A DNA stretch of 64,000 nucleotides from Populus alba (lineage: Eukaryota > Streptophyta > Magnoliopsida > Malpighiales > Salicaceae), in assembly GCF_005239225.2 (NCBI RefSeq), contig NC_133289.1, forward strand, positions 9,617,501 to 9,681,500. Direction: 5' to 3'. The first letter of the stretch is position 1. Each line of letters opens with the position of its first letter. Positions 1 to 64,000 of this stretch are shown piece by piece. A model generated the notes under the pieces. The model had not been told where the DNA came from. It saw only the letters and a list, made by a program, of their open reading frames with translations, and ran no database searches. The translations under genes were made by a program, and so were the position numbers.

Positions 1-187
1 GTTGATTTGCTATTGCTCTATGATCCGACTCCCAATCCACGAAGCTTCTCTCTTGCTTTATTGTTAGTTTGTTGTTTTTTGAGTCACCTGAGAGAGACGA
101 CTCGTAGTATGCTGCCGCTGCTTGCTGTTGCTCTTCTGCCTGCTGGCTAAGGAGAGTGTAGTTGGATCTTCGACCGGGCATTTCCAT
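1..187 (-). CDS. N-terminal exon of an unrecognised protein, cut by the window edge
   Basis: An open frame starts at ATG 187-185, with a second in-frame ATG at 181-179, and runs off the left edge without a stop (62 codons). The protein begins MEMPGRRSNYTLLSQQ, followed by a Gln/Ala-rich stretch, then a Ser/Lys/Asn-rich stretch and an acidic segment containing FVDWESDH. The G+C content and codon make-up look genic compared with the AT-rich DNA to its right. The 5' side (188 to about 400) carries GA-rich and T-rich stretches like a plant leader. I do not recognise the family. The assignment as coding rests on the open frame, composition and polar low-complexity start, so it is moderate. Confidence 0.5.
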   Translation of the reverse strand, partial: MEMPGRRSNYTLLSQQAEEQQQAAAAYYESSLSGDSKNNKLTIKQERSFVDWESDHRAIANQ

Positions 188-3100
188 GGAGAAATTTTTT
201 TCTTCTTTTCTTTAGAGGTTAAAAAAAGAGTAAAACCGCCATCTTTAGATAGAGAGAGAGACTGACTTCAAAGTCTGGTACAGGTGAATTGAACCTGAAC
301 TTGTTTTTCTTTTCCCTTTTTTTCTTTTTTTTTTTTTGCTATTTTTCTCTCCCTAGAATTCCATTGTCGGAGAGAGAAAGGAAAGCGGTGCGATTTATTT
401 GGTGGTGTGATCGTAATATGCTCTGGGTTTTTTTATTTTTTATTTTTCTTCTTCATAGGTGAGAAGTTAATTGTTTTTATTAGTATCGTTTAATTTAGGG
501 CAAATCTCATATCAGTCCACCCCATTAACGATTTTCTCAATCGCGTCCCACATTGGGTCCTTTTGTTAAAATAACAGGAGATATCGTTAAATAATGCACA
601 TCCTAGTCATGTGCTCTCTCGGGTTTTGCATGTGAAATTACTATACAATTACTTTCAATTTTAGATGCCAAGTCCATTTGATCAAACTGGTAGCTGGGGG
701 ATTCAATTGAGAGGCTTTATACAGTTAGAGGACTAGTACGAGGGATGGGTTTTTTTTTTTTTTGTTAAGGTTGCTACTTTTTGAGGGGAGGCTGTTGGAA
801 ATTAGAAAAGGGAAGGATACATTGTTCACATCACACGTTGGCGGAATGTTGATTGGGATTTTCCTGTTTTTCCTTTTCGGTGTCCTCCGTGAAAGGGTAG
901 ATAACCTGATTGCACGCGTCACGCTCTAGTCACTGCTGCAACGTTAATTAGCGTAACCTAAGGCCCGTGGTGTGGGAAAATCACAGAGAAATGCATCGAT
1001 TTATTATGGATTAAAACAGTAAAATTGTTGTCTTGTTTTTCTAAAACAAAATATTAGTTGGGAATAATTGTTTTTTACGGGATTTATTGTTTGTTTCAGA
1101 ATCTGATTATGGCCAGTTCAGTTTTAGTTTTTAAATTTTTTTTTTTTTCAAAAACAAATGTTAGATGGGGATAATTGGATTTTTTAGGGAGTTTATTGTT
1201 CATTTTATAATTGATTATGGCCAACTAAGTCATGGGCAACAATAATTTGATTATTGTTCATTTTATTATCACGTGGTTTTAAAATTATCACATGGTGTGG
1301 GAATAATTTGTTTTTTCTTTGATTTCAATTGATTTTTTATTTGAATTGTTTTATGTAATTAAATTTATTTTTAATTTTATCCTTTTTTTTTTTAAAAAAA
1401 AAATCAGATTTATTCCTTGTTATTTTTATTGATGTTTATTTTATTTGAGATCATTTTAAAAAATTATTTTTTTACAATTTCATCCTCTCTCATTTTTATT
1501 TCTGTTTATTTTACGTTGTAAATTTTTAAAATTAATTTTTTTTATGATTTCATCATTCAATATTAAATTATATTTTTTTTGATTGAGCTCGGGTCTATGA
1601 TTTAACAGATTGTGAATTTAAAAATTGAGCCCAAATTTGGATATTCATCCGAGTCATTTGTTTTTTTTTTTATTTAATCTCGTTTTTTTTTTTAATTTTA
1701 TCATTTGGCAAGAGCTTTTAGTTGGATATTGAACTCTATTATTTTTATTTTTATTATTATTATTTATAGGATTTTTCACTATTTTTTAAAATAATTTTGG
1801 TTATCTTGGGTCTTTTTATTTGTTATTCTTTATTAAATTTAATTTTTTTAAAATAAGTTTTTATATTAAATTGGATTAAATCAATTGCTTAAATATAAGT
1901 ATATTATATTTGCTTCATTTGATTTTTGTTTGCTTATATATAGCTTTTCCTTTTTTTTATTTAAATATTTTTTTTTTTAATCGGCGTTGAATATTTAGTT
2001 GATTAGAATTGAATTCCCTAACCTATTTTGATTTAGATTCCATAAAGTTATCATGCTCTAAATTATAGGTTAATCATGGTTTGTAGCCAATGTAAAGTCG
2101 TTTCAATAATGTTTTTTTTTTAAAAAAAAAACAATATATCACTCAATATCTCACTAACTTGATATTTTGTATATAAAAAAAAAACTTGTAGCTTTTTACA
2201 GTTTTTTCAAGGTTATAAAAAGATGATTCAACCCATGCAGTAACGAGGATAAAAAATCTAAGTTAACCCATCACCTTTGCTTTACTTTGTTTTTATTGTG
2301 TTTTAATTCACATAAGAGAAACCTTTGAATTTTTTTCAGAGGTCCCTTGTTTTTTTCCTTTCATGTCCCTTTATTTTTTTTTGTACACTTTGATCATTGA
2401 ATTTTATTTCATCACCCCAAGTTATTTTAGCATGATTTTATGTATTGGGATTTTTTTTTTATTTGCATGCTCTCGTAAATTCAAATTTAATTTTACATTA
2501 TAAAATTTTAGGTGATTGTTAAAAAAATTAAAAGACCAAGGACAAATATTAACACATGAAAAAAACAAAGCTTTTTTTCACTTACATTATTCAAGCAACA
2601 AGGAATAGTTCAACTTGGTTCCTCAAAATCTATATTTTATGTTTCTGGTCCATGTTCCTTTTAACTTTTACATTTTAACCATAACACTTTATTTATTTTG
2701 CATTTCAATCCCTAATTATCATGAAACTTGAAAAGAGAAAGAAAGTCACTGGAAATAAAAAAAGAGAGAGAAAGATTTTGGCAATCAAATTTCAACTACC
2801 AATAACAATGATCCTAGTGTTTATAAATTTATTTAAAAAAAAAATAACTCAATAAAGATGGTTACTACCTTCAACGATGCTTGAAAAAAGATAGATCGAG
2901 GGCTGATAATCTTTATTGTTTGATATGATTTTATAATTCCAGTTTTCTTAACATGTACATTGCAGTTAAAAATATGATTTCTGAGGCCCACGTGATGCTT
3001 TTTTTTTTTTTTTCGTGCTGTTTTTAGTTTTAAAAAATGTTGAAATTTGGTTATTGAAGATTTTAAAAAAAACTAAACCCTAATTTTCACTCATGGACCA

Positions 3101-5149
3101 CCCTCCAGTGATTGAAAATTATTGTAGACGGACAATAGTTTGTACATTCCATTAAAAAAATAGGGTGGACAATTAAAAAGAAAGCTCTCAGGCCTCAATG
3201 AGGCCAAAGCATGCTTGAACCAGTCTCCCATGCTTAGGCACGCCTAGCCCTTTTTAAAAAAATAAAAAAATAGCTCTTAATTTTTATTTTTTTTATTGTT
3301 TCGATAACAAGATTATCTTTAAATAAATTTATTGGAGTATCATTTAAATAATTATTTGATCATGTCATTGAATAATATTATAGCCTTTTATTATAATATT
3401 AGTAATTATTTTTCTGAATAATTATATATAAATTCAATGTGCAATTGTTTTTAAGAAGCATGCCCATGAATATTCACTGCATATAAAAACATATACCTTG
3501 TTATTTGTTTTATTATTATTTTAAAAAAATTATATTCAACGTAAATAAAAATTATTAATTCATGATTTTTTTATTTTAAATTTATGATAAGTTTTTATTT
3601 TAATAAAAAGATATATTTTTTCATAAAAAAGAGAGACACGCAAGTAAAGAAAGGGAGTTCTGATTAAAGAGATTCATTTTTTCCTCCATGTTTCAAACCA
3701 TTAGAACTTTTTTGAATATTTAGTTTAATTATCTTTGGTTTTTATTCAAAAAAAAAATATGTTTCACAAAATAAAATACGAATAAGAAAAAAAATAGATT
3801 GAAAAATACATCTTCTCCAAAATTTAAATTATTTTCTTTCGTGCAGATATCTATTTTAATAGTTTTTAATTAGCATTAATAATTTTTTATAATTTATATA
3901 TATATTTTAATTTTCAATTAAAAATTTACATAAAACTAAAAAACACATTTTTTTTTTCAACCTCCAATACCACAACTCACCTTTCATGACCACCACAACT
4001 CCCCAAGCCCGGTCCAAACTATCTTAGTACTGCCCGCAAAATCCAATCTCGTAGTGCTACTGGCAACTCTTTTGAAAAACTGATTTTTTTTGGTAATTTT
4101 TTATTATAAAATTCTACCTTGTCGCGTGCACTTCGGCATGCAATGATGGAACCAGTGGACAATCATCCCTCTAAAATAATTATTTTTTTCTAGGATATAT
4201 AATATAAAATAACAACTTTGCCCTCCTAAAAAAAATCGCACGCACATGTAAACATCCATAAAAAATAAAATAAAATATTAATGATACTAGCAACTTGCAA
4301 ATAAAAATTATTAAATGAATTTTATAAACCAACAAAAAACCACAAAAATAAATCAATCAAGAACATTTAAAATTGCAAGTGTCGACAATTTAATAAATAC
4401 TTCCAAGCAACTACGAAACTGATATTAATTTGTATCCTTGTTGAAAATTAAATTATTTAAAATTCTAACATTAAATTCAGAATAATTCATGGGTTTTGTG
4501 CAATGAAAAAAATATTGAGTATAAATTCAATACATTAACAATAAATAGTTAAATTTGCTTTTCAAAGTTTTTTTTTTTAAATTATTTTTTGTTTTAAAAT
4601 ATATCAAATTGATATTTTTTTATAATTGATATGTTAATATTAAAAATAAAAAAAAATATTTTTTAATATATTTCCATTTAAAACAGCTAAATTATCAATA
4701 TAACATATTAAATAGTGTAATTTAATTTTTTTTCTCTCTCATGTGGTACTCTAGTATTTTAACAAGTTATTTTGTATTTTACATAAAATAAGAAAAGAGA
4801 GATAAAGTTTAAAGAGGAAAAACAGATAAAATTTTCCTTAAATTGTATAGCTTTCCTCGAAAGAAAACATACACAAAAGGGATTTAAGTATCCCTTTTGG
4901 CTAACCGTCGGAGACCTATAAAACAATTGAAGAGCAGCCATTTTAGCAGCTATTGCCTTTGGTTTTCTATCTGGCTCTCGCGTCGGAGATGCCATAAAAG
5001 CCATAAAAAATTAAACTTCGAAAAATGAAATTATTGAATTTTAAATATCATAATAGCATCAAATTATTTTAGATAATACATGCACTTTTACAACAACCCC
5101 AACTAATGAACCGTAGCTGATATTACTAATCAAAGGTTCATAGCCATGA

Positions 5150-5585
5150 CACCGTTTGGCATTGCGTTCCAAACGGTGTTTTGTCTAAATTTAAATTTAT
5201 TTTTTTTGGCTAAAATTAAGTTCGATTTGTACTTTTAGAATCGTTTTGATGTGTTGATGTCAAAAATGATTTTTAAAAAATAAAAAAACATCATTGACAT
5301 GTATTTCGGCACGAAAAGCTATTTGAAAAGCAACCGCTACCACACTGCCAAACACGCTCCATGTCCATATTAATAAATGGGTTCTGGTGCAGGCTGCCAA
5401 AATACTTCACCGTTAAAGTAAAGGTATTATCAGAAGGATGGTTGTAGTTATTTTTTAAAATATTTTTTGTATTATTTTTTAAAAATTATTTTTAAAATCA
5501 GCGCATCAAAACAATCCAAAACATGTAAAAAAATTAATTTTTAACAAAAAAAAAATAAATTGATACTCATTTCCAAACACTCTAA
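5150..5585. repeat. Two adjacent MITE-like repeat copies (poplar-type family)
   Basis: Two adjoining pieces, roughly 5,150-5,365 and 5,440-5,585, share the same signature: a segment reading like 'tttggcattgcg' or 'ggttgtagtt' at one end, a central A/T-rich part with a 'gatgtcaaaaatgattttt' or 'tcagcgcatcaaaacaatc' core, and an end reading 'ccaaacac' or 'caaacacgc'. Similar pieces recur at about 6,120-6,305, 40,205-40,385 and 61,237-61,425. No coding capacity. I recognise the pattern as a common dispersed element in poplar; the class (hAT-like MITE) is an inference. Confidence 0.5.
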
Positions 5586-6119
5586 ACATATGGAAAGGTA
5601 ATTTTAAGAAAGTAGATATTACAAAAAACCTATAAATGTGCACCGTGTATTGTGAGATAATTATAATAATAAAATAATTATTTTACCTGTTATAATAAAA
5701 AACAACAAACTAGTTATGGGGTAAAATGAAATTTTTCATGTAGTTTATTTTTTGTTATTATTATATTAATCAGGGATATATTGATCCTTCAATATTTTTT
5801 TTATGTAAACTGCAATAGCTTAGATATCATCAAAGATAAAAATAAAACTAAGATCCAGGGAATTTTGGGTTTTTTACATTTTGATTGCACAATATAATAA
5901 CTAAATTGCTCTTATAAAAGCAAAGAATTAAAAAACTAAACATACATCAAGGGGTGATTTTATATTTTTTGTAATGTTTTTTAATATATAATCAATTTAA
6001 ATAAGGAATAATTTAGTCTTTTAAGAACTATAAATATAATTAAAAAATAACACTAACAAGTGGGAGGCGTTTTATTCTTTAGGTGGCATGTACAACGTCT
6101 TCCAACTGTAAAATACTTT

Positions 6120-6305
6120 GTGATTATAGCAGTGGTTATAGTTTAAAATACTTTTCATTTAAAAATACATCAAAATATTTTTTTTTTAAAAATGTTTTTA
6201 ATATCAGCGCATTAACATGATCTAAAAACACTAGATGATTTTAATTTTAAGCAAAAAATATATATATTTTTTAAAATGTGGGTTGAACCGCGTTTCCAAA
6301 CGAGC
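6120..6305. repeat. MITE-like repeat copy
   Basis: Same family as 5,150-5,585: 'gcagtggttatag' at the left, the 'atatcagcgcattaacatg' core in the middle and 'gcgtttccaaacgag' at the right. Non-coding and diverged from the other copies. It directly abuts a different inverted-repeat element that begins at 6,311. Confidence 0.45.
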
Positions 6306-6310
6306 TCTAG

Positions 6311-6469
6311 GGTGTGTTTATTTTTGCTTTTGTGGTTGAGGTTGTGATTGGGTACAACCCATTTATGCACAAACCTTAACCACAAAAGCTATTTTTTCTT
6401 GTTTTTTCTTGCTTTTTAATGGGTCCCACATCCAAACCTCAACCTCCACCTCAAATACAAACACACACC
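6311..6469. repeat. Short inverted-repeat element (MITE-like)
   Basis: A 159-bp segment whose ends are imperfect inverted repeats: the left end starts GGTGTGTTTATTTTTG and the right end, read on the other strand, starts GGTGTGTGTTTGTATTTG. Further in, both arms contain GGTTGAGGTT. The middle holds a small palindromic stretch around 'ggttgtgattgggtacaaccc'. This structure fits a non-autonomous DNA transposon. I could not find a convincing target-site duplication, so the borders are approximate. Confidence 0.55.
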
Positions 6470-7929
6470 TGGTGTCATGCCATCATTTTTCTGGTGGTTA
6501 AACACGTGTGCTCAGAGGGGTTGCAAGTGGGCTCCACTAAACTTTCTTTTGTTTCTTCGTTCTTTTCTCTCTCCTTGCTTTGAAATTCATGTCAGCCCTT
6601 TCAAATATCAAATGTGTCCTATTAGTTTGTACTTATATCGATTTCAGGCATTGTTTTTTTTTATCGCTATTTATGTTTGGTTTAATGCCTTTTGAAGTTG
6701 ATTTTTTTTCAATTTTGTCTCCCGGTATTTTATTCCATCTAATTTCTGTCTCCAATTCAATTTTTATATATTTTTTATTGGTAATCTAGCTTTATTTTTA
6801 AAAATTTCCTCTATGTGAGATTAACCTGTTTTCATTTAATTTTTGCTCTGTTATCAAATAGTATTGTTGAAGCATTTTAATAATATTTAGAGGGTATATT
6901 TTCATAATATTGACAAAAGTTTATTTTTTTTATTAATCATTGTTTATTTTTTTAAAAAAATTTATTGTCACTAACTTTTTTTTTTATATAATCATATTAT
7001 TAAACAAACAAACTTACTGAACGCATTCGATTCAATGACCTGAATTCAACATTTTTTTTTTTGTTTATTTAAAAACACTATCCAAACTCGGACATCCCTT
7101 TTTATGTTAAAAGATTTTAACCTGGACCATGGTTCAGCACAAGCTACCTATATCGTAAACCTATTATTTGACATTATGTTAGCTTTTATGTTTGCAGGTT
7201 AAAAAAGTAATTTAAGAGAAATTATAAGTTATAGTTTTTCACTTAATTAATATTTTAAAAAGGAATTTTCAATGAATTCATGTAAAATTATTATGGGGTT
7301 TACTAATAAAAAATATATAATCAAGACAAAACACAAATAGTAACATTCTACACCAATTAAGAATATACATCAAAATGATTTTTTTTTTTTTTTAAAAAAA
7401 TTATTTTTGAGATCATCATATCAAAATTATCTAAAAATATATAAAAAAATAATTTTTAACAAAAAAAAATAAATTAAAATTTGAAGGAATGCTGTTTAAA
7501 CTGTATTCCGAAACGATTAATAATTCATGTAAAAGAAAGGTGCACGACACAATTTTTGCTCTTGTTTTTAGGTGTTTTAAAAAAATATTTTTGGAACATT
7601 AAATTAAACATTTTTAATGCTTTTAATAATTTTAATGTATTGTTAAAAATAAAACAAAATATTTATGTATATTTTAAAACGAAAAAACTATTTTTAAGAG
7701 TATGATCCTAATCTCAAATTGATTGTTTTTAATGGCTTTGATGATTTTAATATACCAACATTAAAAATAAAAAAATTATTTTAAATAAAAAATTATTTTA
7801 AAAAATATTCAACATTTTAATATCAAATTAATCATTTTTAATGCTTTTGATGATTTTAATATACTAATATTAAAAATAATTTTTTTTAATATATATATTA
7901 AAAAATTATTTAAAAATAATACTCTTCTT

Positions 7930-8780
7930 CTTAGAGCCCGTTTGGCTCTGCGGACTGTGGCTATATTTTAATTAAACGCAGTTTTTGCAGCCGTTTGGCA
8001 ATGAAAAAAAATGATTTAATGTACATGGATCCCATGTAAATTTTGCGTCCAAAATGCAGTTAATGAAAAGCAAAAAATTCATGCTTCTCACGCACTGTGC
8101 AGCTAATTGCACTGTTCATTAAACAGTGCAATTAGCGTGAACGATACTTTAAAAATAATGAACAGTGCAATTCACTTGCAATGTTCGTCCAATTTTTTTT
8201 TCTTTTTCCTGAAGTGTGTTAATTTTTATTAATTTTTTTTTTAAAAAACTAGTTTAGAGTGAATTAAATTCATTCGCACTGTGATGTGTTAACAATATTT
8301 TTTTTCTTGAAAAAGTAGTATAGAGTGAATTAAATTCACTCGCATTATAATATTAATTTTATATCTGATAATATTTTATCTAATTTTATTACACGCTCAA
8401 AAAATTATGAAAACTGTAGTTCTTATCGGATGAATTTTGTACTCAATGGAATTATACATAGTTTAATGGAATAATAAAAAATATTTTATATAAAGTATTA
8501 TTTACTCCATGATGTAATAGAAGTAATTAAATCTATAATATTTAAATTTAAAACCATCAATATTAATATATATTTCTTAAAATTATTTTATAACCTCAAT
8601 TTTAAAAGCATTCCTAACCAAATACATTAAACTACTTTTTCTTTAATTTTAATTTCAACTATAATTTTAACCAAATACCTATTTTTTAAAACCAATTTCA
8701 ATTAAAAAATATGTTTTATAAAATAATTTTTTTCAAATCACAACCACAATAGTTACCACAGTACCAAACATACTGCCAAA
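7930..8780. repeat. Possible larger MITE-like element with internal repeats
   Basis: The left end reads 'gagcccgtttggctctgcgg' and the right end 'accaaacatactgccaaactc', which are roughly complementary. Inside, 'cagtgcaatt' recurs (about 8,125-8,175) and a 'tagagtgaattaaattcactcgca'-like unit occurs twice, near 8,257 and 8,322. No coding frame. This could be a diverged non-autonomous DNA transposon, but the inverted ends are weak. Confidence 0.35.
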
Positions 8781-9086
8781 CTCGACAGGACTCAGGTAAA
8801 CAAACATTTTTAAAAAGGAAAGATAGGTTTAGGAGGGAAGGAGAAGTTGAAAAGGCCAGGGCGGTAAGGCGGCTAAGGTTGCATTATCATCCTCTGCTCT
8901 CTTGTTTCTCGAAACCTAACCGTTTCAACTAGCCCGATCCTTGAACCAATATCTGGGATCTGATCTTGTTTTTCTCCGTCATCTTCACATTTCTTATCTC
9001 TGGTGGGTGTTGTAGATTTTTTTGTTTTATATATAAATTTTTGGTACGCAAATGATAGATTTTTGTTAATAAAATATCTGTTTAAC

Positions 9087-9271
9087 GTGCAAGGCATTCT
9101 CAGCTATAATCTATCCCAAATCGGAATGCCTTTTGCGATGGATGTCTGGACGGCTCTGTGCAAAACATGATCAGTAATGTGCAAGGCAATCTCAGCTATA
9201 ATGTATCCCAAATTGGAACATGCCTTTTGCGATGGATGTCTGGACAGCTCTGTGCAAAACATGATAAGTAA
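9087..9271. repeat. Tandem duplication, two copies of about 92 bp
   Basis: Copy 1 (about 9,087-9,178) and copy 2 (about 9,179-9,271) both run from 'gtgcaaggca' through 'tctcagctataat', 'tatcccaaat' and 'ttgcgatggatgtctgga' to 'ctctgtgcaaaacatgat'. They differ by a few substitutions and a small indel. The pair lies just beyond the 3' end of the demethylase gene. It creates a chance 60-codon open frame that I do not annotate. Confidence 0.85.
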
Positions 9272-9671
9272 GCCATGCCCAAATCTTGCTATTTATCCCT
9301 CGTGGAAATGCTTTGAAGATGTTTCAGGACTTGTAGTATTTCTAAATCTGTTGTTCTAGTTCTGGTTATATCAATTTTGCCGGCTTCCTCGCAAGCTTGT
9401 CCTTGTAAAGGCTAGCATAGCTACTATGTCATGTTAGCATTATTTTACACATGTCGGTGATACCCAGTGAAGAATGCTTGAATGCAAGCATATCACTAAG
9501 AAATTGCCATGTCAATAACAAATGCACATTACGTTATGGTATCATACAACATAAGCTGAAAATTTTCACCTCGTTTTATGAATCGAGTGAATTTGTTGCC
9601 GCTGGTTATTGTTGCTCAAACATGGTCACCTGCCACACTCTGCTTGTGGTGCAGATAATTATGAGTGTTAT

Positions 9672-12600
9672 CTACCGACCGCTAATATCACCCTTTTTTG
9701 TCTGGGTTAATTTGCTAGCTGGAAAATGCAATCTGGCCATCAGTGGTCGGGGTGCTCGTGTCTTCTGGTCAAATCCCCTAACGCAGACATATCCTGCAAT
9801 TCTCATTTTATATATATATATATATAAAAAAAAACAAATAGAGAATGAGCAATCTTAAAGCGAGTTCCCCAAAAAAGGGGAATTGCAATAAATCAAAAAT
9901 GAATATTTGGAACATTTGTATTCTGTCCAGTCTTAAGGGAAATCTATCATAACGTGTACTTCTTGCAGAAAGAAAGATAAGGCTTATTTGCATGTCTGCG
10001 TGCTAGGGTTAAGGGTACCATTGTTAGATGCTGTTCATCAGAGCTGCATGTAAATTCTTCATTCTATTTTTAGTACAATTGTCTCTCCATTTTCCGTGTG
10101 CATTCATCTTACATGATCATCTCAGGGAACTAATTGCCTTTTCTGAATTACGGAGTTCAACATGACTGAGAATTCCTAGAGCTTGATATTGCATCTACAG
10201 GTGAAGTCCATGTGCCACCTCAAACATTTTTAAATTGTCAGATCTCAAGCGCGGAAATCAAAACATCACAAAGTCTTAATCTAACGGTTTCATTACTAAC
10301 TAGAAAAGTGACATGAGAAACTTATCGGTTTTTGGAGGAGATATTCTCAAAACCTATTGCTGTTTAGCGTTCAGCACAAGGCTGCCTTGAGGAATCCAGA
10401 ATGTTAGGATTCTATATCATATCAGGATTTTGTGCATTAATCTAATGTTTAAAGAGAAGAAGCATTGGGATGAAATAGTGCATATTCATGTCACCATGTT
10501 TGCCATAACTTTTCCAATAAAAGAATGCAAGGGTAGCTAAAGCAACAATAGCAGAACTAATGGCTAGTTTCGAAACTAAAGTAGCCAGTAGGTAGCTATA
10601 GAGAAAGGAAGAATCTATACTATCACTTACCTCTCCAGAAACAATGCTGAATGCCTTCTGTAGTCAAACCTGATAGACCGAACTTACAGTGTGAGTGCCA
10701 TTATTGATTTCATATCATTTGTCATAACAGCATTACTATATATATACCTTTGAATATTGTTGGTATGGAGGTTCCAAAGTACACAGTTCGTCTGGGCAGG
10801 TTCCATATCCATGCTCTAGGAACATCAATTGGATTCAGACTAGAATCATGGTCAGCAAATACCTACATAGAGAACATGTCATTAGCATTATCTAAACTGC
10901 AAAACTCAAAAGATGCTTTACATCACCTGAAAGTGTCCTCCTAGCTTATTACCTCGTTAACTTGAAAATATGTGCCATTGAGGGGAAAGCTTCCCCTCAT
11001 CGCTGTTCGACACGGTATCTGTTTTTGACATGTTAGAACAATTGGTTAATATTTAATTTATACGGATTCCAACCTTCACTAAGAAGTTTTTTCAAGAGTA
11101 CAATTATATTGGCAATAGTGGCATGCTTATTCTCACCAAGAGAGTCCCTCGAACAATTTGAGAATTTTCTTCCCGTATGTTGTTGCATGAGAAACATGTT
11201 TTCTCATCACACAATTCGCCACATTCATGTAAGCTGCAACTTCTTTCCAGTGGTTGAATGGAGTTTGCTGTTTCGCCTAATGTGGGTGATTTTGCACAAT
11301 TGATCAGATACCTACAGAACTATACCCTAGACATATCTGAATTTTGCCTGTATTAACTTGTTATTGAACATCACATGTATTTTGCAAACCTGTGATTTGT
11401 GATTGCTCATGCTATAATGGGAAATGCATAGGGTGTTCAATTGAGCTGAGTTGAGTTGTTGGACTGTTCAGGTTATTCTACTCCCACAATTGAAAGAGCT
11501 TTTCTTGATCTTGGCACAAGCCCTGAATTGCGAGATCATACTTAGCTTACTAGTAGTCTATTCAGTGATAAGCGAGTCAAGCTTGAGCTTGCCACATGGC
11601 CAGCAGCAAAGCACATGCACCCTAACTTGTTACCTTTGGTCTTAATGGTCATCCAAACAGGCCTGCTTGCCTCAGATGGAAATTCTAAGACACAGATTGG
11701 GACACACTGGGTGCAGCTCCGGAATCCCTCATCTTTTACTTCTTTTTGATGCAGGAATTTACAAATTCCACATTTCTCTTAAAAGTGAGATGGTCATTAG
11801 ACTGATTTAAATAAGTCATTCCTTTTTGATGCTGGACTTGACTATGATTGTTGAGGGACAATATCATTGACTGAATGGATTGCTTGTTTGTAGATTTTCT
11901 GTTCTTTCTGTTGACCATTGTTTTCGTTCTTAACTAATGATTCCCGCATCCAAGGATTCGAGGATCCAAGCCTCCAAGCCTATATGTGAGTATTTTAATC
12001 ATAACTTGGCATTAAGAAGCAACCCATGCTTCTGAGCTTTTAGCCCTGCAAAGCTTGGACTCAGATCCTTTTCCTAAAAGCATTTCACAGGGTTTTGACA
12101 TGGCTTGCTTGATTTTTGAGTTTACCCCAGCTAATATTGGGCATAGAGTACCTGAATAGTTCATCAGCAACTCAGCTAATTTGCCACCATGCAGATAGAA
12201 ATGTGTCATAGTAGTTTCTCTTTGTTATTTACCTACCTGGTGTCCATATGGCAAGAAGGTATGAACATGGATCATCAGGTTCTCGCCTATCCAACTGATT
12301 CAAAAGCAAAACACATAATTAGGAAAGAAGTTTGGCTATATGGGCACATTTCATGTAACATTGCTGATGAAGTAGATGCAGAATTAACTAACCCTTTGCA
12401 GAAGAGGATGAGAATCTGGAAGTTCGTATCTGCATGATGGTGAAAGAGAGAAAATTAGAACGTATGAGAAGATTTTACCTTTTAGTTCTGGCCAAAGATT
12501 TTTGCCTATTTTTATCATGGCCAACATGAAATGTGTTGAAAAGCATTTGGCTTCAATGCTGAATGGTGAGATTTTATCATGTTCTAATTTTGATTCCCTT

Positions 12601-15600
12601 AGAAAAACTTACAAGTTTTGTATGGGGCTGGTGACATTTACTTCATAAGCTAAATTTTGCCTACTACTGTTTCAATAAGAAAACAGTTTTAGTGAGAAGG
12701 TTGCTACTTACACCTGGTGCTCTGTTCGTAACCGACTAACATTCTTAAGCTTGGGAACGGGAATGGAGGCAGCTTCTGCAGTTAAAGCAACTAAGGCCTT
12801 GGACATATCAGCTTCTTGAAGTTCCATATTCTCTTGCATATAGTTCTGTAAATTCTGAGTGAATTCTTCAATGTTTAGTTTGATGATGGGAATTTCATCA
12901 GGATCCTCGCAGAATGTATCCTCCATATCATTTTCTGTTACTTGTGTAGACACTGGTTCTGGTGATGATGGTTCTTCAATGATAGGTTCATAGTCAGTGA
13001 TTCTGGATTTGCTTTCTGCGAGCCTGCTTGCTTCTGGCTGTTGACTTCCTTCGGATTGTTTAGCTGTTTGGGGCAGGGGCAGGGGCAGGGGCAGGGGCAG
13101 TTGAGCAGCATCCACAGCAGGGTTTTGGCCAGATATGTTCTCGGTTGCACTCACTATACTTTTTTCTTCTGGTCCTGGAAGGGCAAGCCTTGCACTACAT
13201 CCAATAAGTTTATGATAAGTTAACAAATCTTGCTTTTAATGCATGTTAAGGAAAATGTTGTTCAGGGTATGTTTCTTAATTGGGATTTGTAAATGCCAAT
13301 TTAAGTATTTAACTGCAATATTTTCTTCATGGAAATGTTTGTCCATGGTATAATCAAACTATGAAGTTATAGCTGGTTTTTTTCTTAAAATCGTCATTTT
13401 TACTTAATAACTGAATAATCCATAACATTTGAAGCTTTGGTTAGTTGATCCAATTAAAAAAAAATTAACCTCCAGTTTTTATGAAAACTAAAGAGGGTTC
13501 TAGATGGTGGTAGGTTTATGGAACTAATTCCTGCATTTGTTTGCTACCATGCCAACCACATGGCAGTGCCATTGTAAGAAATGGAACAAATTATGTGCAA
13601 ACCTTGCAAATGCACTTGCAAAATGTCTGCATTCTCCTCTCATTGGACATGCATTGCAATTTGGTTTGCTTTTTGTACAGAATACCTGCATGATCTCAAA
13701 TAGTGCTTTCTTAGCTTGAGCTTTTCATAACCACAAAGAAGAGCATATCACTTCAAGTTTAAAGTATATGAAACACACCTTTCCAAATGTGATCATCTGA
13801 TAATGAAGCTCATACCTGTTTATGCATTAACAATGGATTAGTAAAATGTATTCATAATTAATTCTATTTGTACATTAAGTGTATTCACGAGTCGAGGTAA
13901 TGTCAAATGGAATATTTCTCTACAGTGTTCTTTGGTCAAGCTTGCACAATCGAGGCCAGAGGTATTTTTGAATTGATTCCAGCACAGGGTACCTGCACAT
14001 CAGCATATTAGTACTTGTGTCATAAGCATTTAGTTAGCATCAGTAGCCTTTCAGTTAATAATACTAACAGCTCTAAAAGATGCAGCTGAAGTGACTCAGG
14101 CAGTGGCTGAAGGGGGACCCATCCCAGTCGTACAGCTATGCGTCCAACATTTGTGTCAACCTGTTATGCAATATTTAGGGCTGAGATCTCTAATAGCCAA
14201 AAGTTGAGATCCGTATGTTGTTTTGTTTATGAAGTATGTCCAACTGATTAAAGCTTACTGGGAATGCTAGATGATGAAGTGTCAGAAGCCGTATGCACTC
14301 CACACTCTTCAGCCCCAATCCTCTAATGCTTAGCAGATACTCTCTGCAGTAGCAAGCTGTAACTAAGTATATATTTTTTTGTCTTGTTTTATAAAGCAAG
14401 CAACTGCATTTAATATTTCTAATAAAAAAATACAATCACTATATCATATGCTTAGCTACGGAGTAATGCCATGTTTATATGATAACTGCAGAAGTAGTAT
14501 TTTAATGCATTCAACTGATGCAGGCTATATGGTTAATCCTTTCGGCTTACTTTGCTTTGTCAGGTGGAATATCTCTCAACCATTCCAGATCAATGCTTCC
14601 ATGTTCTTTAACCAGTCGATTAAGCAAGTTCTGCATGGATTTTTCAGTCAGTATCAACTAAGATAGGCTCTAGCTTTGGTGGGTAACCATGCTTTAGAAA
14701 TCTTTGTTATTGATTGTGACATGTATACCTTTATCCGTTCTGCAAGTATGTTGTTCATCCCACGCTCTTTGATTGTGTTGGCAATCTCATTAACATCTGC
14801 ACATCTTACAGCTTCCCAGTCCAGTGAGTCCATTGTGTTTTCTGTTCCCTCTCTCTTTCCATTTGCTTCTGCCTCTTTTCTCAAGGCATCCCAGTCAACG
14901 TCATCTCTTATTTCATTTCCAACTCTTCTGCTTTTTGCTTTTCTGGTGGCAGCTTTCATCTCATTGAGCTCCTTACTTTGTGAATAACCAAGCTCAATCA
15001 TTTCAGACGCTGTTGTTTTTTGTGGATTCTTTTGCTGCCTATCAAATGCACTGGTACTTCCAGTTATATGCGTGGTTTCTCCTGAAAGGTTTTGTAAGTA
15101 TTGATTTTTCTGCAGGTAGTTATTTTGCATCTGAATCAATGAATTGTCAGTGACTTTGGGGTCCTCAACAGGCATGGCTGTAGACTGAACACTCGTATGC
15201 TTGTCTTTTTGAATGTCAATGCATGACTGATTATTTGACATGGGAGATCTTGATGCTTCTTGACTGATCAAGGTCAGCTTATTTTGATCAGTAATTTGAC
15301 TGGCCATTTCCACTGCAAGGGCATTGTGATCTTTTGCACTGTCTTCTTTTTTGTTTTTGGCTTTATCACCATATTGTGTTGCTTTAGGGATCATATCAAA
15401 GCAGTCAACCTTCACAGCTCCAGAGTTAGAAGTAAGGTGCCAATAACAATTACTGGATGTGACCATGGACACTCCTATGGGGCTTTTATGATCTTTCAAA
15501 CAGTCCATCTTGCCATTTCCTTGGCTGTAAGCATCTTGCATCAAGGGAGATCCAACCTTTCGCAGAAGCTCCATGAAAGATCTGCAATCGTTATAATTGT

Positions 15601-18600
15601 AGAGCTTTGATCCATCAGTGAGATATTCTCCTTCTGAGATGTTCTCCGAGCATGATTCTTTTTTCTCAGAAGCTTGGCCAATTGGAGAATTCACAGAGTT
15701 TTGACCAGAAATCACTGAATTTTGACTTGAGATTCCATCAATTACTTGTGTCCCTTCATCTACCATGTAACTTACCCTTCTGGTCATGGAGGTCTCAATG
15801 GTTGATCTGCTCGCCATTAACTGACTGAATGCATGTGGTTCAGTTTCAGAGGTGACAATGCCGGTACTACTTTCAGAGGATTCACTGCTTTTGACTACCT
15901 CTTGCTCTTCATCAGGCTCAATGTCATGGACAGTCAACGAACTCTGGCCACAGATTGATTGATTTGACACCTCATTCCATCTTATACCCTCTTCTGAATC
16001 TGGTATGAATTCTATTGGTTTTTCAATCACTAAGCTAGTCCTCTCATCATAGTATGGCTTGTTCTTTGACTTGAGGGGAAACCGTGCGGCAAGTGACATA
16101 AATGCAGAACTGCAGGAAAATGAATAAATGGTATAAGAGGTTTTCCTTTTGCCTTTTCTCTAATTATGCACTGTATCAAAATTATATGGGAAACTCAACT
16201 TTACCTAGAGAGATGATCTGAGACATTCTGGGTAAGAAATACTCCAATTACCGAGTCCACAACTGATCCCTTCCACGGAGAGAAGCGTCTGTCCCCTGTG
16301 TAATTGATATTGTACTGATATAGCATGAGTTCAAGAGTAATTTGAGTCCAAAATTTGGAGGAAAAGTTCAGGATAAAAAATGTAACTGGAATTTCTCAAC
16401 TGAATTGCTTATGAGGTTTCAAGGTTAATTTGTTTGGAATTTCAAATATGCAGATGTTTTATCTCCTGCCTGTTTCTACACTTTCTTAATTTCAATAATA
16501 TCTCCTTCTTGATAGTGGATTGTCTTATCTTATTTTTGCTGCGGACTAGTGTCACTATATCATGCTGGTCGTGAAATTGCTAATTGCACATCTTAGATTT
16601 CATTTATCAAGATATATAAAATGCTCCATGCTTATGACCTTGGCTTCTCTTCCTCATTAAATTTTGACCTTCAATATTCTTCTGATTTTCTAGACGATTC
16701 AGTTTATGCTAGACGGACTGGTTTTAATTTGATGGTAGAAAAATCTCATTTGAGGATAGAATTATCAACCTTGGCATTGAGACTTTTCTAGTACAAGAAA
16801 TCCTAACAGCTCTATGCTTAGTCTTGTACTACTGTTAAGCATTAGTCGACAGCAGGAACTAAGAACTTTCTATTTTATAAAGTTACTGAATCAGTGATTG
16901 GCTACTTTCCACTGAGAAGCCTGATGAGAAAATTTAAGAAAATTGTATCTGTACCTTGTACAAGATGCATCCGTGCTATAAATGAGTTTGCCCGTCCACA
17001 GAACACTGCCCTTTCTTCTTCCCACCATTTTGCCTTCTCATCATCTGTTCCGTCAATGCCTTCACTATTGATGTTTCCCATTAGAAGCTTCCAAACTCTA
17101 CTAGTTTCTTGATCTAGGTCAACCTTTGGGCGTGGGCGTCGCTTCCTGATGGATTCAAAAGAACCATCGTAGGGTACAACGGTGCCATCTCTTTTGTAAA
17201 GGACCAGTGCATTCCGCATATCATCTCCAATATTATAATGGACAAGTGCATTCTGCTCTTCAAATGCAATGTCATTGCTTTCCCTCTTGATGTCGAGATG
17301 CTTTAATTGCTCGACTATTGAATCAACAGAAAACATTTGTTTCCACATTTCTTCTGGATGAGCACCTGCATTAAATAGCTGTAAAAGTTAAAAAGGCACT
17401 TTGCGGATTTGCTAGGTTCCTCAGATTTCAAAAATTCTTACACGAGCCTGGTCTAAATTTGAAGTTCTTACATAAAGTACCTAATGCCTTGGCTGAGAAT
17501 TTGTGCTGATTATATACAACGATTTTTCCATGATATGGCACTGCATTTATACTGCAGGAACCTGAATTAACCAGAGAAGCTCTCTTCTTGGTCCTCTTTT
17601 TGGTTGTCCATGTCCCATTCATCTCTGCCAGCAGGGCTTCTACACTCACGTAAGGTCTGTGTGAGTTTCCTACTTGCTGCCCATTACAATCCACTGGTAC
17701 AAGTCTGTTTCGGTTAGTTGGGTGCAACGCACACCCTGGAATTGTGGTCACTGAAGCCAGATCCCGAATTTTAGTAGGACATCTGGACCTTTTTTTGGTT
17801 GATCTTGTTGTCTGGTTTATGCTATAGCCCAAAGTTTGCAGGTCATTGAGAAGATCTATTCTTTCTTCTACATGCTTGCCTGGAAGTCCATTACGAGGAG
17901 CAGCAGAAATCCAACAGTTGATATTGGGTGTGAAAGGATCTCTTTCAGGATCCTTCTGTGGGCATGTTGTTTCTACTATCGCAATGTCCTTTGCAGCAGT
18001 CACTGAGGATGATGTGCTTGATGTGGCTGGAGTTTGTCCCTTTTCTGACCTCTTTTTCTTTCGAAATAGTAGGGAAGGCATGGTTTGGTAAGCATTCAAA
18101 GAATTATAGTGAATCCCAGTTAGATTTGTGCTGCAGGTGTCTGGTTGTTCAGAATGCTTCCTCTTTGAACTGCTAGCCTGTCCTTCCAAAGTCGAAGTTG
18201 TGCTAGTGCTGCAATTGGAGCCATTAGGACTTATTGGAGTGATTTGTGCTGTGTCTTCCTGTACATTATGAGCAATCCCTTGATCTACCCCTTTCTCTTG
18301 TAAATTGCCACCCTGTTTGCCCTGTTGTTGACTAGTCTGGGCAGGACACAATGATGTGCTTGGTGCTTCTTTGTCCGGCAATGATACGTAATTTTTAAGC
18401 ATTTGATTTATAGAACGGGTAAGGTCATAGGCAATGCCTGCTTGTGTGGTTTCCACCATCACTTCAATTCCACGACCAAGAAACACAGTTGATTTTGATT
18501 GATTTATTGCTGCGCTTGTTTGTGCCTCTGGTTTAGAATCTAAGTCAAAAGGTGGACTGCATTTAGAGCTTTTGTCTCTAGGCTGCCTTTCTATATCAAA

Positions 18601-19929
18601 ATTTAAGGCCCTTCTGCAAGACTTCTTGGCCGGTTCAATTATCTTTGGATCAGCAGACTGTCCATTTGCTTCTGCTGGGGAACTTGCTGGTGCTTTACCG
18701 AGCGCCTTCTTTCGAACATACTTTCTCTTACCAGTTGGCTTTTCAGTAGAAGCAGCAGACATGGGGGTCGTTGATTTTTGTAGCCCTTTGGGTTTGCCTT
18801 CGTTGATGACCTTGGGCCTGTGCTTTTTCCTCCTTGGTTTCTGCTGTGGTGTTCTGTTCAGGTCAATAACATCGCCGTCTCTCCTGTCAGGGTTGTGATT
18901 CTCCTTTAACACAGGGGACCCAACAGCAAACGATGAATTTGTTGCTCGCTGTAGGAGTTCTTCATCAGTTTGGAGGCCACTGGCATCAGCTCCCCTGGAA
19001 ACAATTCTATCATCACTAAATTCTTGATTTCCTGAATGTGTGCATAAATTTTGCATTTCTGTGATCTTTTTGGACTCCACTTTCATGCCCTTGTCTGGCG
19101 TTACAGGAGCAAACTGGGAGGTGGTCTCGGCAGGGAATGCGTTTGCCTCCCCCCCTGGAAGAAATTATCACCACAAGCAGTTTCAGTAAAAAATATAAAT
19201 TTCATGGAGACAAATTATTTCCAGATCGATGAAGAAACTAAAATTACAAAAGCTTCTCTTGGGAATGATACTGGAAACTTGTTCCTACATCCAAAAGGAC
19301 TTTTTTTTCTCTCCTTTTTCTGGACAAAATGACACGCAGAGTCTCTGTCCATTGTGTGTTTCACTATTGATTTATTATATCATTGATGTCTGAATGAATT
19401 CCATTTGTTGTTGTAATCATTTTCTCTATCTCTATTGCTACACCCTGCAGGTACTAGGCAGCTAAATGAATGCACATGAGGGAATGCCTAGGTGAAATAA
19501 AAGCCAAGGATACAGAAATGAGTTTTTTCTAAAGCCAACTCGGTTATGCTTACACTTGGGTTCCTGGATGTAGTTGCCAATAATCCATGGATTTAAATGT
19601 TCCCTGGAAGCTGCATCTGCAAGAGCCAACAGAGGGTCGTCCAAAGACATAGGGTTCCATGTAGCTGTATTACCAGTGGAGCACTCTCTGGATGTTTCGA
19701 CATAGTCATTACCGGCGCCGCCCTTTTCTGCACCTCTAGCAGCCGCCTCCCAATTGGAACCGGAGGGAGGACAACACTCACCCAATCCAGATAACCCCTT
19801 TATTTCTGAACTACTTGCTTGGTCTAACTCGTTTCCCTGCCTGTCTGTGTAGATCACACGAGGTAGGATATGCCTAAAATGACTTTGTGGAATCCATGAC
19901 TCCTTTTGGCTCTGCCTGCTGACATCCAT
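9672..19929 (-). CDS. ROS1: ROS1/DEMETER-family 5-methylcytosine DNA glycosylase/lyase
   Basis: Nuclear bifunctional DNA glycosylase/AP lyase that excises 5-methylcytosine to start active DNA demethylation. Nineteen coding exons join in frame to 1,812 codons: 19929-19554, 19154-17481, 17365-16955, 16295-16205, 16109-14729, 14630-14551, 14343-14259, 14160-14069, 13992-13924, 13815-13779, 13685-13603, 13194-12712, 12429-12393, 12294-12237, 11276-11137, 11018-10953, 10862-10748, 10669-10631, 9793-9672. Visible features: a basic stretch near residues 229-285 (KKHRPK, KRKYVRKK); conserved core from about 684; a long variable insert in exon 5; helix-hairpin-helix with the predicted catalytic Lys in GLGLKSVE (about 1350) and Asp in DTNVGR (about 1368); a CX6CX2CX5C iron-sulphur motif (1435-1451); a permuted CXXC-like cysteine cluster (1666-1683); and the C-terminal RRM-like domain. 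The wording around VWKLLMGNINSEG is closer to ROS1 than to DME, so the symbol means ROS1-like. One oddity is Cys in the usually VFRGRADSF motif (VFCGRANSF). Confidence 0.93.
11277..12236 (-). other. Large intron 14 of the demethylase gene
   Basis: This 960-nt intron separates the exon ending in ATATGGACACCAG (12,237) from the exon that begins at 11,276 with GCGAAACAGC. Donor GTAGGT and acceptor ATTAG are canonical. I see no conserved frame, RNA gene or bounded insertion in it, only short chance open frames. Confidence 0.7.
13070..13100 (+). repeat. GGGGCA hexamer repeat with G-quadruplex potential inside the demethylase exon
   Basis: Five GGGG runs spaced by CA lie on the plus strand (13,070-73, 13,076-79, 13,082-85, 13,088-91, 13,094-97), that is, on the template strand of exon 12 of the demethylase gene. 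On the coding strand the unit reads CCCCTG/TGCCCC and encodes a Leu-Pro repeat in the variable linker after the iron-sulphur motif. Multiples of six keep the frame, so copy number could vary without breaking the gene. Confidence 0.85.
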
Positions 19930-20660
19930 TGCTGATTTTCAGAAACTTCAATCTCTTCCAGTGCTCATTTCCTTTTGAGGCAAGATTGTCTTCAATTTGC
20001 TCAGCAGGCTTCGGTCGGAACTCCCTTCAAGGTGAATTGTGGATAATATCGTTCTCCTTTTGCCCCCATTTTTTGGAGCTAGTTAGACAGGGAAAAAAAA
20101 AAATGAAGACAAAAAGCAGAAGACAAACAGCAACAAATTTCAACAGATTAAACTTAAAAACACGAGTGGCAATGCTACCCAGTTTCCCAATTCCTTAAAA
20201 CACTCCAATTCACTTAGAAACAACAGATCTCTCTAACAGACCTGTGGCTGGGAGCGGCTCTGCTGCTTCACCAAAAATTGTAAACAATAAAGTGGGACAC
20301 TTTCAGTCTAAAAAATGTATCTTATCTTATATATACCCGAATGGATATTCCCGGAAAGAATTTAAAGAAATCAATAGCATTCAAGATCAGAAAAATAAAT
20401 AAAAAATACAAGAAAAACCATTTCTCCACAGATAATGCCACTTTACTCTCTTCTGTTGCTATAGACTAATATGTCAGGAAAAGAAAAATATATGTATAAA
20501 AAAAAGGAATCTCATTAGTAGTCAAAGATACCTGTGGACTGAGTCAATGCCGGAGATCTGTTCTGGTCACTTGTATGCCAAGAAAATAATAAGTTAGTAA
20601 GCAGGCGACAGAGAGAGAAAGGATAGGTAAAAAAGAAACCTAGCATCAAAACCAGAGCTT
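19930..20660 (-). other. Presumed 5' leader and promoter of the demethylase gene
   Basis: The region upstream of ATG 19,929 contains mixed-composition sequence rather than the very AT-rich DNA beyond about 20,700. Candidate splice-like sites are present (for example CTCAGTCCACAG near 20,540 on the minus strand), so a 5'-UTR intron is possible, as in some relatives. No exact transcription start can be read from the sequence. Confidence 0.35.
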
Positions 20661-23600
20661 TTTATAGACACGTACACAGGTAGGGCTCTTTTAACTGATA
20701 ACTTCTTTTCCCGGTAAACATTCCAGCCTTAATTTTATTTTTAATTATTATTATAATCAACTCTGTCTTTTGTGCTTTTGCTGTTAAATTTATTTTCTTG
20801 TGCTATAAATGGATATTTCGTTGGCAGCTTGCAAGGTTTAAGAAGTAGCAGAAAAAAGATACGTGTGTATTTGTCGGGTACACGAAACATGCACACACCC
20901 AGAGTGGAGGGGACCAAAGCGACCAATTAAAAGATGACTGAACTTCAGCTTTTTGCCCTTATAGATTCGTGAGTGCTCACTCCTCTACCCCTACAGTTCA
21001 AGTTTCTCAATAATGCCCTCATGATTTCTCCAAAAGCTCTAATATCACGGTTAACCGCCTTATTTTTTTTCCGAGTCCCGATGTTGTGGCTAACTCGTGT
21101 GTGTATGTGTATAATGGGGAATTTTTTGCCTATATTATAAGAGAGATACATTTTTTTTTATCAATTGCTGATGCGTTTCGATATTCTACTTTTATACCAA
21201 TTTTTACGGATTTCATGTATAAGAAAACTATTTTTATTTCAAATTTATATCTTTCTATGTGTTTTTTAGTTAAGAGACCAGCGTCAATTGTTTATATATT
21301 AAACTAATAATAATAGGTTAAGGATATGTTTGCCCTGGTATTCTTATTTTATTTATGGAATTTCTCCTTATAAAATATATTTTGTGAATTCTATACAGAT
21401 CAGTACTTGAAAAATGAAAATACATGCATAAATAAATAAATAAAAATTGAGATTGAAAATATTTAATGTAATAACAAAGTCAAGAGGCCACGTCGCATAG
21501 TCATTTATTTGTTTGCTCTTTGAATTGCAATATAGCTCCATGCACTCGTTTTTTTTTCCTCCATGTCATTAAAGATTTTTTATATATATCAGGTTTTCTC
21601 ATATGGTTCATTTCCCCCTTTTATTTTTATTATTATTTTCTTCCTCTTCATATTCGTGCTAACACGAAACCTAAAAAATAAACTTTTAAATAAAAATTGT
21701 CAAGATGGTAGAATTAGGTATATTATTTTTCTGTTTTTACATTTCAATCCTCTATCTTTGAATTTAGTATTTTTTTTCATAGTCTCAAGCCTCATTCTAT
21801 TGAAGGACTCAATTGCAATAAAGAAGTCTTGAAAATATAAAACAAACATAAGGTGTAAACAACGAAGCACGTGGGAGTAAAGCACTTGGGGGAAAAACCC
21901 CAATTCTTTTATATATAGTATAATATACTCATAGAGTGGAGTCACCATCCATATTCTTAATTTGGTTTCTTAAGCTTTCTGTATTATATGATTTAATATT
22001 CATGGGATTAGAGGAGGGAAATCAGAAAAGAAAATAATAAAAAATTGAAACTTTTGCGAGTTTCTTGTAGGAAAAAAGGCAAACTTTAAACTTTTTGAAA
22101 ACTATAGAGGCAATCTGTGAAATTATAAATTACAAGGATAGAAATGAAACATGGATGAAATTATCAAGGGCAAGAGTGAACTTTTGTATAAGAAAAGGCG
22201 CATGACCCGGCGTGTCAAACGTCAAGGAAAGGACCGAAACACGTGAGCAAACTGAAACCGAAAAAACACTTGCGTGGTTACAATAACTTGACTTGTAGAG
22301 CGTGAGACCGCGAAAAACAATGACTGTTAATTTTTCAGTTTAGATTCCGTCAGCATGCCGTTAGGGCTGGCGATGATACCCAGATGACCACAATGTTTAT
22401 CTTCTTCTGTCAAGTCACAAGTCTCGAGCCTCGACAGGACAATCAGTGACACCGTTAGTGGTGATTTTAAGGGCGGTGATACTCATTACATGTTAGTGTG
22501 AACTTTGTACTTTGGATTTGTGCTCGTAAATACTCAGTGAATATCCCGCCGCTCTTACTAAACTTGACGCCGTCGTTTAAGCTATAATTCGATGGACATT
22601 TTTTTAAAATAACTTAGTGTTGACTCTTTTTTTTTTTTTTTTGATAACTATGCAACCAACAAATTAATTATTTGTAAGAAATTAATGGCCTTTTTATTGT
22701 CTTGCGATGATAAAATTTCAATCATGGTTTTCAAAGTTCCCTGTCATGATAGGCAATTATGTAACGAATTTTTGAATTTCATCGTGCTGAAATGGGCAAT
22801 GAGCTTGGTGGAACCAGTCTCCAAGTTAATGATACCACCTGGGTAGATCTATATAAAACGTGGTTAGGATAAGATTTTACATGTTTTCTGTATCAATGAG
22901 CATGTCATCTTTATAGAATGAAAACCCTAATTAAAGAGGCATGTATCTATCTCCTGTTTACATTAAAAAAAATCTTTCTCAATTCGAGGTGTAGCCTAAC
23001 TGGTTTTGTTTCCTAAAAATCATTAATTTAAGTTCTATAAATCTTAGGACTACTAGAGATTTGCATGATTGTTAATTTTAAGACTCGTGAAATTAGTTGA
23101 GATGCTCGTAAACTGACCTGAATACTCATGTAAATAAAAAACAAATAAAAAAGTCTCCCCAGTAAGATTATATTCATCCTCGAAAATGCATATAATCTCC
23201 TCATATCATGGTATTTTTTTGCTCATAATTGTCCGAGTGGGATTTTAAAGGGCAGCGATGGTGATGGGTATATTTTTATGGCTATTTGACGCTTTACTTT
23301 TAGACTTTTGAAGATCATACTTGGAAGACCTAATTTGAGAATGTTCATCTTTGCCTGATTTCATGCATGTCATTTTGCTATGTTTTCTTAAGAAACTAAA
23401 GTTGTAAATGTGTGGTTGGTGGCACAGGTGATACAGCTAGTGGTTGTACAATGTAATGGGGAAGCAGTAAGGCTGTGAGATATTTTTGTGTGGCTAGAAC
23501 AACCTTAACTAGCTAGCATTTTCATAGCATGAGGGCTATTTAGTGAAGTTCTGGAGGAGTTGATGTACTTGTGGTAGGGATCACTCCTTTGTGTCTTTAT

Positions 23601-24360
23601 TGTCATCTATATAGAAGAAATTTAGGGAGAAGAAAAAGGAACTAGGTTTTATTCTAATTTCTCATAAATTCAAATGCAATGCTGGGAGTGTGGTTATTTT
23701 TTGTGTTTGAAGCAGGACTATAAAAAAAAAAAAATATATATATATATATTATATATATATAAATACTATAATTATGTGTGTATTTGATTATAGTCATTCT
23801 AACTTTTATTTTTTTTTTTTTAATTATGATTTGAAAAAAATTCATTTTATAAAACGTACCCAGCTTTTAATTAGTAAAGATTACAATGTTAGTCATTTGA
23901 TTATTATGTGTTTAGTTAATACCATGATTCTTAGGTATTTATATACCTTTAGATTTTATGAATTCACAACATGAGAAATAATTCTTATTAATACTCATAG
24001 GATTAACAATAAAGAATAATTGGTTGCTAATATAATGGCTATCAGAGACTTATATAGTCATTAACTTCAAGACTCAAGAAATTAATTGAAGTGCACATGT
24101 AAATAGACCTGAACACCCATGTTAATAATAATAATAATAAAAAACAATGAAGAATAATTGTTTTATTATGAACAACCATACAACTAGCCTGTAAGATGAA
24201 TTATTCAGGTAGATGTCAACATTGTTAATTTATAAAACAAGACATTTAAATAAGCCACACTAATAACCTGTAAGACAATTATGGTGGCGTGAACATTTAT
24301 AAACATTGTTTGATGTGCCATGTTTGTTAAAAAGGAATCATTTTAGAGGAAAAATGAAAA
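20660..24360. other. AT-rich intergenic region
   Basis: About 3.7 kb without a convincing gene. It contains T-rich low-complexity tracts, a TA microsatellite near 23,733-23,762, and short open frames with no family resemblance. The stretch 22,200-22,600 is somewhat more GC-rich but shows no conserved protein frame. Confidence 0.55.
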
Positions 24361-24363
24361 GGA

Positions 24364-25185
24364 TTGACGGGTTTTGGCGTTATTGAGCTTGGTTCAGCTA
24401 CCATTCTATTCTCTTTATGGATTGGGCTAGGTTGCGCCTTCTTTTTTACCTCCTCAGTTGAGCAGTTTTTTCACCCTTTTTTTTTACTTGTTATTTTCTT
24501 CTTCTCAGTTGACCTCTCTTTTCTCTTTGGTTGGCTTTTCCTTTTCTCTTTGACTGGGCTTCCTTTTTGGGCTAGGTTGGGCCTTGTTTTTCACCTCCTC
24601 AATTTAGGCCTTTTTTCTTCGTTCTTTTCTTCTTCTCAGTTGTGCCTCTTTCTTCTCTTTGGCTGGGCTTTCATTTTCTCTCTGATTGGGCTTTCCTTTG
24701 GGCCCTCTTCTTTTCTGTTTGATCTTTTCTTTACTCTTTTTTCCTTCTTAGTTGGGCTTTTTTACCTCCTAGCTTAGGCCTTTTTTTCTGCTTTCTTTTC
24801 TTCTTTTCCCTCTTCCTTGGTTGCGTCATTTCTCTCCTTTTGCCGCTCAGGTCTGAGGAATTTTTTGGCTCGGTTGGACCTCCTTTTCTTTTCTCACCAT
24901 GTTGTTCAGTTATGGACCTGGAAAAGCTCTTTTCTCCGTGCTTTGTTGTTTGGTTTTGCTACTATTGGACCTTCTTATATTCTCCATTATTGTTGTCCAG
25001 TTGGGCTTCATGGATCTCTCAAGGTGCTATTCGGTTGGACCTTTATGTTGTTGTTTGATTTTGCTAATGTTGGGCTCGGCTAGACCTTCCCCTCTTCTCC
25101 TTTGTTGTTGTTCGTTTTTTACACCTTGTTTTGCCCTCTTCTTTTCTTCAGTTGGGCAACTTGTTGGGCTTAATAAAAAGACACA
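24364..25185 (+). repeat. Degenerate pyrimidine-rich repeat array (TTGGGCTT-type units)
   Basis: About 820 bp built from imperfect repeats of a pyrimidine-rich phrase: 'ttgggctt', then 'ttttcacctcctcagtt' or similar, then 'ttcttcttctcagttg', with units roughly 100-140 bp long and variable. Strand asymmetry is strong (T and C far exceed A on the plus strand). It leaves open frames of 137 and 88 codons that translate to Phe/Leu-rich hydrophobic strings; these look like consequences of the composition, not genes. Confidence 0.55.
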
Positions 25186-25961
25186 GTAAATTTACTGAAT
25201 AAAAAGAAAGGGGGATAATTATGGTTCTTTTGTTTTTTGTCCAGTAAATATATTATTCATTACTATATACTTTCTATTTTCTGTTTCTAGTTTTATTATT
25301 CATTAACATTCATATTTAATTTTAAAAAATTAAATTGAATTCTTTTTTTTTTAGAATTGAATAGAGTTTTATACATGTAAAATATCTACAGTTAATTTAT
25401 GGCAGTTTAACTTTTATCTGTTTTTAGAGAACAGTACAATAGTAAAATACATGTATTATATTTACAACTTTCTATCTAGGGCTTTCCTGTTTCATTGAAT
25501 AATAATGATATGTACTCGTAATTTTGAAAAGAAGAGGGCATACAGGCATCAAACCATTTTTTATCTCTATATGATGCAGTTAAATTTGTTGAAAATGTAA
25601 ATAGGACATCAGCATACTACATTATTGCAGAATTTTAGCAATACCCTACACTCTTTTCTTGCTTTTATCTGACAAAAAATAATGGAGGATATAAACCCTC
25701 TTGGCTGTAGGCCAAGATTCATTTTTCTTGAATTCTTAGTTTCCAGCATCAAAAACCGGGGGACTAAATCAAATCATGGAAAAGTTTCTCTCTTCATCTT
25801 CAGAACAAACACAAAATTGTGTCGATCGTTTCAAGCTGAAAAGGCAAAATGATCGCCAAATTGCTGGTTATAAATCCTACAAAGAACACATGACATACAA
25901 ACACCAAACACAGGGTTGCTCGTACAATTGAGTTCTCCAGCACCACTACAGAACCTTTGTC
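25186..25961. other. 3' flank and presumed 3' UTR of the sterol reductase gene
   Basis: The stretch next to the stop codon (about 25,700-25,961) is likely 3' UTR of the minus-strand sterol reductase gene. The rest is AT-rich with no gene signal. Confidence 0.4.
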
Positions 25962-28900
25962 TCAGTAAAAGTATGGCAGTATTCTCCATGGAACAAGTCT
26001 CCGGTATTCCATCCACACTTCTTTGTACTTCTCTGCACAGCGAGCCTCGTCTCTCCTTTCTCTCCATATTAGAAGGATAAGAAGATAAATCGGGTAAAAG
26101 TATGGGACTGGAGAACTGCAAAAAGGTGAGCATTTTTTGTTGGAAGCTGTTTACTTCTGAATCATATTCTATAGAAATTCATATAAAGAAATTGGAAAAT
26201 TACCTTATTCCACAGGGCAGACTAAAGGATAGTGCCAACAACAGGTCACCCAGGTAATTACAATGCCTTGCGACCCCCCTTGAACACAAAAAACATAGCG
26301 TCAAGAAGATGCATGAGATGAACCATCATGGATGTTGTTGCCAGAACCCATGGAAAATGTGATGCTTCATGCCCACCCCACACCCAGATCCCTCAACAAC
26401 AGCAACAATGCAGTTGTAATCATAATCCATCAGTACAGGAGTTGATGCATGGCCTAAGTGGTAACTACACCTCTCCTCTGAAGAGAACATTGTAAGTTCA
26501 AATCTCCTCTCCCCCAAAGTATAAAAAGAGGAAAAAGAAATGAAAAAGGGAACAGTTATGTTGGCAATTCGAGATAATGAAGAAGATATCGATAACTACG
26601 ATCAAATTGAAATCTCACCAATAACCAGAAGCAAGCAGCTTCCCCCCAACAACCTTTGGCGGCTTACCCCATATTAGTGCTTTGGGATTCTTCTTGAAGA
26701 CATGCTTTTGCTTGTTAGCTCCTCTAAATACCAGATATCTGCCCAGTTTTATGCCGAACAACTGTAACTTTAGTTAATGATTTGAAAGAAGTCAAAAGGA
26801 AGTCACAAAAAGAGTGAACTACGCATTGCCAGAAATTTACCCAAGCAGGAAAACAAAGCAATTTGCTATAACAGCAGCAGTTGTCAACTCCACTTTGTTA
26901 CCCAAAAGCCACCAACCCTATAAACATTGACAATACACAAATTGAATGGTCTCCTTGGCTTTGCCATACCTTGTAAGTGGTAGTAGCAGGCTTAGTAAGT
27001 GCAATTTAGTTATTGAAGACAATGCCTCACAATAATAAAAAGTAACACTGATCTTGCAGGTGTTAAACATGCATCAAGTGGAAAGGCGAAACAAAAAAGA
27101 TGGGCCATAAGGCTAAAAGTGTTGTTTGTGTCTCACTATGAAAACAATAAAATAAGCACACATGAATTTAATGTCGTTCAGTTACCCCAACCAAATTAAT
27201 TTTCACTATGAAAAAGAGATCACAGCCACTGATCTTACATGCAAAAACAAAGACCTCACACACCCGCTCCCAAATCCAATACACCCAGCCAATCCCCCTC
27301 ACTTAGAAAATCCAACAATTTGGAGCTCCTCAAAACTACCAAACAATATATGTCTACGCACAAAATTTATCGATCAACTATTGCTAGGAGACCAAGCACC
27401 TCTATTGCTTCTACGACAAAAAGGATGCCTTCATGACCTGCAAAACTTCTCAAAGATGCTTGAAGTCACCAACAGAAAACTTCTCAAAATATGAGACTTC
27501 ATCTTCTCTTGGGCCAAATTTAATCCTTTTCATAACAAGAGTCTTCTACTCTAAGTCAAAGCCAACAATCTTTTACTACTATCTCTATTTTTAGAGGCAA
27601 CACCAAACTATTTCTTGTTGTATAAGAAATCTTACATTAAATAAGAAATCCATCCACAACAAAATAATCTTTTAATAAATAGGAAAACTAAAATATTGTT
27701 TAGAATAGGAATTCATACAAACCCCATCTTGGATCAAATTCCATCATGCATCACATCATCTTCAAGTTGAATTTCTTGCATCTTCAAATTTCATGATCAT
27801 CAACATACAAGCCATCAAAAAAATACAAATAAAATTTACTCTTTTGAAAACTTCTCAATATAATGATCATTAGCAATCATGTCTTCTTAAGGCTACAATG
27901 TCCGTTATCTTTAATTTCATGTTCCATATAAACTACACGCTCTAATACTAGTTGTCATGCAAGTTACTACAAAGCAATCATATAAGAATTTAAGCAACAA
28001 AACAATCATATAAGAATTTAAGCAACAAAACAATCATATATGAATTTAGCGTGGTTCCACTACACTTACTACTCAAATTAACTCTCACTATCAAAAACAG
28101 GATTATAGTCCCTGATCAAGCACTCGCACCCACTATCCAAATTTGATCACACCAGTGTAATATTTCTCACTACAACTATCTCCAAAAAGTCCCACATTTT
28201 GGAGCTCCTACAAAACAACTAAAATGCATACCATCATGCCAAAAAGGGCCAAACTACTTCTAAAAAGAGACCAAGCAACTGCTTCTATTACAAAAAGAAT
28301 ACCTCTGTTACTTGCAAAACTTCAGAAAGGTGCTTTAAAACGCAACACCTCAAAGCTTTTAAAAAAATCTTCCCATAACAAAAGTCTTTTACTCGTGGGC
28401 CAAAACCAACCTCATACAAGAGTCTACAGGCCTCTATTTATAGAAGCAAAACCCAACCATGTATCATATTACACAGAACCCGCATTAAACTAGAAAGCTC
28501 TCTACAATAAGAAATCATACTAAAAATGGGAATTTAATACAAATATCAATAAAGAACTTTAAGCAAAACAAACGACCTAGTTAAATAAAACCCATAATGC
28601 ACTTGTTGAATTCTTTACATCTAATAAATTATGAAGCATGTATACTAAAAGTGTAGGATGCACCTTTCAATTTTCAATCCCACAGCCGAGTGTGAGTTGG
28701 GCATATGACTTCCCTTTTTATAAAACATTCAATTTATTTTGCAAAAAACATAGCAGTACCTTTTGCCAGAACCTGGTCAATATGCAATAACCATCTATTG
28801 GTTGACACTACAGAGACTCTTGACTATAATGGGTTTGTTAGTCATCCATGAAAATGGAAATATAACATTTCATTATTAGCTTAAGGATTTGTCCAAAAAA

Positions 28901-31900
28901 CAGTGCTTGCAGTACAATAAGAAACAAACAAAGTTCTTTCACATAAATGTCAAGCTCACAGTCACTTGCCTGGATGCTGAAAGTAAAAGGAATCCAGACC
29001 AGGTCTCCAAACACCAACATGAAGCCCAGTCTCTCAGCAATTATGTCCCACCTGTAAAACAAAATAGGTTAGTATGTGAACGCCAATTAAAGAACCTTAA
29101 AATTATAACCTAAAATTGAATTTAATAACAAGGAAACTTTTGGGTTCTGTAACTTTTAGTGCTTCAATAAGAAAGGGCAAGTTTATGGATACATCTTTGC
29201 TTTATTTCATTGTATAATTCACATGAATAGTCCCTAAAATCCTCATTTCTGTCAAGTGTCAGGAATTAGTGATGTAAATTTCTGGGTAAAAATTTCTTAT
29301 GCTCCCATTTGTAGGATTACCATTCAGATGGTGATGACCCAACTAGACTTGCATATGCTATGTTCTCATATGATGAGATCATGAATCTCTAATGATTTGA
29401 AAGAACAAATGTGTGGTGTTTGTTAGGAAACAAGTGCATTAAGTGTGGCTGCTGACCCAAAGTCTGATTGTCACAGTATGCATGCAATCAAGTTCCATTG
29501 AATATTACAAAGAATTTTAGACAAGAAGAGAATTTTAGAGCAAATTACAAGGTGCAAAAGGTATTGGAAACAGTGAAAAGAAATCTTAGTCAAAGCAATG
29601 AACCCTGTGCTAGCATTTGAAAGGAATTAAGTCAAGAATCTGGTGAAGAGCAGCATGAAGCAAAGCAACAAGTAAATTTCAGATTTAGCAACACTACATG
29701 CAGAGGAGCAGGACCAACTGGCAGGCATTGCAAGACAAGTTGATGAATTCAATGAAGATGATAAAGCAATAGATTTTGTACCGAAAAAAATCAAAGCATC
29801 ACAAATTGCATAGTTTAAAGAAGAGGACAATCAGATCAACTTCATCATTCCTTCAAATTCAGTATTATAGTTGAGAAGACTATTTGCCAACACAAATACT
29901 ATTAGAGGCCAAACACTTGCGTATCTTCCTAGAAATTAAAAACGACCAAGAAAGAATTCATAACCTTCAGGTTATGCTACAAGGTGATATTAGTCAGGTG
30001 CAGCTTTTTAGAAAGTCTGTTCTACCAACCACATATTCTTGAAAGACATAAATCTAGCAGTTCTTCACAAACTTTCCCTGAGTTTTAGCTTTCACTTTGG
30101 AAACTTTGAAGTTTTAATCCAACAGATAATTTAAGAAGTATGAGATAGAACTCAAATATCAGTTGGGACATAAGTATGGCTTCTTGGAATTTACCTAACC
30201 TTTGCCTAAAACTCATCCCGAATTACTTAACGGTATCTGCATATAATAGTCACGAACTGATATTCATAAAACAGAAGTAGCATTAATTGGTCGGAACTTT
30301 CTTATCAATGAAAATTTTTATGTCAGGGTCTGTATGATAGCTATCTTCACATACCAATATTCACAACTAGGATTCATTTTAACATTTAAGGGGGACTAAA
30401 GTTAGCCATATTTTAGAAATTCTTACAAGGGACTTTGGCTTAGGCCTGGTTGAAGAGCTAACTGCTCAGTGCTCGAGTCAATCAACTAGATTTCCAAATC
30501 ATTTTCTCTGTTTCTTTGTTTTGATACATCAACTAGAGCTCCCTATTGTTCTACTTTTACATATGCCTTTCAGATTTCATATAAGTTGAGTTTGTATAGC
30601 AGAACAACTCGGTTAATAATGAGTGATAAAGTTATGGCCCCCTTGCACTAAAAGTCCTGTTTTCTCTCCTTCCCTTGCCCTTTTTTTCTCTCTCCTGTTG
30701 ATAAACAAGCTTGAACTGAAGTCTTCCAATCTGAGCACAAAACTCGAACTGGAAACCACAATCAAGCTTTGTCATTCCTATTTACCAGTTTTCTGCTGGT
30801 TTACAAGTACAAAGAGAAAAGAAAGAGTATTTGAAACAATTTCTGCAACAGAGGCACAGGTCATGTACTTACGTGGAGGTCATGTACTCCTCATAAAAGA
30901 AGTAGTCCAGGATGTATATCTGAAAGCAGGATGTAGACAGAAATGACATTCAGCATCCAATTTGATGTGGACGAGAGATGAGAATAAAATCATGTACTCC
31001 CAAGAATTGCTAAATTACCAGACAGAATATTTGGTAGAGGATCATCGAATGGCTCAAGGTGGCGCCCTGAATAGCTTTTGCTAGAACTGATAGATTGATA
31101 AATAACCATCCCATCATTCCAGATCTAACAAAGAAGAATCTACAGAAGAGAACCACCATTGTTAGTCCATAATTATGTCATCTCTTTACTAATAACATCA
31201 AAATTTCAAGACGCAAACAATGATTTGCACATATGTTAAACCATCTTATCTATGTTGTTAACAGCTGCAAACAAAACCTACAGACCTAATAGGAACAAAG
31301 AACATCCATGCTATTACTGCATTAAATGAGACAGTAAAACAAAGAAAAGTACCAAGTACAGTAACAGATATAGCAACATAAAGTTTGATATCAAGATTAA
31401 AATCCAAAAGACTATCATCATATGATTGCTGAATTGCATGAGCACTGATTAAGATTCTTATCAGGTTCCACAAAAGAAAAGGCCTACAATTTAAGACAGG
31501 ATCACATACTTGAGGTCAATGCCCAAAAAAGAAGGATTGAGCTGTATTCCAAACCACCTATTGAATGACAAAAAGGGCAATAACATTAACATAATAGATC
31601 AAAAAAGTATTCCATCAGGGAAGCTAAAAGATACACAGGAGATGAACCTTTTATTTTCACAGACAATATGCTGAAAATGTATTGAAGATATCATCAAAAG
31701 TTAATTAAGTAGGCACAGCAGGAGCTGCCACAATGAAGACAAAATTCAATGATGCAAAGGTTGGTTGAGGGAACAAGAAATTTTATGCTCGAGAATCAAT
31801 TCCTTGTGCTCATTATTAACAAATAGGTTAGGTAGAAACAATGGTGGTAAATTGAGCAGTCCCATTAATCTTAACTTGTTGACCAAAGGTTGACATATAA

Positions 31901-33801
31901 AAGCCAGAATTGAATTTGATGTTATTATTATAAAAATCAAAACCCCCTTTATCAGCCACATTTTGTGTTGCATCGGATGACAGAACCAGGCAGCAGTGAG
32001 ATTATCTAATCATGGATTCTGTTGCTGTGTAAGATAGTAATATTAGGACTAAGCCTGCCTCTTCAAAGTTTACTCTTCCTCATTCATATTCACAATTATG
32101 TGCAGTAAACTAAAAAAAAATGAAGATCTTCTGTTAACTACAGGTAGGAAACAAAACACGAAAAAAAAGGACCCTGAAGTCATTCGTATAATAAATTTGA
32201 TCAAATCCTGCTACTCAAATTGGAATCTCTTGGATCGAGTTAATCTTCTGGAGTACCAGTCATGTATTAGGTTTCCTGTAACACAAGGCTTAAGGGAAGA
32301 ACTCTGATTTCGTGATTTGCTACCAGCAGCATAGAGTGCTAACGTCACCTAAAATGAAAACAGAGAGTTAGAGGAACAATTAGAAAGCAGCAAAAATTGT
32401 TACTTCGAAAATAAAGAAAAGGTAATGAGCAGCAACTATAATTCTGTCAATAGCAAGGTATGGTTCATGCTGAAGCATCCAAAAACTAATCACTAGAACA
32501 CATTGAGCTTGAGTTGGCACGTGCACTTCTTTTAGTTTGATTGGACAACAGAGTGTGCATTTTTTTAGTCTGGTGGAAAATATATTAAGGAAAATTTGGA
32601 GGCTTGAAGATAAAAAGGCCAAGGAGTATTACAATTAGTAATGGACAACAATGACAGTGCATAACCAAAGCATTTCATATGGATAAAGATTTTCTGTTTC
32701 AGCATAATGATTGAATAATTAATGTATGTCTGCCTTTAATGATAACATACGATCTAGTCTCATGGGGTTGAACTCAATAAGCCAAAAGATGGCACTACCC
32801 TCCTAACCACCTGCTTTTCTGAATCAAAATCTCTCTCTTTTTTTTTCCTGAAACGGCTTCTTTAGAAATCAATAGGTGTAGAGAATTGCCCACATCACGT
32901 CACATCATTCTGGTATCAAACATTGACCACTGTTTGCATTTGAGAAGTAGATCATGGTCATTATCTATGCATGGTAGAGACAGTACCGCATGAAGCTCGA
33001 CAATTTGAGAATTGAGAACAAAGTTGAAAAGTAGGAGACAAGTTCAGCAATGCTTAAACATTTCTAATTCATGATGTATGTCGACCTGCGAAACCCTTTC
33101 ATATGAAAAAAAGGAAGAAAAGCTAGACTTGCACTCAAGAATATTAAAATGGATATTCGTTTATACCCTGAAAGCTTGAAAACTAGAAATCGAATTAAAA
33201 TATAACTTACAAGAAAACTGAAAATGAATGTTGCCGATAGGAGCTCGAGTCCTCTCTCTGATATCACCTGCACACATTATTTGAACATTAACCAACTATT
33301 AAGTGGAGTCAAAATAGAGCAAGAAAATGTGAGTGTACATTTAAAAACAAATGGCAAAGTTAAGAAAAGAAAGGGAAAATAGAGCTAAACAACGCACAGT
33401 AAGTGATAAAAGTTCCATCTTAGCACCAACACCAAGAAGTAGAACCAGCAACAGCATTGAGAACAGCCCTGTAGAAGAAAAGACACAAAAAATGAGCCCA
33501 TTTCGACGAAGAAGGAATATAGAGCAAACGAAAAAAAAATTGTGGACAAGAAACGACCATTGCAACGATAATGGAGACGAGAGCCGTCTTGTAAAGTGAC
33601 ACCGGGAACCAGTTTGGCAGGGAGTACAGATCCAGCAATAGCGAGGTAAGTGAAGAATGTTACAAGTATACCAACCTATACATCAAATCAAATCCATTTT
33701 ATTAAAGCCGGAACAAGATTCCATGACAAAATGATAAAGAAAAGAACCAGTTTACTTACAGATTTCCAAGAGGGAATTACAAGAAGATAGTCCAGATCCA
33801 T
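25962..33801 (-). CDS. FK: Delta(14)-sterol reductase (FACKEL type)
   Basis: NADPH-dependent reductase of the endoplasmic reticulum membrane that removes the C14 double bond after 14-demethylation in sterol and brassinosteroid-precursor synthesis. Thirteen exons join in frame to 368 codons including stop (367 aa, close to the known plant length): 33801-33760, 33675-33558, 33468-33398, 33267-33211, 32348-32257, 31557-31510, 31139-31019, 30919-30873, 29051-28970, 26917-26841, 26738-26619, 26278-26204, 26115-25962. Family motifs: RGLELLSATF, WWFGIQLNP, EEYMTSTWDIIAERLGF, FRGANKQKHVFKKNP, GYWGVARHCNYLGDL (about 289-303) and the C-terminal ERRDEARCAEKY...VPWRILPYFY. Multiple hydrophobic membrane segments are evident. 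The FRGANKQKH wording and C-terminus separate it from 7-dehydrocholesterol reductase (DWF5). The ninth intron uses a GC donor and is about 2 kb because of repeat insertions. Start chosen as the only ATG before the first splice site (MDLDYLLVIPSWKS). Confidence 0.93.
26440..26535 (+). mobile_element. Possible short tRNA-derived SINE remnant in a sterol reductase intron
   Basis: Within intron 11 of the sterol reductase gene, 'atggcctaagtggtaac' resembles an RNA polymerase III A box and 'gtaagttcaaatctc' a B box, at about the spacing of a tRNA. An A-rich stretch follows. No convincing target-site duplication was found, so this may be a truncated SINE head or chance. Confidence 0.4.
27160..28515 (-). 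mobile_element. Pair of diverged LTR-like direct repeats in a sterol reductase intron
   Basis: Two related segments, about 27,160-27,680 and 28,045-28,515, share an ordered series of phrases: 'tttggagctcct', 'gagaccaagca', 'attgcttcta' or 'actgcttcta', 'cataaca.gagtctt' and 'tctattt.tagaggc'. On the minus strand the right copy has TATAAATAGAG, like a promoter. They are separated by about 360 bp with no visible coding region, as in a small non-autonomous LTR element (TRIM-like). They sit in the GC-donor intron (26,918-28,969) of the sterol reductase gene. Divergence is high, so borders are approximate. Confidence 0.5.
27975..28049. repeat. Tandem repeat, 28-bp unit in nearly three copies
   Basis: The unit 'caatcatataagaatttaag' plus 'caacaaaa' starts at 27,975, 28,003 and 28,031, the last copy being incomplete and slightly changed ('tatatgaattta'). 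It lies between the two LTR-like repeats in the sterol reductase intron. Confidence 0.85.
28918..28969 (-). other. GC donor of sterol reductase intron 9
   Basis: The exon ends TTCAGCATCCAG at 28,970 and the intron begins GCAAGTGA. CAG|GCAAGT is the strong consensus of GC-AG introns. The acceptor is TATAG before GGTTGGTGG at 26,917, and the joined frame gives SIQGWWLL, as conserved in the family. No GT donor in frame lies nearby. Confidence 0.85.
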
Positions 33802-34080
33802 TTGGAAATGGGTCTCTCTGTCTAGGGCAGCTTTTTTCCTCTTTGCTCTTGCTCACTCCCAGACTCTCACTGCTTGTGGAAGTGGGAGTGGGGCCGCTCA
33901 AAAAAAAATAAAAAAGATTGGAACACATGCCATGCCTGCTGGAGGCTGGTTGGTGACGTGTTCGTTGTCTTTCAATTTGCTGTGTCATGGCCTATTGCCT
34001 ATGCTCTGATCCCGGTTTGAGTCAAGTTGAATTGAAGATTCGGGAGTATTTGTTTTTGTCGAATCTGCTTTACAAAAGTG
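33802..34080 (-). other. Presumed 5' leader and promoter of the sterol reductase gene
   Basis: A G/C-richer stretch upstream of the start codon, with C/T-rich segments on the minus strand, before the composition drops into AT-rich DNA beyond about 34,080. A 78-codon open frame crossing exon 1 is in another frame and is not the gene. Confidence 0.4.
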
Positions 34081-34480
34081 TTTTTTTATATTATTTTTAA
34101 TTTGATGAGCAATGTCTTTTCAAGTATTTTTTATTCAGTAAATCTGATCCCTTAAAAAAAAAAATTAATAACTTTGATTAAATAATATTTTTCATTAATC
34201 ATGATTTGAAATTGATTTGGTAAATACTAATTCATTAAATTTATAAGATAATACATTTTAAAAAACACACAAGTCCAACTTTATATATAAATTAATAATC
34301 TTTTTATAAGTCAAAATTATATATACACTCATAACTCAATTAAAAGACCTTTATAAAACATTAAGTCCAATATTATATGTTTCCTTTTGAAATTTATATC
34401 TTTTTTGGATCTCATCTTTAATTTTTTCCAATGTGTTAAAAAAACCTAGCATGGTGTTCTTGTATTACAAGAAAAAAAAA
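34080..34480. other. AT-rich intergenic DNA
   Basis: I see no gene, RNA or bounded repeat here. Confidence 0.5.
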
Positions 34481-34699
34481 ATATAATGTATCAGTTGTTT
34501 TAAGTGCATATTTACACAAGATAAATTCTGGTATATAATTATTATCTTCAACTTTATCTTCTTTGTTGTTCCTCATGAAGTTATTATTATTTTTCTTGTC
34601 ACTTAGTAACTTTAAAGGTGCCTTATTTTTTTATTAGTAATTCAAAAGGTACTCAACATCATTGTATCATAATACTTCAACTTTTTTTTTTTATTATTA

Positions 34700-35904
34700 A
34701 AGTATGCAATTGTTGAACACCTTTATCATATGGGTGTTGATCCAAATTCTCTAAAGTCACGTTATCCATGAACCTAATTTTACAATGTCGAAAAAATTTG
34801 TAATTGTACTTCCTTGAACATCTATAGTCAAGCCAGTATTGCAAGATTCATTAAATCTAAAACATTTATTTTTTTAGATTTGAGATCCCAGTTCCATATC
34901 CCTCTAAAAGATTTTAATAAAGTCAACGATGATAAAGTATCTTGAAAGCTCATATGATCCCCACATCATAAGGATAAATCATTGATGTTGTGTTGGGTGG
35001 CAAGAAAAAACAATTCAATATTTCAAACCTTAAGCAATTTTTGGATGAGGGAGACAATTACCAACAAGCAAAATAAATTTTCTATCATCCATTTTTCCAT
35101 CAAGTTGTTGAACATATTCTTTAAATAAAGTCTTGATCATCAATGCTCGTTTGTTGGTATAATACTCGCAGTTCGTACCATTTAAGTTCATATTTTTAGA
35201 ACATTATGTCTTGACATACTTGATAATAAATCATCAAGGAATTTTCTTATAACCACCATCGTTATAGAAAATAATAATTGTAAATCTTTTCTTGTGTTGT
35301 TTCTTACCTTTAAGTTGCTTTGTTATAAGAGAATGATATGGTTGTAGCCTATAAAACAATCATGTTTCATCTATATTAAAAACATATTTTATGAGAAATT
35401 GATCTAGTTATTCTATTATAGATTGAAAATTGCTCTCCATAAACTTTATATAAACCAATCCACTTTCTCTAAAATGACAATACACTTAATGTCATATCTT
35501 GATTTGAAGCCCTTGAGCTATTTCTAAGAAAAATAAAATTTTGGTGTATTTATAATGTACATATTTTCATAAGTTTACTTTTCATCTTCGTGATTAATTA
35601 TTTAGTCATATTACATGTTTTTGGCATTGAAAAAAAAAAACACTTATAGAAAACCTTCCATGACTTTAGGGATTTTACAATTTTATGTTGTTTGGCATCA
35701 CATTTTTTAACATTAACTAATACATACTTTGATAACATTTTGATTGTATTTGATATTGTTGTTTTGCAAGTTAAACATTTCTAACATTCATTGTTGCAAT
35801 TACTTTTAGGTTCAAGTTGGATCTTTTATGTTGTACTCACACGAAGCTACAAAAATTTCATCTAATATTGTTTGTTTCTTTATATATTTAAGATGAGAAG
35901 ACAT
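34700..35904 (-). pseudogene. Decayed pogo/Tigger-like DDE transposase (CENP-B type)
   Basis: Read on the minus strand from ATG 35,904, translated segments interrupted by many stops and frameshifts resemble plant Tigger/CENP-B-like transposases. A FNIDET segment followed by LFYRLQPYHSLITKQLKGKK lies near 35,375-35,290; a segment FKEYVQQLDGKMDD then FILLVGNCLPHP near 35,130-35,040 corresponds to the second catalytic block (normally an Asp where Gly is here); and a degraded PPNT-like block follows near 35,000. The start MSSHLKYIKKQT fits a DNA-binding helix-turn-helix N-terminus. Clearly non-functional. I did not find the terminal inverted repeats. Confidence 0.65.
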
Positions 35905-36627
35905 TGTGTTTAATTTTATTGTTTATGATAAGATATGTGTTTTATAAAAGTATTTGTTTGACTTAATATTCATGAAGTATATTAATTAAGTATATATCAA
36001 ATATCATTGTAGTTTGTTGTAGATAATGGTAGATACATGACTTCTATTTAATAAAACCAAATACATTCATGAACTTATTTTGGTATATAGAACAACGATA
36101 ACTCATAATTCAATAATTAGATAATATTTGTATAAATAAAATACACAATAAATGTGTCAAGTCAATGTTTTGAAAAAAAAAATACCTTAATAAATTAATT
36201 TTTTTATCAATTAATGTATAAATTAATAAAATTATTGATTTATTGATTAAATAATATGTTGATTAAGTAATAAATTTTCATGGTTCTAAGAGTATTACTT
36301 TACAAAGATTTAACTAATAATAAAAAGAAAATACTATTTTTTCCCCATCACTTTTAGTTTCATCATATTTATGTTTATTTTTTATTTTTATTAATTTTAA
36401 ACTACACATGTCATAAATTTACAAAGTTACCAATATTTATCTAATTACTCATCAATTTTAATAAAAGAATATGTACCAAATGACATTTGTGTGAAAAAAG
36501 AATAAATGAATATTTAAATATAAAATTACGAGCACAAAAACCTTTAATAGAATCAAATGGACATTGTTGATTAGTTAGTTATTTTATGGATCAATTATGT
36601 TACTCGTACTTCATTTTTTCTTTATAG
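35905..36627. other. AT-rich intergenic DNA
   Basis: I see no gene or repeat with clear borders. The left part may belong to the 5' end of the decayed transposon. Confidence 0.45.
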
Positions 36628-37290
36628 TAATGAGAAACTACAACTACAAACTTAATCCAAGGTGAATAAAGGTATCCATCTCATGAATCAAACGAATTGT
36701 TCCAAATATTTGTCAAGTAAAAAAGCATAAAGGTAAAAAGAAAGTAAATAGACTAGAATTTTAAAAAAAGCTTGTAAATAAAGTGATACAAAAAAAAACA
36801 ACAATAAATTACATAAGGATGATAAATTGCAGAAAGAAAGTTGTATATTTAGGGCTTGCTATCCTTCCTGATAACTAGATGATCTATTTATATTATTATA
36901 GCATTTTAATTTTATATAAATATCCAATTCAAGTCATTTACATATTGTCTATATAAATATCTAATAATGAGAAACTACAACTACAAACTTAATCCAAGGT
37001 GAATAAAGGTATTCAGCTCATGAATCAAACGAATTGTTCCAAATATTTGTCAAGTAAAAAAGCATAAAGGTAAAAAGAAAGTAAATAAACTAGAATTTAA
37101 AGAAAGCTTGTAAATAAAGTGATAAAAAAAACAATAATAAATTACATAAGGATGATAAATTGCAGAAAGAAAGTTGTATATTTAGGGCTTGCTATCCTTC
37201 CCGATAACTAGATGATCTATTTATATTATTATAGTGTTTGAATTTTATATAAATATCTAATTCAAGTCATTTACATATTGTCTATATAAA
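36628..37290. repeat. Tandem direct duplication of about 335 bp, two copies
   Basis: Copy 1 starts at 36,628 and copy 2 at 36,965. Both read from 'taatgagaaactacaactac' through 'aatcaaacgaattgttcc' and 'gggcttgctatccttcc' to 'catattgtctatata'. They differ by only a handful of substitutions and small indels in A runs, so the duplication is recent compared with its surroundings. No coding frame spans it. Confidence 0.93.
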
Positions 37291-40200
37291 AAAAGAAACA
37301 TACACATTGAATCCTAATATAATGTTTTTTCTTTTTCTTTTTTTGATAACCACGTGAATTCTAGCTAACTTATAAATTTGATAAACTCATTTTGTTATAA
37401 ACTCTTGTTCCAAATATGATTGAACCTCTGATTACTTACATGAACTTAAACTCTTATAATTAATCACTTTTTCTTAGTCGATGATGAATTCTTATCTAAT
37501 CCGTCCTAACTCTTTTTGTTAATCAAGACTTTTTTAGCGTTGTTCATTTTATTATTAATGATTGGTTTTAACCTTCCTTTTTTTATTTGGCAATGAACAA
37601 TTAATTCTCTTATATAAACGACAAATAAGTGTTTTAGTTTTTATATATACAATGTCTCTTATATTCTTTTATTTTTAGACCACATAAAGAAATATTTGTT
37701 ATAGTGCTAATGTTAGAATTGATTAAACAAATTAACCATTCATGACATGAATATGCATTATTTACCTAAAAATATTGACCATACTCTTTCATATTTTTCC
37801 AACATATCAAGCAATCAAATCATTTCAAACAAGTATGGTGTAGCTATTTTAGGCACTACATTTAGAAATCAACTTACTATTTTATAATTTCAGTATTAAT
37901 TCTTTATATTCCATATAAAAACCCTACAACTCTTCTCTAAGACTCAATGATTCCTTTTCAAAATAAGAAAAAGAATCAAGAACATTAAGCCCCCTCCCCC
38001 CCTCCTTCTTCTTTATATAATAAATAAAATGGCAACCTTAAGCTCTGCTTCACTAAAATCTAACTCATGACTCACTTTCAGAATTGTGCATATTTTTTAT
38101 CTCATGTTAATTAATCTACACTTAGTTTTTCTTCAATAAATACAAATAAAGAACGCCTTGATCTATTTTACAGAAAGGCACTTTAAAAAGAAAAAAAAAT
38201 CACTATTTTGCTTTGAATTTAAAGAGATTTTTTTTCCTTTGCAAGACGACCACATAAATTTGAATGTATGGAAAAAAAAATTGATCCTTATATGGCCTAG
38301 TATTGCTCTCATAAATTATATTATATGGTTGGGTGGGATGTAATAAAGCTTTAGTAAACAATAAAAATGTAAAAAAAATCTTCAATCTTATTCAGTTATC
38401 TAAAATCAACACCAAGCCTAATAAGAAATCGGTGCCACCTTCTCCTTGTTTTGCTTGAAATCCAATAATGTTTTCATTTCATATATGGAATACAAATTAT
38501 AAATTTTTCACGACTTAACCTTAATACAAGGCATATATCTAGTAGGTGAAAATATTTGTTCTTCCACGCAAAATTTAACAAGTCTTTTTAAAGACTTATT
38601 ATTGGGTGCACCTTGTTACTAATGAAGAGAGGGAAATAAAAAAACAAACTTATCCTTTTATAAGGAACATGTGACCTTGTTACTATATTGGATATGTAAA
38701 TAACTATATTCTAGGTTTAAAAGGCCAACCAAAACATACTTAAAAATGATAGTAAGCTTTAGTTGAGGGTAGGGTAGTTGCTTTAAGATTTTTCAAGTTG
38801 AGCCATATTTATAAGGCATTAGAAAAATGCTAGCAAAAAGATGATAACCACCTAATAAAGAGAAACATCCTTGAAGTTTTACAGTGGATTCAAGCATGCA
38901 CACTTGTTGTTTTTATAGGATTTATCAATGTTAATTCATTTATTAACCTAAACTTTATTTTTTAAGGGAAATTCTACTAAAATCCTCATTCTATGACTTT
39001 TGTTTTTTCAAAAAATATATAAAAATTCTTTAAAGTCTCATAAATAGGAGTGAGATAGCTATAACATCTCTTGCATTAATAAAGATAAGACCTCAATTGG
39101 TATTACTCCTTCAGCATCAAAAGCCAAACACTAAAAGAGAAGAGAACACTATGATTTAATGCGATAACTACACTTATAATTATCGTCACTTTAAACTAAT
39201 GATAGATCTCTTACCATACCAAAAAACAACTATTATTCTTACAAGCCATATAACCCCTGCTTCATAGTTATATATTCAAGATTCATTTAATGCATGCCAT
39301 TCCTAATTCACTACTTTATATACATAAAAAAAGTCATACAAACAAGGTGACATTTGATGGTCTAAAACAAGTGAAAGAAGTGATTGAAAAGAGGGTATAA
39401 TAGGTGAAGAAACTAAAATAATTGTCCAAAGTATTGTATTAATCCCCTTATTTTATAAAAATACAGGTGAAGAAGTCTTCCTATAACTATGATATAAAGC
39501 ATTCATGCAAAGTAACCTTGTGGATAATGTCTTAAGAGAAGGACTTATATAAATTATTGATTCATTTTATATCAATAAACAAAAAATAACACCAACATTT
39601 GTTGTTCTTCAAGGATTTTACAGAGGTGAAACCTCGTCTTTTCTTTTTTTACAGTGGTAAAGGACTGGAAATTCTACCTTTTATACTTAAGGATAATGAA
39701 GAAGTTGTTTCCCAAGGTTAATTATGTATTACCATTCCATCTTCAAGCTAAATTATAAGCTTTTATTGTTTAGACTAAAATATAATTCTAGTATAAAAAA
39801 GCCAATATGGTTTGATTAATAAAAGAATTAGTCATGACTAAGAATGTACTTGTTGTAATTGAAGTTTTTTTAATTCTTAAAAAGATTAAAGCTAAGAGTC
39901 ATATAAAAAAGTCTGTCACAATACAAAGATAAACAAATACAATATTATTATAACTTAGGCAGCAAAATCAAATAAGAAAATGGGCTTTAAAGGATCTTCC
40001 AGTTATTATCTTTAATTGTGATAATATTAAAATTAGGATAAAAAATAATATTTTTTCATTTTAAATGAACAACTTATTCTAAGAAATTATATATATTGAA
40101 TTTCAAATTTATAATTTTTTTTATCATATGAGATGTGATATAACGAAAAGTTGAAATTCATGCTTAGCGAGGTGTGTCCGATGCTATAAATATAGTATTG
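37291..40200. other. AT-rich intergenic DNA
   Basis: About 2.9 kb with no convincing gene. Short open frames (60-61 codons near 38,158-38,385) are AT-driven. No bounded repeat recognised. Confidence 0.5.
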
Positions 40201-40204
40201 GTAC

Positions 40205-40385
40205 AGCAACATAATTTTTTAGGGGTGTTTTTGTAATTATAATGATTATTTTTTGTTTATAAATATATTAAAATAATATATTTTTAAAAAATTTATTTTT
40301 AAAATTAATGTATTAAAATAATTTAAAAATATAAAAAAATTAATTTAAAATTAAAAAATTAAAACACTGTCCCAAACGCTCTTGG
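40205..40385. repeat. MITE-like repeat copy in the HD2 gene promoter
   Basis: A copy of the dispersed family seen at 5,150-5,585: 'ggggtgtttttgtaattat' at the left, the 'aaattaatgtattaaaataa' core, and 'ctgtcccaaacgctcttgg' at the right. It ends about 130 bp before the HD2 start codon, so it must lie in the proximal promoter or abut the leader. Confidence 0.5.
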
Positions 40386-40516
40386 AAACTCTCTCTCTCA
40401 ACAAAAAGAAATAATAAGATACCATCCACCTTTTCTTTCTAGGCTCTTATAGAAGAGAAAAGGGAATAGGAAAAACCCTAACTGTGTCTGAGCAATCTCT
40501 CTCTCGTCGCCAAACG

Positions 40517-43135
40517 ATGGAGTTCTGGGGTAAAACAATTTTTTTTTATCTCAAACATGCTAGCATTTCGATCGATGGATCCATTTTCACTTTTGTGATT
40601 TTGGTTCTCGAATTTTTCATCTTGAAAACAACAGAAATCTTGATTTTAATTGATGTTTTCGCCGTTTTGTCGTTTGTTATGCTCAGGTGTTGAGGTCAAA
40701 GGTGGAGAACCCCTTAGGGTTGAAAGTGGTGATGGCTTCATCCTCCATCTTTCGCAGGTTCTGAACGGGATTTCCGGTTAACTTTGTTTGGCATTTTTAC
40801 ATATTTAGTTGCTCTTTTTTTTTTTCCTTGACAGGCTTGCCTTGGCGAGGCCAAGAAGGACAAAGGGAATGAATCTGTCTGCCTATTTGTGAATTTTGAT
40901 GATCAGAAGCTTGTTCTTGGAACACTGTCTTATGAGAAAATCCCTCAAATACCTTTTGATCTTGTCTTCGAGAAAGACTTCGAGCTCTCTCATAACTTGA
41001 AAAATGGGAGTGTTTTCTTCAGCGGATACAAAGTTGCTCAACCCGAATATCCTTTTACACAGATTAATGTTTCATAATGCCTTTTTTCAGTTTTTATAAT
41101 TCTCATGTTACTGGTTTTCTGTTTTCTCTTCTTTTTGTCTCCTTGACTGCCTTCTTGTCATTTCGTTACGAGTGATAGCGACGGTGAGTCATTTTGATGC
41201 ATTTCCATTTTTTTTTCAATTCTGAATTTGGGTTTTTTCAATAATCCTTGAATAAGCACCTTTTTTTTTTTTTTTACCTTTCAGAGTTTAATTCTGATGG
41301 TGAAGAGGATCTCCCAATCCCTGTTGATAACGGTAGTGTTAATGTTTGCTTTGTGCATTGTCTTGTACTCGTTTCCACCTGACTTGATGTGATGATCTTT
41401 TTAAATTTGTAGGGAAAAAAGAGGCAAAGCAACCAAATCCTGAAAACGAAAATGCTGCAAAACCTGATTCTAAGCAGAAGGTGAAGATTGTGGAACCGAA
41501 CAAAGATGGGAAACCCAAACCAGAGAATGATGATAGCAGTGATGAAGAGGATGATTCATCTGATGATGGCGAGTCAAGCGATGATCAGGTACTGATTTTT
41601 GTCTGTAGGCTGTTATTTGAGTTTGGCTTTCTGCTTGCACATCTCTGACCTCTTAAGGCTACAGTAGCTGAAACATTGACATGAACACACCAGTTAAAGT
41701 AGGCTTTGCTTAATTGTGGAGAAAATTGCAAATGACCTACAGAAGAGTGAAAACTATGTGCCAGCTGCTTAAGGATCTCTGATACCCATTTACCTTCACT
41801 GCGAGTGATCCATCGAATTGCATTTATTGCTCAATCTTTGTGTGAGGACTTGTCCCATGGATACAAAATATGGTGCTTAGCTGAGTGTGAAATCAATCAA
41901 ATTATCAGTTATCTAACCAGTTCCATTAGAGAACTAATTTTGGTTGGTGCAATGACTATTAATTAGTTACCTATATGGAAGTGTATTTGTTTTAGCTAAT
42001 CTTAACTGATTCATGGTCATGTTTGGTTGCTGTATTGGTAATCAAGCATATCTTTTCAAGATTAATTTTCCAGAGCAATGTTTGTTTATTAGAGTTGCTT
42101 AGTTAGAATGGTTTGTTTTGCCATTTGGAGTTTTTTTTATTCTTTGTTGAGTTGAATTCATGGTTAACCATTCACTGCATTTAGTTGCTTGTTATAGATT
42201 GGAGTTATGACATCTTTTGATTTTGCTAACTTTCATGGTAATTCCTTCAGGCAATGATGATGGCCAATGATGAGGATGAGAGTAGTGAGGACGAGGATGA
42301 TGAAAGTGATGAAGAAGATGATGACAGTGATGATGGGGATGTGAAGACTCCAAAGAAGGTGGGAGTGCTTGTATCCTTGCATGTCAATATGTTTGACTTA
42401 AAACAATATTCCTGAGTTTGTCCTGAGGTTATACTGATTGGGGTTGTCTGTGATTTTTACTATTGCAGGCTGAAGTGGGCAAGAAGAGATCCGCAGAATC
42501 TGCTTCAAAAAACCCTGTACCTGATAAGAAGACTAAATTTGTAACTCCTCAAAAAACTGGTGATTTTCTGTCTCATTGCCTTTCCTTCTTTCTCAAGGGA
42601 TAAGGGTAGTGTGTTTTCTTATTCATTTTTCAGTTTTTTCACATGATTACCTTTGGATAGCATTTAATTGTCGTCTCAGATGTAAATATTGATGCCTTAG
42701 ATGGGGAATTGGTTTGGTATCTTATTTCATGTGTTTATACATCAGTTCGTTTCATCTGTTCTTTTTGTTGGATGCTATCTTGTTTTAACCTATTTTGCCT
42801 ACTTAAATGTGCATAGTTTAGTTTGATGCCCTTGCCACGGTGTTATTATTTTCAAATTATAGATGACTGGCTGACTGATTGTGCAGATTTGAAGAAAACA
42901 GGTGTCCATATAGCAACTCCTCACCCTTCTAAACAAGCTGCAAAAACACCTGCTAACAGTCAGAGGAAGGAGCAGGCCCAAAAATCCTTTTCTTGCAGCT
43001 CTTGCAACAGGTATATTACATGGTCTGCTTCTGAGATTAATCTTCTTCAGAGTCTTACATTGAAATTTTTGCAGGTCGTTTGGCTCGGAAAACGCGTTAC
43101 AATCACATTCAAAGGCTAAGCACAGTGCTGCATAG
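40517..43135 (+). CDS. HDT: HD2-type (plant-specific) histone deacetylase
   Basis: Plant-specific nucleoplasmin-like HD2/HDT protein acting in nucleolar and chromatin histone deacetylation and gene repression. Ten exons join in frame to 305 aa plus stop: 40517-40529, 40687-40757, 40835-41046, 41170-41183, 41285-41332, 41413-41588, 42251-42358, 42469-42559, 42887-43010, 43075-43135. The N-terminus MEFWGVEVKGGEPL is the family hallmark. The conserved His is at 25 (FILHLSQ) and the conserved Asp near 70 (IPFDLVF), with FELSHNLKNGSVFFSGYK following. The middle is a long acidic Asp/Glu/Ser region interleaved with Lys-rich stretches, and the C-terminus has one C2H2 zinc finger (CX2CX12HX4H, residues 281-302). 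The third intron has U12-type signals rather than GT-AG. The paralogue number within HDT cannot be assigned from this alone. Confidence 0.94.
41047..41169 (+). other. U12-type (AT-AC) intron in the HD2 gene
   Basis: After exon 3 (ending CAACCCGA) there is no usable GT donor: the only nearby one would leave an out-of-frame or stopped message. The intron instead starts ATATCCTTTT, an exact minor-spliceosome 5' splice-site consensus. A branch-site match TCTCCTTGAC lies at about 41,139-41,147, and the intron can end at CGTTAC (41,169), giving exon GAGTGATAGCGACG. Ending 3 nt later at GAG (41,172) is also in frame, giving an AT-AG intron. Either choice restores the conserved frame into EFNSDGEEDLP. 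If retained, the frame meets TAA at 41,075-41,077. Confidence 0.88.
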
Positions 43136-45640
43136 GATGGTTTTTAAATTTGCTCGTTCAGCTTGATGTTTTCGGGTGTTGCTTATGAGACTGAGTTAGG
43201 TTTAGTAGAAATGTGAAAGGTGGTAGTCGTTGATTATGTTTGGTTAAGCGGTTTTTATTCGCCATGTTTGGTGGACGATAACTTGAACGATCTGGTTAAG
43301 AATCAATGTCAATATATTAGTCGCGGAAGCCGAAACTGAAATTAGATGATTTATTTATAGAATCTGTCAAGGACCACAGGAAGTGAAGCCCGTAATTATG
43401 GCGCATTCAATGCTAGCGAAATCCATCTCACACCTTCGAGCCTGCTCATGGTAGTTTAGTGGAGCAGGCTCTAGCTTGTTTGCGTGGTTTGATGGTTTGA
43501 AATCAATGAAAAGCTTGCTAAACGAGTGCTGCAAAATTTTGCAACTCTACGGGCGGTAAACTTAAAATTGGAATTCTGGGTGGTGACCGCTCTTCTCCAG
43601 CTAGCCCTTGCATCAGAACATTTGTTCTTCAAAGTTCTTAGCATCTCCTCTCTTTGCCAGTTCTATTTCATACCCGATATAACAATAACAAAATAAGCTA
43701 AAAGGGAAAGGGAATCAAAACAGTGCAAATATTACTATAAGTCTATAACCAAAGATATTTGGCCTGGATGATTGGGTAAAAGTTTAGTTTTTAGGTTTTT
43801 TAGAGCAGTAAAAGTACAAAAATGCCCTTAAAAACGTTGCCTGTAGGGACAAATTTGGGTGTTTCAGTGAAAAAAAATACCCCTTGCCTTATTTTGTACA
43901 AAAAATACCCATAACATGTACGTGTCAGTATGTGAATATTAATTGTCATCTTTGGGCGCAACAACTTACGGGGTGATCTCTTATTTTTCTCGGCGTCCCC
44001 TCCTTTTATGGCCGATGTGTGTTTTCGATGGATGTTTGGCTAAGTGCTGGCAACCCTTTCCTTTCCTTTTTTTTTTTTTTGTCTTCTCGGTTTTCGTGTC
44101 TATCTCTCTAAATTTTCAAAGTATTATGAAAAAAATAATATTTTCAAAGCATTTTTAATTAAAAAGTATTTTTATAAAAGCAAGTATTGCATTACTAAAC
44201 ACATATTATAGCCTCACATTTTGCTATATGTTCTGAATAAAGGCTACTGGTTTGTGTTAGAAAACAACTACTATAGTTTATAGTAAAAAGACTATGTTTA
44301 TTATGCTAGATCTTTGGCTCATGCTATGTTAGAGTTGGATCATTTTTTTTTTAATGTAAGAAAAACATTAAGGTATTATTAACATATTTTCAATAGCAAA
44401 AACAATAAATTATGTGGGGTTGAACTAATATTACTTGGTTGACTTGGTGAGTCTAAAAAAATCTAGACTAGAAGTAAAAACGTAGTTTGATACAAAAAAA
44501 ATTAATTATTTTTTATAAAAATATTGAGACGACAACATATTAGATCAATCTGGGTTAACTTTTTAAATACACAATCCAGGTAATAAAACTGTGATAACCT
44601 CTTATAAATCAAATTGAAATAAATTATAAAGTTCAATTAATCTAATGTTGAAGAATAAAATTAAAAACAAATTCAAATACAAATACAAAAAGACAAAAAA
44701 ATAACCTAAGTTACCTCGTGTTAACCTGTAACCTGGGTTATGAGACTAAGATAACCTTATAGAAAACAAATTGAAATAAATTATAAAGCAAAATTCCCAA
44801 ATAAATTATTAAAAATCTATAAATAAAGTATTCAAAACCCACCGGTGAATATATTTTTATGCTTAGTAGAGCAATTATATCTTAAAAATACTATAAGCAA
44901 ATGTGCATCATAAGATCCACAATAAAATTAAAGTTTATAGCTCTTGACAAAGTTGTAGAGGAAACTCATTGACTTTAAGATTTATAAGAGGATGTTTCAT
45001 GTTAGTCAAAGCTAGTAACAATAATTTGTGTGTCCAATATGATAGCTAGTATATAATTGAAAGAGCACACAGTAACATGTATAATGATATGTATTATAGA
45101 CATAATACCATTTAATATTTTCTATTGAATGCAGTTATTTTCGTGGAGTGGCCTGGGAAGTAAAAATTGAGATTGTAGAACAAGATTTCTAACCACTTGA
45201 AATTAATATAACTTGCTATAATAAAAATTCTAAGCCGTTTTAGTATATTCTGTAAAAATTGTAAGGCAATTAATATAAGCTTGTTACTTTTTTATATACA
45301 TATAAATTCTGCTTATATTGTTTATATTTTATTTGAACAAGTTTTGAACAATTCCATTTTTTACCAGCAGCCGGCAACATATGCAATTGTCCTATTCTCC
45401 TCTTCTCAATCAATCTGAAAATCTTCTTCCCAACAGTCTTAGTGATGTTGCGCCTACGATCAATAGAATTTATTGGCATCAGTGCACCAAAGTGCTAGCC
45501 TTAAATAAATAAAAAAATTACTATCTTATAGTTTAGTTAAATTATATTTATCTAGTAAATTTTAAAAAATTAAAGTTTACAACTTAAATAAAAATAATAA
45601 TTCAAATATAATAAAATAACCACAGGACCCTATATATAAC
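43136..45640. other. 3' flank of the HD2 gene and intergenic DNA
   Basis: The first roughly 200-250 bp are probably HD2 3' UTR. The rest to 45,640 is AT-rich with no convincing gene. A 69-codon minus-strand frame at 45,270-45,479 has a basic composition but no recognised family. Confidence 0.45.
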
Positions 45641-45649
45641 AATTAGAGA

Positions 45650-46015
45650 CCAAATGACAAATCATTTCTCCCCCCCTGCAATCCCAATCTCCGACCCCGA
45701 CCCCGACCCCCTCTATCCCTTTCGAACATCAGATCAGCCTTTGGTTATTGTTGGTCGTACATCCTTGGACTGTGAAATGTTAGGGATTCTTGTTGTTTTG
45801 ACGATTGTTGTTATTTTTCTTGACAAGAACAGGATCGCTCTTGATCTCCGCTTTAATGGTTGGGTTTGCTCTTCTTTATGCTCATGGTGCGTTTAGGGTT
45901 CCTGATGATTTGTTTCTTGATGACCAAGAGCCTGCTAACGCTGGTTTCTTGTCTTTCCTCGGTGGCGATGCCTCCTCTGCCGCTGCTCCTGCTGGTGTCG
46001 CTCATGTTTGATGGT
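45650..46015 (+). pseudogene. PRA1-family protein pseudogene (5'-truncated, frameshifted)
   Basis: PRA1 proteins are four-helix membrane proteins of the secretory pathway that bind prenylated Rab GTPases. Here only the C-terminal half is present. One frame (from about 45,654) carries LYPFRTSDQPLVIVGRT and LGILVVLTIVVIFL; the frame then shifts near 45,815-45,830 and continues as LTRTGSLLISALMVGFALLY, AHGAFRVPDDLFLDDQEP and AGFLSFLGG, ending at TGA 46,009-46,011. The family is usually intronless in plants, so lack of introns does not show retro-origin. The missing N-terminus and the shift in a T-rich run make it non-functional unless the assembly is wrong. Confidence 0.8.
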
Positions 46016-47100
46016 GATTGAACGGTTTGGTTTCTGTTTTAGACTAGTGGTGAAAAGATTCATTGGTATCACAGTTGCAAAAGATTTGATTAGGTTTTTG
46101 TAGATCGGAATGAATTGGGAATTTGATGCAGCATTAGATCTTTCAAGTGATTGATATTTGCTACAGGTTTTTGAGTGTTGGGTTTTCAAATACAGTGATT
46201 CAGACACGGACTTGGTTGATCTCTTTGATTCAGATGGAGAAGATGAGGATGGATAGGACCAGCTCCCACCATTCAAACCTTTGAGGAAATCTCATGTTTA
46301 GAAGCTTAGCAGAGAGAAAAGTAAAGTTTTTTTTTTTTTTGAGTACGAGTATCAGGTGAAACTCCAAAAGAAGCGGTGGAGAGATGATTTGAAAAGGTTG
46401 AAGGAGACAAAGAAGAGAGGCAAAGATAGCATAAATGATTATCATGACACTAGGGAAGATGTGGACCGGGAAGAGGATGATTCCTTTGCCCGATTTTGTT
46501 CTCCGGGTAGAAGGATGTGCAAACTCGACTGCATGTATGACAGTATCTGTAAAGCTAGATTAACGGGACTTTGTTTTCTATTTGTAGAAGGATAGGCATA
46601 CGAGACTTCGGGCATTTATTTTGCACAAAATACACAGACGGTGGCAAAAGATGAAAAGTTGGTATTTTAACAATAATGGTGGCGATGACAAATGTTGTGG
46701 CAGGGTCGTGTGATTGTGGTAAAATATACTATGAACTAAAAATATTTTTCAACAAAATACACTAAACGGTATGGGTTAACCATAAAATATTTTACAATTT
46801 TCCTAAAATGTTTTTGACGAGTACAGGGGAAAATTAGAACAATATTTTATGCAAAACAAACGCCACTCGTGAGTGAGAGGATGAATACAAATAGATTTCT
46901 TTTATAAAACATGTGAAAACCACATGTATTGCCCCTGTCAAATATTGGAAAGGGAACTAATCAGACCTAACTGAAGGACTCGATTTAAAACCCACATTTA
47001 TTCAGGATGCCATTGCTCCCAATTCACTTCTACGACTAGATCTTGACGGCCAGTAGCGGCACCTTCTACCCTCTTAACATCTGACTTTTAAATGATAATT
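46016..47100. other. Unassigned sequence downstream of the PRA1 pseudogene
   Basis: Mixed-composition DNA. A 79-codon plus-strand frame (46,356-46,595) is Lys/Arg/Asp-rich and unrecognised. The first part may derive from the 3' UTR of the parental PRA1 gene. No supported gene. Confidence 0.4.
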
Positions 47101-48387
47101 GATGTGGTAATGGGTTCCAGACCGGTGAAAGAGTAAACACTGAACAACAAGCATAAAATAAATATTTTGATCATAAGCTCACAACACAATCTCCACACGA
47201 AGTGGCAAAACAACAATCCACGAACTTGACAGTAGTGCATGATAAAAACAAAAGCACGATTACCAATATCCCAAAGAACTCAATCTGTATTCCATTTGAA
47301 GAATCTACATATGACAAATGATTCAGAGCCATTTCACCTTGTATGGAAGTGTCAGTTTTCCTCATCGTACAAAGATCCAAGAGCTTTCTTGATGCTTCAA
47401 CAACATTAAAATGGAACTCCACTAAAACGCTCTGCAGGTAAACAACAGCCCAACCTGTATACAAATATCATTGTAAGCTGCCAAAAGAGATTGAGGCCGA
47501 TCCTGGGAAGCAGGAAAGCCTGAACCTGCAAAACTAGTAAAGTAGGTAAGTTGAGGGTTTTTAGAAGAAAATGAAATAATCACGTAAGGGCAAGACAATT
47601 CCAAATTGCTGTAAGATTTGATCACCACTCCTAACTATAAGGAGATATGAGTTAATTTGATCAGATAAAGCCTCCTTGGTTTTTTTTTTTTAACAAGGAT
47701 TAGTTGTATAGAGCTTCAAAACATCTCTGAGCAAACAATACTGTGTGGTTTTAGAGAGAGCAGTCAATTAAAACAGGAATTTTGTTTGGAAGGTTTTGCT
47801 AAAGCAGGAAAAACAATTTTAATTATTTTTTAAAATAAACCTCTTGTATAAAAGAGATTGAACTATCAATGTACCTATCAACCTTTGAGGTTTTGGAATT
47901 TACTCCAGAAACAGTTCCACTATGATACAACACTCACATGGCGGGTACATCAGATTAAAATCTACATAAAAAATCAGGTATCATACTTGATAAAATAAAT
48001 TTTGAACAGTGGAAATAACTTGCACCAACATGCATATACAATCAACTCCAGTTTAAAAGGAGAGATCTTAGAAGGATCTAAATGTATTTTATGCCTTTGT
48101 TGTTTCTTTTTAGTTCATTCCGTTTCGTATCCTTTCAATTTAAGATGGTGATAGGGGCAAGAAATTGAATTTACTTTCATAACACAAGACACTGAACCTG
48201 TACTCCACCTGCACAGTGGAAATGGTAGTGAGGTATATTTTCTGGATGGGCTGTCTCATAAAAATAAAGTTGCAGCACTTCTTTGTCCAAGATAATGAGT
48301 TTTGTATTAAACAAACATGAAGTCGAGGGAAGCAAAGGGACAAACCAGACGTTTCCAGGTAGGTCCCTAGCATCCATCAAGCTCCTA
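47101..48387 (-). other. Probable 3' UTR and 3' flank of the U2AF35 gene
   Basis: Sequence downstream of the U2AF35 stop on the minus strand. Plant U2AF35 genes can carry 3'-UTR introns, and splice-like sites are present, but I cannot place them. The open frames of 97, 77 and 68 codons here have no recognised family. Confidence 0.4.
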
Positions 48388-49828
48388 CTAGTGCTGGGCA
48401 TCATCATAATGGCCACCATTCTCTGCGAAGTCACTGTTATCCCTGTCATTTTCAGGGTTTCTGCTATCACCTCTACCACCAGATTCTGTCTGTTCCTTTT
48501 CCCTGTTCCACTTTTCAATCTTAGCCCTTCTTTCAGCACTACTCTCTCTGACAGGACTCCTGTTTCTCCTCCCCCCAGGGCTATTTCGTCCTCCCCTGCG
48601 TGCAGGACTTCGGCTTCTAGGTCTCCTGCCCCTTTCATTGTGATGCTCCCTGTCATCCTCTCTCCTATTCAAACCACGGCCACCATGCGGACGCTCCTCA
48701 TGACCACGGTGCCTTTCAGGACTATGGCTTCTACTGCGGCTACGTCTTCGCCTGTTCCTCCCAAATAACTGCCTCCTCAATTCCCTAAAACCGACAATGA
48801 AAAAATTGGTTAGACCACCAAGTCCCCAAGTTATTGGGATATCTGCTGGACAAACAATTACGCAGAGAAAGCCACCTGCTAATCTTCTTAAGATGCATGA
48901 AGTTGCAGTAGCCACCTCGATTGCAAACATTTTCCTCATATTGCCTACATGTAGCTTCGCGGAAATCCGTGACAGGAGAAAAGTCAACAATGATGGGTCG
49001 CCCTGGCATGTTGAGGGTTAATGAAATTATCAAAATGTGCCTCCATATTAAACTCTTCTTAAAACACAACCGAAATATCATACAGGTAAGCTATTTCCTA
49101 CAAATACTTAGAGCAGAAGCAGAACCAAAACAAACCTGGGAAAACATTTAAAATAGGAAAATCCAATACATAAAAGATCATTGAAAGTTGAATGACTAAC
49201 AAGGAATTGTTTACAACCATTAAAATTAAAATGATAGCTATACGTTTAATATAAGAATAACACTAAACAAAAACTCACAAGAAAAAAAGGGAGGGATTAT
49301 GAATGGTAATAACCTGCATAAAACCTTCCGTTAAGATTGCGAAGGGCATTAGCAGCGTGCTCTTCTTCTCTAAACTGGACATACACATTACCCACCTGCT
49401 TACACAACAAGTCCAAAAAAAAACAGCAACCCATTAAATTAACTCTTGGATTTTACTTTGTTTAATTCAGAAAAAAGAAGAGAAAAAAAAAGAAGTACCA
49501 TGTGGTCAGCAAGATTATCACAGATATTTAAGCTCTCAATATCACCATACTTGCTGAGTTCTTCAAACAAATCCTCATAAAAATCCTCAAAGTGGTCTTG
49601 GATCTTCCGGGGATCGAGGGACTGTGATTGAGCCTGAGGATCCACTCCAGGAGTGAGCATGTCAGGTCTCTGGTACATGTTGGAGAGCAACAGGGTTGGG
49701 CTGATTGTCGGCTTTGTGTGGAGTCTTGAGCATCGATCACCATGTCTGCAGGCTCCGATCTTGAAGTAAAAAGGACAGTTCACCCTGTCTTTCTCTGTCC
49801 CGAATATGGATGCTAAGTGCTCCGCCAT
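48388..49828 (-). pseudogene. U2AF35: U2AF small subunit (U2AF35) gene with a 2-bp frameshift
   Basis: U2AF35 recognises the AG of U2-type 3' splice sites in the spliceosome. Exons: 49828-49499, 49397-49314, 49002-48876, 48784-48388. The first exon encodes [20 protein letters not shown] and the first CCCH zinc finger; exons 2-3 the U2AF-homology RRM and second CCCH finger ([15 protein letters not shown]); exon 4 a full Arg-Ser-rich tail. The exon total is 938 nt, not a multiple of three. At about 49,379-49,383 the conserved [10 protein letters not shown] coding is interrupted because GTATGTCC appears as GTATGTGTCC, an extra GT next to a short GT repeat. The frame changes after about residue 116 and meets TGA at the start of exon 4, predicting about 182 aa. 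Everything else, including splice sites, is intact, so this may be a recent null allele, a young pseudogene or a sequencing error; hence the pseudogene type is provisional. Confidence 0.8.
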
Positions 49829-50000
49829 TCTCTCTCTATTTCTTTACGATTCAAGTCTAGGGTTTTTTTTTTTCCCTTTCCCCGTGCCTGTGCAGCTGTG
49901 CTAAATACCAAAAATTGCGTGTTTCGATAATCAAAGATCACTTATATTGTGTATTTAGACAATAAATGTATATATATATAAAATAGATAATCACAAAACC
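49829..50000 (-). other. Presumed 5' leader and promoter of U2AF35
   Basis: C/T- and T-rich leader-like sequence upstream of ATG 49,828 on the minus strand, then AT-rich DNA with a short TA microsatellite near 49,971-49,980. Confidence 0.4.
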
Positions 50001-50002
50001 AC

Positions 50003-50090
50003 GTTAGTAAGTTTGCCCGAGAGTTTCAAGGGGGATTAAAAGATCTTTTTTATACAAGCACGCGTGGGTTCGAACCCCAAGGCCTGCATT
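50003..50090 (+). tRNA. tRNA-Leu-like relic (probably non-functional)
   Basis: The segment 'tttgcccgagagtttcaagg', then an anticodon-arm-like 'gattaaaagatc', a variable arm, and 'gcgtgggttcgaaccccaag' resembles a plant leucine tRNA (long variable arm, B box GGTTCGAACCC). The acceptor stem does not pair (5' 'gttagta' against 3' 'ggcctgc'), and the A box is altered (GAGAGTTT instead of GAGTGGTT). I read it as a tRNA pseudogene or the head of a tRNA-derived repeat. Confidence 0.5.
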
Positions 50091-50599
50091 TTTCTTTATA
50101 TGTTGTATGAGTTAAACTTTAAAGCATGAAAATGTTCATTAAGCTCATGTTAAAAAAAATTATTTTAAACGCTTTAGTGACAAGAATTATGGTAACAAAA
50201 ATTCTAGTTTTGAATATTTATGAAAAACAAAAAAGACTTATAGGGTCATTTGAATGAGTTTTTTATGACTTTTGTTAATCCCAAAAATCTTAGTTTTATG
50301 AAAATGCAAAATTGCTTCCTTTAGGAAAGGTAGGGATGCCAAAATTGATTCCCTGCTTCTCAGCTCTATATCTTCGTGGGTTCACTACTTCTAAGACAAT
50401 ATAATATAAAATTACATTGAGATAATTTTCCTGAAAGTTTCAATTGGAATTAAACATCAAAAACCATAGTCAAAGAAATTTTTTTATTGAGTAACTTTAT
50501 TCTAGACTTATCAATTTATAGAATGATTATTTTAGGATGGTGAATTTTCATATTCTTAAATAAACTTTAGGAAATACTACAAGCAATTCATTATGAGAG

Positions 50600-53500
50600 C
50601 TAAAGAGATCAATTATTAATGAAGCTTTGATATGAGTTTGAAAATGCATGAGGTGGGTTGATCAATTGCCAATCCATCCCATCTTTAGAGGTTTGCTTGG
50701 GTGAACTCTTACATGAAGAACAACATCTCGCCTCATAGCCTGGCCTTGCTCAAGATGTTGGTGGTTCTAAGATGATTAATATAACATATGTCACTTAAGA
50801 TAAAGGATGATCTAAATCTCCACTACAATGTTATAGTTGCATGTAAATTAGGCACTTTGCAAAATATTGCAACAACAAATTTTGTAGCTATTACAAGAAT
50901 CTGGATCATATTATTAAGGATTGTCTTGTTCGCTCTCAGAATTGATCCATTTATGCTCTTCATATTATTGTTTAATCTATTTTTCTACCTACATCTTCTT
51001 CATAACTCGTTGTTCTGAGTTTTTCTTCCAACGCTACTCTCGAGTAATATATGATTATTTATGCCCTTTCTACTCTTGATCTCTAAGGTAAAAAACATTT
51101 TCTTACTTTTCCTTCATTAATTGACTCTATTACTTCCAATCATATGACTAGAAGCCCGACTACTTTACTTAATGTTTGTAAATATAATGGTAAACAATGT
51201 ATTCAAATCGTCAATGGCAGTACTCGTCGCATTACAATGATTGACAATTTAAGGTCTTCATTTATTACTGTATTTGTGTCTCCTGATTTATTTGTCAATC
51301 TCATTTTTATTTGACAATTAGTAGAAAAAAATTGTTCTTTTTTTCATTTTAATCATTATATTTGTTATATGCAGGATCAAGTGTTGGGGACAAGTAAAAT
51401 GGTTTTTCTCCCATTGCTAATAATAATAATAATTGGTTTTGGCATTAGAAATTGGGTCATTCTAACTTCGTAATTCTGGAAAATCTTATGAAAAATGGCT
51501 ATTTGAATAGTACAAATGAGTTTTCTTCGTTGTCATTTGATTGTACTCCTTATAAACTTGGAAAATGCAAATCCTTTCCTTTTTCTTTGGAGATTAGTTG
51601 TGCTTTTACATGTTTTAAAATTATTCATTCTGATATTCAGGGTTTGAGTCGTGTTTTTTCTCATGCCTAATACAAGTATTTTGTAGTATTTATAGACGAT
51701 TACAATCATTTCACATGGTTCTATTTTCTTTGTTCTAAAATTGATGTGTTCTCAACCTTCTAAACTTTTGTTGCCTATATAAAAAACTAATTTTTTACTT
51801 GTAATAAGGTCTTATGCTCCAATTCTAAGGGAGAATACATGTCTAATGCTTTTCAATCTTTTCCCCAATAGAAAGGTATTCTCTCTTAACATTCATGTCT
51901 TTACTCCTCTTAATAGAATGATATCTCTAAACATAAGATTCATCTTCTTTTCAATATTATTCGTACATTGATGTACGAGTCTTTTGTTCCTTTTAGATTA
52001 TAGGTAGAAGCCTTATATATGATCGTATATTTGATTGATAATTTGTCTTCTCCTACTTTGCATGTTGATTCTCCATATTCTATTTGTTTAGTATTTCTCG
52101 TGATTATAATTATCTTCATGTTTTTGGTTGAGTTTATTTTATTAACTTACCTCCTATTGAACATCACAAGCTTACTACTCAATATGTTCAGTGTGCTTTT
52201 CTTATTTATAATAACTCTCATAAAGGGTTTATGTGTTAATATGGATGCTAATAAGCTTTGTATTTCTTGCAATGTGATTTTTCTTTAAAAATGAATATTT
52301 CTTTCCATCTTATTCTAATTATGTGTCTTCCTTTATTTTTTTTTTCTTCTTTAATGATGTGTCTAATACTCTTTCTTGTTTTAATCTAGGTATTGTGTAT
52401 TAACGGTGCCGCTTATTGCCTCTTTTTTCCTCTAAACCGCCACATAATCATGTCATGCATGCATTTCATCGATCTACTAAGGTTTCCCAACCCCTAAATT
52501 GTTATGGTTGTTCTTTTTCCTCTCTTCATGTTAGTCTTGATAATACTTCTGTGCCTAAGTCTTATTCCTAGACTTCTGCTCATGAATGTTGGCGTCAGGC
52601 TATGCAAGAAGACTTAAGGCTCTTCAGGACACTCATACTTAGGATATAACCCTTTATCCTACTAGATTTAAGCTCATTGGGTGTAAATGAGTATATACAA
52701 TCACACTACTTTTTTATGGCTTTATCGAACGACATAAACCTTGTTTGATGGCACTTGGGAATCAACAAGAGTATGGGTTTGATGATGAGAAAATATTTGC
52801 TTTTATGGCTAAAATGACTATTGGCCACACTGTTATGGCCATTGTTATTTTGAAAGGATGGTCACTTCATCTCATGGATGTGAAGAATGTATTTTTACAT
52901 GGTGACCTAAAGGAAGAAACATTTATATCTCCTCCTCCTGACTTGCTTCCTTCCTTTTCTGTTAAAGTTTGTCGCTTGAGAAGATCTCTCTATGGTTTGA
53001 AGCAGGTACCCTAGGTATGGCTTGAAAAGTTTCATACCATTTTATTGGATTTTATATTTACTCAGCGTCAATATGACTCATTTTTATTTTGTTTCATGCT
53101 TGCCCTTGGGATCATTATGCTTTTTTTATATGTCGATGATATTATGATTACTAGATCTGATCTCCAGCTAATTGACCAGTCCTAACAACGACTCAGATCT
53201 TCCTTTCATATGAAAGATCTTGGTCCCTAACAATATTTTCTTGGACTTGAGATTCAACATTATACGAATGACACATTTTTACATTAGCATAAGTATATGT
53301 AAGAACTTATTTTTTTAGTCGGCCTTCAAGACAGTAATTCAATTCTTACTCGTATAAAGATAAATTTAAAGTTGCATAAAAAGAATGATGATCCCTTATA
53401 TGATCCTTCGATGTATCAACAACTGGTGGGCAATTTGAATTATTTGACTATTATTTAACCTGATATCTTGTTTGTTGTTCATCAGTTTAATCAGTTTATA

Positions 53501-53610
53501 CAAGCTCCATCCCAGACATATCTGTTCATTGTCTTCTTTGATATCTCATAAAGAACATCTAGTCACGGCTTGTTCTTCCCTTCAGGGGATTCTTTATAGT
53601 TAATGGGTTT
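50600..53610 (+). mobile_element. Decayed Ty1/copia retrotransposon polyprotein
   Basis: Translated plus-strand segments follow the copia order: a zinc-knuckle relic (DHIIKDC, near 50,905-50,930), a protease region (NHMTRSPTTL near 51,140), integrase (HSDIQG near 51,626, FVVFIDDYNHFTWF near 51,690), then reverse transcriptase (GWSLHLMDVKNVFLHGDL near 52,857-52,905, RRSLYGLKQ near 52,975-53,005, YVDD at 53,129-53,140, MKDLG near 53,210), ending in an RNase-H-proximal region. Many stops and frameshifts show it is dead. I could not identify flanking LTRs. The longest intact piece is 89 codons (52,745-53,014). Confidence 0.88.
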
Positions 53611-53895
53611 TAGTGATGTCCATTGAGTTGGTTTCCCTTTGTTCGGTTGTGGCCTATTTAGTTAAAAAAACATGCTCAAAACGATCCCTATCTTCTCTTT
53701 CAGTACCAGCTCAGTCTTTATAGCAAACTTTCCAAACCATCTACCTAGCTCCCTCGGGGAAAACAAGAAAAAACAAAACAAGACGCACGCATCCCTTTTC
53801 TATGCCACTTTCTCTCGGCAGGCTATTGATTTAGCTTCATTTTTCGGGACCTTTTGCTTCTTAAGCAGGCGTTACTGCATTTTCATTAATATTCT

Positions 53896-54095
53896 TTTTA
53901 TATATATATATAACCTGAGATGTTCGGACCAGCTTGCGTGCACCACAACTAATCTTCGGGCTCACTGAACATCTTGCAAGCCTAGTGAGCATGTAAGACA
54001 CCACGAGGGTGACAGATGTACACAAGTGGGGCTTGAACCCTGGTGTGGAGGAAGGGAACAAGTCCCTTCAACCACTAGGCCACAACCCCATGTGT
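53896..54095 (-). mobile_element. tRNA-derived SINE with target-site duplication
   Basis: On the minus strand the element opens with GTGGCCTAGTGGTTGAAGG (A box) and carries GGGTTCAAGCCCC (B box) 30-odd bases later, the layout of a tRNA-derived SINE. The body continues to a TA-rich tail ending next to 'tatatatata'. It is flanked by a 17-bp direct repeat with one mismatch: 'attttcattaatattct' (53,879-53,895) and 'attttcattagtattct' (54,096-54,112). Length about 200 bp. Confidence 0.85.
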
Positions 54096-54112
54096 ATTTT
54101 CATTAGTATTCT

Positions 54113-54780
54113 GGTTGCCCTAGTTGTTGTTACTAAAATTAATTTTAAAAAAAAAAAACTTAAAAAAATCAACATTGGATTGAAACAAATAAAATAATCA
54201 TTTTACCCTTATGAACAGTAAAATAGTTTTTTTTATAAGGTCTATTTATCATTATTATAGTAATAAAAAAACAAATAAGACTTTTTTACATTTTAGATAA
54301 ACTTTAAAATAAATTAAATACCCTTGGAAGAATTAACACTCGGTTTTTTCAAATAAAATTTATCAGTCCCGGGTCCGGCAGCTAGTACTCACTATCATAA
54401 GAATTCAAGTGTTTGGCACTATTGGCTAATTATTAATTTAGTTTTTCGCTGGAAGATAGATCATGAAATTGGAAAACAAACTAATCTGCCAAGGAACTTA
54501 AAGAGACGACCCGACCCTAGGCAAGGTTCGAAGTCTTAGGCGATAGGGGATGGGATTTTCATCTAAATTACATGCTTTGCACAACCGGCAAAATGCAACA
54601 GGTCGAACATGCAGGGCGAATCAAATCGATTCGGAAATAATAAAAGAGCAATCAACATGCCATTTCCCGCTCAGAAACCAATCGAACAAAGCTAGTTATG
54701 GTAAAGAGTAATTCCACTTGAAAAATATTCTCCATAAAACACCGTTCCAATCTCAGAACAAAACTCTTCAGAAAATTATT
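54113..54780. other. Intergenic DNA between the SINE and enolase
   Basis: AT-rich DNA, with the enolase 3' UTR expected in the last part (about 54,700-54,883 on the minus strand). No gene seen. Confidence 0.45.
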
Positions 54781-54883
54781 TTAAAAAGTCTCAGGGTGTA
54801 ACCCGTTCTCCATTAACTTATTCACTGCATACGGAGTGACGACGCTCAGATCCAGCAGCAGAATCATCAGTACTTCTCTGGTT

Positions 54884-58843
<3,960 letters not shown>

Positions 58844-61230
58844 AGCTTTGATTAAATAAGGTTTTGGATCTGGACAAAGAGAGAGGGAGGGAGAGATTCG
58901 AGGGGGAGGCGCAGGAGAAAAGTGTTTAGCTGCTTAAGACTGAGAAGAGATAGCAGACACTAGAGAGACACAGGTATTTGTACACACGAGACAATACCAA
59001 ACACACACGTGCTTTGGTTTATTTCTTTTCTACTACAAGAAATCACGTCGTTTCCTTTTCTTTTTCTTTTTTAATTATTTGGTTTACATAGTAGTTTTAA
59101 AACTGGGCGTAACCCGATACGTTGATAGATGACCTAGTTAATCTAGAGTAAAATCAAGTTAAATTAAAAAAATTTAAAAAAAAAAAATATGGTATAACCT
59201 GATTGACCAGCAAAATTTGATTATAACCTTTTTATTTTTATTTTTTTTATTAAAATAATATCATTTTAATTTTTTTTAAAATTAATCTAAATAACTCAAT
59301 GACTCGGTCAAAACTGAGAATTCAAGTTTTAAATCGGACCGAGTCTAAAAACCATGGTTTACATTCTTTGTTCAAAAACAAAGCAAATTACACTTTAAAA
59401 ATAATTTTTTTTTCAAATGAGAATCTCAAACTTAAAATTATTATTATTGAGAGAAATTTTAAAATATATCATGGTTTTACTAAAGTACAAGACATAAATC
59501 ATTGTGGAACGTAACAGTGCTCCATGGTTTGTTTGTTTTTCAATCATTTTATTTTTTTATTTATTTTTTTACATTGAGTTAGTATAAAATTGAATTTAAT
59601 GGTTTATTTTGGCTTTCTTGGTATTAGGTTATGGAGATGTCAAGAAAAAAAAAATCAAAAACTTAGTGCTTGAATTCACAAAATAAAATTTTATTTTATT
59701 TATTTAAAATAATTAAAACTTTATGTATCAATTTTAAAATAAATGTTCAATCATTTGTTTAGACCAGACTAGGAACTAATTATTTTGCTCTTTCTCAGCT
59801 ATTTTTTATCATTGATTTTTTTTTATTTTATCATTTCTCATATTGTTGATGTGGGATTGTACTTTGGTCTATTTCCTTTGGCTTGATTTTGGATTTGCAC
59901 AATGTTGCGAAAAAATTTTGAGCCTCAATTGATGCTAATATGGCAAAAAAATGTTATTTCAATTAAATCTCTAAGGACCGAGTTTGAAATTGAAATAAAT
60001 GTTCATCTCTCTCTTTTTGCCAATATAGGGACCGAAGTACAGAATTGGTTGTCATTGGGGATGCATTTGGTTTCTTATAGGATGCAATAATATCATTTCT
60101 TGATTATGTTAAAATCATCTAGATAAGAAACTTTTTTATGAGGCAGCATATTATAATGGTGTTACTCCCATGATCCATTTTTTTTTTTTTTCTCCTTCTT
60201 CTTTTCTCTATCGTCGCCTTAGTTTCCGCATATGGCCCTTTCCAAAATATCAAAGTGAAATGTCAGTTTTTCTTTTGTCAAACTTGTTTTTTTGAACTAA
60301 ATTAATTTTTTAATTTTATATATTAACATTGGGTTAGCTAGATATTAGAATTCTTAATGTTTATTTTTTTACTTCCTATATGGTAATCTCGATCGCATTA
60401 TTTAAATAGTAGGTTTTAAAAATTAACTTAGGTTGACTTGACCTATTTTCTAATTTTTTTTTGTTTTAAAATATTTTTTTTTAATTTCATCTTTCAACAT
60501 TTAATTGGTTGGAAATTATACTTCGTAATTTTTTTATTTACTTTTTATGGGATGATTCTAATCTTATGACTCAAGTCGAGGGTTTTGTCAGATTAACTTG
60601 AGTTCGTTCCATTCATATTTTTTTAATTGATTTATTTTTTTAGTTTTATTTTTTAACATTGGTTTGGTTAGGAGTTAGGTTTTATAATTTATTTTTTAAA
60701 AAAAAATATTACAATAACTCTTATAACAGCCGATTAAAAAAAGCAACTCTTACTCGTGCATTTCTATTAGGTGATAGTTAACTTGTTCAAATTTTAAAAA
60801 GACATACACAAATGAAAAAAGATCAAATAAATGAATTTATAACTCATTAAAAACAATAAGTATATCTCCACACATGTTTTCTTCTTTTTTTATATACATA
60901 TATTTTTAAAAAAACAAACTCGATGAATTAACTAATATAATATTGCTAGTCATTTCTTAAACTTTATAAAATTATTTAGTTAATAATGATTGCTTCTATG
61001 AATAAATCATAGACTCGCCCTAAATAAAATGTCCTATGGTTTGATGAGTTTTTTTTATCATTTATATGGTGTTATTATACTTGAGTGATGTTATTTCAAC
61101 TCCATAAAATTATTAATATTGCTTCACATTTAATACAAGTTTTATCAATTGACTAGATTTTCCTTATCTTGCTAGTATAATTTGTATTTGATAAGTATAT
61201 TTCCTATAATTCTTTTTTTTGACACTTAAA
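58844..61230. other. Enolase leader/promoter, then AT-rich intergenic DNA
   Basis: The first roughly 150-200 bp upstream of the enolase start are leader and promoter (G/A-rich on the plus strand, 'gagagagggaggg'). Beyond about 59,050 the DNA is AT-rich with no gene, RNA or bounded repeat that I can support. Confidence 0.5.
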
Positions 61231-61236
61231 CATATT

Positions 61237-61425
61237 TGAAAGTGTAGTTGTGATTATTTTTAAAAGTGTTTTTTATTTTAAAATATATTAAAATAATATT
61301 TAAAAAAAATTAATTTTGACATCAACATATCAAAATAATTTGAAAATATTAAAAATATATTAATTTAAAATAAAAAAAAATCAATTTGAAAAAAACAACT
61401 CTTTTAAAATACAGTGTGAATCAAT
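61237..61425. repeat. MITE-like repeat copy
   Basis: Same family as 5,150-5,585 and 40,205-40,385: 'agtgtagttgtgattattt' at the left, a 'tgacatcaacatatcaaaat' core, and a degraded right end near 'aatacagtgtga'. Non-coding. Confidence 0.45.
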
Positions 61426-63259
61426 AATGAATCCCTCGAAAACATGTGACAACCATTTAGGTTACCTCCTTTTTTTTTTTATGGGTAAAACTTTTATTGC
61501 CATTCGCAACTGTAGTTATCAATGGACTAGATCTCGTTTCAAATTATATGATATAATTAAATGGATTTGATTCATAACTTATACGAGATCTAGATCCGCT
61601 AATCCATTTATTAAATAAATCAAATATGGATTTACCTTAATTCGGTTTGATAATAATCCTAACAAAAAATAACATTAATTTTATTTATAATTAATATAAT
61701 ATTAATAAAATACAAACAAATTCAAAAAATATAAAATAAGAAAAAAAAATATAGCACTAGGTTTAGATTTATGATTTATTTACTTTAAATGCTGAATAAC
61801 TTTCTCTACTTGTCTCTTTTATTCTATACATTAATGACAACTTTTACAAACAATTACATGACAAGTTTTTATTCATTTTTTAAGTCTCAAAGTAATTTTA
61901 TAAAAAATTAATGAGTTGGTAATAGTATTGTACTTGTATTTATAATTTATTACGTCTCAATCCAATTTGAATTTTGCCCATTTCAAACTTGATTTATGGT
62001 AAAACATCCCTTTTTTTTTCATGCCGATAATTAAGCTATATTTAGAGTAGGTATTTTTATTAATTATTTTTAGTCTTGTCGCACTTCCTGCCTAATTGAA
62101 ATTAATTTTGACCTTTAATGTGAGTTTTTATTAGAATTATTTTATTTAGTTCTTTTAATTAATGGTGTTGTATTTTCATTTAAAAAAAAATTGACATATG
62201 ATATATAATTCTAACTGTTTTTTTTTTTATTAACGTGAATGTTTAGATCAATTTTTGTGCACCTCGACTAATTATACAGATTCTGAAGTTAATGATTATA
62301 TAAGCCTCTAATAATCCTGAAATTTATGAGATTCGAATTGGTAATCTCTAAAATATAAATCTAAAATTTGATTAGTTGAGTCGTAGTTATTATAACATAT
62401 TTTCTTATACACGTGGTTGCTGAAAACTCTTTGTACGTCAAAGCATGATTTTAAATGCAAAAACATTGTTTCTTTGAAAAAATAAACGATAAATTTAATG
62501 AATATCAATTGATGATTGAAAAATCTGATAGATCCGAATCCATCATTCCGACCCGTGATACCCAATTTGGGACCATTTACCATAACTTTCTTCCACCTTG
62601 TATTTTCGATTTGTCAGAGCATCATTTCAAACATGAAGGGTAAGTGTAACTGACCTTCTTTTGTTTGTCTGTTGGCGGGGTTTGGTAACCGTCAAGAAGA
62701 GTTTGGTGAGATGAGCTCCCTCTGCTGCCCGAAATACGATGGCTCTTGCTTTCTGCGAAAAATAATTTAAATAAAAGTAAAATTGAAGAAACGGGAAAGG
62801 ACATTTCGACCTTTTGACTTCCTAGATTCCAATTTGTCTTCCCTTTGCCACTCTTTTCCAGCTGTTTAAGGGTTGACATTTTCATTTAAAGTGTTAGAAT
62901 TTGATTTTCAAATTCAAAACCACAATTCAATATTAAAATATTTCCTTGTAATTTATATAATCAAAAGTTAAAAATATTAAATTTAAGCTAATTTAACCAC
63001 AATTCATAAAGTTCCCATGTTTAAATCCTAAAGAAATGAAGTTATAGTTTAGAAGTATCATTGGTGTTGTGTTTTATCACGGGCAAACTATTTCTCTTTA
63101 GCAAAAAATAATGTTTAATTATCATAAATGTAATTTTTATATAAAAAGAAAAATATCAACCTAGATCATTAACTTTACTGAGTCAAATAATTAGGTTTAT
63201 TTCAATAAAAAACAACAACAATAGATAGATCAAATTTAAAAAGAAAAGCAATTAAAAAT
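61426..63259. other. AT-rich intergenic DNA
   Basis: About 1.8 kb with no convincing gene. The open frames at 62,308-62,885 (62 to 91 codons on either strand) have no recognised family. The small G/C-richer patch at 62,640-62,760 has no conserved frame. Confidence 0.45.
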
Positions 63260-63274
63260 CATTACACCTAACAT

Positions 63275-63447
63275 CTTTTTCTGGATTCGAGGAAACCCCA
63301 CCTCTGAAAAACATATTTTATGGGTCCAGGTGAGTAAATAAAACCATGACTGTTCCAGGATCTTACAAGAGATGCACACCCTGACTCGAATTCAAAACTT
63401 GCTATGCAGATCACAAACTTTTTACCACCATGCTACGCCTTTGGGGG
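63275..63447 (-). mobile_element. tRNA-derived SINE bounded by a perfect 15-bp target-site duplication
   Basis: On the minus strand it starts with CCCCCAAAGGCGTAGCATGG, where GTAGCATGGTGGTAA looks like an A box, followed by TTGAATTCGAGTC as a B-box-like element. A 100-bp body follows, ending near CGAATCCAGAAAAAG. The direct repeat 'cattacacctaacat' flanks it exactly (63,260-63,274 and 63,448-63,462). The perfect duplication means a fairly recent insertion. Confidence 0.85.
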
Positions 63448-63462
63448 CATTACACCTAACAT

Positions 63463-64000
63463 TATATTTGAAAAATCATAAAATTTAATTTTCAATCAAT
63501 TAATTGTTGAAAAATTAAATTAAAAAAATTTAATTATATAAAAGAATTAAAAATAATAATTTAAAAACAAGGATCAAAATTAAAATAAAAAAATAAATTT
63601 TATATTTAATTAAACAGTAAAATTAAAAAAAATCAGTTTAGCATGATCATTCTCTCAGCATATCCCATTCACGACATATACATTCCGTGCTGTTTTATTA
63701 ATATTTCAAATGCATGGATGTCATGATCTTCCTCTCGCGTGATGGCTTGCTTAATGGTTGACTCTTGCAAAATTTTAATTATTTATTTATTTATTGTACT
63801 CGATATTAAATTTCATGATTTAGGGGAGTGCTCCTCCCCCGCCTTTTTTTTTTTTTAACAGGAATATTAAAAAAAAAGAATTCTCAATTGTTAATCCATG
63901 TCAGATCTGGTGAGTGGTGACTACGATCGACTGCAGGCCATTTATTTAATTTATTTTCCTTTACGCCCTCCCTTCTGATACGGGTTTATTAATAAATTTT
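63463..64000. other. AT-rich intergenic DNA at the right edge
   Basis: No gene, RNA or repeat that I can support. Confidence 0.5.

Follow-up and report, generated by a model that had tools for sequence, protein, structure and literature searches.

A U12-type AT-AC intron very probably separates the nucleoplasmin-like core and the acidic tail of an HD2-type gene in Populus alba

Between positions 40,517 and 43,135 (+) of a 64-kb stretch of Populus alba DNA (hereafter, the window), ten exons encode a complete HD2/HDT protein of 305 amino acids, as given by the gene model and its translation (Table 1). On the basis of this protein sequence, the gene belongs to the HD2/HDT family and is HDT1-like. 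The N-terminal MEFWG nucleoplasmin-like (NPL) domain of these proteins is present at residues 3-94 (Pfam, 66.5 bits, E 3.6e-18; PDB HDT1, E 6.8e-28), and PDB searches rank highest the cores of HDT1, HDT3, HDT2, and HDT4, which we take to be the Arabidopsis proteins, each aligned over residues 1-95 or 1-96. An acidic central tract is evident in the translation, and matches to C-terminal C2H2 fingers near residues 279-303 all stay below the Pfam cut-off (zf-C2H2_6, 22 bits vs a 25-bit cut-off). Both the acidic tract and the C-terminal C2H2 finger are variable within the HD2/HDT family. Among the relatives, the annotated P. alba protein P0121 (D5086_012768) matches a query that retains the third intron at 100% identity, covering 96% of that query, and P0009, which comes from a P. 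alba hybrid, shares 94% identity with the spliced protein across 71% of its length. In the 64-kb window, no RNA family was detected by Rfam and no tRNA by ARAGORN.

Table 1. Exons of the HD2 gene and elements of its third intron, with positions in the window
Feature	Positions	Strand	Basis
HD2 exon 1 (ATGGAGTTCTGGG)	40517..40529	+	gene model
HD2 exon 2	40687..40757	+	gene model
HD2 exon 3, holds most of the nucleoplasmin-like domain; phase 2 end (..CCC GA)	40835..41046	+	gene model; Pfam NPL residues 3-94
HD2 intron 3, AT-AC, very probably U12 type, 123 nt, 69% AT	41047..41169	+	motifs, frame, protein-level junction
U12-type 5' splice site ATATCCTTT	41047..41055	+	exact consensus match
TAA met on retention of intron 3, after 108 residues	41075..41077	+	translation
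Branch-site match CTCCTTGAC (TCCTTGAC at 41,140-41,147), branch A 41,146	41139..41147	+	motif match
AC acceptor, predicted to be the one in use	41168..41169	+	P0001 and P0051, protein level
HD2 exon 4, 14-nt micro-exon with the U12-type intron on one side and a GT-AG intron on the other	41170..41183	+	gene model
HD2 exon 5	41285..41332	+	gene model
HD2 exon 6, acidic tail begins	41413..41588	+	gene model
HD2 exon 7, acidic tract	42251..42358	+	gene model
HD2 exon 8	42469..42559	+	gene model
HD2 exon 9	42887..43010	+	gene model
HD2 exon 10 and stop, zinc-finger-like C-terminus	43075..43135	+	gene model; zf-C2H2 match below cut-off

While eight of the nine introns are GT-AG, intron 3 is AT-AC. 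The last base of exon 3 is 41,046 (..CAACCCGA), and the intron opens with ATATCCTTTT at 41,047. An initial annotation, made from the DNA sequence only, had seen no workable GT donor after exon 3, and the scores agree: the 12 GT dinucleotides in 40,990-41,183 reach -3.8 to 3.9 on a weight matrix, compared to 5.0-8.9 for the eight GT donors of the gene. The U12 donor and branch-site match described in the same annotation likewise hold up. The donor has 0 mismatches to (A/G)TATCCTT, as against 4-7 in the other eight introns, and the branch site has a single mismatch to TTCCTTRAC, with G as its upstream purine. The distance from the branch A to the intron end, estimated earlier at about 23 nt, is indeed 23 nt, which is on the long side for U12 introns. 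CGTTAC closes the intron at 41,169, and the translation of exon 4 (GAGTGATAGCGACG) confirms the earlier proposal that this acceptor restores the frame. On the same weight matrix, the GT donor of this micro-exon scores best among the GT donors of the gene. Another branch-site candidate, TTCCTTGAC in intron 2, was rejected and read as a pyrimidine tract because its A lies only 3 nt before the end of that intron, whose donor has 7 mismatches.

Taken singly, the motifs say little in a window of 33% GC: RTATCCTTT was seen twice with 2.42 occurrences expected, which is chance level, and the six copies of TCCTTRAC vs 3.78 expected are unremarkable. As a strict ordered set (ATATCCTTT...TCCTTRAC...AC), they occur once in the window and in one of 300 shuffled windows with preserved dinucleotides; a looser U12 set is likewise found once, and in five of the 300 shuffles. 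The set sits precisely at the edge of a coding exon.

The initial annotation had left the acceptor ambiguous by one codon, between AC at 41,169 and AG at 41,172. All junctions of intron 3 are read here from protein sequences, among them P0001, which shares 97% identity with the window protein and stands for a cluster (source lgn) of 33 members on 22 contigs, the longest of 1,555 nt, that is seen through this representative alone. Its first residues, MSEQSLSRCQTMEFWGVEV, match the translation of the window leader plus exon 1 (VSEQSLSRRQTMEFW) and continue into exon 2 without intron 1; because of this and of the short contigs, we take P0001 to be a spliced transcript, presumably from an RNA source. 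At the junction it reads KVAQPESDSDEF, which contains AQPESDSDEF including the residues of exon 4. When five placements of the borders were translated (AT-AC, AT-AG, AA-TA, AT-GT, and TA-CG), AT-AC and TA-CG both gave AQPESDSD as in P0001; AT-AG, AA-TA, and AT-GT gave AQPDDSDEF, AQPASDSD, and AQPDTSDSD, respectively, none of which fits. TA-CG, the one-base alternative, predicts LLNPKVIATS, and the Salix koriyanagi model P0051 has R instead. This model is frame-shifted, and AT-AC predicts LLNPRVIATS there, in agreement with P0051, making AT-AC the sole placement of the five to fit both proteins. Two rows run contrary to it: the Salix udensis model P0002 has AQPDTSDSDEF, as an AT-GT intron ending at 41,166 would give, and in P0012, from Salix suchowensis, the sequence is LLNPKSDSDEF, which none of the five placements explains. 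As to AG at 41,172, an AT-AG intron would keep the frame and place acidic residues at the junction, but as the main form it appears very unlikely, given that its product AQPDDSD is found in none of the 258 relatives listed and that AQPESDSDEF is what P0001 and P0004 (Salix suchowensis) show, the two among these 258 to carry it. At the protein level this resolves the ambiguity in favor of AC at 41,169, which we infer to be the acceptor in use.

How intron 3 is drawn in public gene models bears on two further alternatives. Across 14 orthologue-like Salicaceae rows (P0001-P0009, P0011, P0012, P0051, P0121, and P0122, with P0001 placed by identity), AQPESDSDEF is intact in two, P0001 and P0004, P0002 has the variant given above, and in the remaining 11 the junction is missing, lengthened, or displaced. 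The automatic models P0003, P0005-P0009, P0011, P0121, and P0122 also disagree with each other at this intron, the junctions being 41,069/41,307 in P0009, 41,010/41,284 in P0003, 41,033/41,286 in P0006, and a GC donor at 41,022 with 41,284 in P0005. These last four match some of the 21 combinations that left the frame open among 124 GT/GC-AG combinations tried, as would suit a GT-AG intron that replaces AT-AC, starts from a weak donor within exon 3 or shortly downstream of it, skips exon 4, and makes the U12 motifs coincidental. We nonetheless hold such an intron to be highly improbable. The donors at 41,069, 41,010, and 41,033 score -0.2, 0.7, and 1.1 on the weight matrix, and with 41,012 included the range is -1.2 to 1.1, vs 5.0-8.9 for the GT donors of the gene (scores that leave out a fifth GT, 40,964, and three GC donors); none of the 21 combinations yields the AQPESDSDEF of P0001. 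Moreover, mutual disagreement is what would be expected of models from which AT-AC borders were barred, and this is apparently why they differ. Other sequences read into intron 3, namely the annotated 115-aa P. alba protein P0121 (D5086_012768) and, in other plants, many short models or ORFs, and one might suppose that the intron stays unspliced in most transcripts, the gene mainly making a 108-aa protein. This seems scarcely credible in view of P0001, which represents 33 members on 22 short contigs and is without the intron; the short models would again be the output of predictors denied AT-AC, and many of the rows look like genomic ORFs. An AT-AC intron offers a reason for the discordant poplar and willow models at this site. 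Under a GT-AG restriction, predictors omit the linker that joins the HD2 core to the acidic tail or put something else in its place, and work on HD2 in trees will need corrected gene models.

When read through in phase 2, the donor ATATCCTTT encodes x-Y-P-F/L, and [E/G]-Y-P-[F/L/S] is found at the same place in read-through models and ORFs of eudicots, a magnoliid, and monocots, the named rows including Vitis, Eucalyptus, Theobroma, Solanum, Olea, Thlaspi, Arachis, Protea, Cinnamomum, Musa, Colocasia, Dendrobium, and Eleusine. The 258 relatives comprise the best 120 of 1,048 for the spliced query, 56 of 56 for the retained-intron query, and the best 120 of 880 for profile A2, of which 82 were new. 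With the end of the core domain as anchor, 12 of the 258 rows were left out as having none, among them P0149 and P0209, which read EYP. A comparison of HD2 genes across plants had been suggested in the initial annotation, and at the protein level, where the +1 base may be A or G, the donor signature proved to be conserved: YP lies within 18 residues of the core-domain end in 81 of 246 anchored relatives, these rows being clusters, some of one species, and not an independent species sample. Broken down by query, the tally is 14/113 for the query without YP, 41/54 for the retained-intron query, and 26/79 for the new rows found with A2, two of the three queries favoring YP rows, one by its retained-intron peptide and the other by its origin in A2, which has YP in all rows. 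Elsewhere in the anchored proteins, YP occurs 35 times per 56,382 residues. The residue preceding YP allows a purine at intron +1 in 79 of the 81 rows, P0092 and P0194 having a D that does not, whereas 22% of upstream linker residues fail to allow one; the residue following is F in 49, L in 12, and S in 11 of the 81. We infer that the common ancestor of the listed angiosperms had an (A/G)TATCC donor at the site of intron 3, with A and G at +1 not separable from proteins. Scans of viral and genome contigs with profile A2 returned pattern matches (74 and 38 stretches, respectively) and no relative. One plant HD2-like protein, P0233, carries a Ralstonia pseudosolanacearum label, its contig being 502 bases long, and most likely reflects host contamination.

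Because the sequence elements, the frame, the transcript-type relative, and the angiosperm-wide donor signature all point the same way, we consider it very probable that 41,047-41,169 is a genuine U12-type AT-AC intron of an HD2-type (HDT1-like) Populus gene, old and conserved, between the nucleoplasmin-like core and the acidic tail. A rare intron class is thereby supported in a forest-tree gene for a chromatin protein, with its junction settled at the protein level and its donor, as indicated above, kept across angiosperms. Removal of this segment yields the complete 305-aa HD2; in the predicted spliced mRNA, ..CCCGA would be joined to GAGTGATAGC.. and encode ..AQPESDSDEF... The intron would presumably be removed by U11/U12-U4atac/U6atac.U5, and limiting minor machinery would be predicted to cost the cell full-length HD2, with the retained form stopping early.

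That retention would give a TAA after about 108 residues had been noted before, and the translation bears this out: the product (peptide ..VAQPEYPFTQINVS) is 108 residues long and ends just past the nucleoplasmin-like core. Skipping of exon 4 shifts the frame into an immediate stop and leaves 100 residues ending AQPEV, such that both forms have the whole core and no tail. Most of the transcripts that keep the intron would probably be degraded by nonsense-mediated decay. Less full-length HD2 is likely when minor splicing is limiting, and it is plausible that HD2 output is limited by it. In human cells, AT-AN minor introns are described as having a relatively high basal retention (PMC8280824). 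Pentamers of HD2 cores pair into a dimer according to PMC4414354, which also argues against histone deacetylase activity, a disputed property of HD2/HDT proteins. Intron 3 retention or exon 4 skipping might then constitute a regulated switch, in which an oligomer-forming core of ~100 residues (108 or 100) without acidic tail and zinc finger mixes into HD2 pentamers, poisons them, and couples chromatin state to minor-spliceosome capacity. We think this improbable, and a dominant-negative HD2 core is speculation.

The idea that HD2 relies on AT-AC splicing is not new. In the Arabidopsis drol1 mutant, AT-AC splicing reportedly falls in plant-specific histone deacetylase genes, as Suzuki et al. 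2022 (Plant J 109:633) are said to have found. The poplar gene resembles the reported Arabidopsis case in being an HD2-type gene with an AT-AC intron; it differs in species, and the likeness drawn here is one of gene and intron type. DROL1 mutations cause defects in the splicing of AT-AC U12 introns in Arabidopsis, as described in PMC11039992. A literature search on HD2 with AT-AC/U12, the Arabidopsis HD2 loci, and rgh3 gave, among the matches listed, no title or abstract opening on HD2 minor introns, and HD2, HDT, HDA, and histone deacetylase are all absent from the main text of PMC4892727. Another case is intron 4 of plant CBP20, a U12 AT-AC intron present in each of the ten plant species studied (PMC5932401), which similarly lies between a folded core and a less conserved tail. 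In contrast with poplar HD2, where the upstream purine of the branch site is G, almost all CBP20 branch sites have A, which PMC5932401 links to efficient U12 splicing in plants. Otherwise, the poplar intron has the elements of conserved minor introns of the U12DB/intronIC type, namely a ATATCCTT donor, the U12 consensus in PMC2831892, a TCCTTAAC-like branch site, and an AC end, with no structural difference from them. Minor intron densities are reported to be stable in land plants (PMC2831892 and PMC10639083).

Two neighboring loci deserve mention. Long ORFs at 12711-19929 (-) resemble, by eye, parts of a DEMETER/ROS1-type DNA demethylase gene; Pfam returned no match for four ORFs of this region, ORF 19462-19929 being left out. 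On the other side of the HD2 gene, ORFs at 49442-49828 and 48391-48990 (-) resemble a U2AF small-subunit (U2AF35) gene, the former with a CCCH zinc finger by Pfam and the latter, which has no Pfam match, with an RS-rich stretch recognized by eye. That a gene for a splicing factor lies a few kb from HD2 is probably a coincidence.
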